A DNA stretch of 64,000 nt from Sphingobium sp. (GTDB lineage Bacteria > Pseudomonadota > Alphaproteobacteria > Sphingomonadales > Sphingomonadaceae): contig JAGIAZ010000004.1 of the NCBI GenBank assembly GCA_017744605.1, positions 62,001 through 126,000 of the forward strand, written 5' to 3'. Position 1 is the first letter of the stretch. Each line of letters opens with the position of its first letter. The position numbers and the translations under genes were made by a program. Of this stretch, positions 1 through 64,000 are shown piece by piece. The notes below the pieces were generated by a model. That model was not told the DNA's origin. It did not search any database and saw only the letters and a program-made list of their open reading frames with translations.

Positions 1-1
1 C

Positions 2-2482
2 GCATCGTCGATCTACGGTTCGGACGCGGTCGCGGGTGTGCTCAACTTCATCACGCGCCGCAAGTTCGAAGGCGTCGAAGCCAATGCCCAATATGGCTTT
101 GGCGACAAATATTCGACCTGGACGGCAAGCCTGGCGCTCGGCACGCGCTGGCAGGATGGTGGCGCCGCCCTCTTCTATACCTTTTCCGATCGCGGAAACC
201 TGCTCGGTTCCGATCGTCCGCGCACGCTATCCGATCAGCGGAGCCAGGGCGGCAGCAATTTCGGCAATTTCAACTGCTCGCCGGCCAGCATCCAGCCACA
301 GGGGGACTCGCAGATCTATCTGTATCCTTATCCTGCGGCGGGCGCCGGTGTCGCAAACACCCAGGCCAATGCGCCTTGCGAACAGTCTAAATATACCGAC
401 CTGATTCCGCAGGAGCGCCGGCACTCGATCATGGTCAAGATCGACCAGAAGGTTGGCGACAAGCTTACGCTCAATGGAGACATCGTCTTCTCGAACCGCG
501 TCAACGTGCAGCGCAACTCCGTGACGATCGCTTCCAGCACCGGCGCCACACCGTCCGGTCAGACGATCACTGCAACGGCTTTCGGCCCTCTCAGCGGCAA
601 GGGCGGGCAGATCAACCCCTTCTATACCAACCCGTCGGGATCGACTGCGGGCCAGCAGACAATCCGCTTCGATGCCAACGACCTCTTCCCGGATGGGGCT
701 CGCGCCACCGGCCTTAGCGAGACGTTCTACGGCTATCTCAACGCCAACTACGACTTCACTGACAAGTGGAGCGCGACGGCCTTCGTGATGGCGGGCGTCA
801 ATACCGCCAAGACCACGATCACGGGCTCGATTTGCCAGAGCTGCCTGTTGCTCGCCCTCAATGGCACGACCAACGCAAACGGCAATCTGACGCAGCCGTC
901 CATTCCCAACACCAACGTCCTCGTGACCAATGTGCCGCTCACCACGGCCAACGCGATCGACGTCTGGAACCCGCGTGCGACGAACCGGACATCCCCGGCT
1001 GTCCTCGCCCAGCTGATGGACAGCGCGAATTACCAGGGCGCGCGCCAGGTCATTCAGCAATATAATCTGAAGGTCACCGGCTCGCTCTTCGCACTGCCGG
1101 CCGGGGATCTCAAAGTCGCGCTCGGTGGCGACATAACCAAATATCAGGTCGACACCGAAGTGGTCGAGCCGAACAACACCGGCCCGTCCAGCACCGGCTC
1201 GGGCTACAACCGCTTCCGCTACCTGCGCGACGTCAAGTCGCTCTACGCGGAAGCATTGATCCCGATCGTCTCGCCCGAGATGGGCGTCGGGTTTGCCCGC
1301 CGGATCGATCTCAGCATTTCCGGACGCTACGATCACTATAGCGACTTCGGAGACATCACGAATCCGAAGTTCGGCCTGACCTGGGAGGTCACCGACGGCG
1401 TCAAGCTGCGCGGCAACTACGCCACCTCGTTCGTGGCGCCGCAATTCTCGACCTACGGCCCTGACGTCTTGAGCGGTATCAACGGCCGCAGCGTCGACAC
1501 CTTCTTCGGTCCCCAGAACGGCACCCTCAACGTGCCGCTCGACAAATATCCCGAAGCGCGAACCATCCCGGGTTGCAACACGCCGGGCCAGGTCACCTGC
1601 ATCCTCGGTACGGCCAGCATCGCCGGTATGCGTCTCGACGGCGCCAACCCCGACGTGAAGCCAGCCCAAGGCAAGACCTGGCAGTTCGGCATCGACCTCA
1701 ACCCGCGCTTCATACCGGGGCTGAGCGCCAGCTTCACCTACTGGCACACGACCCTGGAGGGCACGAGCGGCTCGCCACCGCTGACCATCGTGATCAACTC
1801 GGACGCCTTCCACAACCTGCTGAAAATCTATCCAAACGGCGCCACTGCCGCGGAGATCGAGGCCTATCGCGGCGGCCGCCGCCAGCGCTCGCCGCTGTCC
1901 TCCGGTCCGATCTACTTCGGCCTCGATTTCCGTAACTACAATGTCTACACCGTCTATGTCGAAGGCATCGACTTCGATGTCCACTACCGCCACAAGTTTG
2001 ACTGGGGCTCGATCCACGGCGGTATCGCCGGCACGTACAAGACCCGGTTCGACCAGACCGCGGCACCCGGCGAGCCGGTGTTCAGCGTGCTCAATCGCAA
2101 CCGCTTCAACGGCACCTTCCCGTCGATCCGGACCGATGCCCGCGCTGACATTGGCGTCGATATCGGCAGGTTCTCGGCCTCGGCCTTCGCCAACTACACG
2201 GGCGGCTTCACCTTCTGGGGCTCAACCGCCCTCAATCCGGTGGTTTCCAGCGGCGGCATCCCGAGCAGCGGCGGCGATCATGTGAAGCCGTACACAACAG
2301 TCGATCTCAACCTCACCTACAAGTTCGGCGACTCCCTGCCCGGCCAGCCGAGCATCTACGCCCAGGTGAGCAACCTGTTCGATGCCTACCCGCCGTTCGA
2401 GAATACGGCCTCGGGCTACGACAACTTCGTGGGCTTCGTCCTCGGACGTGTCATCAATGTCGGCGTTCGCCTGAAATTCTGA
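2..2482 (+). CDS. TonB-dependent receptor (5' end truncated by window)
   Basis: Open frame from base 2 (ASSIYGSDAVAGVLNFITRR, plug-domain motif) to a C-terminal beta-barrel ending ...VINVGVRLKF. Confidence 0.93.
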   Translation, partial: ASSIYGSDAVAGVLNFITRRKFEGVEANAQYGFGDKYSTWTASLALGTRWQDGGAALFYTFSDRGNLLGSDRPRTLSDQRSQGGSNFGNFNCSPASIQPQGDSQIYLYPYPAAGAGVANTQANAPCEQSKYTDLIPQERRHSIMVKIDQKVGDKLTLNGDIVFSNRVNVQRNSVTIASSTGATPSGQTITATAFGPLSGKGGQINPFYTNPSGSTAGQQTIRFDANDLFPDGARATGLSETFYGYLNANYDFTDKWSATAFVMAGVNTAKTTITGSICQSCLLLALNGTTNANGNLTQPSIPNTNVLVTNVPLTTANAIDVWNPRATNRTSPAVLAQLMDSANYQGARQVIQQYNLKVTGSLFALPAGDLKVALGGDITKYQVDTEVVEPNNTGPSSTGSGYNRFRYLRDVKSLYAEALIPIVSPEMGVGFARRIDLSISGRYDHYSDFGDITNPKFGLTWEVTDGVKLRGNYATSFVAPQFSTYGPDVLSGINGRSVDTFFGPQNGTLNVPLDKYPEARTIPGCNTPGQVTCILGTASIAGMRLDGANPDVKPAQGKTWQFGIDLNPRFIPGLSASFTYWHTTLEGTSGSPPLTIVINSDAFHNLLKIYPNGATAAEIEAYRGGRRQRSPLSSGPIYFGLDFRNYNVYTVYVEGIDFDVHYRHKFDWGSIHGGIAGTYKTRFDQTAAPGEPVFSVLNRNRFNGTFPSIRTDARADIGVDIGRFSASAFANYTGGFTFWGSTALNPVVSSGGIPSSGGDHVKPYTTVDLNLTYKFGDSLPGQPSIYAQVSNLFDAYPPFENTASGYDNFVGFVLGRVINVGVRLKF

Positions 2483-2555
2483 ATGCCGACTAAGCGGCCG
2501 GGAGACCTGCACGTCTCCCGGCCGCAATTTTCATCAGCCCAGGGGGAGCAACATA

Positions 2556-3029
2556 ATGAAGACCATTTTAGCGCCTGCCATCACTGCCCTTGTCGCCGCT
2601 GTATCGAGCGTCCTGTGCGCGCATATCGGCGTTCCCGTGTGGACGATGTTCATCGGCTGGATCGCGTTCGTTGCCGGCGGCATGAGCCTTCAGACGGCAC
2701 CCGCCACCTTCGTCTGCGCCGCGCTCGGCGTTGCGGAAGGTTTCATCGGCGCAGCCATCATCGGCGGTGGTGCCGCTGCGCTCGGTGCCGACGGGGCCTT
2801 GCTGCTCGGTGTGTTCATCATCGTTTTTGCCGCCTTGCTGGCCCAGCACCTGCCGTTCGCCAATCTCGTGGTCTGCTATTTCATCGGCATGACGACCTTC
2901 TTCGCGTCCGGCCTGCCATCCACGCCGGACACCGCACTCATTCTCTGTGGCGGCCTGCTGATCGGCATCCTCTCGGGGGTGATCGCCGGGCGGCTCGCGG
3001 GTCTCGTGGCGCGACCGGCTTCGGCCTGA
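2556..3029 (+). CDS. DUF1097-like small membrane protein
   Basis: 157 aa, multiple hydrophobic Gly/Ala-rich TM segments; DUF1097-like composition; RBS-like aggggg upstream. Confidence 0.6.
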   Translation: MKTILAPAITALVAAVSSVLCAHIGVPVWTMFIGWIAFVAGGMSLQTAPATFVCAALGVAEGFIGAAIIGGGAAALGADGALLLGVFIIVFAALLAQHLPFANLVVCYFIGMTTFFASGLPSTPDTALILCGGLLIGILSGVIAGRLAGLVARPASA

Positions 3030-3077
3030 GGCGCTTGGATCGCCAGGGATTTTACTGAAGAGCTTTTTCGGGAGTAT

Positions 3078-3413
3078 TTGATGCGTTTCGTTGCGAAAAA
3101 GTCCCTGGCGATTGCCGCCGCCCCTATGCTGCTGTCCGCCGGACTGTTTTCCGCCGCTCTGCGGGCGGAAAGCCCCGACGAAGAGGCTGGCCGGACGGCG
3201 ATCGAAGATCACTGCAAGATGTGCCACGCACTCGAGACGGTGACGAACGAGCGGAAGAGCGGCGAAGAGTGGAAGGCCATCGTCGCGCGCATGATCAAGA
3301 ATGGCGCGCAGCTGACCGACGCGGACCAGGCAACGATCATTGCCTATCTTTCGAAGACCTACGGCGTCCAGGTCGCCCAGAAGCCCGACGACGCCAAGAC
3401 AGCACAGCCGTAA
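3078..3413 (+). CDS. c-type cytochrome family protein
   Basis: Signal peptide followed by the single haem motif CKMCH; about 111 aa. Confidence 0.75.
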   Translation: MMRFVAKKSLAIAAAPMLLSAGLFSAALRAESPDEEAGRTAIEDHCKMCHALETVTNERKSGEEWKAIVARMIKNGAQLTDADQATIIAYLSKTYGVQVAQKPDDAKTAQP

Positions 3414-3430
3414 AACCGAAGAGCATAACC

Positions 3431-3691
3431 ATGGACAACCACCCCCAGACACGCGCCTCGCATCGCACCGATGGCGTCCCGCGCCGCCGCCATCATACCC
3501 TCCGCCATCTCGATCCCGCCTTCGTCGTGGAACTGAGCGGGCGCCTCCCGGCACATACCGCGGAATGCATCCAGGACACCTTCGGGATCAGTGCCAATAC
3601 CTGGCTCAAGCTACGCAAGGGCATGCCCATTCGTCAGTCGGTCGCCGAGCGGCTATTGAACCGCTTTGGAGCGCAACTCCGCCACAGCTGA
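3431..3691 (+). CDS. small hypothetical protein, possibly DNA binding
   Basis: ATG at 3431, 86 aa (MDNHPQTRASHRTDGVPRRRHH...FGISANTWLKLRKGMPIRQSVAERLLNRFG); HTH-like C-terminus. Confidence 0.5.
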   Translation: MDNHPQTRASHRTDGVPRRRHHTLRHLDPAFVVELSGRLPAHTAECIQDTFGISANTWLKLRKGMPIRQSVAERLLNRFGAQLRHS

Positions 3692-3744
3692 CACCGGTCA
3701 GCGCAGCGTGAACGCCCTCTCGACAAATGCCGCGCGATAAATTA

Positions 3745-3759
3745 TATACCGCTCGATAT
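3745..3759. promoter_or_regulatory. putative TetR operator copy 1 (TATACCGCTCGATAT) overlapping the tetR start
   Basis: Exact reverse complement occurs at 4394-4408; related copy at 4442-4456. Confidence 0.6.
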
Positions 3760-4360
3760 GGAACAAACCGCACTCAGGGGTCGCCCTCGCGAATTTTGCG
3801 TCGACAATGCGCTGGCTACGGCGCTGCGCCTTTTCTGGAGTAAAGGCTATGAAGGCACCTCGCTCTCGGACCTGACCGACGCGATGGGCATCACGCGCCC
3901 GAGTCTCTATGCCGCGTTCGGCAATAAGGAGCAGCTCTTCCGCCAAGCGCTCGACCTCTATGAGCGCGAGAAAATGGCCTATGTCGGCCAGGCGCTCGAA
4001 CAGCCGACCGCCCGTGCCGTCGCCAAGTGGTTCCTGGAGGGTGCGCTTGCAACCATCAGCGGAGAGCGCGAACCGCCCGGCTGTCTGGGCGTCATCAGCT
4101 CCACCGCTTGCGGTTCGGAAGCCCAGTGCATCCGCGAAGAGGTGCTGAAGCGCAGCCGCGTGGTGCATGAAGCGTGCGTCGATCGCATGCAACGCGCCAT
4201 CGATGAAGGCGACTTCACCGGCCCTGCCAATGCCGAGGCCATCACCAAATATCTGATGGCGGTGCTGCAAGGCATGTCGGTGCAGGCGGGTGCGGGATCC
4301 ACACGCCAGGAGCTTGAAGGCGTGGTGGAGACGACCCTCGCCATGTGGCCGAGCAAATAA
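3758..4360 (+). CDS. TetR/AcrR family transcriptional regulator
   Basis: N-terminal TetR HTH (ALRLFWSKGYEGTSLSDLTDAMGITRPSLYAAFGNKEQLF). Confidence 0.93.
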   Translation: MEQTALRGRPREFCVDNALATALRLFWSKGYEGTSLSDLTDAMGITRPSLYAAFGNKEQLFRQALDLYEREKMAYVGQALEQPTARAVAKWFLEGALATISGEREPPGCLGVISSTACGSEAQCIREEVLKRSRVVHEACVDRMQRAIDEGDFTGPANAEAITKYLMAVLQGMSVQAGAGSTRQELEGVVETTLAMWPSK

Positions 4361-4393
4361 AAGTCGGCTTCGATATTTGTTGCGTTGCGAAAA

Positions 4394-4408
4394 ATATCGA
4401 GCGGTATA
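4394..4408. promoter_or_regulatory. putative TetR operator copy 2 (ATATCGAGCGGTATA)
   Basis: 15/15 reverse complement of 3745-3759. Confidence 0.6.
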
Positions 4409-4441
4409 AAAATACGCCTTGACGGTGCTCGCATCGGTTTA

Positions 4442-4456
4442 TATACCGATCAGTAT
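4442..4456. promoter_or_regulatory. putative TetR operator copy 3 (TATACCGATCAGTAT)
   Basis: 12/15 match to copy 1; near-palindromic ATAC-cGATCa-GTAT, upstream of the efflux operon. Confidence 0.55.
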
Positions 4457-4669
4457 GAAATAGGGAGTAGGGACTGGCCTGAGTCGCGATAGGCTCGAAA
4501 AGGTCCAAAACTCGCCAGACATAGCAACACAGGTTTCACAGCTCGGCGGGCGCGATCCATGCGTACCCTTCCGGGATCGACCGACTGCGTTCGAGATGCG
4601 GCAGTCCGGGGCGCGAAGCGCTTCCGGAACAGTGCTTCCGCGTCCTGCGCCCAGCCGACGGAGGGAGAC

Positions 4670-5074
4670 ATGACCATGGCTTATCTCGACTTCGCGGAGC
4701 CCGGCTTCGCCGCACTGCCCGCCCTCGCCGTTTCGCCGGCACGTGCCAACGATGCCGGTGTCGATTTCAGCCAGCGCGAATGGACCGTCATCCGGCTGGC
4801 GCGGCACGATCGCCTCTCCTCGTTGCGCGAAGAGTCCGAGTTCAAGGGATTCCTGCGCCTGCTGTTCGGCTTCGAACGCCAGCGCCCGCTTTCCGATCCC
4901 CGGCTCGAGGCCCTGCGGCGCATCGCCGTGCTGAGCTGGCACCATGGGTATAATGTCGCCGGCAGCGAAGTCGGCGCCTTCCTCTCCGCCGGATATTCCA
5001 CCGATCAATATGACGCGATGCTCGCCCATATGGGCCGCGAGCGCGCCGCGTCCTTCCAAAGGATTCGTCGATGA
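4670..5074 (+). CDS. hypothetical protein, first gene of the efflux operon
   Basis: ATG at 4670 with RBS gaggga; overlaps the next CDS by ATGA. Confidence 0.6.
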   Translation: MTMAYLDFAEPGFAALPALAVSPARANDAGVDFSQREWTVIRLARHDRLSSLREESEFKGFLRLLFGFERQRPLSDPRLEALRRIAVLSWHHGYNVAGSEVGAFLSAGYSTDQYDAMLAHMGRERAASFQRIRR

Positions 5075-6333
5075 ACATGCCGCAAAGCTTCACCCGCGCC
5101 GACGCACAGGACGTAACCCTCGACCAGCCGCAAGGCTCGTCGCTCCGCCGCCGGCTGGCGTGGATCGCCCTCCCCGTGCTCGCCATTGCCGGCGGCTATT
5201 ACTGGATGCACAGCGGTGCGCCCGCGCCGCAGGCCATGCCGACGCCGGTCGTGCAGGTCTCGCAACCCCTCGCCCGCGAGGTGATGCTGTGGGACGACTA
5301 TATCGGCCGCTTCGAGGCGATCAAATCGGTCGAGGTTCGCCCGCGCGTCTCCGGCCAGATCGTCGCTGTCCATTTCACCGACGGCCAGATCGTCCGCGCC
5401 GGCCAGCCTCTCTTCACCATCGATCCACGTCCCTTCCAGGCGGCGCTGGCCGAAGCGAATGCGGGTGTCGCGACCGCGCAGAGCGATCTCGCCCTAGCCA
5501 AGGCCGACCTTGACCGCGCGCTTCGCCTGGTCTCCGCCGACGCTGTCGCGCAAAGCGAGGTCGATCGCCTGAAGGCCCGCGTGCAGGCGGCCAACGCCGC
5601 GCTCGCCGGGGCGCAAGCCCGGGTCCGTTCGCGTGCGCTCGACGTCGAGTTCGCTACCGTTCGTGCGCCGATCGGCGGCCGGATTTCGGACCGCCGTATC
5701 GATGCGGGCAATCTCGTGGCCGCAGGCGACGGCGCAGCCGGCACCCTGCTCACCACGATCAACGCGCTCGACCCCATCTATTTCAGCTTCGACGGCTCAG
5801 AAGCGCTATTCCTCAAGGCCAAGCGTGCCAATGCAGGCCAGGGTGCCCCGGTCGAGATCAAGCTGCAGGATGAATCCGGCTATCGCTGGAAGGGCACGCT
5901 CGATTTCACCGACAATGGCCTCGATCCACGCTCCGGCACGATCCGCGCCCGCGCCGTGCTGCAGAACAAGGACATGTTCCTGACGCCCGGCATGTTCGGC
6001 AACATGCGCCTTGCCACCGGTGCCAAGGTCAACGCCCTGCTCGTTCCCGACACGGCCATCCAGACAGACCAGACGCGCAAGCTGCTGCTGACCGTCGGCA
6101 AGGACGGCACCGTCGTGCCAAAGCAGGTCGTGCTCGGCCCTGTCATCGACGGCCTGCGCGTGATCCGCTCGGGCATTGCGCCGACCGATCGCGTCGTCAT
6201 CGTCGGCACGCAGATGGCCGCCCCCGGCGGCAAGGTCGACGCCAAGGCCGGCAAGATCGCTCCGGACATTGCGCAAGCACCGCAGGCCGACAGCGCGATG
6301 GCGCCGGCCGGCCAAGCCAGCTTCGCGCGCTAA
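5071..6333 (+). CDS. RND efflux periplasmic adaptor subunit (MFP)
   Basis: AcrA/MexE-type: EVRPRVSGQIVAVHFTDGQIVRAGQPLFTIDPRPF; hairpin and barrel domains. Confidence 0.93.
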   Translation: MNMPQSFTRADAQDVTLDQPQGSSLRRRLAWIALPVLAIAGGYYWMHSGAPAPQAMPTPVVQVSQPLAREVMLWDDYIGRFEAIKSVEVRPRVSGQIVAVHFTDGQIVRAGQPLFTIDPRPFQAALAEANAGVATAQSDLALAKADLDRALRLVSADAVAQSEVDRLKARVQAANAALAGAQARVRSRALDVEFATVRAPIGGRISDRRIDAGNLVAAGDGAAGTLLTTINALDPIYFSFDGSEALFLKAKRANAGQGAPVEIKLQDESGYRWKGTLDFTDNGLDPRSGTIRARAVLQNKDMFLTPGMFGNMRLATGAKVNALLVPDTAIQTDQTRKLLLTVGKDGTVVPKQVVLGPVIDGLRVIRSGIAPTDRVVIVGTQMAAPGGKVDAKAGKIAPDIAQAPQADSAMAPAGQASFAR

Positions 6334-6358
6334 TCACGCAGATTCCAGGAGGAATCCC

Positions 6359-9300
6359 ATGCGCTTCTCTCGCTTCTTCATCGATCGGCCGATCTTCGCG
6401 GCCGTGATCGCCGCGATCATCACCATCGTCGGCCTCGTCAGCTATTTCTTCCTGCCGGTCTCGCAATATCCCGAGATCGTGCCGCCGACCGTGACGGTGA
6501 CCGCCACCTATCCCGGCGCCTCGGCCGAGACGGTCGCGGAAACGGTCGCCACGCCGATCGAACAGGAGATCAATGGCGTCGAGAACATGCTCTATGTCTC
6601 GTCCCAGTCGACGGGCGATGGCCGCGTCGTCGTCACCGCCACCTTCAAGACCGGCACCGATCTCGATGCCGCGCAGGTGCTGGTACAGAACCGCGTCGCC
6701 ATCGCCCTGCCCCGCCTGCCGCAGGAGGTGCAGCGCCTCGGCGTCGTGACCAAGAAGACCGCGCCAGACTTCCTCCTGATCGTGAACCTGATCTCGCCCG
6801 ACCACTCGCTCGATCGGGCCTATCTCTCCAACTACGCGCAGACGCGCATCAAGGACCGGCTCGCCCGTCTCGACGGCGTCGGCGACGTGCAGCTCTTCGG
6901 CTCGCGCGATCTCGCCATGCGCATCTGGATCGACCCGCGCCGCGCGGCAGCACTCAACCTGACCGGTGGCGACATCGTCGCGGCACTGCGCGCGCAGAAT
7001 GTCCAGATCGCCTCGGGCACGCTCGGCCAGCCGCCGGCACCGGGCAGCGCCTTCCAGCTCAATGTCGAAACGCAGGGCCGGTTCACCGATCCGCAGCAGT
7101 TCGCCAATGTGGTGATCCGCACCGACAGCCAGGGCCGCCAGGTCAAGGTCGGCGATGTCGCTCGCGTCGAGATCGGCGCCGACGATTATGGCACCTCGGC
7201 CTATCTGAACAAGGACGACTCGGTCATCATTCCGATCTTCCAGCGCCCCGGCAGCAATGCGCTCGCTTCGGCGGAGAGCGTGAAGGCGGAGATGGAGACG
7301 CTGGCCAAAGATTTCCCCAAAGGCCTCGAATACAAGATCGTCTACAATCCGACCGAGTTCATCCAGCAGTCGGTCGACGCCGTTGTGCACACACTGCTCG
7401 AAGCGGTCGTGCTGGTCGTGCTCGTGATCATCGTCTTCCTGCAGAAATGGCGCGCGGCGCTGATCCCGGTGCTTGCCATCCCCGTCTCGCTGATCGGCAC
7501 CTTCGCGGTGCTGGCGATGCTGGGCCTCTCGCTTAACAACCTTTCGCTCTTTGGGCTCGTCCTCGCCATCGGCATCGTCGTCGACGACGCCATCGTCGTG
7601 GTCGAGAATGTCGAGCGCAACCTCGAGGAAGGCATGACGCCGCTCCAGGCTGCCCGCGTATCGATGGACGAGGTCGGCGCGGCCCTCATCGCCATCGTGC
7701 TGGTGCTCTGCGCGGTGTTCGTGCCCACGCTGTTCATCAGCGGTCTCTCGGGCGCCTTCTACCAGCAGTTCGCCATCACCATTTCGGCGGCCACCATCAT
7801 CTCGCTGGTGCTATCGCTCACCCTCTCGCCTGCCTTGGCGGCACTGATGCTGCGCCCCCACGAGCCGGCACCGAGCGACCACAGCCTGCGCGCCCGTGCG
7901 CACCGGATCGTCGAGGCTGCGGGCCATCGCTTCAACACCGCCTTTGAGCGGATGAGCGAAGGCTATGGCCGCCTCACGGCAAAGCTGGCGCAGATGCCCC
8001 GCCGTGTCATGGGTGCCTATGTCGCCCTGATCGGCCTCACCGGCTTTGCGCTCTGGTACACGCCCACCGGCTTCATCCCCGCGCAGGACCAGGCCTACTT
8101 CCTGACCGTCATCCAGCTGCCGCCAGGCTCGTCCACGGCGCGTACCGACGCGGTCATGAAAAAGGTCGCCGATCGCGTCCTCAAGATCCCGGGCGTCAAG
8201 GGCTCCGTCATGCTCTCGGGCTTCGATGGCCCGTCCGAGACCCGCGCCGCCTCTTCGGCCGCCGCCTATTGGGTGCTCGACGACTTCAAGGATCGCGCCG
8301 CTAAGGGCCAGACGATCGACAAGCTGATCGCCGAAGCCACCAAGGCGACCGCCGACATCAACGAGGCGCGCCTCATGATCGTCAAGCCTCCGCTCATCCG
8401 CGGTATCGGCTCGGCGGGCGGCTTCCGCATGATGATCGAAGACAGCGAAGGCAAGGGCTACAAGGCGCTCGAACAGGCCGCTTATGGCGTGCTCGGCAAG
8501 GCCAATGGCACGCCCGGCCTCTCCTATGTCTACACCTTCTTCGACACCAACACGCCCCGCGTCTTCGCCGATATCGATCGTCAGAAGGCCCAGATGCTGG
8601 GCGTGCCGCCGGAGCGCGTGTTCGACACGCTGCAGGTCTATCTCGGCAGTGCCTTCGTCAATGATTTCAATCTGCTCGGTCGCACTTATCATGTGACCGC
8701 TCAGGCCGACGAACCCTTCCGCCGCACCTCTGCCGACATCGCCAATCTGGAGACGCGTTCGGACTTCGGCACGATGGTCCCGATCGGATCGCTCGCGACC
8801 TTCCAGGACAAGACCGGCCCGTACCGTGTCGAACGCTACAATCTCCATCCGGCCGTCTCGGTCGATGGCGACACGGCGCCCGGCTATTCGTCCGGCCAGT
8901 CGCTGGCCGCGATGGAGAAGGTCGCCGCCCAAGCCCTGGAACGCGGCTACGAGACCGAATGGACCGGCATCGCCTATCAGCAAAAATATGCCGGCAACAC
9001 CGCAGGCATCGTGTTCGGCCTTGCCGTGCTGCTCGTCTTCCTGGTGCTGGCTGCGCAATATGAGAGCCTGGTCATGCCGCTCGCGATCATCCTGATCGTG
9101 CCGATGTCGGTGCTGGCGGCGATGGCCGGCATCAACCTGCGCGGCATGGACAACAACGTCCTGACGCAGATCGGCATGATCGTGCTCGTGGCACTCGCCG
9201 CCAAGAATGCGATCCTGATCGTCGAGTTCGCACGGCAGGGCGAGGATCTGCACGGCCTCTCGACCATCGAGGCCGCCGTGCACGCTGCCCGTCAGCGCCT

Positions 9301-9559
9301 GCGGCCGATCCTCATGACGAGCTTCGCCTTCATCCTGGGTTCGGTCCCGCTGGTGATCGCCACCGGCGCGGGTGCGGAGCTCCGGCAGGCGCTCGGCACG
9401 GCGGTCTTCTTCGGCATGCTCGGCGTGACGGCGTTCGGCCTGATCTTCACCCCCACTTTCTACGTCGTCAGCCGCGCATTGGGCGATCGCATCGCCCGCC
9501 TGCGCGGCCAGCCCACCGGCGGCAACCAGGGCGAACTCGCCTTGCAGCCCGCGGAATAG
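6359..9559 (+). CDS. RND multidrug efflux permease (HAE1/AcrB-MexF type)
   Basis: MRFSRFFIDRPIFAAVIAAIITIVGLVSYFFLPVSQYPEIVPPTVTVTATYPGASAETV; ~1066 aa. Confidence 0.96.
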   Translation: MRFSRFFIDRPIFAAVIAAIITIVGLVSYFFLPVSQYPEIVPPTVTVTATYPGASAETVAETVATPIEQEINGVENMLYVSSQSTGDGRVVVTATFKTGTDLDAAQVLVQNRVAIALPRLPQEVQRLGVVTKKTAPDFLLIVNLISPDHSLDRAYLSNYAQTRIKDRLARLDGVGDVQLFGSRDLAMRIWIDPRRAAALNLTGGDIVAALRAQNVQIASGTLGQPPAPGSAFQLNVETQGRFTDPQQFANVVIRTDSQGRQVKVGDVARVEIGADDYGTSAYLNKDDSVIIPIFQRPGSNALASAESVKAEMETLAKDFPKGLEYKIVYNPTEFIQQSVDAVVHTLLEAVVLVVLVIIVFLQKWRAALIPVLAIPVSLIGTFAVLAMLGLSLNNLSLFGLVLAIGIVVDDAIVVVENVERNLEEGMTPLQAARVSMDEVGAALIAIVLVLCAVFVPTLFISGLSGAFYQQFAITISAATIISLVLSLTLSPALAALMLRPHEPAPSDHSLRARAHRIVEAAGHRFNTAFERMSEGYGRLTAKLAQMPRRVMGAYVALIGLTGFALWYTPTGFIPAQDQAYFLTVIQLPPGSSTARTDAVMKKVADRVLKIPGVKGSVMLSGFDGPSETRAASSAAAYWVLDDFKDRAAKGQTIDKLIAEATKATADINEARLMIVKPPLIRGIGSAGGFRMMIEDSEGKGYKALEQAAYGVLGKANGTPGLSYVYTFFDTNTPRVFADIDRQKAQMLGVPPERVFDTLQVYLGSAFVNDFNLLGRTYHVTAQADEPFRRTSADIANLETRSDFGTMVPIGSLATFQDKTGPYRVERYNLHPAVSVDGDTAPGYSSGQSLAAMEKVAAQALERGYETEWTGIAYQQKYAGNTAGIVFGLAVLLVFLVLAAQYESLVMPLAIILIVPMSVLAAMAGINLRGMDNNVLTQIGMIVLVALAAKNAILIVEFARQGEDLHGLSTIEAAVHAARQRLRPILMTSFAFILGSVPLVIATGAGAELRQALGTAVFFGMLGVTAFGLIFTPTFYVVSRALGDRIARLRGQPTGGNQGELALQPAE

Positions 9560-9570
9560 GAGCCAGACCC

Positions 9571-10974
9571 ATGAAACTCGCTCGCTTCGCCCTCATTTCC
9601 CTTTCCGCACTGGCCCTTTCGGCCTGCGCGGCGGGGCCGGACTATGTCGCCCCTATTGCCCCCGCGGCAGCCTCCGGTCCCTTCCTCTCCCAGAGCGCCG
9701 CCGTCTCGGCCGCGCCCGTCGCTGCCGACTGGTGGAAGCTCTACAACGACCCCGTGCTCGACGACCTCATCGCGGACGCGCTGAAGGCGAATACGGACAT
9801 CCGCGTTGCCGTCGCTCATCTGGAGAAAGCGCGCGCCGCCCTCTCCGGCGCTCGTGCCGACCGTCTCCCGCAAGCGGGTCTTGCCGCGGGCGCCACCTAT
9901 GGCCGGGTGCCCGTCACCCAGCGCGCACCTGGCGCGCCGCAGGAGGACTGGTCGGTCGATGCGGGGCTGAACGTGTCCTACGAGGTCGACCTGTTCGGCC
10001 GCGTGAAGCGCAATGTCGAGGCGGCGCGCGGCGACTGGCAGGCGGTGGAAGCCGATGCCGATGCCGTCCGCATCGCGGTCATCGCCGATACGACGCGCGC
10101 TTATGCCGACGCCGCCTCCGGCGCCGCCCGGCTCAAGGTCGCTCGCCATATCGTCGACCTGCTCGACCAGCTTGTCGACCTGACTAAGCGCCGCCATGCC
10201 GCCGGTTTCGCGACCCAGCTCGACGAAGCCCGCGTTCTGACGCTGCGCGACCAGCGCGCCGCCGATATTCCCGCGCTGGAGGCCGAACGCCAGGCCGCCT
10301 TGTTCCGCCTCGCGACGCTGACCGGCCGCACGCCTGCCCAGCTTCCCGAAATCGCCGCCCAGCGCAGCATCGGGCTCGAGGTCACGCAGGCGATTCCCGT
10401 CGGCGACGGCGCGGCATTGCTGGCGCGGCGCCCCGACATTCGCGCCGCCGAGCGCCGCCTCGCCGGTGACACGGCCCGCATCGGCGTCGCCACCGCGGAT
10501 CTCTACCCGAAGATCTCGCTCGGCGGTTCGGTCGGATCGACCGGCCCCAATATCGCGGACGCTTTCGGGGTCGGACCGCTGCGCTGGCTGCTTGGTCCGC
10601 TGATCAGCTGGAACCTCAATCCGTCGGCGACACGCGCCCGCATTGCCGGCGCCAAGGCCGACAGCCAGGCCGCGCTCGCGACCTTCGACGGCACGGTGCT
10701 CAACGCCCTGCAGGAGACCGAGACCGCGCTCTCCACCTATGCCCGCACGCTCGACCGGCGGCGCTCCCTGCTCTCGGCCCGCAATTTCGCAGAGCAGGCG
10801 GCCAAGATCGCCCGCGCGCAGCAGAAGGAAGGCGCCATAGACGGCCTCCAGCTGCTCGACACCGAGCGGACATTCAGTGAGGCCGAGGCCGCGCTTGCCC
10901 TGCAGGATTCGCTCGTCAGCGCCGCCCAGATCGACCTGTTTCGTGCGCTCGGGGGCGGCTGGACGAAAGGCTGA
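9571..10974 (+). CDS. efflux outer membrane factor, NodT/OprM family
   Basis: Lipobox LSACAAGPDYVAP; OEP repeats. Confidence 0.93.
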   Translation: MKLARFALISLSALALSACAAGPDYVAPIAPAAASGPFLSQSAAVSAAPVAADWWKLYNDPVLDDLIADALKANTDIRVAVAHLEKARAALSGARADRLPQAGLAAGATYGRVPVTQRAPGAPQEDWSVDAGLNVSYEVDLFGRVKRNVEAARGDWQAVEADADAVRIAVIADTTRAYADAASGAARLKVARHIVDLLDQLVDLTKRRHAAGFATQLDEARVLTLRDQRAADIPALEAERQAALFRLATLTGRTPAQLPEIAAQRSIGLEVTQAIPVGDGAALLARRPDIRAAERRLAGDTARIGVATADLYPKISLGGSVGSTGPNIADAFGVGPLRWLLGPLISWNLNPSATRARIAGAKADSQAALATFDGTVLNALQETETALSTYARTLDRRRSLLSARNFAEQAAKIARAQQKEGAIDGLQLLDTERTFSEAEAALALQDSLVSAAQIDLFRALGGGWTKG

Positions 10975-11171
10975 TCGCCCCACATGCCGTGATCGACAGG
11001 CACGAGTGCCGACAAGGGGGATGCCTCGGGCCGGGTGAAATCCGCGAGCTTTTGCTGCGGCCGATGCCCCGATCGTTGCCCATGAACTTATTCATCCTAT
11101 TTGAGAGCGGGGCATCTCAAACCAGGGTGGACATTGGATGGCAGGTCCGTCTAATTCCCGCTCCGCCTTCT

Positions 11172-11723
11172 TCACTGCGGCCGCTGAATCGTTGGGCCCA
11201 GATTGGCCAGGATATCCGCGGCATCGAACGCACGCGGATTGTTGTTCGGAAGGGGTCCTCGACGCATGACGATCTCGGCACTCGCCTCATATTGGTCGAC
11301 AGTGGTCACGTCGATGCCACGATCCCAGAACGGATCGCCCCAGAACGGATCCCAGCTTCTCCAGCCGAACGCATGCCCGCGATAACGCCATGATGGCCCC
11401 CAATAGCCATAAGGGCCGGCGGTAAAGGGGCGATCGATGTAAGTCCGACTCCGGCGCTCGGTGTTGCGGTCGGCCATGACGAACCAATCGAAACCACGCT
11501 GCCGCGTCAGCTCTGCAGCGCGATAGAGCAGATAACGCTCGACCGTTTCACGCGAGGTCATGCTGTTGCCTGCAAACCTGACCCGATACCGATTGCGCTC
11601 GAGACGCATGTCGGAATAGCCGCCTTGGGCCCGGGTCCCCGCAGTGAGCGGCTGATATGGAGTGGCGGTGGTGCAGGCCGTCAGCGCGCAGCTCAGGGCC
11701 AAAATGAAAGCCGTCGTCTTCAT
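11172..11723 (-). CDS. CC0125/CC1285-like lipoprotein
   Basis: Lipobox ALTACTTATPYQP; GYSDMRLERNRYRVRFAGNSMTSRETVERYLLYRAAELT. Confidence 0.7.
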   Translation of the reverse strand: MKTTAFILALSCALTACTTATPYQPLTAGTRAQGGYSDMRLERNRYRVRFAGNSMTSRETVERYLLYRAAELTRQRGFDWFVMADRNTERRSRTYIDRPFTAGPYGYWGPSWRYRGHAFGWRSWDPFWGDPFWDRGIDVTTVDQYEASAEIVMRRGPLPNNNPRAFDAADILANLGPTIQRPQ

Positions 11724-12136
11724 GGCACGTCCGTCCGCGAAGTTTCAGCGACCCGTGATCGAGAAACGCGCAGTTGGACGATTTGTTCACGACAGCTGCC
11801 GAAATCGGCGCTGCTTGAGCCGACACCGGCCACATAGCTTCCGCTTCCGCCTGCTCCAGAAAAGCAGCGTGCCGCGGGCCTTCAATTTGGATGACAAGCG
11901 CTTGGCTTCCACCCTGTCCTTGGTTTTTAGGGAAAGAAGAACTCGCGCTTACCGAGGATCGTTCGCAGGCTCTTGGGAATCGACTTGCGAAAATAGTACA
12001 TGCCCCCCCTGCCGGGAGCCATGAAGGTAGTTGCACATCAAGCGTATTCCTTTGCTACGTTTGTAGCAGGCGCTTGCAGCAAAAGCCTAGTTTTCTGCCA
12101 TTTGTCAACCATTCCAATTGCTTGGAAGGTGTTGGT

Positions 12137-12152
12137 CAGAAGAGGACTCGAA
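12137..12152. repeat. att core, distal copy (CAGAAGAGGACTCGAA)
   Basis: Identical 16 bp, same orientation as 63248-63263. Confidence 0.82.
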
Positions 12153-12346
12153 ATAGACCGATCCTGGCGCAGAAAACTGCCATTTTTCGAACACCGTTAC
12201 GAGGCGATACCCTCATCGATACCCTGGAACTTTTTATCGGAGAGGTTCGAGTCCCGATAGCTCGAGATCGCTGATTTTACATCGCCGATTCGCAAGCCCT
12301 GCTAGTCGAGCAAGTTGCTGCGAACATACGGCTCAGGTGAGCAGCA

Positions 12347-12386
12347 CCAGCTGTCCGAAATATGTCTACAGATTTCGGACAGCTGG
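12347..12386. terminator. perfect 15-bp inverted repeat, likely hairpin/terminator downstream of abiEii
   Basis: CCAGCTGTCCGAAAT ... ATTTCGGACAGCTGG with 10-nt loop. Confidence 0.6.
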
Positions 12387-12398
12387 CTTTCGGAGCCC

Positions 12399-13319
12399 CT
12401 ATGTCAGCGACTTCCCCAGCGCGTTTAGGATTGCCTCATGGCGCTCCTGACTGGCCTCACGAAATTTGCGGATGTTCATCAGCTTGAACTGCGGCGCGGG
12501 CAACTCAGCCAACGCTGCAATCGGAAAGCGGCCCCAGTCCGGATCGCCAGCCTCGAAGGACAGGAGAAAGGCACGATCATCGTCGGTGAACGATCCGCGA
12601 AGCGCGCTGACCAAGCGCTCGAGCGTTGCTTGGTGATCGTCATAGCTGAAAGGTTCGAAGGGCATCCCTTCGAACTGGGACCGAAAGGTCTCGCGCTGAT
12701 CCTTGTGCGCGGGATCGACGAGTTCGGCGATCGGGCGACCGTGGCCGACAAAACCGGCGATCGCGCCAAGGCGAACCTCCTCGGTCAGGCCTTCCTGATC
12801 GAGCAGGCGCTTGACGTCGAACAGGTCGCGCGGATGCTGACGGTCGAGCGCGGCGCAGATCTTTCCGCCGAACAACTCGCCGTGTGACACGCATCGCGCC
12901 TCCACGAAGGCTTCGAATTGCTCCTGCACCTGGTCGGAGCAGGCCAAGTCGCGCACAGGCAACAGATGGCCGCGGAGGGAGGGATTGACCTCAATCTTCA
13001 CCTGGGTGCGGACGCGCTGGCAATTGAGCTTCACTTCCATGCCCTCACCGCCCTGCCGCGCCTGGGTGACACGAGTCGGCGGCAATCGGCGCTCAATCTC
13101 CGCACCGATGCGCGCCAAGGCTTCGCCGATTGCGGCGAGCGACTCCTGGCGGCTATGGTTGGGCAGATAGGTAAGGTCGATATCGACCGACAGGCGCGGC
13201 AAATCCCATTCGAACAGGTTGATGGCAGTGCCGCCCTTGAGCGCGAAGACCGGTTCCGCCATCACCAGCGGCAGGATATCGAGGAGCAGCCGAACTTGGC
13301 CGCGATAAGGCTCAGCCAT
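12399..13319 (-). CDS. nucleotidyltransferase AbiEii/AbiGii toxin family protein
   Basis: FALKGGTAINLFEWDLPRLSVDIDLTYLP (NTase GG..-DxD signature). Confidence 0.88.
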   Translation of the reverse strand: MAEPYRGQVRLLLDILPLVMAEPVFALKGGTAINLFEWDLPRLSVDIDLTYLPNHSRQESLAAIGEALARIGAEIERRLPPTRVTQARQGGEGMEVKLNCQRVRTQVKIEVNPSLRGHLLPVRDLACSDQVQEQFEAFVEARCVSHGELFGGKICAALDRQHPRDLFDVKRLLDQEGLTEEVRLGAIAGFVGHGRPIAELVDPAHKDQRETFRSQFEGMPFEPFSYDDHQATLERLVSALRGSFTDDDRAFLLSFEAGDPDWGRFPIAALAELPAPQFKLMNIRKFREASQERHEAILNALGKSLT

Positions 13320-14082
13320 GATCGACTAACTCCTTGGGAAGCAGAAGCTGATATTTCGCGACATAACGCCCGTTCGGCACGAGGCTGCGATCCCCGGTCC
13401 CGAGATCGATCCGGTCAAGTTCGAGATGCCGCACGACCGGCAGGTTGGCGCGCTCCGCAAGGTAGAGGAACAACCTTCGCACCTTGATCGAGGTGCATTG
13501 CTCCAGCAGGCTCTGCATGAGCTTTGGCCGTATCGAAGTCATGCTCTCGATGATCATCCCGGCCTCGATGAGGTCGAATTCCTTCGGCGCGAGATGTAGC
13601 AGTTCCAGGGCTGCCCGTTCGACACCAGATGTCTTTAACGTAAAGCCCTCGGGTGCCTGCTGCTCTGTCAACCCGAGGTCGGGAGGCAGGAGCTTGGTCT
13701 GGACATGCCGCACGTCATCGCCCCAATGGGTTCTGAACCAGAGCGGCAGCGCGACGTTGAGCGGCGAGAACAGATAAGCCTTGGTATTGGCGAACCGGAC
13801 ATAATGACTGTTGCCCGACATCTCGAGCGCGGTCAGCGCCCCTACATGGACGGGCAGTCGCAGCTGGGCCTGTAGGCTGTACAGCGCGCCCTGCCAGGTT
13901 ACCGTCTCCATCGGACGCTTGAAGGCGCCACGACCGAGCGACATCAGCCAGCGCGACGAGGTGTAATTCTGAAGGTCCTGCGGCGTTATGCCGAGGGTCT
14001 TAAGATGAGCGGTGGTCGCGACACTGTGCGGTTCCCAGGCGTCGAGCAACGTCCTTAATTTTTCTGATCGCGATAAGCTCAT
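13312..14082 (-). CDS. AbiEi-type type IV antitoxin
   Basis: Overlaps the AbiEii gene; N-terminal winged-helix-like region and AbiEi-like fold region (GALTALEMSGNSHYVRF). Confidence 0.82.
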   Translation of the reverse strand: MSLSRSEKLRTLLDAWEPHSVATTAHLKTLGITPQDLQNYTSSRWLMSLGRGAFKRPMETVTWQGALYSLQAQLRLPVHVGALTALEMSGNSHYVRFANTKAYLFSPLNVALPLWFRTHWGDDVRHVQTKLLPPDLGLTEQQAPEGFTLKTSGVERAALELLHLAPKEFDLIEAGMIIESMTSIRPKLMQSLLEQCTSIKVRRLFLYLAERANLPVVRHLELDRIDLGTGDRSLVPNGRYVAKYQLLLPKELVDHG

Positions 14083-14260
14083 TGTATATGTATGGCATAA
14101 GATTCAAAGCCCTTCAAGTGCGGCTTCGAAAATGCCGCTCAAGGCATATCTATAATATATTTTTGCAATATATTTCAATGTCCTCAAAGCGGGGCTTCTG
14201 TGGCTCGCAACGGCAGCGTGGTCTATCGCGGCCTTAGGCGACGACCGCTAACGCGATGGA

Positions 14261-14935
14261 TCACCACTTGCGACGCTTGAAATTCCAGAGATGGGCGTAA
14301 ACTTCGGATAGGTGCCCAGCCTTCTCGTTCGAGAAGCCGCGTGCAATCAACATGGCCCGAAGCTCGTACCCTGGGAGTTCCTGCCGGCCTTCGCGCACAA
14401 ACGCATAGAAGCGATCCCAATCCAAGGGATGGAGAGATGCTGTGTTGGCTAAGACGGCAAACCGCTCGAATAGAGTCTTGGTCCGAGGTGAGAGCCTTGT
14501 TTCCTTGAGAACGGTCTTCTGGACCCTCAAGCGAAGTCGCGTAGAATGAATACGATTATAGGTTTTCAACAACGGCAGCATCAACTCCGAGGCAGCCGCA
14601 CAATAGATGGCTCGGGTGGGTGGATCGGGATCCCAACGCTCCGCTCGCATTTCCACCAATATCCGGCCGGCGGTATCGCCGCGAGCGATAAGTTGTCCGC
14701 CTACACGTATGTGGGGACCGCTTCCCAGGTAGCGAAAATTCACAATGTCGAGCTCACTGTCCAATAGAGCGGCATCATAGTGCCGTTCGACCGTGAATTG
14801 GCCAGTCCCCTCGCCAATGACAGCCATACGATCGAGAAATAGTCGGGGCTCGATCCGAACGGCAATATCGATACCAGGCAAAAATTCGGCCAACCCTGTC
14901 GCTCCATGGACGGCAACTCGACTAGCAGATGTCAG
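14261..14935 (-). CDS. hypothetical protein (start uncertain; possibly CTG overlapping the upstream stop)
   Basis: Long open frame after the HTH gene; no family recognised. Confidence 0.5.
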   Translation of the reverse strand: MTSASRVAVHGATGLAEFLPGIDIAVRIEPRLFLDRMAVIGEGTGQFTVERHYDAALLDSELDIVNFRYLGSGPHIRVGGQLIARGDTAGRILVEMRAERWDPDPPTRAIYCAAASELMLPLLKTYNRIHSTRLRLRVQKTVLKETRLSPRTKTLFERFAVLANTASLHPLDWDRFYAFVREGRQELPGYELRAMLIARGFSNEKAGHLSEVYAHLWNFKRRKW

Positions 14936-15171
14936 TGCTTCTCGAAAAGGCGCCGAAGGCTGCGGTATAGGATAAAGGTGGACCGGCCCACTTTTACAGT
15001 CTCGATGTCGCCCGAGTTGATCAGTTCGTACAAAGTGGACCGCCCGATTCCTGTCAGTTTGACCGCGGTCGCCACGCGCACGCAAATCAGTTCCGGTGTT
15101 TCCGCCTTGCCTTCTGCCGGCTCGGTCTGATCCCGGTTGCCGGGCTGACTGGTATCTGTCCGCTTCGTCAT
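14932..15171 (-). CDS. helix-turn-helix (HTH_17/excisionase-like) protein
   Basis: VRVATAVKLTGIGRSTLYELINSGDIETVKVGRSTFILYRSLRRLFEK. Confidence 0.75.
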   Translation of the reverse strand: MTKRTDTSQPGNRDQTEPAEGKAETPELICVRVATAVKLTGIGRSTLYELINSGDIETVKVGRSTFILYRSLRRLFEKH

Positions 15172-15383
15172 GGCCTCATACGCCGACGCAGGAAGGCACG
15201 ATCACTCTCGAGAAACGCTGCAAGCATAGCTGGAATCAGCTCGGCAATAGGCTCGTCGCGACCATAGGTCTGGGTATAGAATGCCGCATAGTCGGTCAGC
15301 GCTTGGTGGAGTTCCGGCATGACCGAGATAGCGAGTTTCACCGGTGTGCGGTCGGGAAGTCGCGGCAGCTTGATATCAGCCAT
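15168..15383 (-). CDS. DUF2274 protein
   Basis: MADIKLPRLPDRTPVKLAISVMPELHQALTDYAAFY; directly downstream of trbI, the usual position. Confidence 0.78.
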   Translation of the reverse strand: MADIKLPRLPDRTPVKLAISVMPELHQALTDYAAFYTQTYGRDEPIAELIPAMLAAFLESDRAFLRRRMRP

Positions 15384-16586
15384 TCAGTTCCTCCCGTCTG
15401 CCGGCGGTGCGAATATGAGATCCTTATGGACGACCAGCCGAACCGTCGCGCCCGGGCGGATCGTGATGGTCGGCTGGATATTGAGGCTGCGCGAGGTCAG
15501 CTGATCGCCAGCGCGCGCCACGTTCTGCTGCGTCGATTCCCGGATCGCCTGGACCAGATCACTCTCGCCGGTCACCGTCAGTTCCGAACCCACGCCGAGC
15601 AAGGTCGCGAGCGCGACACCCTTGAGCAGCGCCCAGGTATGGAAATCGACCTTGTCCTGCAGCCCTGCATAGCCCGACGCATCGGTCGCCGGCACATTGT
15701 CAATCCGGAGCGAACTGCCATCAGGCAGCATGATCCGCTGCCACACGATCAGCGCGCGCTTCTGCCCGAACGCGACGACGCTGTCATAGCTGCCGATCAG
15801 CCGCGCGCCCTGAGGTATGAGCAGGATGCGCCCGGTGGGACTGTCAAACACCTGGGCCGTCACCTGCGCGGTAACCGGGCCGGGCAGGTCTGAGCGCAGC
15901 CCGGTGATAAGGCTCGCAGAAATCACGCTCCCTGCCGACAACAGATACGGAGACGGCGCTCTGGCCAGGGTGTGCGGATTGACGTCGCCCGACTTATCGA
16001 GCGCGCCGACGAACTGAGCCTTGCGGCCCTGCGCATTCGGATCGCGATCCGGATCGAGTGCGGGATTAGCAGTTTCCGTCGCCGCCGGAGCCGGCGCGGC
16101 CGCAGCATCGGAAGCCGCCGCCACCGCCGGGGTTGTCCGGCCCTGAACCAGGACACCCGACTCTCGCGCCGCCTTGAGTTCGGCCAACCGGCGCTCGTGT
16201 TCCTGCGCCGCTTGTCTGATCGAGGCATCGGTGCCCGTCCCGGTCTCGGTCGCCATGCGGCGCTGGCTTTCGAGAATGGGTCGGCCGAGATCGCCGGGTA
16301 GCGGCGGGCCGAGTTTCGGAGCATCGCCATAGGTCGAGGGCAAGCCGTTGAGTGCGTCGGTCGATGGCCGGTTGCTCGGCTCGGACAGTTCCTGCCGATC
16401 GGCGACCACGCTGAACACGCGCGGCTTCAAGGCGATCCAGGAGACCGCGACGAGGCTGACCGATCCCAGGGCCGCGATGGCGATGATGACGCCGCGGCGG
16501 AACCGGATCGCACGCGCGGGTTTGGCCCGGATCGCCAAGGTCTCGGGATCGAGCTTCGGGGTGGGCGACATGACGGCCTCGCTCAT
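15384..16586 (-). CDS. trbI: TrbI/VirB10 conjugal transfer protein
   Basis: Single TM, Pro-rich linker, VirB10 C-terminal domain (GRILLIPQGARLIGSYDSVVAFGQKRALIVWQR). Confidence 0.93.
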   Translation of the reverse strand: MSEAVMSPTPKLDPETLAIRAKPARAIRFRRGVIIAIAALGSVSLVAVSWIALKPRVFSVVADRQELSEPSNRPSTDALNGLPSTYGDAPKLGPPLPGDLGRPILESQRRMATETGTGTDASIRQAAQEHERRLAELKAARESGVLVQGRTTPAVAAASDAAAAPAPAATETANPALDPDRDPNAQGRKAQFVGALDKSGDVNPHTLARAPSPYLLSAGSVISASLITGLRSDLPGPVTAQVTAQVFDSPTGRILLIPQGARLIGSYDSVVAFGQKRALIVWQRIMLPDGSSLRIDNVPATDASGYAGLQDKVDFHTWALLKGVALATLLGVGSELTVTGESDLVQAIRESTQQNVARAGDQLTSRSLNIQPTITIRPGATVRLVVHKDLIFAPPADGRN

Positions 16587-17530
16587 GAGCGCTCGCCCTT
16601 GCGCGCCGCGCTGCCCTCGGCGACGCGGGTGATACGGACGATCTGCTGTTTCTTCGTGCCGAGCCGCAGTTCCGCTTTGTCGAAGATGCGATCGACGACA
16701 TAGAAGCGTCCGCGCACCCGGTAGTTGACCAGCTCGGCCTCGCCGGTCGGACCGATGACGAAAAGCGGCGGCGCCTCGCCGACCGCGATGCTCGCGGCAA
16801 ACTCCACGAAGGTCTGCCGCCCGTCGTCGAATGCGCGCAGCGGCCGCCACGCCGGGCTGTCGCCGCTCAGCCTGTAGTTGAAATGCAGACTGTCGATCGA
16901 AAGGCCTTCGGCGACCGGTGCCGCCGCCGCGCTCTGCTCGGCGGCGCGGCGCAGCGCGATCAGCTGGTCCGCCGGATAGGTCCAGGACAAGGCGGCCATC
17001 GCGGTGCGCGATGTCGCCGTCAGCTGGAGATGATAGCTGCGGCGATCGGTGGTGACGACTAGATTGGTGGCGAGGCCGGCTGCGAACGGCTTCACCAGGA
17101 TGTGCGTGCGCTTGTCCGTGCCAGCGCCGCTGGTCGTGTCGCCGATAACCCAGCGCACCGTGTCGCCGGCCGCGACGGCGATGAGGGTCTCACCGGGCTG
17201 CAAGGCAAGGTCGGTGACCGCACCCGGCGCGGTGTAGACCTGATAAATGGCACCATCGCTAAAGGGATAGACCTGCACCGCATTCACGAAGGCCTGGGCC
17301 TGCGGCTCCTGCGTCGCCGCGCGATTGGCCGCCGCAACGCGGGCGACATTGGGACTGATCGGCTTTCGGGGATGGGCACGGCGGATCGAAGGCTTGGCAG
17401 GCGGCGTCGCGACTGGTGCTGCCGTCGCGGTCGGCGTGGGCTTTGGGGTGGATGGCGGCAGCGCAACATTCTGGGCCGAGGCGGGCGTTATGCTGAGGGC
17501 GAGCGCCGATGCGGCGAGGACGAACTTCAT
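16583..17530 (-). CDS. trbG: TrbG/VirB9 conjugal transfer protein
   Basis: Signal peptide; VirB9 features (VYPFSDGAIYQVYTAPGAVTDLALQPGE). Confidence 0.92.
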   Translation of the reverse strand: MKFVLAASALALSITPASAQNVALPPSTPKPTPTATAAPVATPPAKPSIRRAHPRKPISPNVARVAAANRAATQEPQAQAFVNAVQVYPFSDGAIYQVYTAPGAVTDLALQPGETLIAVAAGDTVRWVIGDTTSGAGTDKRTHILVKPFAAGLATNLVVTTDRRSYHLQLTATSRTAMAALSWTYPADQLIALRRAAEQSAAAAPVAEGLSIDSLHFNYRLSGDSPAWRPLRAFDDGRQTFVEFAASIAVGEAPPLFVIGPTGEAELVNYRVRGRFYVVDRIFDKAELRLGTKKQQIVRITRVAEGSAARKGERS

Positions 17531-18339
17531 GGACGGGCCTCCGGATTGGGCTGCACCGGGGCAGCGAGATTGGGATCGAGGGGCGAACCGAGCGGCACAT
17601 TGGCCGGAACGGTCGGTGCAGGCCCGGGCGCCGGGGGCGCCTTCGGCGGTGTCGGCGGATCGAGCTCGCGGCTCCAGTCGACCGCATCGACATAGACGCC
17701 GAGCGGATTCCGGCGGAGCGTGTCGGCGTCGCTCGGCGGCTTAAGCACGACCGTCAGGATCGCGGTCCAGCGCGATGTGCCGATCTCGTTGCCGCGCTCA
17801 TAGGCGGTCTCGGTCCACTTAACCTGGAACGAGCGGTCGGATGCGCGGATCACGCTGGTCACCTGCACCGATACCGTCCGTTCGCCGATGTTGGCGAAGG
17901 GATCGGCGCCGCGCGCATAATCCCCCAGAAACTGACTGCCGCGCTTGGTCGTGAAGTCGTAGGCCTCGAGCCAGTCCTGTCGCACCAGCACCGGATCGAG
18001 CGAGCGACCGCGGACATTCGCGATGAAGCGCGAGAGGTGCCAGGCGATCTGCGGATCGGTCGGATGGTAGCCGGCCTCGGCTTCGGACACGGCCCGAGGC
18101 TCGCCCAGCCGGTCGACCTCGACGACATAGGGCGTCACCCGGCTCTGCATCGATTGATAGACGAGCCCGCCTGACAGGCCGGTCGTCAACGCGAGGCATC
18201 CGAACGCCATCAGCCGCCAGTTGCGCGCCTGCACGCGAGCCGAGCCGATGCGCTCGTCCCAAAGCTGGCCGGCACGCTGGTAGGGTGTTTCCGGCTCGGG
18301 GGTTCGTCCATAGCGCTGGACGGCGCGCTTGAAGATCAT
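17527..18339 (-). CDS. trbF: TrbF/VirB8 conjugal transfer protein
   Basis: MIFKRAVQRYGRTPEPETPYQRAGQLWDERIGSARVQARNWR; ATG at 18339. Confidence 0.92.
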   Translation of the reverse strand: MIFKRAVQRYGRTPEPETPYQRAGQLWDERIGSARVQARNWRLMAFGCLALTTGLSGGLVYQSMQSRVTPYVVEVDRLGEPRAVSEAEAGYHPTDPQIAWHLSRFIANVRGRSLDPVLVRQDWLEAYDFTTKRGSQFLGDYARGADPFANIGERTVSVQVTSVIRASDRSFQVKWTETAYERGNEIGTSRWTAILTVVLKPPSDADTLRRNPLGVYVDAVDWSRELDPPTPPKAPPAPGPAPTVPANVPLGSPLDPNLAAPVQPNPEARP

Positions 18340-19640
18340 CAATCGTCCCTTTCCTTGATGTCGGGGGTTGCGGAGGCGCCGCCGGACTCGCCCTGTTGAA
18401 GCGTATGCAGCGCGATCTGGCGGTGATGGCGGGCGGTCTGCTGGCCACGCATGGCGCGCGCCCATCCCGGCGCGCCGTCGTCGCTGGCGGCCCCGGATGC
18501 GGCGTCGTGGCCGGTGCGATTGAGCGCGTTCCATGCGGCGGCGCGGCCCTGGGATGCGGCTTCGCCAAGGCCGAGCGCGCTGGACGCGCGGTCGCGTGCC
18601 GCATTGCCGGCAGCACGGGCCACACCGCCAAGTCCGGCGGACATGGTCGACGCCGCGGCAGTTTCTTTGCCAAGCGTGTAGGCTGTCGATGCTGCGGACC
18701 CCATGGCGGTGCCCGCGCGGACGGCACCAAGCGCGGCACCGCCGAGCATGCGGGCGCCGCCTACCGCCGCGCCGCCGGCGAGCATGGTGACGCCGGCCGC
18801 GCCGACGGCCGTTCCCACGGCCGCGCCCGCGCCGAGCTGCGGTGCGCCTGCAACCAGGCCAGACGCGATGCCGGGTCCGAAGATGCCGAGACCGAAGATC
18901 GTCAGGCTCGCCAGCATCAGGCTCATTGCCTGCCCGATGTCGGGTTCCTGGCCCTGCAGCGCGGTCGTGAACTCGGTGAAGAAATTGGCGCCGATGCCGA
19001 CGATGACGGCGAGCACCATGACCTTGATGCCCGACGAGACGACGTTGCCTAGCACGCGCTCGGCGAGGAAGCTGGTGCGGTTCCACAGCGCGAAGGGTAC
19101 GAGGATGAAGCCGGCCAGCGAGGTCAGCTTGAACTCGATGATCGTCACGAACATCTGCACGGCGAGGATGAAGAAGGTGATGATGACGATCGCCCAGGCA
19201 AACAGCAGCACCGCGATCGTCAGGAAATTGTCGAAGAAGGTCGTGAACCCCATCAGTTGCGAGACCTGCTCGAGCAGCGGCCAGGCCGCCGAGAAGCCGG
19301 TGCCGGCGAGGCGACCAGGCTTGAGGAGATCGTCGGCCGACAGCGTCCCGCCACCAGCTGTAAGCCCGGCCTGCGCGAACGAGCGGAAGATGATGTCGGC
19401 GAGCGCCTGGAAGCTGTTCAGGATGAATGCGAAGGCGCCGACATAGAGGATTTTCTTGAGGAACCGGCCGATGACATTGTCTTCACCGCCCATCGCCCAG
19501 AACAGGCCGGCAAGCGTGATGTCGATCCCGATCAGCGTGACGGTCAGGAAGTGGACGTCGCCGCCAAGGAGGCCAAACCCGCTGTCGATGTAGCGGATGA
19601 AGGCCTGCATGAAGCGGTCGATGACGTTGAGGTCGTTCAC
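18339..19640 (-). CDS. trbL: P-type conjugative transfer protein TrbL
   Basis: MNDLNVIDRFMQAFIRYIDSGFGLLGGDVHFLTVTLIGIDITLAGLFWA; polytopic, Gly/Ala-rich C-terminus. Confidence 0.92.
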   Translation of the reverse strand: MNDLNVIDRFMQAFIRYIDSGFGLLGGDVHFLTVTLIGIDITLAGLFWAMGGEDNVIGRFLKKILYVGAFAFILNSFQALADIIFRSFAQAGLTAGGGTLSADDLLKPGRLAGTGFSAAWPLLEQVSQLMGFTTFFDNFLTIAVLLFAWAIVIITFFILAVQMFVTIIEFKLTSLAGFILVPFALWNRTSFLAERVLGNVVSSGIKVMVLAVIVGIGANFFTEFTTALQGQEPDIGQAMSLMLASLTIFGLGIFGPGIASGLVAGAPQLGAGAAVGTAVGAAGVTMLAGGAAVGGARMLGGAALGAVRAGTAMGSAASTAYTLGKETAAASTMSAGLGGVARAAGNAARDRASSALGLGEAASQGRAAAWNALNRTGHDAASGAASDDGAPGWARAMRGQQTARHHRQIALHTLQQGESGGASATPDIKERDD

Positions 19641-19771
19641 GTGGCCGATGTCCTCACAAAGGTGTCCTCACAAGGATGAAGGATGCCGCGAGGCGGGACC
19701 GGGGGAGCGAAGCCCCGCCCCGCGGCGGACGACGACGGGAGGCGGTGCCGCCGTCGCCCCGACCGTCGGCG

Positions 19772-20527
19772 CTACTGGCCAAGGGGCAATGGCGTGTAGG
19801 CCGAGCCGGAACCGAGGAACTTCTTGGTTGCGGCGCGAGCATCGATCTCGGCCTGCGCCCGGCGCGCCTGCTCGATCGTCTCGGCACGATATTGCGCGGC
19901 CATCATGTTCTGGATCTGGAATTGCTGCTTGGCGGTCAGGGCGAGCAATTGGTTGGTCGCCTGCTGCGCCTGCAGCGCGCCCTCGGCGCCCTGGCTCTTG
20001 GCGATGATCGCCGCGAGGGTCTGGGCGTCGGCGGCGACGTTCTCGACGACCTGCGCCTGCACGGTCATGGTCTGCTGGTAGGCGGACATGGCCGTGTCGA
20101 GCCGGGCGCGGGCGGCGATCACCTGATCGTTGGTCCGCAAGGCCTCGCTGAAGCTCTGCGGGAACATCTGCTTGAACTGCTGATCGAGGCCCGACACCTG
20201 GAAACGAATGCCCTGTGCCTGACCCATCAGCCGATCGATCTGCTGGAGAGTCTGGGTGATCGCCTGGAGCTCGGGGAAGTCGATCCGCGTCAGGTTCTTC
20301 GCCTGATTGATCAGCATGTTCGCCTCGTTCTGAAGCGACTGGATTTGATTGTTGATTTGCTGGAGCGTCCGCGCAGCGGTCAGCAGGTTCTGACTATAGT
20401 TGCTGGGGTCGAAGACGACGATCGCCTGCGCCGGTGTCGACGACACGGCGAGGCCGGTGACGAGGGAAGCCGTTGCGCTGAGGCTCAGCGCGCCTGCGAT
20501 CAAGGACTTGCGGGTGAGGAAACGCAT
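19772..20527 (-). CDS. trbJ: P-type conjugative transfer protein TrbJ
   Basis: Signal peptide; VVFDPSNYSQNLLTAARTLQQINNQIQSLQNEANML. Confidence 0.92.
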   Translation of the reverse strand: MRFLTRKSLIAGALSLSATASLVTGLAVSSTPAQAIVVFDPSNYSQNLLTAARTLQQINNQIQSLQNEANMLINQAKNLTRIDFPELQAITQTLQQIDRLMGQAQGIRFQVSGLDQQFKQMFPQSFSEALRTNDQVIAARARLDTAMSAYQQTMTVQAQVVENVAADAQTLAAIIAKSQGAEGALQAQQATNQLLALTAKQQFQIQNMMAAQYRAETIEQARRAQAEIDARAATKKFLGSGSAYTPLPLGQ

Positions 20528-20531
20528 CACA

Positions 20532-22970
20532 TTACTCCTTTGCTTGGGGGGCGGGGAAATTGGCGAGAAGGTCGGCGGCCCATTCGAGGCCGGCACAAGC
20601 GAGGAAGCGCGGGGCGAAGTCCGATAGGCCGCCCTCGGCAATCATCGCGTCGATCCGCGCCTGCGCGGCCGGATCGGACGCGCCGCACAGGGCGAGCGAA
20701 ACTGGCCCAAGGCCCAGCTCGAACAGCCGATTGCCGCGCGCCGATTGGAGATAATATTGCCGCTTGGGGATCGCGCGGCTGACCAGCTCGATCTGGCGAT
20801 CGTTGAGGCCGAAGCGTTCATAGGCCTCGCGGCTCTGCGGCTCGATCGCCCGGTCGTTGGGCAGCAATATGCGCTGCGGACAGCTCTCGATGATTGCCGG
20901 TGCAATGCTGCTCGATGCGATGTCGGCCAGGCTCTGGGTCGCGAACAGGACCGCGACGTTCTTCTTGCGCAGCACCTTCAGCCATTCGCGGATGCGCGCA
21001 GCGAAGAGAGGGTGGTCGAGAAAGATCCATGCCTCGTCGAGCACCAGCAGGGTTGGCCGCCCGTCGAACCGCTCCTCCAGCCGGTGGAAGAGATAGGTCA
21101 GCACCGGCGCGACGACCCCGGCCTGGCCCATCAGCGCCTCGGTCTCGAAGCACTGGACGTCAGCAAATGCGAACTGCTGCTCGGCCGCATCGAGCAGCCG
21201 GCCATAGGGGCCGTCGAGCGTGTAGGCGCCAAGTGCAGTGCGAAGCGCGTTCGACTGAAGGAGCAACGTGAGCCCGGTCAGCGTGCGTTCTTCGGGCGGC
21301 GCCGACGCAAGGCTGCCGAGTGCGGACCAAACCGCGTCCTTGACCTCTGGCGTGACGGTCACCTTCTCGTGCGCCAGCAATGCGGCGATCCATTCCGCCG
21401 CCCAGCTACGCTCTGTTGCATCGTCGATCCGGCGCAGTGGCTGGAACGCCAGAGTCTCGCCGGCATCCGCGCCGAGCCCGAGTGCGTGGTGTGCGCCGCC
21501 CATCGCCAGGACGGCGGCGCGTGCCGAGAACCCCTTGTCGAAGATATAGACCTGGCTGTCGGCGTAGCGCCGGAACTGGAGCGCGATCAGTGCAAGCAGG
21601 ACGGACTTGCCGGCGCCGGTCGGTCCGACCACCAGCATGTGTCCGACGTCGCCGACGTGGGTAGAGAGGCGGAACGGCGTCGATCCCGCGGTGCTGGCCT
21701 GCAGCAACGGCGGTCCCCCGAGATGGGCATTGCGCGCCGACCCGGCCCAGACCGATGACAGCGGCATCAGGTGCGCAAGGTTCAGCGTATGGACCAGCGG
21801 TTGGCGGACATTGGCGTAGGTCTGGCCGGGCAGCGACGACAGCCACGCCTCGACCGCGTTGACGCCCTCGCGGATGGTCGTGAATCCGAGCCCATTGACG
21901 ATCCGCTCGACCTGCCGGACCTTGTCCTCGACCCGGTTGCGATCCTCATCGGTGACGGTAATCGTCGTGGTCAGGTAGCCGAACCCGACATGGTCGCCGC
22001 CGAGCACCTGCAGCGCCAGGTCGGCATCGACCACCTTGTTGTCGGCGTCGGTATCCAGCAACTGCGATGGCTGGTTGTACATGATCTCGCGCAGCAGCGC
22101 GGTGATCGACTTGCGCTTGTTGAACCACTGGCGGCGCAGCTTTGTCAGCGCCTTGGTCGCATCGCTCTTGCCGAGAGCGATGAAACGCGTGACCCAGCGA
22201 TAGTCGAAATCCTGGTGATTGAGCGCGTCGAGGATACCGGGCCGGCTCGTGCTCGGGAAGCCGAGCACGGTCAGCGTCCGGATGTGTGCATCACCGAGCC
22301 GAGGTTCCAGCCCGCCAGTGAGCGGCGTGTCGGCGAGCAATGCGTCGAGATAGATCGGCGTTTCCGGGACCGCGACCCGATGCGGCCGGGTCGAGATCGC
22401 GGCGTGCAGGAAGGTAAGCGTCTCGCCATCGTCGAGCGCGCGAACCTCGGGCATGAAGCTGGCAAAGAGATCGAGCGCGCGATCGCTCTCGGCGATGAAG
22501 CTGGCGAGCGCGCTGTGCCAGTCGCGACCCCTGTCGGCGTCCGGGCGCTCGACCAGCGATCGTCCCGCGGCCTCGGCATTGTCCGGCGTGGGCAGCCAGG
22601 TCAGGGTGAGATGATAGTGACTCTCGAAGTGGTCGCCTTCGCTCAAGAAATTTGCGCGGCGCTCCTGATCGACCAGCCAGGACGCGGCGTCGGGAAAGCT
22701 GCTGTCGGGATAAGCCGTTGCCTCGCGCCGTTCCGCCTCGAAGAACAATGCCCAGCCGCTGCCGAACCGCTTCAACACATTGTTCGCCCGCGCGCAGGCT
22801 GAGATCAGCTCGCCTTCGGTGGCGGATTCGAGATCGGGCCCCCGGAATCGGAGGGTGCGCTGAAAGCTGCCGTCCTTGTTCAACACGACACCCGGCGCGA
22901 TCAGCGCCGCCCAGGGGAGATGATCCGCGAGCCGGTCAGCCCGGCGGCGATATTCAGCGAGGTTCAGCAC
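20532..22970 (-). CDS. trbE: TrbE/VirB4 conjugal transfer ATPase
   Basis: VVGPTGAGKSVLLALIALQF (Walker A), LLVLDEAWIFLDHPLF (Walker B); probable GTG start. Confidence 0.94.
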   Translation of the reverse strand: MLNLAEYRRRADRLADHLPWAALIAPGVVLNKDGSFQRTLRFRGPDLESATEGELISACARANNVLKRFGSGWALFFEAERREATAYPDSSFPDAASWLVDQERRANFLSEGDHFESHYHLTLTWLPTPDNAEAAGRSLVERPDADRGRDWHSALASFIAESDRALDLFASFMPEVRALDDGETLTFLHAAISTRPHRVAVPETPIYLDALLADTPLTGGLEPRLGDAHIRTLTVLGFPSTSRPGILDALNHQDFDYRWVTRFIALGKSDATKALTKLRRQWFNKRKSITALLREIMYNQPSQLLDTDADNKVVDADLALQVLGGDHVGFGYLTTTITVTDEDRNRVEDKVRQVERIVNGLGFTTIREGVNAVEAWLSSLPGQTYANVRQPLVHTLNLAHLMPLSSVWAGSARNAHLGGPPLLQASTAGSTPFRLSTHVGDVGHMLVVGPTGAGKSVLLALIALQFRRYADSQVYIFDKGFSARAAVLAMGGAHHALGLGADAGETLAFQPLRRIDDATERSWAAEWIAALLAHEKVTVTPEVKDAVWSALGSLASAPPEERTLTGLTLLLQSNALRTALGAYTLDGPYGRLLDAAEQQFAFADVQCFETEALMGQAGVVAPVLTYLFHRLEERFDGRPTLLVLDEAWIFLDHPLFAARIREWLKVLRKKNVAVLFATQSLADIASSSIAPAIIESCPQRILLPNDRAIEPQSREAYERFGLNDRQIELVSRAIPKRQYYLQSARGNRLFELGLGPVSLALCGASDPAAQARIDAMIAEGGLSDFAPRFLACAGLEWAADLLANFPAPQAKE

Positions 22971-23248
22971 GCGAGATAGCCCTTCTGGCGGAGGTGGCGG
23001 ATGAGGACCGGCGCGAAGTCCGGATCGCGGCGTGCTGCAAAGACGGCGATGCTGTGCCCGACCGCCCACAATACGAGACCGGCCAGCCACTGCTGGAGGC
23101 CGAGCCCGACCGCGGCTGCGATCGTGCCGTTGACGATCGCCAGCCCGCGCGGCGCGCCGCCGAGCAGGATCGGCGACCCGAGGCTCCCGTGGATGGGAGC
23201 CTCGAAGCCCTCGATGTGTTGGCCGCTGTAGGTGTTGGGGCCGATCAC
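22964..23248 (-). CDS. trbD: TrbD/VirB3 conjugal transfer protein
   Basis: GFEAPIHGSLGSPILLGGAPRGLAIVNGTIAAAVG; GTGA overlap with trbC. Confidence 0.88.
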   Translation of the reverse strand: MIGPNTYSGQHIEGFEAPIHGSLGSPILLGGAPRGLAIVNGTIAAAVGLGLQQWLAGLVLWAVGHSIAVFAARRDPDFAPVLIRHLRQKGYLAC

Positions 23249-23586
23249 GAAATCAGCGCCCCGCCGCCGAAGCTGAAGAAGCTGAGGAAGAAGCTCGATG
23301 CGGCGAACGCGATCGACAGGCCGAACACGATCTGGATCAGCCGGCGGAATCCGCCGCTGCTCTCGCCGAACGCCAGCGTGAGCCCGGTCGTGATGATAAC
23401 GATCACGGCGACGATCTTGGCGACCGGCCCTTGAACTGATTCCAGCACCTGCTGGAGCGGTTGCTCCCAGGGCATGCCCGAGCCGGCTGCCTGGGCAGTG
23501 GTTGTGATGGCAAGGCTCAGGCCGATGACGGCGCCGACGAAACGGCAAGATCCGCGCGACGGAATTCGGGCAAGCTGCATGGTCAT
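23245..23586 (-). CDS. trbC: TrbC/VirB2 pilin
   Basis: Signal peptide plus two TM; PWEQPLQQVLESVQGPVAKIVAVIVIITTGLTLAFGE. Confidence 0.9.
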   Translation of the reverse strand: MTMQLARIPSRGSCRFVGAVIGLSLAITTTAQAAGSGMPWEQPLQQVLESVQGPVAKIVAVIVIITTGLTLAFGESSGGFRRLIQIVFGLSIAFAASSFFLSFFSFGGGALIS

Positions 23587-24572
23587 TCTCCTTGAGGTTT
23601 GGCGGGGTTGAGAAGGTCGGCGAGCGCGTAGGTGCCGGTGTCGGGATCGAGCCCGGCGACGCGCGTGATGCTGGCGATGCGGCGCTGGAGGCCGCGGCCG
23701 GAAATGAAGACGATGATGTCGATGGCCTCGGCGATCAGTCGGCGCGGCACGGTGACGACGGCCTCCTGGACCAGTCCCTCGATCCGGTAGAGCGCGGACA
23801 TCGCACTGTTGGCGTGGACGGTGGCGATGCCGCCGGGGTGCCCGGTGTTCCAGGCCTTGAGCATGTCCAATGCTTCGGGACCCCGGACCTCGCCGACAAT
23901 GATGCGGTCGGGGCGCAGGCGCAGCGTCGAGCGGACCAAGTCGGCCATCGTCACGATGCCCGGGCGCGTGCGGAGCGCGACGGTGTCCGCTGCCGGGCTC
24001 TGCAGCTCGCGGGTGTCCTCGATCAGGATGATGCGTTCGTCGACCCAGGCCATTTCAGCGAGCAACGCGTTGGCGAGGGTCGTCTTGCCCGAACTCGTGC
24101 CGCCGGCGACGAGGATGTTGTAGCGCTGGGTGACGCAGGCTTTCAGTCGATCAGCCGCCGCCTGGCCCATGATCCCGTCGGCAACATAGTCGTCGAGGCT
24201 GTAGAGTCGCTCGGCCGGCTTGCGGAGCGAGAAGCAGGGGGCCGTCGATACCGGCGGCAGCACGCCTTCGAAGCGTTCACCGGCACGGCCTTCGGCATGC
24301 GGCGGCAGTTCCGCCGAGACGATCGGCGCGCTGTCATGGACCTCGGCACGCGCATGACTGGCGACGAGGCGGATGATCCGCTCGATCTGCTCCGGTGCGA
24401 TCCGGACTTCGGTATCGACGCGACCTTCGCCGAGAACGTCTACCCGCAGCGCCCCATCCGGATTGACCATGATCTCGACGACGCGGGGATCGCCGAGCGC
24501 CGCCGCGATCGCCGGCCCCATCGCCGTGCGCAGCATCGCCCGGCGGCGATCCTGGGAAAGCGGCGCGCTCAT
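23583..24572 (-). CDS. trbB: TrbB/VirB11 ATPase
   Basis: NILVAGGTSSGKTTLANALLAEM; IVGEVRGPEALDMLKAWNTGHPGGIATVHANS. Confidence 0.95.
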   Translation of the reverse strand: MSAPLSQDRRRAMLRTAMGPAIAAALGDPRVVEIMVNPDGALRVDVLGEGRVDTEVRIAPEQIERIIRLVASHARAEVHDSAPIVSAELPPHAEGRAGERFEGVLPPVSTAPCFSLRKPAERLYSLDDYVADGIMGQAAADRLKACVTQRYNILVAGGTSSGKTTLANALLAEMAWVDERIILIEDTRELQSPAADTVALRTRPGIVTMADLVRSTLRLRPDRIIVGEVRGPEALDMLKAWNTGHPGGIATVHANSAMSALYRIEGLVQEAVVTVPRRLIAEAIDIIVFISGRGLQRRIASITRVAGLDPDTGTYALADLLNPAKPQGE

Positions 24573-24976
24573 CGATCCTGCTCCGTTGCTCCAAGCGTCC
24601 GCTTGCCCGCTGCAACCTGGCGGCCGACCTGCATGACGAAGGCTTCGAAGCGCTTGGCGGCGACCGCGCGGCCTGCCTGGTCATTTTCGGCAAGCGGTGC
24701 CTGGATCGACAGCTCGAAACGGATGAACAGCGCCAGCGTCTCGAGGATGACGTCTTCGTCACGCTCGATCCGCGACAGGGTCGTCGATATGCGATCGAGC
24801 CGCAGCCCGAAGCGATCGTCGAGTTCGGACGTGCCCCGGCGATTGAGCCAGGCAGTCATCGCATCGGCCAGAATGGCCGACTTGGACGCGCCGGGCTTCG
24901 CGGCGAGTGCCTCGAGCCGGTCGCTGAGCGGCTTGGCCAGGAAAAGCTGGTGGCGGACTTTCTCGACCATGATCAA
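24569..24976 (-). CDS. CopG-family ribbon-helix-helix regulator
   Basis: HQLFLAKPLSDRLEALAAKPGASKSAILADAMTAWLNRRG; standard position between traG and trbB. Confidence 0.8.
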   Translation of the reverse strand: MIMVEKVRHQLFLAKPLSDRLEALAAKPGASKSAILADAMTAWLNRRGTSELDDRFGLRLDRISTTLSRIERDEDVILETLALFIRFELSIQAPLAENDQAGRAVAAKRFEAFVMQVGRQVAAGKRTLGATEQDR

Positions 24977-26154
24977 AAGTCCAGCTGAAGATCGTCGGGC
25001 CGCGCCGACCCGGAATCGATCGCGTAGACCGTGCGCGTGGCGGCCTGGGCCTGATCCATCGCACGCTTGTCGGCAGCGGTGTCGCTGTCATCCTCGCCAA
25101 GGCCGAGAACGTCCGCCGGCGTCAGATCGACTGGCGCGGCCTGGTCCACCTCATGTGCGGGATGACGAACCTGCTCGAGGCCACCGGTCGTTTCTTCGCG
25201 GGTCTCATCGGCCACAGTTCCAAGGCGTGCATCAATGCCGCGGACATGACCCTGCCAGTCGTCGGGGCGCGCCTTCGGCAAATCAGCGTAGGCCTCACCG
25301 CCGAGCGCCGGGGCGGCCAGAATGCGGGCCTTGAAGGTGCGATCCTCGTAATAGCGCAGCTTCTTCGCGCGGACCGGGGCATGGCCGGCGACAAAGACCA
25401 GTTCGTCGGTCGGCGGCAATTGCATGACCTCACCGGGCGTCAGCAGCGCGCGGGCGGTCTCCTGGCGGCTGACCATGACGTGCGCGAGCCAGGGTGCAAG
25501 CCGGTGTCCGGCATAGTTGCGCATGGCGCGTTGTTCGGTCGCGGTGCCCAACGCATCCGAAATACGCTTGGCAGTCCGCTCGTCGTTGGTCGCAAAGGCG
25601 ACGCGGACATGGCAGTTGTCGAGGATGGCGTTGTGTTCGCCATAGGCCTTCTCGATCTGGTTGAGGCTTTGGGCGATGAGGAAGGCGCGGACGCCGTAGC
25701 CGGCAAGGAAGGCCAGGCTGGTCTCGAAGAAATCGAGGCGGCCGAGGAAGACACCTCCATTGGAGAAGAGATCGGCGGCACCCGCTTCCCGAACCGATGC
25801 CCAGTGCGCCGACCCGTATGTGGTGACGTTTCGGCGCTGGCGCGCGCGCCAGAGCGAACCGGCCACTGCCGCGCCGCATCCCACGAAGCCGCTGGCACCG
25901 GCGATTGCACCTGCGCGATCGAAGACATGCGGCGCGTAGGCGTCAAAGTGATACCACCACAGGAAGATCGCCCAGGGCCGGTAGACAGGAATACCGTCGA
26001 TCAATGCCCAGGGTGAGCCGAGCTCAGGCTGGTAGGCGAGTGCGGCGGCCGCCCATTGCGTCGCGAACCAGATGCCCGCGAGGATGATCGCGAACACGAC
26101 GGCTATTTGGCCGATCAGGAGCTTGGTGGGTGTCATGCGGGTCTCCGGCCGCAC
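24973..26154 (-). pseudogene. traG: TraG/VirD4-type coupling protein with internal in-frame deletion of the ATPase core
   Basis: N-terminal TMs and ...YGSAHWASVREAGAADLFSNGGVFLGR joined directly to LDFFETSLAFLAGYGVRAFLIAQSLNQIEKAYG; no Walker A or Walker B in the 393-aa product. Confidence 0.82.
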
Positions 26155-26372
26155 CGCGTCTGTCGGTAGGGCTCGAGCGCTAGGGTCGACCTTTCCGCCG
26201 ATTCTGGTCAGGCACTACCTAGGGACGTGAAGTGCATGTCAGGGGAATCTCGGCCCCCTCATCTCCCGATTTGGTCCGCTCCGGCGAAATCTACTTCGAT
26301 TTATCTTGCAGTGTCTGAGACCTAGAGATGTTATAGCTTCGGTGATCCGACCAGCATTCGATCAGGGGCTCG

Positions 26373-27611
26373 ATGACGGTGGCGGTCGAAGGGGGCCATG
26401 TGGAGGACGAAGAGACTGAGGGGTTCGACAACGCGGACAATGATGAGGGGGCGGAGGAAGACGAGGACGATCTTCTTGATCTGATCCCTCCCGAAGATGA
26501 CCGTGATCCCGACGAACTCGCGAACATCGTTCGCCCGGAACTGATAGCCAAGGCGTTCAAGGCGTTGGCCGCCGACGCGCAGCGCGCCGGCGGCCTCCTG
26601 TCGCGTGACGATGCGAACCGTGCCTATCTGCGGCGGGAGCTCTCGATCGCAGAGCGTATCGAGGTCGAAGGGAAGCTCGCAGCCGCCGGATACCGGATCA
26701 GCGAAGATGAGGATGAGGAGGATGAGGCGAAGGACGGCTCGGTCACGGTCAATCGCCGCAAATTCCGTTATCTCAGTCACAACGAGGAGCGCGAGCTAGG
26801 GAGGCGTATCCAGCTCGCGCAGAACCTTCCCGCGGACACGACCGGGTTGCCTGCCGACTACATCGACCGAATCAGACGGGACGCGGACAAGGCGAAGGCC
26901 ACTTTCGTCGCGGGGAACATCCGCTACGTGCAGATGCTGGCACGGCGCCATGGTCAAAAGAAGCACCTCACCCTCGAAGACCTGATCCAAGAAGGAATGA
27001 TCGGACTTCTCCGGGCGACCGACCTGTTCGATCCGGAGCGTGGTTTCCGCTTCAAGACCTACGCGACGTGGTGGATCGAACAACGGATGCAGAGAGCCAT
27101 CGCCGATGACGACCGATTGGTTCGACTGCCGGTGTACCTTCACGACACGGTGAAGCGTGTGAAGCGGGCAGAAGCCAGGTTGACGCTCGCGACGGGTACT
27201 GCACCCACACCCGACCAATTGGCGAACGCCATCGGGATGAATCCCGAACGCCTGCAGAAACTGCTTTGGCGTGTCCAGGCAACGGAGGTGATCGAGGGTG
27301 ATTCTCCTGTTGGGGAAGACACGACAATCTTGGCGCTCGCGCCGGATTCTTCCGACTCAGCGTTTGAGATCGCCTCACATCAGGAACTGCAGGAACGCTT
27401 CCGCGGTGTCCTTGCGACACTGACACCGCGAGAGGAACGGATCGTCAGGATGCGGTTCGGGATCGGCTTGGACCAAGGCCACACGCTCGAGAGCATAGGG
27501 GGAGAGTACAACGTGACCCGCGAGCGCATCCGTCAAATCGAGGCGAAGGCGCTCGGAAAGCTCAGACATCCAACGCGGAGCAAGAAGCTTCGCGGTTTCC
27601 TCGAGTCCTGA
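26373..27611 (+). CDS. sigma-70 family RNA polymerase sigma factor
   Basis: Region 2 (LIQEGMIGLLRATDLFDPERGFRFKTYATWWIEQRMQRAI), regions 3-4 (LTPREERIVRMRFGIG...LESIGGEYNVTRERIRQIEAKALGKLRHP); acidic N-terminus. Confidence 0.92.
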   Translation: MTVAVEGGHVEDEETEGFDNADNDEGAEEDEDDLLDLIPPEDDRDPDELANIVRPELIAKAFKALAADAQRAGGLLSRDDANRAYLRRELSIAERIEVEGKLAAAGYRISEDEDEEDEAKDGSVTVNRRKFRYLSHNEERELGRRIQLAQNLPADTTGLPADYIDRIRRDADKAKATFVAGNIRYVQMLARRHGQKKHLTLEDLIQEGMIGLLRATDLFDPERGFRFKTYATWWIEQRMQRAIADDDRLVRLPVYLHDTVKRVKRAEARLTLATGTAPTPDQLANAIGMNPERLQKLLWRVQATEVIEGDSPVGEDTTILALAPDSSDSAFEIASHQELQERFRGVLATLTPREERIVRMRFGIGLDQGHTLESIGGEYNVTRERIRQIEAKALGKLRHPTRSKKLRGFLES

Positions 27612-27612
27612 G

Positions 27613-29220
27613 ATGGCTGAATATATCGGACTGGGGGCGGATGACCCTGCTGAGGACTCCGAACGCAGGGTCGCTGCCGCTTTCCGTCGGCTTCCCGATG
27701 GCTGGGTCGTCTTGCATCACGTCAGCTGGCAATCGAAGCGCGGAGGACGCCAAGGCGATGGCGAGGCGGATTTCATTGTCTTCCACCCTAGGAAGGGCAT
27801 GATCGTCGTCGAAGTGAAAGGCGGTGGGATCGAGATCGATCGCGGACGTTGGATTTCCACGGATAGGTTTGGCGGGCGTCACGAGATCAAGAATCCATTC
27901 GAGCAAGCGACCGCCTCGAAGCACGCGCTGATCGGCTGGCTGGCGGAACGAGGCCTTGGTTCGCGTGTCCGTGTGGGACACGCGGTGGCGTTCCCACACA
28001 TGGAGACTCTCCCCTACCTTGGCCCGGCCGGTCAAAAGGCCATCACGCTGACCAAGCCCGACCTCGCCACGGTTGATCAGGCCATCGCACGGTGCCTCGC
28101 CCACTGGAGCCTGGATGGCAGCATGTCAGCTAAAGACGTCCAGAAGACGGTCGAAATGCTCGCGCCAACGATCTCCGCAGCACCGACACTTTCGAGCGCA
28201 AGCGCGGATGCCGAAGCCAACCTCGTCATCTTCACAGCAGAACAGATCGAGGCGTTTTCGAGATTGCGCAGCCACCGCGGGGGGCTCATCACTGGCGGCG
28301 CGGGAACCGGGAAAACGGTGCTTGCCGTCGCGCGGGCGCAGCAACTGGCCAAAGATGGATTCCGCACCCTGCTTGTCTGTTACAACGAGCTTCTTGGAAG
28401 CGAACTCACCAACCGGCTCAGCGATCCGCCGAACATCAAAGCATGTACCTTCCATTCGCTTTGCCTTCACGAGGCTCGTCGCGCCCGACTTCCGATTCCA
28501 ACCTCCAAGCCTCCGGTATGGTGGGAGAATGACGCCCCCAATCTCCTCGTCGACGCATGCTCGCTCAACGAAACGACTTATGACGCAATCGTGGTCGATG
28601 AGGGGCAGGACTTCTCGCCAGTTTGGCTGGACGCCCTTCGATGCCTGACCCAAGGCAGCACCGACCCGCCATTCTTCGTGTTCGCCGATCCGCTTCAGGA
28701 TATCTGGAAACGCGACTGGGACCGAAACGGAGACTATGCGTTCACGTGGCAACTGTCACGGAACATGCGGAACACCCAGCCGATTGCGCTACGCGTCGCA
28801 TCCGCGGTCGGCACTACGTGTGATGGCCGGGGCATTCCGGGGCCAGCACCGATCTGGAAGACCTGCGATGGCCCCGCCAAGGAGAAGGACGTCGTCGCAG
28901 CCGTTGAACACCTACTCGATGAAGGCTTTGGGCCGACCAACCTGGTCGTTTTGTGCGGTTCCGCGGCATTGGCGAGCCGGCTGCGCGAGCGCTCCATTGG
29001 GGCCTTCTCGTTCGGAAGCTGGGGAAGTCGCGGAATCCCAGTGGAGACGGTCAACCGATTCAAAGGGCTTGAATCACAGGCTATCGCTTTTGTGATCGAT
29101 GGACCACCGGGCCCAGACGATCAAACGGCGGCCTATGTCGGCATGAGCCGCGCCCGGAGTGTCCTTGTTGTGGTCGGGAGCGACACAGCGCAGCCTGGCC
29201 TCAACTGGGGGACGAAGTGA
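27613..29220 (+). CDS. NERD-domain plus UvrD-like SF1 helicase/nuclease
   Basis: GDGEADFIVFHPRKGMIVVEVKGGG (NERD nuclease), GGAGTGKTVLAVARA, VVDEGQDF, TVNRFKGLESQAI, AYVGMSRAR. Confidence 0.9.
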   Translation: MAEYIGLGADDPAEDSERRVAAAFRRLPDGWVVLHHVSWQSKRGGRQGDGEADFIVFHPRKGMIVVEVKGGGIEIDRGRWISTDRFGGRHEIKNPFEQATASKHALIGWLAERGLGSRVRVGHAVAFPHMETLPYLGPAGQKAITLTKPDLATVDQAIARCLAHWSLDGSMSAKDVQKTVEMLAPTISAAPTLSSASADAEANLVIFTAEQIEAFSRLRSHRGGLITGGAGTGKTVLAVARAQQLAKDGFRTLLVCYNELLGSELTNRLSDPPNIKACTFHSLCLHEARRARLPIPTSKPPVWWENDAPNLLVDACSLNETTYDAIVVDEGQDFSPVWLDALRCLTQGSTDPPFFVFADPLQDIWKRDWDRNGDYAFTWQLSRNMRNTQPIALRVASAVGTTCDGRGIPGPAPIWKTCDGPAKEKDVVAAVEHLLDEGFGPTNLVVLCGSAALASRLRERSIGAFSFGSWGSRGIPVETVNRFKGLESQAIAFVIDGPPGPDDQTAAYVGMSRARSVLVVVGSDTAQPGLNWGTK

Positions 29221-30922
29221 TATCGAAGTAGCCCGAGCCGCCCGCCAGCGCGCGACGGGACAGTTTGGTGTTGAACATGCGACACGACGGTTCACCGAGG
29301 TGAAGGCACACGGCACAAGCTGCACCGGTGTCTTCGCAACCTGGATCGAGTGCGCACCGATGTTCGTCATCGACAAGCCCGTCTAGCAGCTGATCGAGAT
29401 CTGACTCGAACAGTGCCTGGAGACCCCCGAGGACGAAATCGCCCCGGGCTGCTGCGTAGACGAAGAACGAGAGCCCCATGGGCAGAACGACCTCGGAGAG
29501 CGCGTTGCGGTCAATGCCTGCGAAGACAGCTGCGCGCTTGATGAACGCATGGGAGTAGGAATGTACTAACTCAACCACCTTCTCCGTGGCGTCGTTGGGA
29601 CGATCCATGGGGGACATGGCAGATAGGATGGCTTCAGCGGCAGACCGGGTGTCGGCCTGCCGATTCAAGCCGATACCTTGGCGCACGAGCCAACCGTGAA
29701 CGGTTCGCGGATCGAGGCGGATGAGCAACGCTTCTGTCTGCGCGAGATCGCCGTAGACGATGTATTCACCGGATTTCTCGCGATAGGCCCGCAGCCGGCT
29801 CTCACCTGGGTTCGGCTTTCCACGGGTATAGCCGAACTGCCCGGTCAGGACCGGGAACCTGTCGATCAATTCGACGCGTTCGATGCCCGCTCGCGTCAAG
29901 GCGCGGCTGTATTCGATCTCATAGCGGTTCCGCAGCGCTTCCGTACTCGACTGACCCAGAAGGTCCGCGACGGTGATGCGGCTCTCGAACGTGGCCAAAG
30001 CGATCTGCTTAGCTTGCCGCTCCGCATCTGCCCGCAGCCCAGGATCGAGAGTGAGCGATTTCGGAGCAGCTGGTCCGGCGGCCGGCATCGCCGCGAGCAT
30101 GGCTTCTATCGTGGTATCGTCGAATCCGCGATCCTCCAGCAATTTCCGGATCGACGCGGGATTTTGAGCAGCCGCTGATTCCGTGAGGCGCCGCCCGACC
30201 ATTCCCTCGAGAACCCATTCAAGGGCCCGTTCCCCACCGCCGGCTTGCTCGATCCGTGCCAGTATCTCGCGACGCGGCGGATTGATCATGCTGATGCCGC
30301 GCGGCTTGAAGACCGTGCCGGACCGATGAACAGTGAACGAGAGGACACCACCTTGAGCGCAGTCGCAGGATGCTGTGAAACCGCGATGGATCACGTCATT
30401 GTTCGGCGGACATTCCGGACAGAAGAAAATCAGCTCGGCGGCCGATGCCGTGCCGGGGAAGCGGACCGCGCGCTGCCCATGTGTCGGGCATTTGCGGACA
30501 TAGGGCGTCTTTATCGCGCCGCAGGCCTCGTGATATCCCACGAATGGCAACTGTCCCCGGCGACCGGTGGCACCGCATTTGCATCCGCCCATCGCTTCAT
30601 CGTGAAGTCGCTTGCAACGCTGGCACATGTAGAGCCTGGGGAATGGCTCGCAGAAAACGCCTTCTTCCCGGTTGAGCGCGCGGACGCGGACCGGGCGTTG
30701 CGCCAACAGATCGTCGACGAACCCGCCATCCTGCGGCGGATTCGCGTCGCGCCATGGATATGCTGCTCTGACCAGTTCGTCCCGGAGGGCGCCGGTATCG
30801 ATGGCCGAGACGGATGACGGATCGATCCACTTCTTGACCTTCCAGACACCGCCGTCGGCATCGACGGTCTGCTCCGGAAGGTGCCCGAAGAGTATCTGCG
30901 AGCCGCTGCGATATTCCCTCAT
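29201..30922 (-). CDS. drmB-like: DUF1998 protein, DISARM DrmB-like
   Basis: Cys clusters (CQRCKRLHD..CKCG, CPTHG, CPECPP); HSYSHAFIKRAAVFAGIDRNALSEVVLPMG; CALDPGCEDTGAACAVCLHLGEPSCRMFN. Confidence 0.82.
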   Translation of the reverse strand: MREYRSGSQILFGHLPEQTVDADGGVWKVKKWIDPSSVSAIDTGALRDELVRAAYPWRDANPPQDGGFVDDLLAQRPVRVRALNREEGVFCEPFPRLYMCQRCKRLHDEAMGGCKCGATGRRGQLPFVGYHEACGAIKTPYVRKCPTHGQRAVRFPGTASAAELIFFCPECPPNNDVIHRGFTASCDCAQGGVLSFTVHRSGTVFKPRGISMINPPRREILARIEQAGGGERALEWVLEGMVGRRLTESAAAQNPASIRKLLEDRGFDDTTIEAMLAAMPAAGPAAPKSLTLDPGLRADAERQAKQIALATFESRITVADLLGQSSTEALRNRYEIEYSRALTRAGIERVELIDRFPVLTGQFGYTRGKPNPGESRLRAYREKSGEYIVYGDLAQTEALLIRLDPRTVHGWLVRQGIGLNRQADTRSAAEAILSAMSPMDRPNDATEKVVELVHSYSHAFIKRAAVFAGIDRNALSEVVLPMGLSFFVYAAARGDFVLGGLQALFESDLDQLLDGLVDDEHRCALDPGCEDTGAACAVCLHLGEPSCRMFNTKLSRRALAGGSGYFDITSSPS

Positions 30923-33900
30923 AGGGTGCTGTTCCCCTTGAGAGGTGCTTGTTCCTCGACATCGCGAAGGGACGTCATCGGTGAACCTGTAGGTGAGGCG
31001 TCCGAGGGAAACCTGGCGTCCGCCGGGGGCTCTCGGAGGTTGCGCGCGAAGCCCTCGAACCAGGTGTGGAGCTGGACTCGCATGAATTCATCGTCATCGT
31101 TGATGCCGATATCCGAAGCTATCGAGCGTTCGTCGTCCGACAACGCATCCGGATGAGTCTGGGCGAACCGGTTCAGGTCGCGGATCGTGGTGATCCGTCC
31201 GCCTGATGCCGGCTCGTGGATCATGTTGATCCGCGCGAGCTCGAGGCCGGAGATGGTACGTTCCAGCACACGTCTGCTTTTTCGGGTGATCGGGATCGGC
31301 TCGACGAAACGATCGCCATGCGAAACGAACTCGGGGAAAGCGCGGTAGACGCTGGCGTCCCGTTCACGGGTCATCTTCGGTATGACGATGACGAGGGCCG
31401 GCCATTTACGGCCGACACGCGCAGTGGCTTGGATGAATTCGGCCACACCCAAGGGAAGCGCCAACATCACCATGATGTTGAGCCTGTCGATGTCGACGCC
31501 ATGCGACATCATGGATGACGCCGCGATGAGGTGGAGACGATCCTCATAGCGTCCTTCCGGCGTCTCCAGTCGGTCGAGCGTCCGCTTGACCTCTTCGAAA
31601 TTGACGCGGCCGGTCAGCGTCGCGACATTCGGTGGCGGATCAAGCTCGGCGTACTGCGTCTCAGACGACCGCACGACCGCGTCTATGTCTTGGAGCGTGT
31701 TGCCGTAGACGACGTTCGTTCCGTAGAGGTCCTGCAGAAAGGGAGCGTAGCGGACGTCGATGTCGAGCTCGGCACAAAGCGTTTCCGCGGTCGCGCTCCC
31801 GAGCCGCTGCACTGCCCGCTGGAGTGTTACGATCAGCCGATCGACGACGAACTCGACGGTCAGCCGTCGCGGGGCCAGCGCAACATAGCGCCGCATCAAT
31901 TGTCCGGAATCCGAAGCCCAGAAACCCTGACCGTCCACCGGAGGAGGTTGAGGGAAGACGCGGGCGGTACGACGATAGAGCACGTCTGCCTGCTTCTCGT
32001 AACCGGAGAGCGTCGCCGACGAGGCGAGAATCTTGGGTCGCTTGCCGGTCAAGCTCTCTTGGATGCCGTCAAGAGCACATTCATAATGTGCATCGACTGC
32101 GCCGAGGCTGTCCCGCAACAAGTGGAGCTCGTCCTGGAGACGGAAGCTGGCTGGGTAGTGATGATCCGCCATGGGAAGTGGCCCCGGTGGACCACCCGGA
32201 CAATCGGGAACAAAGCAACCGTTCGGGAAAGAGCTGCGCGTTGCATAGGTGTACCCGTGTCCATCGATACGGCATTTTCCCGCGGGGCTTGCCAGCAGAC
32301 CCCGCATGCCGGTCTGACGCGATATGTTCGCTGCCTTGTCCAGTGTCCCGATGACGATGGTCGGAAGGAACCTCCAGATTTCGTCATCTATGACGTGGAT
32401 CGGGAGCGGCTCTCCGGCGATAGGGCAAGCGTCATTCGAGCAGCGGTGATCAAGCCTCCACAGGACCCGATCGAACTCGGTGCCGACCGTGCGCTGGCGG
32501 CAGAAGGGGCACCGATCGAGAAGCAGGTACGGATTGGTCTTATCGTCCAGCGCATCCGCGTCGACCCCGCGATGGGCCGCGTCCTTCAGGATACGATTCG
32601 GCGTCGCGGCGCCACCAACGAGGAATCCGAGCGAGAATGGGTCACCGCCGATCGCGGCTTCCCGGCGGACCAGTTCCGCTGCCGCCAAGGCGTTTGCGAA
32701 GCGTTGGGTCTGTTGGAGCGACAGCAGGCGTAGCGGAAATCTCGACCAGGCAGTGACCCCGGAGATTTTCCCCTTCATCCGATCAAGGAAGGCTGCGGTG
32801 AGCAGCAGGCCGAGATAGGTCTCGGTCTTGCCGCCGCCGGTGGCAAACCAAACGATATCGACGATGCCGCTCTCACTAGTCGGGTCGGTGAGGCAATTCA
32901 GATTGGCCAGTAGGAACGCCAACTGAAAGGGGCGCCATTCTGCATACTTGCCAGCAGCCGAAATTCGCATGGCGCCGTTCATGAGCTTGAATGCTTCACG
33001 CAGCTCACGGTTCTGCGAAAGGAGATCGACACCGTTCCGAACCCGTTGCAGCTCCGCTCGGAACTGCGCTTGCGCTTCCTGGGCCTCGTCTCCCATGTTC
33101 TCCGACCACCCCTCCGTTTCGGAGCGGTTCCGCAATGTCGTATCCGACCAGACGTCGGTCGACCACGCTTCGAATGCGCTCAGCAGTTCCCGGGCTGTCG
33201 GAAGGGGATCGGCGGCGAGGGCTGCGAAGCTCACATCCGGCTTTGGAAGCTGGGAGGCCCAAAACGCAGGCCGCTCCTTGGAATAACCCGGGCCGTCGCT
33301 CGTTCTGATCTCCGGCCCATCCATCGAGAACCCGCAGTTGATGCCGTAAGCGTCGACGCGCCGATCGTAGCGGAAGCTGTCGGGTAGGCTCTCGAGGGCG
33401 AATGGAAGGCGGGCCAACCCGCGCACCGTAAGGCTGGCCTCGAAGAAACGCCCATCGGCAAAGTCCGTGACCTCTTGGCTCGTGTTAACGAATGTGATCT
33501 CGAAGGCCCGCGAAGCCGGATTTCTACCGGTGATCCTAACCCTGACTTCACCGCTCAGGCCGGGCGAACCCGCAGCCTGCAGTGCATCAGAGATTTCCTT
33601 TGCGCCAAAAATCTGGTCCCCGGCGATGTCCCGGACCGCGACGCCTACGGTGACCTCGACCGGCTCGCTCTTCTCCCACGCCCACCGCAGACCGGTGCCT
33701 TCTTCTGCCCGCCGTCGGCTCCACAAGTTGCAGCGAACGTCGACTTCGAACGCCGGCGGATATTCTTCTGTCGGACGAAGACGTAGCCCGATGGCGCACG
33801 GTTCGAGGCGATCCTGCCGCTCATCCGGCCGCGTGACGAAGTCCTTGGGTCCGAGACGGCCAAGCCAGAAGCGGCCGGTTGGATCGGTCTGGGAGAATGT

Positions 33901-34017
33901 CTCCTCGTCGCCGCGGGCTTCTATGACGACACGGGTCTCCAGCCGCGTGACAAAACGCTGGGCGGCTTCGTACCGTTCAGCGTCCCCGTCTGGGCCGTCG
34001 ATCCAAGGCAGTGTCAT
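30919..34017 (-). CDS. drmA-like: DISARM DrmA-like SF2 helicase
   Basis: WFATGGGKTETYLGLLL (motif I), FRLQDELHLLRDSLG (motif II), ILASSATLSGYEKQADVLYRR (motif III), MMSHGVDIDRLNIMVMLALPLGVAEFIQATARVGR (motifs V/VI). Confidence 0.85.
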   Translation of the reverse strand: MTLPWIDGPDGDAERYEAAQRFVTRLETRVVIEARGDEETFSQTDPTGRFWLGRLGPKDFVTRPDERQDRLEPCAIGLRLRPTEEYPPAFEVDVRCNLWSRRRAEEGTGLRWAWEKSEPVEVTVGVAVRDIAGDQIFGAKEISDALQAAGSPGLSGEVRVRITGRNPASRAFEITFVNTSQEVTDFADGRFFEASLTVRGLARLPFALESLPDSFRYDRRVDAYGINCGFSMDGPEIRTSDGPGYSKERPAFWASQLPKPDVSFAALAADPLPTARELLSAFEAWSTDVWSDTTLRNRSETEGWSENMGDEAQEAQAQFRAELQRVRNGVDLLSQNRELREAFKLMNGAMRISAAGKYAEWRPFQLAFLLANLNCLTDPTSESGIVDIVWFATGGGKTETYLGLLLTAAFLDRMKGKISGVTAWSRFPLRLLSLQQTQRFANALAAAELVRREAAIGGDPFSLGFLVGGAATPNRILKDAAHRGVDADALDDKTNPYLLLDRCPFCRQRTVGTEFDRVLWRLDHRCSNDACPIAGEPLPIHVIDDEIWRFLPTIVIGTLDKAANISRQTGMRGLLASPAGKCRIDGHGYTYATRSSFPNGCFVPDCPGGPPGPLPMADHHYPASFRLQDELHLLRDSLGAVDAHYECALDGIQESLTGKRPKILASSATLSGYEKQADVLYRRTARVFPQPPPVDGQGFWASDSGQLMRRYVALAPRRLTVEFVVDRLIVTLQRAVQRLGSATAETLCAELDIDVRYAPFLQDLYGTNVVYGNTLQDIDAVVRSSETQYAELDPPPNVATLTGRVNFEEVKRTLDRLETPEGRYEDRLHLIAASSMMSHGVDIDRLNIMVMLALPLGVAEFIQATARVGRKWPALVIVIPKMTRERDASVYRAFPEFVSHGDRFVEPIPITRKSRRVLERTISGLELARINMIHEPASGGRITTIRDLNRFAQTHPDALSDDERSIASDIGINDDDEFMRVQLHTWFEGFARNLREPPADARFPSDASPTGSPMTSLRDVEEQAPLKGNSTL

Positions 34018-34056
34018 CTTGATCCCCTGTCGGTCAGTCGATGGCCGAGTAACCGA

Positions 34057-34479
34057 CTATGGTTTAGTGATGCGGAGCGGTCCAAGGAAATCGCAAAGCC
34101 GTCTCTCGAGAGCCTCAGAATCCTTGAGTTCGCATTCCCAGACGACCAGCACCTGCCATCCTTGGGCGCGAGCGGCCGCCTCGAGCCTCGCGTCACGCTC
34201 CCTTGCGAATTTGGCCTGCCAGAACTCCTGCCGCGTCGTCGGTATCCTGAAGGCTGGACAATCCTGATGGGCGTGCCAGAAACAACCATGGACTTGCACG
34301 ATCTTCCGGCGCCGGGGGAAGGCGACATCGGGTCGCCCCGGAACACCTTTCAACTGGACCGTGAAGCGGTAGCCAATGGCATGCAGCAGCCTCCGCACGA
34401 TCAACTCAGGTTTGGTGTCCGATCTCCGGATTTGTGACATCACGGCGCTGCGCTGTTCAGGCGTTAGAGTATCGACCAT
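34057..34479 (-). CDS. vsr: very short patch repair (Vsr) endonuclease
   Basis: MVDTLTPEQRSAVMSQIRRSDTKPELIVRRLLHAIGYRF...VQVHGCFWHAHQDCPAFRIPTTRQEFWQAKF. Confidence 0.95.
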   Translation of the reverse strand: MVDTLTPEQRSAVMSQIRRSDTKPELIVRRLLHAIGYRFTVQLKGVPGRPDVAFPRRRKIVQVHGCFWHAHQDCPAFRIPTTRQEFWQAKFARERDARLEAAARAQGWQVLVVWECELKDSEALERRLCDFLGPLRITKP

Positions 34480-34517
34480 CCCTCACATATGGGAGCGGTT
34501 GTTCTGGAACATACGAC

Positions 34518-36182
34518 TCAACCTGCCGCACGGAACTCCTGTTCGAGACTGCGCTGGGCATGTGCTCGGAGCAGTGGGTTGACCGTGGACCCGACAAGCA
34601 AACCAGCAAGAATTGTCTCAGCGTTCCTTGAGAGTTTGCCGAGCCCGGGCAACGATGAAGCCGCCGCTCCGTGCTGATACCGGATGATCGATTCGATAAT
34701 CTTGGGCGCTTCTTCGGCATGAGCTTCGATCGCGGTCATTAACGACGATCCGAAATCGTCCAGCATGTCCAGCAACATGAAAGGCCGGATTCCGCCTGGC
34801 CCTTGATGCGTCCAGACGGTTTGCATGTTCGCGATATCCGCGTCCTCGACGAAACGGCTGAGCTGCTCGAGGACCGGATTGACCGCCTTCTGCAGGGCGG
34901 AACTGACCTCGAGACTGAGGCGCCCCCGGATGCCTTCATCCAACACGATCGAGTGGATCGCCTTAGACGTGCCGAAATAGAAGGACACTCGCCAGTCCAC
35001 CACCGCTCCCGAGCAATCATTATCAAGCTCGAACCGAACGCCGCTCTTCAACTGCAAGCTGGGTATCGCGAACTTGAACGTCCGGTTGGCGGGATAACGC
35101 GCGCCAGCCCGGTCCGGGGGAGTCTCGGCAGGTATCGGTTTTGGACGCTTGAGTTCTCGAGAAGCCTCGCGAAGGGACGGGCTTGCCTCTGCTCCACATC
35201 CCTGCAACACCCTGCCCATCAGGAATGAGAAGGCCGGTGGCACGGCGTTCCCGATCATCCGCAGCTTCTGACCGTAGTTCGCGCCGTAGAACTGGAACGT
35301 GATAGGAAAGCCTTGCAGGCAAGCCCTCTCGCGCAACGTGAGGCGCCGGTACGCCTGATCCTGCTCGGGGGCGGCGATCACGATGCTTTCGCGCGACACG
35401 CGGGTGCACGTTGCGGTGATCGTCCGGACCGTCCTATCCATAGGATCAGGAAAGGGCATGGCATTGTAGACCGTGTGGGTCATCTTGTTGGCCCGGTTGA
35501 TCCTCACTTCCTCGGAGCTCAACAAATCCTCTTCGACATGGTCGATCAGATCGGCGCGTTCGAGTTGAAGACCGTAGATCGGGTCGATAATCTGCTCTGC
35601 GCCAAGCGCCTTGACGACGTCGCCCAGAGTCGGGGCATCGCTTCCGGGTTTGAAGGACTCCAGCAAGCCGATATCGAAATTACCAGCGATGCACCGTCGT
35701 CGACGCTGCGGGATTCCATACTCCGCCATGTCCACCACGTGGGTGACACAGCCGAGATGCGCGAAGTCAGCTAGCGCACCGCCCAGCTTCATCTCCTTCT
35801 CTATGATCTTCGCGACGCGGGGCACGTTCTCCATGGCCCACATCCGCGGCTTGAGGTGGTCGACGATCGACAGGAAACGGATGATATCCTTCAAGCCGTC
35901 GGCGAGATCCCCGCCACCGCCTCGGTTGCTGAATGAGAACTGAGTACAGGGAGGACTTCCGACCACGATATCGATGTCTGTGGGAAGATCCTCGAGCGCT
36001 AGGCGCCGGATGTCGACGGTCTGCGCTTGGTGGGCGTTGTTCTTGAAGTTCGTCTCGTTGGCTGGCCCCCAGATTTCATAGGAGGCAACCACGTCGACTC
36101 CGGCCAAGCGAAGACCGAGCGACCATCCGCCGACGCCGGAATAAAGATCGATCGCCCTTGGTTTATTCTGATGCTTCGGCAC
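34518..36182 (-). CDS. DNA (cytosine-5) methyltransferase, DISARM class 2 DrmMII candidate, with ~200-aa C-terminal extension
   Basis: AIDLYSGVGGWSLGL, GSPPCTQFSFSNRGG, AMENVPRV, YGIPQRRRRCIAG, GNAVPP; GTG start at 36182 or ATG at 36257. Confidence 0.9.
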   Translation of the reverse strand: MPKHQNKPRAIDLYSGVGGWSLGLRLAGVDVVASYEIWGPANETNFKNNAHQAQTVDIRRLALEDLPTDIDIVVGSPPCTQFSFSNRGGGGDLADGLKDIIRFLSIVDHLKPRMWAMENVPRVAKIIEKEMKLGGALADFAHLGCVTHVVDMAEYGIPQRRRRCIAGNFDIGLLESFKPGSDAPTLGDVVKALGAEQIIDPIYGLQLERADLIDHVEEDLLSSEEVRINRANKMTHTVYNAMPFPDPMDRTVRTITATCTRVSRESIVIAAPEQDQAYRRLTLRERACLQGFPITFQFYGANYGQKLRMIGNAVPPAFSFLMGRVLQGCGAEASPSLREASRELKRPKPIPAETPPDRAGARYPANRTFKFAIPSLQLKSGVRFELDNDCSGAVVDWRVSFYFGTSKAIHSIVLDEGIRGRLSLEVSSALQKAVNPVLEQLSRFVEDADIANMQTVWTHQGPGGIRPFMLLDMLDDFGSSLMTAIEAHAEEAPKIIESIIRYQHGAAASSLPGLGKLSRNAETILAGLLVGSTVNPLLRAHAQRSLEQEFRAAG

Positions 36183-36275
36183 GCTACCACCCCGTTTGCT
36201 TGTGCGTGCTCCTCCTTGAATAGATCCTTTGCCGGTTTGGCAAGATCCTTTCGGCATCTGGGCTAAAAAACGCCC

Positions 36276-38240
36276 CTAGCTGATGACAGGTCCTCCCCGG
36301 TCGCGTCCGAACCGCCAGTTCACGCCATCCGATCGCATCAACCCGCCAACCTGATTTCCCAATTGTTTTTCCAGCACCGGCCGCCACGGCACGAGCGTGA
36401 ATTCCTTTGACTGCTCGACGAGCGCGAACCGGCCGCTCAAAAGGTCGATGCGGCGCGTCAGCCGCCCATCCACGACGCGCCCCACCTGAGCCTCGACGAA
36501 TGGCTTGCCCATTTCCTCGGCGAGACGCTCTCCCGCCCCGAGCAATTCCCGGCGCTGCAACAGCATGATGGCGTTGCTCCGCAGACGCACCTGTCCCCCG
36601 TCCGCGTCGGCCAGTTGCTGCTCGACCAGCCACTGTCGGCGAGAATCCAGCGCCGAGCGGACCTCGCTTCCGAAGCCGGCGTCCCGGACCGGAAGCGGCG
36701 TACTCGCGCTCAGCTCCCGATCGAGCCAGGTCGCTGCGTCGGCGGTTTCGAGGCGCGCAATCGGTAGGGCCGACACCGTCTCGATCTCGACCGGGCGATC
36801 ATGCAGCCCGCGCGCCTCGTAGGCGGCCGCCCGGTCGAGATGGTCCGTCGCTATGAACCAAGTCCCGTCGGCATTGCGCTCGACGCCAGCGCCCACACGC
36901 CGCATCGCCTCCAGGCGGCGAACATGGGCTTCCGCGAAACCCTGGGTGGCGCTGGCATCGTGGCGAAGGTGCCCGTCTACCGAATAGAGCCCGCCATTGG
37001 CCTGCGCGACCTCAGCGACCATTCGATCGACATCGCGCACGCCGACGTTCCGGGCCGCGACGCGGACGATCGATCCCTCGGGCGTGGCTTCGCTTTGATC
37101 ACCGCGACCAACGTCAAGATAATGAACGCGCCCATCGACGCCGTCGACAATCAGGTAATGGCGGTCGCGATGCTCGTCCGAGAAGCCGCGATGAATGACC
37201 CGCCCGACGATCGGCTGATCGAGCTGGGCATGAATGCGCTGGTCGATGCCGGCCCGATCGAGCTTCCGCGCGGTCAGTTCGCGCTGCATGGTGCGGATGA
37301 TGTCGCCGCGTTCGCCCATCCGGCGAAGCGTGTCGTCGATGCCATCGGCGAGGCGCCAACGCCCGCGGCCAAGATCTTCGGCCAGTCCCATTGTACCGAG
37401 CCTGCGTAGCCGACCGGCCGCGACCGACTGCTGGAAGGGGTCATTGCTCGCCGCGGTCACTGTCCGTTCCTCGTCCATCCGCCGGAGCAAACGGCGGTCG
37501 ATCGCGGTCAGTCGCTCCTGCTCGACATCGTGACGCAACCGCGCTTCGATCTCGCGGTCGGTGCGCGGCCCCAGGTCCAGCGTCGCCAGCTCGGCGGCAC
37601 GTTCGCGAAAACCGTATGCGATATATTCGCGGGCGATGATCAGATTCTCGCCGCGGTCGTCGACGCCGCGCAGCATGATGTGGGTGTGCGGCTGGTCGGT
37701 GTTGAAATGGTCGACCGCGACCCAGTCCAGCCGGGTCCCGAGGTCATGCTCGGCCTGGGCCATCAGTCGCCGCACATAGGGCTTGAGATCGGGATATTCG
37801 GCACCGTCCTCGGCCGATACGATGAAGCGGAACTGGTGCCGGTCGCCGTCGCAACGTTCAAGGAAGGCCTTGCCGTCAGCCCGATCGACGTCCGGCCCAT
37901 AGAGCTCGCCGGGGGCGCCCTCGCGCGTGACGCCATCGCGCTGGATGTAGCGCAGGTGCGCGCGGGCGCCGGGCAGCCCTTTCGCGCCCAGCCTGACGAG
38001 CCGGGTCTTCACGATCGCCCGGCGGGCGCGCATGCCGGCAAATCGGTCGCGGCTGGATAGCAGCCGGCCGATGCTGGCGCCGCGGCCGATCCGGCTGCCA
38101 TCGAACCGGCGACCGACCACTCCGGTCCTCGCCCCGGCGAGACGCGCCGCGACGACGATGCGGCTGCCATAGCGCAGCACCTTCTTCCCGTCCTTGCCCC
38201 TGGTACGGCTGAACTTCGGAGTGAGGTCGTCGTCATCCAT
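36276..38240 (-). CDS. relaxase/mobilisation nuclease with DUF3363 domain
   Basis: HQFRFIVSAEDGAEYPDLKPYVRRLMAQAEHDLGTRLDWVAVDHFNTDQPHTHIMLRGVDDRGENLIIAREYI (HxHxH-type relaxase motif). Confidence 0.93.
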   Translation of the reverse strand: MDDDDLTPKFSRTRGKDGKKVLRYGSRIVVAARLAGARTGVVGRRFDGSRIGRGASIGRLLSSRDRFAGMRARRAIVKTRLVRLGAKGLPGARAHLRYIQRDGVTREGAPGELYGPDVDRADGKAFLERCDGDRHQFRFIVSAEDGAEYPDLKPYVRRLMAQAEHDLGTRLDWVAVDHFNTDQPHTHIMLRGVDDRGENLIIAREYIAYGFRERAAELATLDLGPRTDREIEARLRHDVEQERLTAIDRRLLRRMDEERTVTAASNDPFQQSVAAGRLRRLGTMGLAEDLGRGRWRLADGIDDTLRRMGERGDIIRTMQRELTARKLDRAGIDQRIHAQLDQPIVGRVIHRGFSDEHRDRHYLIVDGVDGRVHYLDVGRGDQSEATPEGSIVRVAARNVGVRDVDRMVAEVAQANGGLYSVDGHLRHDASATQGFAEAHVRRLEAMRRVGAGVERNADGTWFIATDHLDRAAAYEARGLHDRPVEIETVSALPIARLETADAATWLDRELSASTPLPVRDAGFGSEVRSALDSRRQWLVEQQLADADGGQVRLRSNAIMLLQRRELLGAGERLAEEMGKPFVEAQVGRVVDGRLTRRIDLLSGRFALVEQSKEFTLVPWRPVLEKQLGNQVGGLMRSDGVNWRFGRDRGGPVIS

Positions 38241-38482
38241 GGCGAGTCTCGCGATTTCGGAAGAAAAGTGCCGGTTTTGGGAAGTTCTTTTCCGGGGAGT
38301 CTCGCACGGCCGATTGGCTACCTCTCGAAAAAACGATGTGCAGACAATTACTTGAGCAGGGTCGCGAGACACTGCCTTTATCTTGTTTTCCCTTTCTCCC
38401 TTCCTCCTGACCTTCCCGGCTCAAAAAAGGGGGAGAAACAGCGCCGGACCGACGCCGCCTCTCCCCGCCCATCGACCCGCGA

Positions 38483-38854
38483 TTAGTGCGCATCGACCAT
38501 CGCTTCGTGGGCAGACTTCCGCGTCCGGCAGAAGCGTTTGCCCATCGTGCCGTGCGCCATTCCGTCGCCATTTACGAGCATCACACTCGCGAACCAGCGA
38601 CCATCCAGCCGCCCGCAGATCGCTATCCGATCCAGTTCCAGGTCGTCGTCCTCGATGCTCTCGTAGAACCCGAGCCAGCGCTCCTCGATCCGCGCATCCC
38701 AGAGAAAATCTGTCTCTTCGGCTTCGAGGAAACGATGCGCCAATGCCTCTCCGGCACCGCGCCCGAACTCCAGTTCCAGACCCGCCATCAGCGTCGCCAT
38801 CACGCGATCCACGACCTTGACCGACGCCGTTCCGATGCTCTGATACATGCCCAT
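38483..38854 (-). CDS. hypothetical protein
   Basis: MGMYQSIGTASVKVVDRVMATLMAGLELEFGRGAGEALAHRFLEAEE; ORF intact, start inferred. Confidence 0.6.
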   Translation of the reverse strand: MGMYQSIGTASVKVVDRVMATLMAGLELEFGRGAGEALAHRFLEAEETDFLWDARIEERWLGFYESIEDDDLELDRIAICGRLDGRWFASVMLVNGDGMAHGTMGKRFCRTRKSAHEAMVDAH

Positions 38855-38902
38855 GATGATCTCCAAGCTTATCGTTCTCACCATCGAGAACGACGTTTGA
38901 GG

Positions 38903-39032
38903 GACGGGTGGCGGAGCGGCTGTCAGGGCCGCGGAGCGAAGCGCAGCGCCGCGAAGCGGACGTGGGGGGAACCGATTTGCGCAGCAAATTGGGGGGCACC
39001 CGCGGGCCTTGATAGCCGTTCCGCCACCCGTC
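38903..39032. repeat. structured intergenic inverted repeat (23-bp arms, 21/23 complementary)
   Basis: GACGGGTGGCGGAGCGGCTGTCA (38903-38925) versus TGATAGCCGTTCCGCCACCCGTC (39010-39032), plus an internal ATTTGC-GCA-GCAAAT hairpin. Confidence 0.6.
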
Positions 39033-39086
39033 ATGCTGGGTCTATCGAGACGAGCCTCCAACCTCTCGGGGGACCGCAACCTCACC

Positions 39087-39695
39087 TCATTGACCATCGT
39101 GACGCAGCACGAAGAGCGAGGCCGGAGACGGTACGGGAGTGGTCGATTCCGGCTGGTTCGACGCCGGATATTGAATGGCGAACAGAGCCTCACGCGGCAT
39201 TCCGGCAACCGTTCCGCTCGCGACGGACGGCACGCCGCCGACGGCGTGGAGGTAGGCTACGGTCTCGCCCGACAACCTGCGGCCGGTCGCCAAATGCTCG
39301 GCATAGCGGGCGGGGCCAGCGTTGTAGGCTGCGAACAGCCCCGGATAGCCGAAACGGTCGTACATCTGGCGCAGGTAGCAAGTCCCGGCGAGAATATTGT
39401 CGGGCGGATGGTCCGGGTCAGGACCGAGACCGAGTGTTCGCCGCATCGCATCCCAGGTGCCGGGCATCAGCTGCATCAGGCCCATGGCACCCGCGCGGCT
39501 GCGGATCGGCCGCCCGCCCAGCGCGGTCTGGCCATCGCTCTCTGCCCGCATGACCCGCTCGATCCAGGCAGTCGGGACACCGCAGCGAAGTGAAGCCTGC
39601 GTGATATAGGGCCGCCACCGCTCGGTCGTTTGAGCTTGGGCTGGCATGGCCAGAACGAGCGCCCCTACGGCAAGGCCAAGCTTCAGCGACGCCAT
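39087..39695 (-). CDS. lytic transglycosylase (conjugation-associated)
   Basis: WIERVMRAESDGQTALGGRPIRSRAGAMGLMQLMPGTWDAMRR...FAAYNAGPARYAE. Confidence 0.93.
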   Translation of the reverse strand: MASLKLGLAVGALVLAMPAQAQTTERWRPYITQASLRCGVPTAWIERVMRAESDGQTALGGRPIRSRAGAMGLMQLMPGTWDAMRRTLGLGPDPDHPPDNILAGTCYLRQMYDRFGYPGLFAAYNAGPARYAEHLATGRRLSGETVAYLHAVGGVPSVASGTVAGMPREALFAIQYPASNQPESTTPVPSPASLFVLRHDGQ

Positions 39696-40264
39696 AGGAG
39701 CCTCCCCTTGCCCACGATGTCGCTGGCCTCGGTTGGCCCAAAATACCGGCCGTCGAACGAGGCCGGACTGTCCATGAGCAGGAAAAGTTGCCGTCCGCGA
39801 AGGATGGTGCAGCCGCTCCATGACGGCATCGCTCGTCCCTTGACGTCGACCACCCGGCGCTCGGCAATCCAGCGCCCGTTGATGAAGATTTGTGTGCCAA
39901 GCGCGCAGACCTCGTCGCCGGCATAGGCGGCGACGCGCTTCACCAGCGGCACGTTCATCGGCAGGTAGCGGCGCTCTGCGGCGAGCCGCCGGAAGCGTTC
40001 CGGCACCCGCGCAATCACCATATCGCCGGGCTCGGGCCAGGCGCCGGGAGAAACTCTGTAGAGTCCGATCGGTGCGCTGGCGCTGGCGTTCCAAACCAGG
40101 CGCGGCGCGGGCGGAACGGCCGCGCAGGCGAGGAGGATGGCGATGCCGATGGCGGTGACGGCGACGCGCCGGCGCAGCCGCGCGCGGCGCGTCTTGTCGG
40201 CGCGGAGCGCATCGCCCCAGGCGAGAAGCGGGGCGTCGCCCGCGCGGTCGCGGCGGCCCTTCAT
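39683..40264 (-). CDS. traF: TraF-type S26 signal peptidase
   Basis: NASASAPIGLYRV (Ser site), VPLVKRVAAYAGDEVC (Lys site), LFLLMDSPASFDGRYFGP. Confidence 0.9.
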   Translation of the reverse strand: MKGRRDRAGDAPLLAWGDALRADKTRRARLRRRVAVTAIGIAILLACAAVPPAPRLVWNASASAPIGLYRVSPGAWPEPGDMVIARVPERFRRLAAERRYLPMNVPLVKRVAAYAGDEVCALGTQIFINGRWIAERRVVDVKGRAMPSWSGCTILRGRQLFLLMDSPASFDGRYFGPTEASDIVGKGRLLWRR

Positions 40265-40503
40265 CGTCCGATCTCCCGCGCGGCCTGCTCGCCCGACCAC
40301 GCGTCGAGGTCATCGATATGGTACTGGACGAAGCGGCTGTGGCGCCGGAACACCGGCCCCTTGCCCGCGCGGCGCAGGCGCTTGAGCAGCCGGCTCGACA
40401 GCTTGAGATAGGCGGCGGCCTGGTCGGTGTTGAGGAAGGGCGAGCCGCGCTTGGCGCGGCTGGCCCGGGTGATGTCGTCGTCGGTGTCCATGGGGATCGG
40501 CAT
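40261..40503 (-). CDS. helix-turn-helix domain protein
   Basis: FLNTDQAAAYLKLSSRLLKRLRRAGKGPVFRRHSRFVQYHIDDLDAW. Confidence 0.82.
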   Translation of the reverse strand: MPIPMDTDDDITRASRAKRGSPFLNTDQAAAYLKLSSRLLKRLRRAGKGPVFRRHSRFVQYHIDDLDAWSGEQAAREIGR

Positions 40504-40737
40504 CCTTCGCGGGATCGCGACCGTGCGGTCGCGTCACCGGGGATGCCGCCGGGAACACCGGGCGGGCAGTGTCGAAAGCCGGGGTCCGGAATTCGACACA
40601 CCCGGGAAAGGGCGAGCGGTGCGGGTTGCGCCGGGTGGCGCGGGTCCGAAGTCCCGCGCGACGGAAAGCGGACACAGGCAGACGCCCCCGCCTGCCAAGT
40701 CCCTCGCGAGCTATGGCAAATCCGGCTCACCGCTCGA

Positions 40738-40763
40738 GCCCCGCGCGCCGGAGCGCGCGGGGC
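40738..40763. terminator. perfect 11-bp GC hairpin just downstream of the DUF736 gene
   Basis: GCCCCGCGCGC-CGGA-GCGCGCGGGGC; on the minus strand the loop reads UCCG (UNCG-type tetraloop). No clear U tract. Confidence 0.5.
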
Positions 40764-40770
40764 ACCGTGA

Positions 40771-41070
40771 TCAGCGCGACCAGATGAGCTTGTGCTCGCC
40801 ATTGTCGCCCTGCGTCAGGTTCGCGTAGATCGGGGCCGGGAATGACGGATCGTCGAGCTTGAGGCCGAGATATTCGGCGCCTGTCTCGCGCGCGGCCTTG
40901 CTCCAGCCCGCCCCGAATTCGACGCCGCCGGCGCTGACCCGGTAGTCGGGCGACTTGTCGTTGTCGCGATCGACCGGCTTGATCGTCGCCTTGACGCGCA
41001 GTGAGAGGGTGCGGATCTCGCCGGTGTAGACGCCGTTCTCGCCGCGGGTGAAACTGCCGATCTGTGCCAT
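40771..41070 (-). CDS. DUF736 family protein
   Basis: MAQIGSFTRGENGVYTGEIRTLSLRVKATIKPVD... Confidence 0.93.
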   Translation of the reverse strand: MAQIGSFTRGENGVYTGEIRTLSLRVKATIKPVDRDNDKSPDYRVSAGGVEFGAGWSKAARETGAEYLGLKLDDPSFPAPIYANLTQGDNGEHKLIWSR

Positions 41071-41455
41071 GATAACCTCCATTCGATAGGTCGATGCCGC
41101 CCCATGCGGCCTCGATGCGGTTGACAGGTCGCGGGCCTGACGACGCGCACCGTCAGGCCGGAGCGCAAGCGGAGGACGGCCCGAGCCGGGCTTCTTGCCT
41201 CGCGAGGAAGGCGCGGGCACCGCGCCGGGGAAGAAGGTCGGCGAAGCCGTTGCGCGGCAGAGGAAGGCTTGCGGCAAACCGCCATCGATCAAGGCCGCCG
41301 GGGCTGCTTCGCCCGAAGACGAGGCGCAATCGTCGCGACAGGTCGGAGCGCCCGCACCGGCGGACGGGGCACCGGCCGACCGCAGACCGGGCAGCCGTGA
41401 ATGTCGTTGGCCTTGCAGGCGACGCGGGCTAGGCGGTCGGCAGCGGGGGGCTGCA

Positions 41456-41674
41456 ATGACGGTTCTGGATCAGGTACGCGGCTTGATCGAGCGGCTGTCG
41501 CCGGACTCGATCTGCGACGACTGCATCAGCGACAAGCTCGGCCTGTCGGTCCGCCAGCACGCCAATCACAAGACGCGGGAGCTGGCCGGCACGCGCGGAT
41601 TCGAACGCCGGAAGGACGCCTGCGCGATCTGCGGCGGGACCAAGCTGGTGATCCGCCGCAAGGGGAATCCGTAA
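41456..41674 (+). CDS. small putative zinc-ribbon protein
   Basis: 72 aa; SICDDCISDKLGLS ... DACAICGGTKLV. Confidence 0.6.
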   Translation: MTVLDQVRGLIERLSPDSICDDCISDKLGLSVRQHANHKTRELAGTRGFERRKDACAICGGTKLVIRRKGNP

Positions 41675-41690
41675 GGCGGGACGCCGCGCG

Positions 41691-42587
41691 CTACCGCTCC
41701 CAGCGCGTCTCGGTGGCGAGATACTCCCAGATCACGGTCTTCACCGTCACGTCGCCGGACCAGTCGATCATATAGCGATAGCGGCCCGACTCGACCGTGA
41801 TCCAGCCGCCGACCATCGCCTCGTCGTCGAGCAGATGGAAGGTCATGCGGCTGCCGACCTCGGGCCATACGGCGAGCTCGCCGGGCGTGCCGGCGGACTC
41901 GAAGGCGTCGCGCTGCGCGGCTGTCAGCTGCTCGAGCGGCACGAAGGCGACATGGTCGGGCGCTTCGAGCAACGGCTCGCCGATCTCGTGATAGGCGTGA
42001 CCCCGCGCATTCTTGACGATCACGCGCGAGATCCGGTTGGTGTCCGGATGGAGGGTGAACGGTGTAAGATCGTCGAACAGCAGCATCTGCCCGTCGGGTC
42101 CGCGCTTTAGCGAGCGGACGACATGGCGGTTGCTGCGCAGGATGGTTGCCGCTTCGGGATGCTTCGCCGCATCGGGGTAGAGACTGCCCGCCATGACCGC
42201 GTGCAGGACGCAGAGGAGATAGTTCTCGTCCGGCGAGAAGCCGGAATTGCACTCCCGGCAGACGACCACCTGGGGGAGATAGTCGTACTCGTCGCCCTTG
42301 CCGCGATCATAGTCGGCGCCGCGTTCGCGCAGGTCCTTGGTGAGAAGGGACTTTGTCGGGACGTGGTCGCGATTGCTGTCAATGTCGGCGATCCCGGCGC
42401 CGCAATGGATGCACCAGACCTTGAGACGTTCGTCGGTGAAGTCCTCGATCTCTCGCACCGTTTGTCCCGCGCCCCTGCCTGTATCTGCATATTCTACATA
42501 GCCGATCCTGCCGCCGATCCGCACAAAAAATCCGCGCGCCGACGCCGGAACGGCGGAGGCGCGCGGCCGATTTTTCAGGGTCCGCAA
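41691..42587 (-). CDS. HNH-like nuclease-fold hypothetical protein
   Basis: WCIHCGAGI ... RDHVPTKSLLTKDL ... VVVCRECNSGFSPDENYL (treble-clef/HNH pattern). Confidence 0.6.
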   Translation of the reverse strand: MRTLKNRPRASAVPASARGFFVRIGGRIGYVEYADTGRGAGQTVREIEDFTDERLKVWCIHCGAGIADIDSNRDHVPTKSLLTKDLRERGADYDRGKGDEYDYLPQVVVCRECNSGFSPDENYLLCVLHAVMAGSLYPDAAKHPEAATILRSNRHVVRSLKRGPDGQMLLFDDLTPFTLHPDTNRISRVIVKNARGHAYHEIGEPLLEAPDHVAFVPLEQLTAAQRDAFESAGTPGELAVWPEVGSRMTFHLLDDEAMVGGWITVESGRYRYMIDWSGDVTVKTVIWEYLATETRWER

Positions 42588-42620
42588 GATGCGGGCGGCG
42601 TTTCCGCCGCCCGCAAATGA

Positions 42621-44393
42621 TCAGGCCGCTTCGGCGAACGGCTCGGGCTGCTCGTCGGGGTCCGGCGCGGCCCGCACATCGCGCGCGGCGACGACCTTGG
42701 CATGGGCCGCGACCGTGCCGACGCCGCCCCGCGTCGTGTAAGCGCTCGGCGGGAACTGCATCCAGCGCGGCACCCAGCGCTCGACCTTGGCGCGGCCATC
42801 GGCACCGGCAAGATGGTCGCCGATGATCCGCTTCAAGGTCTTGGACTTCTCGCCCGCATTGGCGGTGGCAATCAGCTGGCCCGCCACCTCTCCGACGATC
42901 CGGCCCAGCACCTCGCGGTCGCGGATCAGGCCGAACAGGGCGTCGTCGGCCTGCCACCACTCGGCCATGTCGATGCCGATCTCGGTGCCGACCGCCTCGA
43001 CGGCAGCGCTGCCCGCCGCCAGCGTCTCGCCGATCACGACCGCGATCACCTCCGTGACGGCGGGGTCCGGCAGCTCGATCAGGCGCAGGAACACGCCCGC
43101 CACGCCATAGTCGTCGCCGTTTCCCCCGGTCACGGTTGGTTCCTCCGCAGAGAAGCCGAGCAGGTCGAGCACGGCGCGGCGGCGCTCGTCGAACACCGTC
43201 TCGCCGCGCGCGGTTTCGAGGCTTTCGCGGACCTCGTCGTTGCGCGTCAACTGCGGCTCGGGCCGCACGGTCCAGAGGTGCGAGCCGACGATGGCGTGGG
43301 CGACCATCAGGCGCAGCGCCACCTCGGGCCGGGTCAGCAGCGCGGCGCGGACGGCGGCGTGACGGTGCAGATCGACATAGGTCTGCAGGGTCGAGGTCAG
43401 TTCGGGGCGCTGCGGCTTCGGGCCTTCGGAAGCATCGCCGCTGGCAGCGCGGCGGGCCTCCTTGCGGGTCAGATAGCCTTCGTGGAAAGTCACTTCGCCG
43501 GTCGAACGGACATCGACATAGACGCGCCCGCCCTTGCGCTTGGCGGCCTTCTCATATTCCCACGAATGGAAATGCTCGGACGCGGGGACGATCACGACAT
43601 CGCTCCAGCCATCCTCGATATAGGCCCCGCGCCGCGCCTCGATGGCGGCATTCTGCGCCGTCCAGAAGGCGTCGGGGTCCGCGAAATAGCGATCATCGCC
43701 GAACAGGTCGGCGACGGTCGTGCCCGCATAGCTGTCTAGGTCGAACAGCGCAGCCTTGGCCGCGATCGACTGACCGCCAAACAGCCACGCCTTCAACTGA
43801 TGGCCGCTCGGCGCATAGGCATCAGGGTCGTCGAACAGCGCCAGCCACGCCCGCTGCTGACGCTTGCTGGCTAGAGTCAGGTGGCGGACGGTGGTGCGGT
43901 CGATCTTCTCGTCGCGATAGAGATTGCGGATGCGCGGCAGCAGATTGCCGAGCGCCAGCACGCGGCGGATGGTGAGGTCGGGAAGCCCGAAGGTGGCGGC
44001 GATGTCGTCGACCTCGCGGCCTTCCTTGACCAGCCGGGTAAAGGTTTCCCATTGGGTCACCTCGTCGGGGTCGAGCCGCGCGACGTTCTCGATCAGCGAG
44101 GCTTCGAGGGCGGCGGCATCGTCGCCCGCCTCCATGATCGCGGACGGCACCCGGCCAAGTTCGGGGTCCGCGCCTTCCTCGGCCTGGGCGAGCCGGGCGG
44201 CGTGGACGCGCCTGCGTCCAGCGACCAGTTCGAACCGGCCTTCGGTGATGCCGGGGCGCAGGATGACGGGCACGATGATCCCGCGCCTGCGCACGGTCGG
44301 CAGGATGTCGGACACGTCCGGGGCCTTCTTCCCGTGCCGCATGTTCACGGCGCTGTCGTCGATGTTGCCAATGTCGATGAATTCGAGTTTCAT
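42621..44393 (-). CDS. ParB/RepB/Spo0J family partition protein
   Basis: IDIGNIDDSAVNMRHGKKAPDVSDILPTVRRRGIIVPVILRPG...FELVAGRRRVHAARLA. Confidence 0.93.
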   Translation of the reverse strand: MKLEFIDIGNIDDSAVNMRHGKKAPDVSDILPTVRRRGIIVPVILRPGITEGRFELVAGRRRVHAARLAQAEEGADPELGRVPSAIMEAGDDAAALEASLIENVARLDPDEVTQWETFTRLVKEGREVDDIAATFGLPDLTIRRVLALGNLLPRIRNLYRDEKIDRTTVRHLTLASKRQQRAWLALFDDPDAYAPSGHQLKAWLFGGQSIAAKAALFDLDSYAGTTVADLFGDDRYFADPDAFWTAQNAAIEARRGAYIEDGWSDVVIVPASEHFHSWEYEKAAKRKGGRVYVDVRSTGEVTFHEGYLTRKEARRAASGDASEGPKPQRPELTSTLQTYVDLHRHAAVRAALLTRPEVALRLMVAHAIVGSHLWTVRPEPQLTRNDEVRESLETARGETVFDERRRAVLDLLGFSAEEPTVTGGNGDDYGVAGVFLRLIELPDPAVTEVIAVVIGETLAAGSAAVEAVGTEIGIDMAEWWQADDALFGLIRDREVLGRIVGEVAGQLIATANAGEKSKTLKRIIGDHLAGADGRAKVERWVPRWMQFPPSAYTTRGGVGTVAAHAKVVAARDVRAAPDPDEQPEPFAEAA

Positions 44394-44477
44394 GACTTCA
44401 CTCCTTGTGAGTGCCGGTCCGTCGCTCTTTCCGGGATGGCGGATCGGCTTTCGAATGGCGGCGAACGGCCGCCTGCG

Positions 44478-44777
44478 TCATCCGCGTGGTCGCGGAAGCT
44501 CGTCGGCTGCTGCATGGCGCAGCAGGGTTTCGGCCGACTGGATCGAACCGGCGCGGCGCGCGGTGTCGGCCCAGCGAGACAGCGGGAACGGCGTCTCGAA
44601 GCCGAGGTCGCGCTCGATGCCGAGGCCTCCGGCCAAGCGAACCGAGGCGATTTCGGACAGGCTGAACGAGAGCACCGGCACCGGATCGGGTTCGGCCCTG
44701 CCGCCGCGCTGGGCGGCGCGGTGGTTGATGTCGTTCGCGCGCAGGGCGAAGCGAAGATCGGGGATCACGAGGATCAT
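44478..44777 (-). CDS. hypothetical protein in the parB-ardC operon
   Basis: MILVIPDLRFALRANDINHRAAQRGG...; ATGA overlap with ardC. Confidence 0.55.
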   Translation of the reverse strand: MILVIPDLRFALRANDINHRAAQRGGRAEPDPVPVLSFSLSEIASVRLAGGLGIERDLGFETPFPLSRWADTARRAGSIQSAETLLRHAAADELPRPRG

Positions 44778-45745
44778 GCCGCGATCCTCCCTTCGATGCG
44801 CGCTTCCTGCGCCTCGCGGTGACGGGCCAGCAACCAGTCGGCGGCCTTGGTCGCCGTACTGGCGGCGCGGAAGATGGCGCGATTGTCCTCGCGCAACACC
44901 CCGAGCCATGAACCGATATAGTCGGCGTGACGCACGGTCGGGACGATGCCGAGCGCGGCGCACAGGAAGGCCGATCCCATCTCGGCGACCAGTTCCTCCC
45001 GCGCATAGTCCTTGCTGCCGAAGGCGTTGCGAAGGTCGCGACCGAGCCGCTTGGCGTGGCCGGTGGCGTGGGTCAGTTCGTGCAGGCAGGTCCGGTAGTA
45101 ATTGATCTGGTCGAAGAAGGCGGGCTGCGGCGGCACCTGCACGAAATCGGGGTTCGGGGCGTAGAAAGCGCGCTCCCCGCCGATGCGGAAATCGACGCCA
45201 GATGCGACGATCACCTCCTCGGCAACGGGCACGATCTCGCGTTCGGGCGGCGGCGCGGGATCGGACGCCAGCCCGGCGCGCAGCCCCTCGCACTGCGCGA
45301 CATTGAAGACGGTGAAGCGCTTGAGGAACGGCACGGCGCGGGCCTCGTCGCCGTCGCGCTGGGCGCGTTCCTTCTCGGCCTCGGGGGTGAAGCGGTCGGC
45401 ATAGACCACGGTCACACCATGCTCGCCCTTGCGCACGCAGCCCCCCGCTTCCTGCGCCTGCCGGAAGGTCAGCCACGACTGCGAGGGCCAGCCATGCTCG
45501 ATGACCGCGCCCCACAGGATCAGGATATTGACCCCCGAATAGGTCCGAGCGGTGAGTGCGTTGCGCGGCAGGCCGGGGCCGGTCCCGCCGGGCCTTCCCC
45601 ATGGCTGGACCCACGGGAAGCGCCCGGCTTCGAGTTCCGACACGATACGCGCGGTCACCTCGTCATAGAGGTTCGTCCGGTTGTCGGTCTGACAATCATT
45701 GCCCGCCCTCTTGCGTCGGGCACGGCGGCTGGTGGCTTCACGCAT
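44774..45745 (-). CDS. ardC: ArdC family antirestriction protein (zincin-like)
   Basis: LYDEVTARIVSELEAGRFPWVQPWG, ALTARTYSGVNILILW, CLHELTHATGH. Confidence 0.9.
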   Translation of the reverse strand: MREATSRRARRKRAGNDCQTDNRTNLYDEVTARIVSELEAGRFPWVQPWGRPGGTGPGLPRNALTARTYSGVNILILWGAVIEHGWPSQSWLTFRQAQEAGGCVRKGEHGVTVVYADRFTPEAEKERAQRDGDEARAVPFLKRFTVFNVAQCEGLRAGLASDPAPPPEREIVPVAEEVIVASGVDFRIGGERAFYAPNPDFVQVPPQPAFFDQINYYRTCLHELTHATGHAKRLGRDLRNAFGSKDYAREELVAEMGSAFLCAALGIVPTVRHADYIGSWLGVLREDNRAIFRAASTATKAADWLLARHREAQEARIEGRIAA

Positions 45746-46099
45746 TGCTGTCCTCCATCGCCACCCAAAAGCAGCATGCCTCCCCGGAAGGCGGGGGTGG
45801 GCGGCGAGACGCGACCAAGAGGCCCGGCTTCGAGCGGGCGAAGACACCGAAGGGCGGAACGGAAGTGGAGCACCCCGAAGGGGTTGGCTTCGTCCGCGAC
45901 GGGCCTAGCAGGGAGCGCCGCCCGCACCCGCCGTACCGGGAGAGGCACAGACAACGCCGCCGCGCCCAAGCGCGGCGTCCGCAGCCACGCCAGCGATCGT
46001 CACCGCATGGACGAGACCCGTCAGGGGCTCGGCGAAGGCCGCCGTCGGCGGTCGAGTAGAGCGCGGTCGCGCCCCGGCGCGAGGCGCAGGATCAGTCCC

Positions 46100-46999
46100 T
46101 CAGACGTGTAGCCAGCCCGGATTCTCGTATATCTCGCCATAGCTTCCCGCCTCCATGCAGCGGATGCCGACCGACTCCAGGAAGAAGTGCTTGCCGGCCT
46201 GCCGCTCGTCGCGCGGGTCATCGACATAGACGTACCAAGCGTCGCGCACGCGGTCGGGAAAGGTGCGGAAATACTTGGCCCGCTCGATCAGCAGCCAGCG
46301 CAGGAACACCTCGTTCTCGGCCAGTCCCAGCCCCACGAACAGCAGCGGCTTGTTGAACACGAGATGCATCCAGGTCCGCGCGCCCTGCCATTCACGGCGG
46401 TTCTTGGCGCGGAACAGGTTCTCGTCGCTGCGGCCGTGGATCCAGCCGCCGGCGCGGCGCACCGACCCCATGTAGTGGCTCAGACCGAGGCGGATGCTGG
46501 TCCTGTATTTCGCCATCCCATTGATGTGCCAGATGCCGAAGTCGGCGCAGGGATCGTCAATCTCGTGCCGCGCGAAGTGGCAGCCCCAGGGATAGAAGGC
46601 GGTGAACTTCGGGTCGCGCGGGAACTGGAAGTCGCAGTCCGCCGCCTGGCTCAGCACGTCGTCGAAATTGGTTGTGAGGACCGGCGCGCGATGACGCAGC
46701 GCCCATTCCATGATCCGCCGGTGGTGCGGGAACGGACGCCAGTCGGACATCGTCTTGCAGAACTCGGCCTGCATTGCGCCGGTGCGCCCATGCGACTTCA
46801 ATTCGACGACATCGTAGAATTCGGTGAGCGCGGTGCCCGGCGGCACGGTGTTGACGCCGGGGATGCAGTCGCGCGCGATGCCGATCAGCAGGGCGTCCCA
46901 GCTGTTGACCGCAGCGGCATTGGCATGGCGGTTGATGCCGTTGCCGATCACGAGCGCCAAATCCGGCTCGCGCCGCCGCAGCAAGGTCTCCAGCTTCAT
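46100..46999 (-). CDS. SIR2-like domain protein (possible NAD-linked defence effector)
   Basis: DLALVIGNGINRHANAAAVNSWDALLIGIARD, PVLTTNFDDVLSQA, IWHINGM, PLLFVGLGLAENEVFLRWLL. Confidence 0.78.
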   Translation of the reverse strand: MKLETLLRRREPDLALVIGNGINRHANAAAVNSWDALLIGIARDCIPGVNTVPPGTALTEFYDVVELKSHGRTGAMQAEFCKTMSDWRPFPHHRRIMEWALRHRAPVLTTNFDDVLSQAADCDFQFPRDPKFTAFYPWGCHFARHEIDDPCADFGIWHINGMAKYRTSIRLGLSHYMGSVRRAGGWIHGRSDENLFRAKNRREWQGARTWMHLVFNKPLLFVGLGLAENEVFLRWLLIERAKYFRTFPDRVRDAWYVYVDDPRDERQAGKHFFLESVGIRCMEAGSYGEIYENPGWLHV

Positions 47000-47071
47000 C
47001 CGTTCCCCCGTCGTTTGATCTGCCCTGACGCCATCACCCCGGTGGCAGACCCTCCGCCACCCGCGAAGGGA

Positions 47072-47776
47072 TCAATATGTCGCATCCTCCACCTGCAGGC
47101 CGAGATCGAAATCGCTGTCGCGGCCGATCGTGCCGAGGTGCCGGTTGCCGTCGAGGTGGGTCAGCCGATAGGCGTGCGCGATGCCGCCTTCGACGCGCGT
47201 GCTGGTGAACCGCTCGGTGTGGACGAGGTCGTTGACCGCAAGGATGTTGAGGGCCGGGCGGATCCGGTCGTTGGCGACGCCGCAATGCTCGGTGATCTTC
47301 TCATAGCTGATCGGCGCCATGTTCATCGCCCGGTTGCGGCGCGCCGCGAACAGGAAATAGAGCTTGAGCGCGTCGAGCTCGGCGCGCGAGCGCAGCCTGA
47401 ACTCCGTGAAGGCGCGGACGCGGTCGCCGAGATAGATCCCGCTCACGGGGAGCTTCGCCCAGTTGGCGAGGGGGTTGTAGTCGGCGAGGCGATAGCCGCT
47501 GCGCTGGCTCGCAATCTTCTCGATCAGCCCGCGCGTTTCGAGGATCGACAAGCCGCCGGCGACCTTCGCCCGGCTCAGATCGGCCGCCTGGCAGAGCTGG
47601 TCGTAGGTCAGCTTCACCGACCCGTCGTCGGGATCCATGTGATGGGCGAGGACGGCCAGCAGCATCAGCGCCGCCGTCTCGTCTGACCCGCCCTGCTGCC
47701 ACTTGAACGCCTTGAGCCCGCCCGCGTCGATCCAGCGGACGGGCAGCTTCACGAACACGGGCCGCTTCGCCTTCAC
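47072..47776 (-). CDS. winged-helix replication-type/plasmid-like protein
   Basis: VKLTYDQLCQAADLSRAKVAGGLSILETRGLIEK (wHTH); GTGA overlap with upstream small ORF. Confidence 0.55.
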   Translation of the reverse strand: MKAKRPVFVKLPVRWIDAGGLKAFKWQQGGSDETAALMLLAVLAHHMDPDDGSVKLTYDQLCQAADLSRAKVAGGLSILETRGLIEKIASQRSGYRLADYNPLANWAKLPVSGIYLGDRVRAFTEFRLRSRAELDALKLYFLFAARRNRAMNMAPISYEKITEHCGVANDRIRPALNILAVNDLVHTERFTSTRVEGGIAHAYRLTHLDGNRHLGTIGRDSDFDLGLQVEDATY

Positions 47777-47916
47777 TTCGACTGCCCCTTCACGACGCTG
47801 TGCACGACGTAGAGGCAGCCCGCCGCAAGGGCGATCGCGGCCAGCGCGATGAGCCCGATCCACTGTTCGGGCGGCAGGCCGGAGAAATGGGAGAGGAAAT
47901 CCAGAATGTCCTTCAT
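47773..47916 (-). CDS. small (47 aa) single-TM membrane peptide
   Basis: MKDILDFLSHFSGLPPEQWIGLIALAAIALAAGCLYVVHSVVKGQSK; below the ORF-track length cut-off; stop overlaps the next gene start. Confidence 0.6.
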   Translation of the reverse strand: MKDILDFLSHFSGLPPEQWIGLIALAAIALAAGCLYVVHSVVKGQSK

Positions 47917-48186
47917 CGACGATGCTCCTGTCAGTTCGACATGAGCTTTTTTTGCCAGACCCGATCAATCTATATCTAGACACACTCTGTGACAATTCGA
48001 CCGGGAATTAAGGACAGTTCAGAATGAATCCAATTAGTTGCCGAACAATTCCGCAGTGTTCGGGGGAAACGGATTCAGTTCACGAACGAGCGTCCGTGAA
48101 CTTTCGGGGCCTCGCGGTCGCGAATCGCGACGAAAGCCGCGCATCGGATCATGCCCGCGCGAGGACGCCGACGAAATGCAGAAGCG

Positions 48187-48420
48187 CTATTGCCGGATGA
48201 TCGAAGGGCGCTCGCCGAAAGCCGCGATCGCCAGCTCCATCCCTTCGCCGACGATCCAGCGGGCGCGTTCGAGATGCGAGCGCCAGCAGGCCTCCGTATC
48301 GTTGTGAGCCAGGTCGAGGTGCATCAGAGAGGATGCGGCTTCACGCCAGTCTCGACCGGCATCGTCGGCTTCGAGCAGCGCTGCGTAAAGCGCAAGGTTC
48401 CTCCGATCATAGTCGACCAC
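48187..48420 (-). CDS. hypothetical protein
   Basis: VVDYDRRNLALYAALLEADDAGRDWREAASSLMHLDL...; GTG start inferred. Confidence 0.5.
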   Translation of the reverse strand: MVDYDRRNLALYAALLEADDAGRDWREAASSLMHLDLAHNDTEACWRSHLERARWIVGEGMELAIAAFGERPSIIRQ

Positions 48421-48540
48421 CTCATTCCCAGTTGGCGCGCTTTTGCCGATGCCACTCAAGATACGCCTTCTCCGACCCATTCATGTTTCGGGTATTATAA
48501 TGCGTAGCACTAAAATGCCCGATTGTCCTCTAACCTCGGG

Positions 48541-48771
48541 ATGGACATCAAAAAACTTGTCGGAGCGAACGTGCTGCGTCGGCGTCGAGCTGTCCATCTC
48601 AGCCAAGAGGCTGTCGCAGAGAAAATGGGTGTCGATCGCGCCTACGTCGGAGCAATCGAACGTGGCGAACAGAACATCACACTACATAGCCTGTGGGGAT
48701 TGAGTGAAGCTCTCAATCTGCATCCTCGCGATTTCTTCGACGAAACAGCGCTGACCGATCCGGCGGATTAA
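48541..48771 (+). CDS. XRE-family HTH regulator
   Basis: LVGANVLRRRRAVHLSQEAVAEKMGVDRAYVGAIERGEQNITLHSLWGLSEALN. Confidence 0.9.
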   Translation: MDIKKLVGANVLRRRRAVHLSQEAVAEKMGVDRAYVGAIERGEQNITLHSLWGLSEALNLHPRDFFDETALTDPAD

Positions 48772-49493
48772 GGCCGCCGCCAAGGATCGCGAAAGCGCCG
48801 TCGCGACGCATTTGCTCTCCAGAGCTAACCATTCTTCGAACAAGGGATTTTCGATACTCGCCATCACCAGGCCAATCCCCCGGTCCGAGGATCAGCTCGG
48901 CGATCTCTCGCAGGCTTGCGCCGGCCTCGTGCGCGTCAGTAGCATGCAGCGCGTGGATACGCCGCGCGAGCTGCAGATGTGAACGGTGCGAGCCCCTTGG
49001 CACCACAAAGGCGCGGATTGCGCCAATACGCGTCTCAAGATGGGGGTCGTATGGGAGGTCGAAATGTAAGCAGACTGGGCCCGCTAACGCAGTCCCGTCG
49101 TTAATGTCGAGCCGAGTGAATATGCCGTGCCAGTCGACGAGCAGATGCTCGCGACCGTCGCCGCGGAGCGCGCGGACGGCCGCGAGCGCTCCATCGAAGA
49201 CATGAGAGCAATCTTCTTGGAAGGGAGTGGCGCGGGCCGGGATAACACGCGGATCGACGGCCGCCGACCACATCGGCAGCACGATGGCGCAGCTACGCGA
49301 CGGATCCTCAGCGAAAGTGCAGCCCCCATTTCGCGACAAATGCGGGGTCCGCCGCGACGCCGGCGACCGGCACGGCCGGCAGTCCACTGTAGGCTGCCTG
49401 ATAGGCCGGATCCCGCCGCAACACCTCCCACGCAAGCGCGGACCGACCGCGTTGCGAGATCGCTTCGAATGCGTCGAGATCCGGAATAATCAT
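48713..49493 (-). pseudogene. DUF6499-DUF2285 type regulator, apparently frameshifted near 49,310-49,320
   Basis: MIIPDLDAFEAISQRGRSALAWEVLRRDPAYQAAY...KWGLHFR* continues in another frame as (TF)AEDPSRSCAIVLPMWSAAVDP...LREIAELILGPGDWPG. Confidence 0.55.
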
Positions 49494-49503
49494 TCTCGTG
49501 AGT

Positions 49504-50370
49504 TCAGCCCATTTCACCCATCTGCGACCGGACGAACATCTCCGCGGCCTCGGCCTGGTCGGGACGCAGCGCATCGATCGCCGGCAGATAATCGGGAACG
49601 CGATCACCAAGGAGAACCGAGGGACATTGCCCTTCGACATTACCGAGGTTGGGGCGATGCTGGGCGTAGCCGACGAGCGCCGCCAGTTCTGGCGAGAAGC
49701 CGCGCGCAACCGCTGGCGGGTAGACCAGCCATTGCAGTTCGAATGGCTTGAGCCAGCCGAGGCAGTAGCTGATGACGATCCCGCGCCGCGGTGCGGCACT
49801 GACGTTACCGCCGCCCCCGTGGAGGGTGGAGCCGAGAAAAATCAAGGCGTCGCCTAGCGATATGGTCGGCACGACTGCGTCCTCTTCGGCGAGGACGGGA
49901 ATGTCCTGGTCGAAGTGACTGCCCGTCCACAGCCGAGTGCCCCCATTTTCCCGGGTGAAGGTCGTCAATGGCCACATGACATTGACGAGATATTCGAGTG
50001 TGCCCTTCGGTCCCTGCCACATGTCCTGATCGCGATGCGGTAGCTGCGGGACCGCGCTGGGATGAATCTCGATCGCTTGGGCGAGATTGAGCGCGATCCG
50101 CTCACACCAGGGCAGCAGCATCTGCTCGACGATCTCGCGGACCAGCGGATGCATGACAAGCCGCTCCACCCCAGCCGAGCGGGTCAACAGCGAACCGAAC
50201 CGCTTGGTCCGCTCGCCATAGAAGGCGCCATGGCACAGCGGCGTCGCCGCGAAGCGAGGGGCCAAATCCGCGTCGATGGTCGCGATCAAGGCGGGCTCGA
50301 CGGCGCGCCCGAACACGCACCAGCCATCGCGTGCGAGCATCGCGGCGTGACGGTCGGCGGCGGCGCTCAT
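49504..50370 (-). CDS. phytanoyl-CoA dioxygenase (PhyH) family protein
   Basis: LPHRDQDMWQGPKGTLEYLVNVMWPLTTFTRENGGTRLWTGSH; STLHGGGGNVS. Confidence 0.88.
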   Translation of the reverse strand: MSAAADRHAAMLARDGWCVFGRAVEPALIATIDADLAPRFAATPLCHGAFYGERTKRFGSLLTRSAGVERLVMHPLVREIVEQMLLPWCERIALNLAQAIEIHPSAVPQLPHRDQDMWQGPKGTLEYLVNVMWPLTTFTRENGGTRLWTGSHFDQDIPVLAEEDAVVPTISLGDALIFLGSTLHGGGGNVSAAPRRGIVISYCLGWLKPFELQWLVYPPAVARGFSPELAALVGYAQHRPNLGNVEGQCPSVLLGDRVPDYLPAIDALRPDQAEAAEMFVRSQMGEMG

Positions 50371-50972
50371 GCCGGCACCCGATCGGCTGCATCGGCATAG
50401 ACCCCAGTCCACCGCAACCGCTCGGGCGTGTCCGGCCGGACGTGGATCAGGAAGGCGCCGATCGGCCCGCCCGGTATGCGCACTGCCGGTCCCAGCGGCT
50501 CGGCCTGCCAACCCATGGCGAGCACTTCCTTGCGGAAGGGTTCAGGAATGACGCCAGTATAGCGTTCGATCCCGCGCTCCAGTGCGACGTCGACCATGGC
50601 GGAGAAGAGCATGTTGCGCAGGGCCCGCCGGCGCTCGGCGCCATGCCGCTGGGGCAGGCAAAGGCGCGTGCTTTCCCAGATCGCCTCGCCGACCGGGACG
50701 CCGAGCGGACAGAGATGCGGAAAGATCGTGCCGAGCATGTGCGGGTGCGTGGTCGGGAACAACCGGATCGATGCCTCGTGCTCGCCGTTCGTATCCGCGG
50801 TGACCAAATAGACGGTATGGGCATTGTCGAATTGGTCGACTTCATACTGGCCGTCGACCACGGGCAACTCCCAGCCGAGCAGGTCGACGAAGAGACGCTT
50901 GCGGTCGGCAAACATGGATCGAAGCAGCGGCTGATGGTCTGCTGCGTGGTAATTGTCGATGACGTGGATCAT
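50367..50972 (-). CDS. acyl-homoserine-lactone synthase (LuxI family)
   Basis: MFADRKRLFVDLLGWELPVVDGQYEVDQFDNAHTVYLVT...HEASIRLFPTTHPHML...IWESTRLCL. Confidence 0.95.
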   Translation of the reverse strand: MIHVIDNYHAADHQPLLRSMFADRKRLFVDLLGWELPVVDGQYEVDQFDNAHTVYLVTADTNGEHEASIRLFPTTHPHMLGTIFPHLCPLGVPVGEAIWESTRLCLPQRHGAERRRALRNMLFSAMVDVALERGIERYTGVIPEPFRKEVLAMGWQAEPLGPAVRIPGGPIGAFLIHVRPDTPERLRWTGVYADAADRVPA

Positions 50973-51043
50973 GGGGCGCTCCCGGGCCTGTGGCTGTCGC
51001 GCATGAAGGGAGCAGCGATGGGACCGCCAAAATAGCCGAGCAA

Positions 51044-51757
51044 TTACTCGGGTTGATGGTTCCGGAGTTCGTCGAGCCCGACCTCGCCAGCGAGCACGGC
51101 GCTGACCACCAGCTCGGTCCGGTCATGCGCGTCGAACAGGCGACGCGCCTCGGTCAGATAGCCGTCAACGGTGCGCGGCGTCAGGGCGAGCGCTCGGGCG
51201 ATCCGCTTGTTGGAGTAGCCTCGCCCGGCCAGAACGATGCATTCGCGTGGACGCGGATGCAGCCGGGGCGAAACCGGAGCGATCGGCAGGTCTCCACAAA
51301 CCAGTCTGCGCGCAGCCTGAAATGCAAAGATGCCGACCATCTGTGCAGCGCCGAGAAAGAGATGCGCGCGTTCGGGACGGCGCGTTCCGGCGAAAGTGCA
51401 GGAACCCATGCAATCGCCGAGCCGGACATAGGGAACGGTGATTCCCTCGTTCAGTCCCTCGCGCGCGCCTAGCTCGAAGCTGGTGCGGTCCTTTTGATCG
51501 AGGCGGATGATGCGGGAGATTTCAGACCACAGGAACGCGCTATCGGCAAAGATGCAGCCGCGAATGATGGGGTCTCGCCGGTAGCGGTTCTGGCTGAAGA
51601 GTCGCTCTGTTATCGCGGCTGGATAATCCTTGAGATCGACACGGTCGGGACGTGGCGTTCTGAGGTTGCCGTGGTGAATCAGCGCGTAATGTCGAAAACC
51701 CATTTCGCGAGCGACAGCTTCCATCAAGGCCATTAGCTGGTCGCTTGTCGTTGTCAT
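51044..51757 (-). CDS. LuxR family AHL-type regulator
   Basis: Autoinducer-binding domain plus C-terminal LuxR HTH (LHPRPRECIVLAGRGYSNKRIARALALTPRTVDGYLTEARRLFDAHDR). Confidence 0.93.
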   Translation of the reverse strand: MTTTSDQLMALMEAVAREMGFRHYALIHHGNLRTPRPDRVDLKDYPAAITERLFSQNRYRRDPIIRGCIFADSAFLWSEISRIIRLDQKDRTSFELGAREGLNEGITVPYVRLGDCMGSCTFAGTRRPERAHLFLGAAQMVGIFAFQAARRLVCGDLPIAPVSPRLHPRPRECIVLAGRGYSNKRIARALALTPRTVDGYLTEARRLFDAHDRTELVVSAVLAGEVGLDELRNHQPE

Positions 51758-52586
51758 GCGGAGCGCCTCGACGATGACACTCGTCATTGCCAGGCAAAAT
51801 GGACTCCGTGGATGAACGGGTGGGAGCGTCATTCATGCGAATCCTTTACCCCTTCCCCGTTTTCAATCGATCGACAAAACTTCTTCCAAAGCTTCGGCAG
51901 CACCAAACATGCGCTGCTCAGCATGCCGGATGAGGGCGCAAGACGGGGTCTGTTGTCGCCACGCAAGTGGCCATCCTCAGGCGGTTCGACAGTTGACCTG
52001 ATGCCATTCGCCCCCGGTCAGGTCGGTCCAGTAAATGCGCTCGCGCAAAGCCGATGGATGCCATGCCGACATCGCTATCAGGATGCGCTTCAGAACGGGC
52101 GGTTCGTGAGCCCTATGCGGGGCACCTTGCCGGTCCGCACAGGCGTAATTCAATTGGCATGCAGATCGCTCGAAAAGCTGTTGGAAGAACTCCGGGCGAG
52201 TGTCCATCCTAATGATTGTGAAGACATTTTCCCATATTCGACATGTATATATGATTAAAATTTAAAGACTGCACGTGAATATATCGAGCGATTTTTGACA
52301 TTCTGAAAAACATTCTGGTCTATTTTGCACAACTTTCAAAAGATATACAGAGATTTATGCTAGAAAATGTCTAAATGAGCAATTTGTGCTCTTTGCACTC
52401 CGGGAAAGAGCATTTTGCATTAAAATATTCATGGAATCGGATTGTGGACATTTCTGACCCTTTGTTATAGTCATCGCTCAATGAGACATTATCACTTTGC
52501 CATCGATGTCGCTAGCTGAGGGGGAGTCCGCCGTCGTGCGTGTCATCTGATAGAAGCGGACAAGACAGGGATAATAACAGCGCGCC

Positions 52587-53615
52587 ATGCCGGCGATGAG
52601 GAACCTGAACCAATCGATCGATCTGCGACTTCGCGTTGTTGAAGAGCGCTTTAAAATGGGGACCTGGAGCTGGGGGATTGCAAGCTCTGAGGTCATCTGG
52701 TCGCCAGGACTCTTTGCCATTTTTGGCTTGGATCCAGCCGCCGTGCAGCCCTCTGTCGAGCTCTACCAATCGCTTGTCCATCCAGACGATCAGCTGGATT
52801 TCAGCAACGCGATCGGCCTTGCCAATGATGCGCGGCTTGAGGATCGCAAATTCCGGATCATCCGCCCGGACGGCAGTCTGCGATGGTTACGCAGCAGGGC
52901 GCAGCCGCACTTCGACCGGTCGGGCAGGACAATCGGTATGTTTGGCGTGGTGGCAGATGTCACCGAGGTCGCTCAAATGGAGTTGGCCCTTGCCGACGAG
53001 ATCGCTACTCGCAAGGCGCTCACCCGCTTGCTCGGCGGACTCGTCTGGCGCGCTTATCCCGACGGCAGGCTGATCGAAACGACTGGCTGGACCAAGTTGA
53101 CCGGCCAATCTCCGGCCGAAGCCCGCGACTGGGATGCGCTCGCAGCCTTCCATCCCGACGATCGCGCCGCATTCAAGGAGGCGTGGGCCAAGGCCGTTAT
53201 GAGCGGTACGGAATTTTCCTGTACGTCGCGCGTGCGCACGGTCGATGGCACTTTTGTCCGGTTGGACGCGAAGGCCGTCTCCATCCGTGATGATGAAGGC
53301 GCGCTGCGCGAATGGATCGGTTACACCGTTCGGGAAGGAGATGCTCCGGCACCCACCACGGTCGATGAGCTGACATCGGCGCATATCCGTGCGGCACGTG
53401 CGCTGCTGGGGTGGACGGCGGCAGAACTCGCAAAAATCGCAGGGGTCTCATTCTCCTCCGTGCGCCGCATGGAGTCGTCCGCGGCTGCCGTTCGTAACGG
53501 CGTTGCGGGGCGGGTTCGCTGTGCGCTCGAGGCGCACGGCATTCGTTTCCTCAGAAGCGCCTCTAGCGGGATCTGCGTAGAATTGCTCCCCGCCAGCAAG
53601 CGCGCCGGTCGCTGA
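52587..53615 (+). CDS. PAS-PAS-HTH(XRE) transcriptional regulator
   Basis: Two PAS domains (YQSLVHPDDQLDF; AAFHPDDRAAFKEAW) and C-terminal HTH (ARALLGWTAAELAKIAGVSFSSVRRME). Confidence 0.82.
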   Translation: MPAMRNLNQSIDLRLRVVEERFKMGTWSWGIASSEVIWSPGLFAIFGLDPAAVQPSVELYQSLVHPDDQLDFSNAIGLANDARLEDRKFRIIRPDGSLRWLRSRAQPHFDRSGRTIGMFGVVADVTEVAQMELALADEIATRKALTRLLGGLVWRAYPDGRLIETTGWTKLTGQSPAEARDWDALAAFHPDDRAAFKEAWAKAVMSGTEFSCTSRVRTVDGTFVRLDAKAVSIRDDEGALREWIGYTVREGDAPAPTTVDELTSAHIRAARALLGWTAAELAKIAGVSFSSVRRMESSAAAVRNGVAGRVRCALEAHGIRFLRSASSGICVELLPASKRAGR

Positions 53616-53949
53616 TCACCGTCGAACACCGCGGGAAATCCTTGCCAGCGACGAAACGGAATGGACGCCGGAGAAGATCTATCTGAGCCATCCGTGAAGA
53701 GTTAGAGCAATTTGCGCTCAGATCGGCAAGCAGCAGACCAGATAATGTCCAGAATAATGGCGTCTTTTCAGCCTGTTATGGCGGTCAATCTCAATATATC
53801 CAGCTTATCGTCCGTAGGCATCAAGCCTATGGAAGGAAGCCCCAATTGGACGCCCCCCGAAGCGCTGCAAACTGCCGTAACGCAGTGCATTTCAAGCTTA
53901 TGATACAATGGACCGATTGCTGTGAGCGTCGGGTGGTGGGTGCGCGTCC

Positions 53950-55731
53950 ATGAACGGATGTCCCATTGCAATCGGTCGAACGGCACCCGAGACCGCGTTC
54001 TGGCTCGAAACCCTTGATGGCGTGCTGCTGCTTGCCGTCATGGATCCTACCGGGCGGCTGATCTTTGCCAACCAGGGCTTTCGGGACATGAGCGGTCTTG
54101 TGGCATCGAGTTTGGGAACGATCGACCATAGGTATCTTCGGGCGCGGCTTCGCAATCGAAAAATCCTGCGACACCTCTACCGCACTCTCAACGCGGGCCG
54201 CATCTGGCGCGGTGAAATACGCTACCGGACCGCACTGGGTGACCGTTGGCTGGATGCCGCGATCATTCCGGTTCGGGACGAGTCCGGCGGCATCGCCAAT
54301 ATCGCGGGCTGCGCGTTCGAGGTGACGGAGCGCAGGAAGGTACAGCGGGACCTGCTGAAGTCAGCGACCATCGATCCTCTGACCGGGCTTCTGACCAGGC
54401 AGGCCTTTCATGCCGAACTCGCTGACTTGCTGGAGACGGCGGCGGCCACCGACAGCCACGCAGCCGTCATTGTGCTGGATGTCGATCATTTCAAGAATAT
54501 CAACGACAGCTACGGCCACGATGCCGGCGATGAACTTCTGAGGGTTGTGGCCCAGCGCGTCCGCCAGACGGTCCGCGCAACGGATATTGTCGGGCGACTT
54601 GGCGGCGACGAACTTGCCATCGCCTTTTCGCCTATCCCGTCGGAGGCGCGTTTGCACGCTGTGCTGAACAACCTCAAGGTCGCGATCCGACAGCCACTCG
54701 AGATGAAGATCGGTCGGAATATCGTCACGGCAAGCATCGGCGCTGCCTGCTTCCCTCGTGACGGACAAGGACCGGATGAACTGCTCACCCAAGCCGACTT
54801 AGCGCTTTATGCGGCCAAGCGCGCCGGTCGGGATCGCAGCGAAGTCTTCGCCCCACATCTGCTCGAAGCCACTCGGCGACGGTCGCAGCTCCAGCACGAG
54901 GCCCGCTCAAGCCTTGCGCTCGGCGAGTTTTATTTCGATTTCCAGCCTATCGTCGGATTGCGGTCGAGGCAGGTTGAGGGGGTCGAAGCGCTTTTGCGCT
55001 GGCGGCATCCGCATCATGGCATATTGTCACCAGGCGAATTTTCCGACGTATTTCAGGACTATCGGATTTCGGCCTCCATTCGCGAACTGGTGTTCGAGGC
55101 CATTGCCGATCAGGCCGCGCGATGGAAAGCGGAAGACGTTCCTTTCGGTCGGATTGCGATCAACACCTCCGGCGCCGACTTTGCGGCACCTGGCTTCACG
55201 CAACGCCTAGTCGCCATCCTCGACAGCCGGGGGATTGGTCCGGATTCGGTTGCCATTGAGGTCACGGAAGCCATGTTCCTTGGCGCCCATGCCGACGTCG
55301 TCCGCCAGGAAGTCGATCTCCTCTCTCTCGGCGGCTTTCAGGTCGCCTATGACGATTTCGGGCGGGGTTTTGCTTCGATCAACCATCTCAAGGCATTGCG
55401 CATCCATCAGGTGAAGATCGACCAGAGTCTGATCTGGCAGGTCGCAGGCGATGAGGCGGCACGGACGACAGTCAACACGCTCATCCATTTGGCCCATTCG
55501 CTTGGTCTGATCGTGACGGCCGAAGGCGTGGAGACCCGAGACCAGCGAGAGTTGCTCGACCTGATGGGCTGTGACCAGATTCAGGGCTACCTTGTCGCGC
55601 ATCCACTCCCGGCTGACAAAGTGCCCGAGCTCTGTTTCTCAATGGCCACGGCAGCGAAGTCGCTGAGTGAATCTCGGCCAACTCGATCTGGCTTCGCGGC
55701 GAGGCAACGCAGAGGAGGTCCGGCTGCATGA
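53950..55731 (+). CDS. PAS-GGDEF-EAL cyclic-di-GMP turnover protein
   Basis: RATDIVGRLGGDELAIAF (I-site RxxD plus GGDEL), EALLRWRHPHHGILSPGEF (EAL), DDFGRGFASINHLKAL. Confidence 0.93.
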   Translation: MNGCPIAIGRTAPETAFWLETLDGVLLLAVMDPTGRLIFANQGFRDMSGLVASSLGTIDHRYLRARLRNRKILRHLYRTLNAGRIWRGEIRYRTALGDRWLDAAIIPVRDESGGIANIAGCAFEVTERRKVQRDLLKSATIDPLTGLLTRQAFHAELADLLETAAATDSHAAVIVLDVDHFKNINDSYGHDAGDELLRVVAQRVRQTVRATDIVGRLGGDELAIAFSPIPSEARLHAVLNNLKVAIRQPLEMKIGRNIVTASIGAACFPRDGQGPDELLTQADLALYAAKRAGRDRSEVFAPHLLEATRRRSQLQHEARSSLALGEFYFDFQPIVGLRSRQVEGVEALLRWRHPHHGILSPGEFSDVFQDYRISASIRELVFEAIADQAARWKAEDVPFGRIAINTSGADFAAPGFTQRLVAILDSRGIGPDSVAIEVTEAMFLGAHADVVRQEVDLLSLGGFQVAYDDFGRGFASINHLKALRIHQVKIDQSLIWQVAGDEAARTTVNTLIHLAHSLGLIVTAEGVETRDQRELLDLMGCDQIQGYLVAHPLPADKVPELCFSMATAAKSLSESRPTRSGFAARQRRGGPAA

Positions 55732-55813
55732 CCGGAAAGCTCGAAGTCTCTGCCCTAAACCATATCGTGCGGATGCCGGGTCAGGCGTCGTGTTTCGCAT
55801 CGGTACTTTCATA

Positions 55814-56170
55814 ATGGGACCCTACACCATGGATTCAGTGTTAAATCCCGTTCGCAGCCAATCGGAGGCGGGCAATTCCCTATCACGTACCGCGCAGTCC
55901 GATCTTCTCGTGGCAAAGGCAGGCGTGGTGATCGAGATGGCGCAGGCTGCGCGGACGATCTCCGGTATTGCTCAGGAGTTGAACATCCTGGCGCTGAATG
56001 CGGCCCTTCATGCCACACGGCTCAAGTCCAGCGGCAATGAGATGCTCTCCATCTTCGGACTCGAACTCAAGCGCATGTCTACGCGAAGCGCTAGCGAGGC
56101 AGCGCGCCTCGAGCGCCTTGCCAGAGAAACCGGCCCAGCAGTTGACGACGGTCGTCACGCCGCAAAGTGA
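55814..56170 (+). CDS. short MCP-signalling-tip-like protein
   Basis: SGIAQELNILALNAALHATRLKSSGNEMLSIFGLELKRMS resembles the MCP hairpin tip; no TM or ligand domain; 118 aa. Confidence 0.6.
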   Translation: MGPYTMDSVLNPVRSQSEAGNSLSRTAQSDLLVAKAGVVIEMAQAARTISGIAQELNILALNAALHATRLKSSGNEMLSIFGLELKRMSTRSASEAARLERLARETGPAVDDGRHAAK

Positions 56171-56838
56171 ACGATACATGCCATCAGCGCGAGACCTGTA
56201 GCGCTGGCAACCCCGCCGCCGACGCCGGGAGAGGTGTCGCGGCAACGAGGAAGTAACTCACTGGCGCCGATATACAGGAAGCCGCCCGCGAAGAGGGCGA
56301 GAAGCAGCGAAAATCCGGCGAGATCTACATGGACGGCCTGTCCGATCACGACGCCGGCGAAAGGCACCGCAGCATTGACCATGAGCCAGTTGCGTGCGGT
56401 TACGGCTTCATCGCGCATGACACTCAGGCCCACCATGTTTGCCCCATCCGCCATATCGTGGGCGAGAACCGCGATCGCGACCAGCCAGCCGGTCGCCGAC
56501 GAGAGTTGAAAGGCGAGGCCGATGCTGAGGCCGTCCATGAGGCTGTGAAGTATCAGGCTCGCGCGACCAAACAGGCTTCCCGCCGGCAACCGGTGGAGCA
56601 GCAGATACAGTGCGACACCGGCTGCCATGATCCCCATGATCGTGCTCATCGCATGGATGCCGGCACCGCTTTCAAGCGCTTCGGGCAGGAGATCGAGCAA
56701 GGCCAGGCCGATCACCAACCCGGCTGTCAGCCCCAGCAGCAGGTCGAGTTGGCGAACGAACCGGAGTGCAAGCAACCCTCCCGCATAAGTGGAGAGGCTG
56801 GCCGCAAGGCCGAGTAGGTAGGGCAACATTGTGGTCAA
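56155..56838 (-). CDS. ZIP family metal transporter
   Basis: LILHSLMDGLSIGLAFQ and AVLAHDMADGANMVGL (ZIP TM4/TM5 HxxxD/E-type signatures). Confidence 0.88.
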   Translation of the reverse strand: MTTMLPYLLGLAASLSTYAGGLLALRFVRQLDLLLGLTAGLVIGLALLDLLPEALESGAGIHAMSTIMGIMAAGVALYLLLHRLPAGSLFGRASLILHSLMDGLSIGLAFQLSSATGWLVAIAVLAHDMADGANMVGLSVMRDEAVTARNWLMVNAAVPFAGVVIGQAVHVDLAGFSLLLALFAGGFLYIGASELLPRCRDTSPGVGGGVASATGLALMACIVHFAA

Positions 56839-56947
56839 TTACTTTCCCGCATGTAAATCGCTCTGATCGGCAGCGCAGCCCGCTCTCCCTCGTCCCAACG
56901 ACCTGATCGCTTGCCCTCTTCCATCTTCAGTGACAGAAGGAATGTGA

Positions 56948-56962
56948 TGATACAATATATCA
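56948..56962. promoter_or_regulatory. putative Zur-box-like operator TGATACAATATATCA
   Basis: AT-rich imperfect palindrome (TGATA/TATCA arms), 22 bp upstream of the COG0523 start, in the ZIP/COG0523 divergent region. Confidence 0.5.
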
Positions 56963-56983
56963 TTGATTCGCTGTGGAGATAAA

Positions 56984-58243
56984 ATGGCAATAAAAATTGC
57001 TGCGCCGGCAGTGGTCACGGCCCGGGCGGATCACCGCCTTCCCGTCACCGTGCTGTCGGGCTTTCTTGGCGCAGGCAAAACGACTTTGCTCAATCATGTC
57101 CTCGCCAATCGCGAAGGCCGGCGAGTGGCCGTGATCGTCAACGACATGTCGGAAGTGAATATTGACGCCGACCTGGTGCGCGGCGGTGATGCAGCGCTGG
57201 CGCGATCACAGGAAAGCCTGGTTGAAATGACCAATGGCTGCATTTGCTGCACGCTGCGCGACGACCTGTTGGACGAGGTGCGCGCGCTGACCGAAGCGGG
57301 CCGGTTCGACTATCTTGTGATCGAAAGCACGGGCGTCTCGGAGCCGTTGCCCGTCGCCAGCACCTTTTCCTTTCGTGACGAGGCGGGATTGTCGCTAGGT
57401 GATGTCGCGCGGCTCGATACGATGGTGACCGTCGTCGATGCCTTCAACCTGCTGAAGGACTATTCCAGCCAGGACTTCCTCGCCGACCGCGGTGAATCGC
57501 TGGATGAGGACGATACCCGCAGTCTGGTGGGCCTCCTGGTCGAGCAGATCGAATTTGCCGACGTGGTGGTGGTCAACAAGGCGAGCACGGTATCTCCCGA
57601 GCATCTCGCGACGGTGAAGAAGCTGGTCGCCAGCCTCAATGCCGACGCGCGGATCGTCACCTGCGATGACGGTCGCGTGCCGCTCGACGCCATTCTCGAC
57701 ACCGGCCTGTTCGACGAGGAAAAGGCCGCACAGCATCCGCTTTGGGCCAAGGAACTGTACGGCTATGCCAGCCACCAGCCCGAGACCGAGGAATTCGGGA
57801 TCGAGAGCTTCGTCTATCGCGCGCGTTCGCCGTTCGATCCACTGCGGTTTCATGCCTTTCTGACAACAGACGGGCTCGACCATGTGGTGCGCGCGAAAGG
57901 GCATTTCTGGCTTGCGACGCGGCCCGATTGGGTCGGCGAACTGGCAGTGGCGGGCGCGCAGACGGAGACCGCTCGCCTGGGGCGCTGGTGGGCGAGCATC
58001 CCGAAAAACCAATGGCCCGCCGACGATCGCTTCGAGCGCTTCGTGGCACAGCATTGGGATCCGGTTTGGGGCGACCGGCGACAGGAATTGGTCTTCATCG
58101 GAATCGGCATGGATGAGGACCGCATTCGCCGCAGATTGGACGCATGTCTGCTGCGCGTGGCTGCCTTCAGGCCCGAGCAGTGGGCAGGTTTGCGCGACCC
58201 GTTTCCTGCCTGGAACAGGCCGGCGATGGAGGTGGAGGCGTGA
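56984..58243 (+). CDS. COG0523 (CobW-like) GTPase, putative zinc metallochaperone
   Basis: [17 protein letters not shown] (Walker A), [14 protein letters not shown] (CxCC), [10 protein letters not shown]. Confidence 0.93.
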
Positions 58244-58875
58244 GCCCTGCCATCGCCTTGCACGAGCCGGTTGCGGCGGGGGAGGATCCAAAGATTCTCG
58301 ACAGAATTCGCTCCGCCGACATCCATCTCACCTTGTGGCAGCGTCCCTTGCCGGAGAACCTCGCATGGCTTGAGGCGCTTGATTGGGATGCGATCGACGA
58401 CCTCGATTTCGCTGCTGATCTCGACAATATTGATGCCGAGATCGCGGATGGATTGCGGGAGGCCGGCTATCCCGAGGCCGCCGATCGTGCGGCGCTGCGC
58501 GACGAGATCGCCGCGCTGGCGCGCCGCTTCTCAGCCATCATGGACTGCAAGGCGGTAAAGATTCGGCTCGAGGTCGTCGAAACCGACGCCTGCCGGAAAT
58601 TCCACGCCGATCATGTGGCGGCGCGGTTGCTGATGACGCTGGTCGGCCCCGGCACCCAATGGGTTCATGCCGGCAAGGTCGCGGCCGGGCCGATCCATCA
58701 CTTGGTCGCAGGCGATGTCGCGTTCTTCAAGGGCCGGCGCTGGGCCGACGAGCCGGCAATATTGCACCGATCTGCGCCGGTGGCGGCAACCGGCGAGACC
58801 CGCCTTCTCCTCGTCATCGATCCGCTGACCACGACTTCGGAAGCGGCGGCGCTGCCATCGGAGTGGTTGCCATGA
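58240..58875 (+). CDS. DUF1826 protein
   Basis: [18 protein letters not shown] ... [26 protein letters not shown] ... [11 protein letters not shown] start overlapping the upstream stop. Confidence 0.8.
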
Positions 58876-59987
58876 GTTCACTCCTTGCCGGGCCGCAAGC
58901 GCTGATTCCAGTGTCCGTTCTCACCGGGTTCCTCGGCAGCGGCAAGACGACGGTGCTCAATCGGCTGGTTCGATCACCCGCCATGCATCGCGCGCTCGCC
59001 ATCATCAACGAGTTCGGGGCGGTTAGTCTTGACCATGACCTGATCGCCCGGTCGGACGAGAATCTGGTGGTCGAGATGATGGGCGGGTGCCTGTGCTGCA
59101 CCATCAGGGGCGATCTGCTTGCGACTCTGCGTGACGCGCCCTGGCGATTTGCTCGCGACGGCAACTGCTGGTTCGACCGCGTGGTGATCGAGACGACCGG
59201 TCTCGCTGATCCGGCGCCGATCCTGCATACGCTGATGACCGACGATCATCTCGCCACCCTTTATCGGCTCGACGGGGTCATCACGACGGTTGATGCCGCC
59301 ACCGGCATGGCGACACTCGACGCGCAGGAAGAGGCGGTCCGGCAAGTGGCGGTGGCCGACCGCATCCTGCTGACCAAGCTCGATCTGGTATCAGCCGAGA
59401 TGAGATTGGAAATCGAGGCGCGCATCGCCGCTCTCAATCCTTCCGCCCCTCTCATCGCAACGATGGGCGGCGCGGTCGACCCGGTCCGCCTGTTCGACGC
59501 TGGCCTCTATAATCCCGAGACCAAGAGCCATGACGTCCAGCGCTGGCTCAACACCGAAGCCTATGAGGAAGCCCACCATCACGGCCACCACCACCATGAC
59601 GTGAATCGTCATGATGACCGGATTCGTGCGACCTGCCTGACCTTCGACGACCCGTTACGACCCGAAGCGTTCGAGCGATGGATCGACATTCTGACCATGT
59701 TCAAGGGGCCGGATATTCTCCGCATCAAAGGAATCGTGAACCTCGCCGGGCATGAGCGCCCGGTCGTGATCCACGGTGTCCAGCACATCTTTCACCCTCC
59801 CGTGGAACTGGATGACTGGCCCTCCCGAGATCGGCGCACCCGGCTGGTTTTCATTACGCGGGACATCACGGCGGACGACCTGCGCGGCACGCTCGCGCTG
59901 ATGACTATCGGACTCGATACATTTGGACTTCAGGGGCTGGTTAATGTGGCGCCCACCGGATGGATGACCGAGGGAGGAGAGGCATGA
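58872..59987 (+). CDS. second COG0523 GTPase with His-rich loop
   Basis: LTGFLGSGKTTVLNRLV, MGGCLCCTIRGDL, VIETTGLADPAPI, EEAHHHGHHHHDVNRHD. Confidence 0.93.
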   Translation: MSSLLAGPQALIPVSVLTGFLGSGKTTVLNRLVRSPAMHRALAIINEFGAVSLDHDLIARSDENLVVEMMGGCLCCTIRGDLLATLRDAPWRFARDGNCWFDRVVIETTGLADPAPILHTLMTDDHLATLYRLDGVITTVDAATGMATLDAQEEAVRQVAVADRILLTKLDLVSAEMRLEIEARIAALNPSAPLIATMGGAVDPVRLFDAGLYNPETKSHDVQRWLNTEAYEEAHHHGHHHHDVNRHDDRIRATCLTFDDPLRPEAFERWIDILTMFKGPDILRIKGIVNLAGHERPVVIHGVQHIFHPPVELDDWPSRDRRTRLVFITRDITADDLRGTLALMTIGLDTFGLQGLVNVAPTGWMTEGGEA

Positions 59988-60454
59988 CCCTTTTTGCAGC
60001 CCGTACCAGCGTTGAGCAGGTCGAGTTGGGCGATAAGTTCGCCCCGCGTTTCGATGCCAACGGCCTTATCCCGGCAATCGTCCTCGATGTCGGCGGCCAT
60101 GTCTTGATGCTAGGCTATATGACCGCCGAGGCCCTGGAATTGACGGTGCGGACACGTGAGGCGCATTTCTGGTCGCGCAGCCGTGGCGCGTTGTGGCGCA
60201 AAGGCGAGCACAGCGGTTTCACACAGACGGTCGAACAGATCCTCGTAGATGACGATCAGGATGCACTGGTCCTGCGCGTCCGGGTTGCGGGGCCGGGCAG
60301 TTGTCATGTTGGTTACACGAGCTGCTTTTATCGTGAGCTGCTGCTCGATGGGACGGATGAACAAGCACCGTTGGCGGTGGGTCAGATCGAGCTCGCGCGT
60401 GCCTTTGACGCCGATGCTGTCTACGCTGGTCTGCCGAATCCGACGCAATTGTGA
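59984..60454 (+). CDS. hisI: phosphoribosyl-AMP cyclohydrolase (HisI) paralogue
   Basis: HFWSRSRGALWRKGEHSGFTQ, ILVDDDQDALVL, GPGSCHVGYTSCFYRE. Confidence 0.9.
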   Translation: MTLFAARTSVEQVELGDKFAPRFDANGLIPAIVLDVGGHVLMLGYMTAEALELTVRTREAHFWSRSRGALWRKGEHSGFTQTVEQILVDDDQDALVLRVRVAGPGSCHVGYTSCFYRELLLDGTDEQAPLAVGQIELARAFDADAVYAGLPNPTQL

Positions 60455-60557
60455 AGCGGCGGCTACGATCCGGTCGGGTCGAGTATGTCAGCCCGGGCGA
60501 CGAGCAGCAGGACCGTCGCCAGTTTCAGGCCAGCCCGCTTCATCAACGAACAGCGCC

Positions 60558-61835
60558 ATGAACGACACGCAGGTTCCACCCATACAAATTGGCCGACGCG
60601 AACTGTTCGATCGCATTTGGGCAAAGCCAATGACCACCAACGCGACGGAACTTGGCATTAGTCCGTCGACGCTGTCGACGTTGGCAAGGCGCCTCGGCCT
60701 GCCGCTGCCACGAGTTGGCCACTGGATGAAGAAAACAGTGGGCAAGGAGCAGCCCACCCCAGAATATCCGGTCGATGCAAGCCTTGATGAAGATCTCTAC
60801 GACCTCGCGGCTCCCCCAAAACGGCGTCTGACTCGGCTCCGGCAAGGGAAAGAAGCGGTCGTTCCCGATGCTGCCCACATTGTCCCTGATAACGAACCTG
60901 GCGAAGGTAGCGCACCGCGGGTCGAGAAAGGCGAGCTAGTCCCGGTCGGAAACCAACCGGAAGAACATAGGAAGATTGCTGGAACCCGGAGCGCAATCCA
61001 GAAAAACCGATCTCCCGACCGCACGTCAATCGGCGGCCGCGGCAAGTTCCGATTACTGGTCGCGTCGGCCTCCGGCGAGCGCGCCTGTGCCATCCTTGAT
61101 CGGCTCGTCTCGGCAGTTGAGACTAATGGCTGGCTCATAGAAGGCGGCGAGCAAGGCTATGCCGTCGTCGCCGACGGCGAAACGATCGGGTTCATGATCG
61201 AAGAGAAACTCGATCGCGTGCCACATGTCGTCACTGCTGCCGAGCTGAAGGAAAAAGCCGAGTACGATAGGAAATGCGCATTGGCCGACCGCGGAATCGG
61301 TCACCGTCCGTGGCGCGCGCCGGTAATCCCTGAGCATGACCATGTGCCCAACGGCGAGTTGATCCTGAAATTCGACCACGACTATGCGATGGGCGGAATC
61401 CGCAGATCGTTTTCCGACGGCAAACGGCAGCGCCTGGAAGACCTTGTCCCGTCAATCGTCGTCTCACTGGAGCGCTGTGCCGCCGCCATAAGAGCGCGAC
61501 GTGAAGAGCAGGAGCGGTGGAAGCGTGAATGGGCCGAAAAGGAGGAGCGGCGAAAGGATTTGGAACGTCAGGTCCGCGTCGAAGGCTATCGTATCAAATT
61601 TCTGCAGCGCCAGATTGAGCGGAAGCGGGAAATCGACGGGTTGGCCGACCTCATCTCCGGCTGGGAAGCAAATGATGTCGCGGATCCGGGTTTTTGCGAG
61701 TTGCTCGAATTCGCACGCCTCTATCGCGAGTGGCTTGCGGCCAAGATCGCGCCATCGGCGATCGCGGAGCGCATTGCAGAGCTCAAGCTCATGGATGACA
61801 ACGTCTACATCTATGACGAGAAGCGCCTCGACTGA
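60558..61835 (+). CDS. hypothetical protein adjacent to the integrase
   Basis: ATG at 60558; IGRRELFDRIWAKPMTTNATELGISPSTLSTLARRLGLPLPRVGHWMKK (HTH-like N-terminus). Confidence 0.7.
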   Translation: MNDTQVPPIQIGRRELFDRIWAKPMTTNATELGISPSTLSTLARRLGLPLPRVGHWMKKTVGKEQPTPEYPVDASLDEDLYDLAAPPKRRLTRLRQGKEAVVPDAAHIVPDNEPGEGSAPRVEKGELVPVGNQPEEHRKIAGTRSAIQKNRSPDRTSIGGRGKFRLLVASASGERACAILDRLVSAVETNGWLIEGGEQGYAVVADGETIGFMIEEKLDRVPHVVTAAELKEKAEYDRKCALADRGIGHRPWRAPVIPEHDHVPNGELILKFDHDYAMGGIRRSFSDGKRQRLEDLVPSIVVSLERCAAAIRARREEQERWKREWAEKEERRKDLERQVRVEGYRIKFLQRQIERKREIDGLADLISGWEANDVADPGFCELLEFARLYREWLAAKIAPSAIAERIAELKLMDDNVYIYDEKRLD

Positions 61836-61841
61836 GATTGC

Positions 61842-63074
61842 TCACGCCGACCGCTGCCCGCCGAAGTTTGGCTTCAAGACCTTTGCGCCATTGCGAAGGC
61901 GGTCGAGTTCATCGGACCAGAATTGCATCATCGCGACCCGCTCGTCCCAGTATTCGCCGCGCGTGTAGGCGCGACGGACACCGTTGGTTTCCATATGGGC
62001 AAGCTGGCGTTCGATCGCATCTGGATGGAAGCGCCCGGTTTCGTTCAGCAAGGTGGCCGCCATGGCGCGAAAACCGTGCGCGGTCATCTGATCCTGACTG
62101 AAGCCGAGCGCCCGCAGCGCTGCGTTGACCGTATTTTCCGATATCGGGCGCGCGCCTGAACGGAAGGACGGGAAGCAATATTTGCCTTGGCCAGTCAATT
62201 CCCAGAGCTGCTCGAAAAGCTCGAGTACCTGGGTGGACAGCGGCACCCGGTGCGGCCGGCGCATCTTCATCTTGTCGGCCGGGATGTTCCAGACCGACTG
62301 CTCGAAGTCGAACTCGGCCCACTCCGCCTGACGCAACTCGCCGGGACGGACGAACAAATGGGCTGAGAGACGCAAGGCAAACAGCGTGATCGCATGGCCC
62401 GTATAGCCCTCGATCGCGCGCATGAGCTCTCCGGCGCCCTTGGCCGTGGTGATTGCTGCTAGGTGCTTTGCCTTGGGAACAATGAGCGCGCCGCGAAGGT
62501 CGCTGGCTGGATCGCGCTCTGCCCGCGTCGTCGCGACCGCGTAGCGGAACACGCGGCTCAGGACGCTGCGCATCCGGCGGGCGCTTTCGTAGCGGCCGGT
62601 CGCTTCGACGGCCCGCAGGACGGCCAGGACCTCCTGCGCCGTGATTTTGGCGACGGGCCTATTGCCGATCTTGGGATAGGCCTTGTCGAGCAGCCAGCGG
62701 ATCTTGCTCAGTGTGATCTCGGCCATGCCCTCGCGCTCGTTCTTCGCAATCCACTCCTTGGCGACGGTCCTGAACGTGTGGTTCTCGTCGACCCGTGCCT
62801 TGGCCGCATCCACTTTCTGCTGATGGGATGGATCGATGCCGGCGGCCAGCAGGCGGCGCGCCTCGTCCCTTCGCGCGCGCGCATCAGCAAGGCTCACCGC
62901 CGGCCATGCCCCGAAAGCGAGCGTCCGGCCTTTTTCGAGATAGCGATAGTTGAGGCGCCAGAGCTTCGCGCCGTTGGGCCGCACGAGAAGATAGAGACCG
63001 CCGCCGTCCGACAGCTTATAGTCCTTGGCCTGCGGTTTGGCGTTGGTGACGGTCGTGGCGAAAAGGGTGCTCAT
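61842..63074 (-). CDS. int: tyrosine-type site-specific integrase (P4-like, DUF4102)
   Basis: DGGGLYLLVRPNGAKLWRLNYRYLEKGRTLAFGAWPAVSLADARARRDEARRLLAAGIDP; catalytic ...LFVRPGELRQAEW, HRVPLS, AHGFRAMAATLLNE...QLAHMETN. Confidence 0.95.
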   Translation of the reverse strand: MSTLFATTVTNAKPQAKDYKLSDGGGLYLLVRPNGAKLWRLNYRYLEKGRTLAFGAWPAVSLADARARRDEARRLLAAGIDPSHQQKVDAAKARVDENHTFRTVAKEWIAKNEREGMAEITLSKIRWLLDKAYPKIGNRPVAKITAQEVLAVLRAVEATGRYESARRMRSVLSRVFRYAVATTRAERDPASDLRGALIVPKAKHLAAITTAKGAGELMRAIEGYTGHAITLFALRLSAHLFVRPGELRQAEWAEFDFEQSVWNIPADKMKMRRPHRVPLSTQVLELFEQLWELTGQGKYCFPSFRSGARPISENTVNAALRALGFSQDQMTAHGFRAMAATLLNETGRFHPDAIERQLAHMETNGVRRAYTRGEYWDERVAMMQFWSDELDRLRNGAKVLKPNFGGQRSA

Positions 63075-63182
63075 GAGGGTATCGTCCCTTTGAAAGGGAG
63101 GAGAACGATACCCTCGGATATACCCTCATTGTTCCCGATTGGTGCCGTATCCGCCCGGATTTGACCGGACGGTAATAGCACA

Positions 63183-63208
63183 AAAAACGGCTGAAATCAG
63201 CCGTTTTT
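63183..63208. terminator. 12-bp perfect hairpin with T-run, between int and tRNA-Leu
   Basis: AAAAACGGCTGA-AA-TCAGCCGTTTTT. Confidence 0.75.
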
Positions 63209-63240
63209 CGGACGTTCTCGGATGTCCCCGGAAGAACAAA

Positions 63241-63327
63241 TGGTGCCCAGAAGAGGACTCGAACCTCCACGACCTTGCGATCGCCAGCACCTGAAGCTGG
63301 TGCGTCTACCAATTCCGCCATCTGGGC
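63241..63327 (-). tRNA. tRNA-Leu(CAG), CCA encoded
   Basis: Reverse complement GCCCAGATGGCGGAATTGGTAGACGC...CCAGC-TTCAGGT-GCTGG...GGTTCGAGTCC...TCTGGGC-A-CCA folds as a cloverleaf with a long variable arm. Confidence 0.96.
63248..63263. repeat. att core, tRNA-proximal copy (CAGAAGAGGACTCGAA)
   Basis: Identical to 12137-12152; lies in the tRNA T-arm/acceptor 3' half. Confidence 0.85.
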
Positions 63328-63499
63328 ACGGGTCGGCTTTACGGCCAACTGGGTAGGGTGGCGCGCCTAGCTGTCGGGCGAGGTCTTGTCAATCGGCGCG
63401 GCGCCTGTGGATCGAAAAAGGTCGGCTTGCCCTCGCCGGCAGTTGTCTTGGCTTCGTGGCTGATGCAAGGGATGCCGGAGAGCCAAAGACATCAGGACA

Positions 63500-64000
63500 A
63501 TGAGAATGAGCGACGCAGCGGGACCGGTGGTGGTGCTTTTCGGTGGCGGCGGTTTCCTTGGCCGTTCGCTCGCGCAGGAACTTTTTGCGCGCGGATGCCG
63601 GGTCCGCATCGCCCAGCGTGCCCCGCGCGCAGCCTATATGGTGCGACCGCTCGGCGGCCTGGGCTACTCGCAATTCGCCGTCTGCGACATCACGGACGCC
63701 GAGCAGGTCGCGCGGGTACTCGAGGGTGCAGATGCGGCGGTCAATCTCGTGGGTATCCTCAAGGGCGACATGCAGGCCGTCCATGTCACTGGCGCGAGGA
63801 ACGTCGCGCAAGCCGCCGCCAGCGCGGGGCTCCGCGCCCTGGTGCATGTCTCGGCGCTGGGGGCGGACCCGGAAAGCGATTCCAACTATGGCCGCACCAA
63901 GGGCGAAGGCGAAGCCGCCGTGCGCGCGGCCTTCCCCGGCGCGACGATCGTGCGTCCCTCGCTGCTTTTCGGCCAGGACGATGGGCTGACCAATCGCTTC
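63500..64000 (+). CDS. NDUFA9-like/NAD(P)-dependent epimerase family protein (3' truncated by window)
   Basis: VVVLFGGGGFLGRSLAQELFARGCRVRIAQR (Rossmann), NLVGIL, HVSALGAD..SNYGRTKGEGEAAVR; open to window end. Confidence 0.88.
   Translation, partial: MRMSDAAGPVVVLFGGGGFLGRSLAQELFARGCRVRIAQRAPRAAYMVRPLGGLGYSQFAVCDITDAEQVARVLEGADAAVNLVGILKGDMQAVHVTGARNVAQAAASAGLRALVHVSALGADPESDSNYGRTKGEGEAAVRAAFPGATIVRPSLLFGQDDGLTNRF

What the first reader, a model, noticed from the sequence alone, without database searches (positions are those of the whole stretch)
26373..36182. DISARM-like defence cassette without drmC, combined with Vsr, a NERD-SF1 helicase and a sigma factor
Seen directly: a minus-strand operon C5-MTase -> Vsr -> DrmA-like helicase -> DrmB/DUF1998 (gaps of ~38 nt, then ATGA overlap), facing a plus-strand pair sigma-70 -> NERD/UvrD-like helicase. 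Established: DISARM is defined by drmA, drmB, drmC (phospholipase D-like) plus a methylase, with DrmMII a 5mC enzyme. Here no PLD gene is visible; the possible nuclease functions are NERD and Vsr. Inference: a DISARM variant in which the NERD-SF1 protein takes the place of DrmC and Vsr limits damage from 5mC deamination, or a separate system built on the DrmA/DrmB module.
Basis: partly seen in the sequence, partly recalled or inferred. Interest (0 to 1): 0.85.

Follow-up and report, generated by a model that had tools for sequence, protein, structure and literature searches.

The report
DISARM-related defence cassette with dedicated sigma factor
A mobile DNA element carries a phage-defence-like gene set built on the DISARM DrmA/DrmB helicase pair but with its own transcription (sigma) factor and, instead of the usual DISARM nuclease, a different nuclease-helicase; the same core recurs in dozens of bacteria of at least five phyla, so it looks like a distinct, undescribed branch of the DISARM family.

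Summary
The six genes are real, intact and correctly placed. DrmA and DrmB are true DISARM homologues by sequence, and DrmB also by fold. They score far below the curated DISARM cut-offs, and no drmC, drmD or drmE lies beside them, so the locus is DISARM-related, not DISARM.

The set is not a chance assembly. In 57 relatives, a sigma-70 gene lies beside drmAB in 45, against 0 of 25 other DISARM-type loci. Its divergence tracks DrmA almost as closely as DrmB does (r=0.93 vs 0.96). It forms one family apart from host sigma factors. The nuclease slot varies: NERD-SF1 helicase in 22 relatives, DrmC-like PLD in 9 (almost always without sigma), DrmD/DrmMI-like genes in actinobacteria. Vsr is common but optional; the C5 methylase is near-universal but swapped.

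The sigma's MzaA resemblance is only general RpoD similarity.

The cassette is cargo in the rlxS-traG interval of an integrative conjugative element. Best reading: a DISARM-like restriction system under a dedicated sigma factor, analogous to C-protein control. Mechanism is inferred; nothing was tested experimentally.

The parts
26373..27611 (+). sigma-70 family factor (412 aa): RpoD-like regions 2-4 with an acidic N-terminal extension
   Evidence: -35 recognition helix residues R584/E585/R588/Q589 kept in at least 44 of 45 family members, TYATWW melting motif and Q437/R441 kept, T440 position variable (Q here)
27613..29220 (+). NERD nuclease domain fused to SF1 (UvrD-like) helicase, 535 aa; candidate effector nuclease
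   Evidence: NERD D-ExK residues (D53, E67, K69) and helicase motif I lysine kept in 21 of 21 alignable homologues
29201..30922 (-). DrmB-like protein with C-terminal zinc-binding DUF1998 region, 573 aa
   Evidence: PADLOC DrmB 4.8e-32; AlphaFold2 model pLDDT 85, best PDB fold match DrmB 7s9v_B E=1e-12, next MrfA; five Cys kept in at least 55 of 56
30919..34017 (-). DrmA-like SF2 (YprA family) helicase, 1032 aa
   Evidence: NF038325 363 bits (cut-off 950); PDB DrmA 7s9v_A 7e-56; motifs I, II, III, VI invariant in 56 of 56
34057..34479 (-). Vsr-type endonuclease, 140 aa; facultative component
   Evidence: (TIGR00632 129 bits, above cut-off), 46, 100: D51, C66, W68, H69 invariant in 36 of 36
34518..36182 (-). 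C5-cytosine DNA methyltransferase with a ~190-residue C-terminal extension; probable GTG start at 36182 (longest ORF runs to 36257)
   Evidence: PF00145 138 bits; PC, ENV and GN motifs invariant or nearly so in 49 homologues; only ~26% identical to MTases of the other sub-clades
36216..36251 (-). conserved element just upstream of the MTase start: direct repeat AAAGGATCTTGCCAA / AAAGGATCTATTCAA, 21 bp apart; probable promoter/operator of the MTase operon
   Evidence: conserved at the same place in L024, L025 and L026 although the surrounding non-coding DNA is not; function inferred

Best explanation
A mobile restriction-type defence system related to, but distinct from, DISARM. Its constant core is a dedicated sigma-70 factor plus the DrmA/DrmB helicase complex. 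Shown by sequence: the parts, their conserved catalytic residues, recurrence, and co-divergence of sigma, DrmA, DrmB and NERD. Inferred: the C5-MTase marks host DNA; DrmAB, as in DISARM, loads on unmodified DNA with exposed single strand and translocates; the NERD-SF1 protein (here and in other Pseudomonadota and Myxococcota) degrades the DNA in place of DrmC; Vsr, where present, mends T:G mismatches left by 5mC deamination. The sigma factor, which keeps RNA-polymerase and promoter recognition features, is most likely the switch that turns on transcription of the restriction genes separately from, and later than, the methylase, playing the part that C proteins play in type II R-M systems. That delay would let the mobile element enter a new host safely.
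For: Homology and intact motifs. Recurrence: sigma beside drmAB in 45 of 57 relatives; in 44 of 45 assessable loci without PLD (three contigs end too early). Sigma in 0 of 25 DISARM-type loci outside the clade; the clade has 55 rows, support 100. Distance correlations with DrmA: DrmB 0.96, sigma 0.93, NERD 0.90, Vsr 0.81, C5-MTase 0.71; sigma 0.94 and 0.95 within Pseudomonadota and Actinomycetota taken alone. System sigmas separate from host RpoD/RpoS/HrdB-type sigmas (the two 'host' rows inside the group are identical to system sigmas). Sigma keeps promoter-binding residues. In most loci sigma is the gene directly before drmA, overlapping or nearly touching, while the C5-MTase is often divergent (e.g. 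L036, L040, L041, L047, L070), which is the C-R/M layout. Conserved promoter-like elements precede the sigma-drmAB operon in actinobacteria and the MTase operon in the window group. NERD-SF1 helicases beside drmAB in a second DrmA branch.
Against: No experiment shows defence. No motif was found that would tie this sigma to a given promoter: the window's sigma and MTase upstream regions share no clear common element. In L071 sigma is gone but the upstream element and drmAB remain, so the sigma is not strictly needed to keep the locus, unless that copy is dead. In the window group sigma sits with NERD, not in the drmAB operon. The PLD sub-clade does without sigma. DrmC is reported dispensable in DISARM (PMC9142583), so a substitute nuclease is not a logical need.
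Confidence: 0.6

Rival explanations
1. The sigma factor acts in recognition rather than regulation: it guides or loads DrmAB on promoter bubbles of invading DNA, or senses phage takeover of RNA polymerase (anti-sigma proteins), so that the system fires when host transcription is hijacked.
For: Sigma co-diverges with DrmA almost as closely as the complex partner DrmB, more than expected of a pure regulator; the T440-equivalent (-12 contact) is variable while the -35 helix is fixed; DrmAB of DISARM binds DNA with single-stranded 5' overhangs (PMC9142583).
Against: No direct evidence of contact between sigma and DrmAB; the PLD sub-clade and L071 keep drmAB without sigma; tight linkage alone also gives co-divergence.
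Confidence: 0.15
2. An ordinary or decaying DISARM locus that lost drmC; the sigma-NERD pair and Vsr are unrelated neighbours in a defence island.
For: DrmA and DrmB match DISARM models; published DISARM operons often lack drmC (PMC9142583).
Against: Sigma and NERD recur with drmAB across phyla and co-diverge with DrmA; DrmA lies in a separate clade; all motifs intact.
Confidence: 0.06
3. The sigma-drmAB core works without NERD; NERD-SF1 is an accessory or stand-alone defence module that travels with some copies.
For: NERD is found in 22 of 57 relatives only; actinobacterial copies have DrmD/DrmMI-like genes instead; NERD-SF1 proteins also exist away from drmAB (L100).
Against: Where present it abuts drmB or sigma and tracks DrmA within Pseudomonadota at r=0.97 over 17 loci; NERD active site invariant; beside drmAB in a second DrmA branch.
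Confidence: 0.2
4. Not phage defence but element maintenance: the cassette serves the conjugative element by excluding competing plasmids or elements or by post-segregational effects of the R-M type.
For: It is cargo between rlxS and traG of an integrative conjugative element with tyrosine integrase and tRNA-Leu; congeneric elements carry other methylase or helicase cargo there.
Against: Copies also lie on plasmids and on prophage-like viral contigs, so no single element type is served; the two roles are not exclusive.
Confidence: 0.1

Closest known systems
DISARM (class 1: drmA, B, C, D, MI; class 2: drmA, B, C, E, MII)
   Same: DrmA SF2 helicase and separate DrmB with C-terminal DUF1998 as adjacent genes; C5-MTase (the DrmMII activity); same fold for DrmB
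   Different: no DrmC, DrmD or DrmE; sigma factor, NERD-SF1 and Vsr instead; DrmA ~300 aa shorter than the Serratia protein and in its own clade; below curated cut-offs
DrmAB + NERD-SF1 + UvrD-helicase loci (Rhizobium rhizogenes pC6.5c, Azospirillum ramasamyi, R. ruizarguesonis, Rhodococcus opacus pROB02); I found no published name
   Same: drmA-drmB with an adjacent NERD-SF1 helicase, often C5-MTase and Vsr, no PLD found
   Different: separate DrmA branch, no sigma factor, often an extra UvrD-type helicase
ARMADA, BRIGADE, TALON, Druantia, Dpd (YprA-family systems, PMC12458937)
   Same: YprA-type helicase; Vsr or NERD nucleases occur in ARMADA and TALON
   Different: there OB-CON-DUF1998 is fused to the helicase and the Vsr domain in ARMADA is fused too; none is described with a sigma factor
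MZA (MzaA sigma factor)
   Same: a defence system that names a sigma-70 protein as a part
   Different: P0001 scores 260 of 800 bits, less than ordinary RpoD proteins (about 450-510 bits) to the same model, so the match is generic
C-protein controlled type II restriction-modification systems (own knowledge)
   Same: layout: regulator gene directly before, overlapping or nearly touching, the restriction genes, methylase often divergent
   Different: regulator is a sigma factor, not a small helix-turn-helix protein; regulation not shown here

Membership tests
DISARM | DrmA helicase | tested here: inconclusive
   clear homologue (PADLOC 3.6e-101, PDB 7s9v_A 7e-56), but 363 bits against the curated cut-off of 950
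DISARM | DrmB (DUF1998) | tested here: inconclusive
   homologue by profile and fold, 57.6 bits against cut-off 240
DISARM | DrmC phospholipase-D nuclease | tested here: not met
   none in the cassette; genome-wide only PLD proteins below the DrmC cut-off, away from the locus
DISARM | methyltransferase DrmMI or DrmMII | tested here: inconclusive
   active-looking C5-MTase, but generic MTase_II models score higher than DrmMII (153 vs 86 bits)
DISARM | DrmD (class 1) or DrmE (class 2), required by PADLOC definitions (PMC9252829) | tested here: not met
   no such gene among the neighbours scanned
MZA | MzaA above curated cut-off, with its partner genes | tested here: not met
   260 of 800 bits; housekeeping RpoD scores about 450-510; none of the six genes matches another MZA model
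ARMADA | YprA helicase with fused DUF1998 and C-terminal Vsr domain, with BrxHII and PglX homologues | tested here: not met
   DrmA and DrmB separate, Vsr a separate gene, no BrxHII or PglX among the window genes scanned
sigma-DrmAB clade (defined here) | sigma-70 gene beside drmA-drmB of the clade | tested here: met
any of these as phage defence | protection against phage | not testable with these tools
   needs an infection assay

The most novel reading that the evidence does not exclude
A sigma factor is a working component of a restriction machine: it joins or guides the DrmAB complex to promoters or open DNA of the invader, or fires the system when phage proteins seize the host polymerase, so that transcription start sites rather than sequence motifs become the target.
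Probability: 0.13. Interest if true: 0.9.

Novelty: new variant of a known kind. Interest (0 to 1): 0.64.

Why it matters
How DISARM destroys DNA is unsettled: DrmC is dispensable and often missing (PMC9142583). This clade and a second DrmA branch offer a concrete candidate for the missing nuclease, a NERD-SF1 nuclease-helicase. The clade also offers a sigma factor that is inherited with the helicase core across at least five phyla. I found no paper in the library that describes a sigma factor in a DISARM-type system (many subscription papers are not held). It makes two questions testable with single-gene deletions: what cuts in DrmAB systems, and why a restriction system needs its own sigma factor. 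Current DISARM definitions, which demand DrmC with DrmD or DrmE, would miss all or most of these loci.

Tried and rejected
MzaA/MZA kinship of the sigma: rejected, since the same model scores ordinary RpoD proteins higher. Vsr as a fixed component: rejected, absent in the nearest relatives. A shared promoter motif upstream of both sigma and MTase in the window group: not found. An SOS box in the window: the alphaproteobacterial GTTC-N7-GTTC pattern gave no hit in window 16001-46000. Function of the MTase C-terminal extension: the AlphaFold2 model was poor (pLDDT 59, six sequences), so I did not search folds with it. The first distance-correlation run left out the window by a sorting slip and was repeated. 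Paper search for 'MzaA' returned only unrelated papers. Iyer 2008 MORC/paraMORC R-M systems also combine SF2 helicase, C5-MTase and Vsr, but with GHKL ATPases and no sigma factor; none of the six proteins matched a GHKL ATPase in Pfam.

Full report
What is there. The window holds two facing transcription units: sigma-70 (26373-27611) and NERD-SF1 helicase (27613-29220) on the plus strand, and C5-MTase (34518-36182), Vsr (34057-34479), DrmA (30919-34017) and DrmB (29201-30922) on the minus strand. The MTase most likely starts at GTG 36182, because related proteins begin there.

What the proteins are. DrmA: PADLOC DrmA 3.6e-101, NF038325 363 bits (cut-off 950), PDB DrmA 7s9v_A 7e-56. DrmB: PADLOC DrmB 4.8e-32 over the C-terminal part, NF038324 57.6 bits (cut-off 240); a 29-member profile finds PDB DrmB 7s9v_B, and an AlphaFold2 model (pLDDT 85) finds DrmB as the only significant PDB fold, with MrfA second. 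The sigma has regions 2, 3 and 4. The NERD protein joins a NERD nuclease to an SF1 helicase. Vsr and the C5-MTase pass curated cut-offs. Catalytic motifs are kept throughout the family: DrmA motifs I, II, III and VI in 56 of 56, NERD D-ExK in 21 of 21, Vsr D51/H69 in 36 of 36, MTase PC and E of ENV in 49 of 49, DrmB cysteines in at least 55 of 56.

Recurrence. A scan of 84,980 species genomes with a three-member DrmA alignment gave 53 loci; viral and plasmid collections added a few. The scan relied on two short DrmA patterns, so it is a lower bound, and the family looks rare. I annotated the flanks with iterated profiles built from the window's genes and from PLD proteins of DISARM loci. Of 57 relatives, sigma lies beside drmAB in 45, NERD-SF1 in 22 and PLD in 9. 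In the wider one search count over 58 loci that includes the window, C5-MTase is found in 50 and Vsr in 37. Of 48 loci without PLD, three contigs end too early to judge; 44 of the other 45 have sigma, and the exception is L071. Sigma and PLD are together only in L076. The PLD loci form one sub-clade, so this near-exclusion rests on very few events.

A separate clade. In a DrmA tree of 80 rows (quick method, SH-aLRT only, several long outgroup branches) the window falls in a 55-row clade with support 100 on a long stem. None of the 25 rows outside has the sigma gene. Outside lie class 1 DISARM (drmD, MI), archaeal and cyanobacterial PLD loci with C5-MTase or DrmE, and a branch in which a NERD-SF1 helicase adjoins drmAB, often with a UvrD-type helicase, C5-MTase and Vsr. 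NERD beside drmAB thus occurs in two branches of the DrmA tree in which most members show no PLD.

Co-inheritance. Pairwise divergence of DrmA correlates with that of DrmB (0.96, 56 loci), sigma (0.93, 45), NERD (0.90, 22), Vsr (0.81, 36) and C5-MTase (0.71, 49); within Pseudomonadota and Actinomycetota alone sigma gives 0.94 and 0.95. System sigmas group apart from 25 host sigmas (RpoD-, RpoS- and HrdB-type) taken from 14 carrier genomes; the branch has support 94, and the two rows labelled 'host' inside the group are the system sigmas themselves. The methylase is the most exchanged part: window-type MTases have a C-terminal extension and share about 26% identity with those of other sub-clades.

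The sigma factor. Its best relatives of known structure are RpoD/SigA. Across 45 members the -35 helix residues (E. coli R584, E585, R588, Q589), Q437 and R441 are kept in at least 44, while the T440 position varies (Q here, often E in others). This points to a working sigma with a changed -10 preference; that last step is inference. NCBIfam and PADLOC call it MzaA-like, but the same model scores ordinary RpoD proteins at about 450-510 bits against 260 here, so the MZA link is void.

Regulatory DNA. In actinobacteria a composite element lies just before sigma: a GAAC-N4-GTTC palindrome (in about half of the fourteen loci aligned, one with a mismatch) about 13 bp upstream of TTGTCG-N11-TACGMT. 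All seven exact matches of the second half in 1.2 Mb lie at this place; in L071, which has no sigma, the element stands directly before drmA. The palindrome resembles the core of actinobacterial SOS boxes (own knowledge). In the window group a 21-bp-spaced direct repeat lies just upstream of the MTase (36216-36251) and is kept in L024-L026. In many loci sigma directly precedes drmA and the MTase is divergent, the arrangement of C-protein controlled restriction systems; hence the best explanation.

Other modules. Thirteen actinobacterial loci carry a DrmD-like helicase and a large DrmMI/type IIG-like methylase next to the cassette, or at least the first of the two. The nuclease or accessory slot therefore varies: NERD-SF1, PLD, or DrmD plus methylase, on a constant sigma-drmAB core.

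Genomic setting. The window is an integrative conjugative element: tRNA-Leu and a tyrosine integrase at 61842-63327, a ParB-like protein, RlxS relaxase directly upstream of the MTase, and TraG, TrbE, TrbJ, TrbL and TrbI on the other side. In related elements of the same genus the rlxS-traG interval holds other cargo of 5.6 to more than 14 kb, including C5-MTases and restriction-type helicases. The window's TraG lacks about 283 internal residues that the related TraG proteins have.

Mechanism and limits. DISARM's DrmAB is an ATPase that binds DNA with 5' single-stranded overhangs and is less active on 5mC DNA; DrmC did not co-purify and is dispensable (PMC9142583). Transfer of that mechanism to this clade is inference from homology. 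DrmA here is about 300 residues shorter than the Serratia protein; whether it has the trigger loop was not tested. No defence activity has been shown for any member.

Verdict. Against the definitions used by PADLOC (PMC9252829) the locus is not DISARM. I class it as a new variant of a known kind: a sigma-linked DrmAB clade related to DISARM.

Noticed in passing
24973-26154 (-): TraG-like coupling protein lacks about 283 internal residues compared with TraG of L033 and of related elements; the element may be unable to transfer by itself.
   Followed up: partly
26155-36275 (rlxS to traG interval): In congeneric conjugative elements (L173-L178) the same interval carries other cargo (C5-MTases, type IV or HamB-like helicases), so it looks like a defence-cargo hotspot.
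   Followed up: partly
L036, L039, L041, L044, L045, L047, L049, L067, L071: GAAC-N4-GTTC palindrome, like the core of an actinobacterial SOS box (one mismatch in L041), about 13 bp before a TTGTCG-N11-TACGMT-like element upstream of sigma-drmAB; would suggest damage-inducible expression.
   Followed up: partly
L071 9876-9932: Salinispora oceanensis copy has lost sigma, leaving the upstream element directly before drmA: a natural sigma-less variant.
   Followed up: no
L023/L078, 637-6613: sigma-drmA-drmB on a prophage-like viral contig with a tape-measure gene a few kb away: defence cargo of a phage.
   Followed up: no
L016, 7184-17764: Burkholderia aenigmatica plasmid copy keeps the window's gene order but is decayed: MTase and drmA frames broken, drmB split by IS3.
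   Followed up: no
L040 14991-22627 and other actinobacterial loci: DrmD-like helicase and a 1576-aa type IIG/DrmMI-like methylase next to sigma-drmAB and C5-MTase, with Vsr in most: possible composite of two modification systems.
   Followed up: partly
L058, L061, L062, L066 (upstream of drmA): a ~730-860 aa protein without any PADLOC or NCBIfam match precedes drmA in the PLD sub-clade.
   Followed up: no
34518-35100 (-): ~190-residue C-terminal extension of the C5-MTase, conserved in the window sub-clade only, no known domain found.
   Followed up: partly
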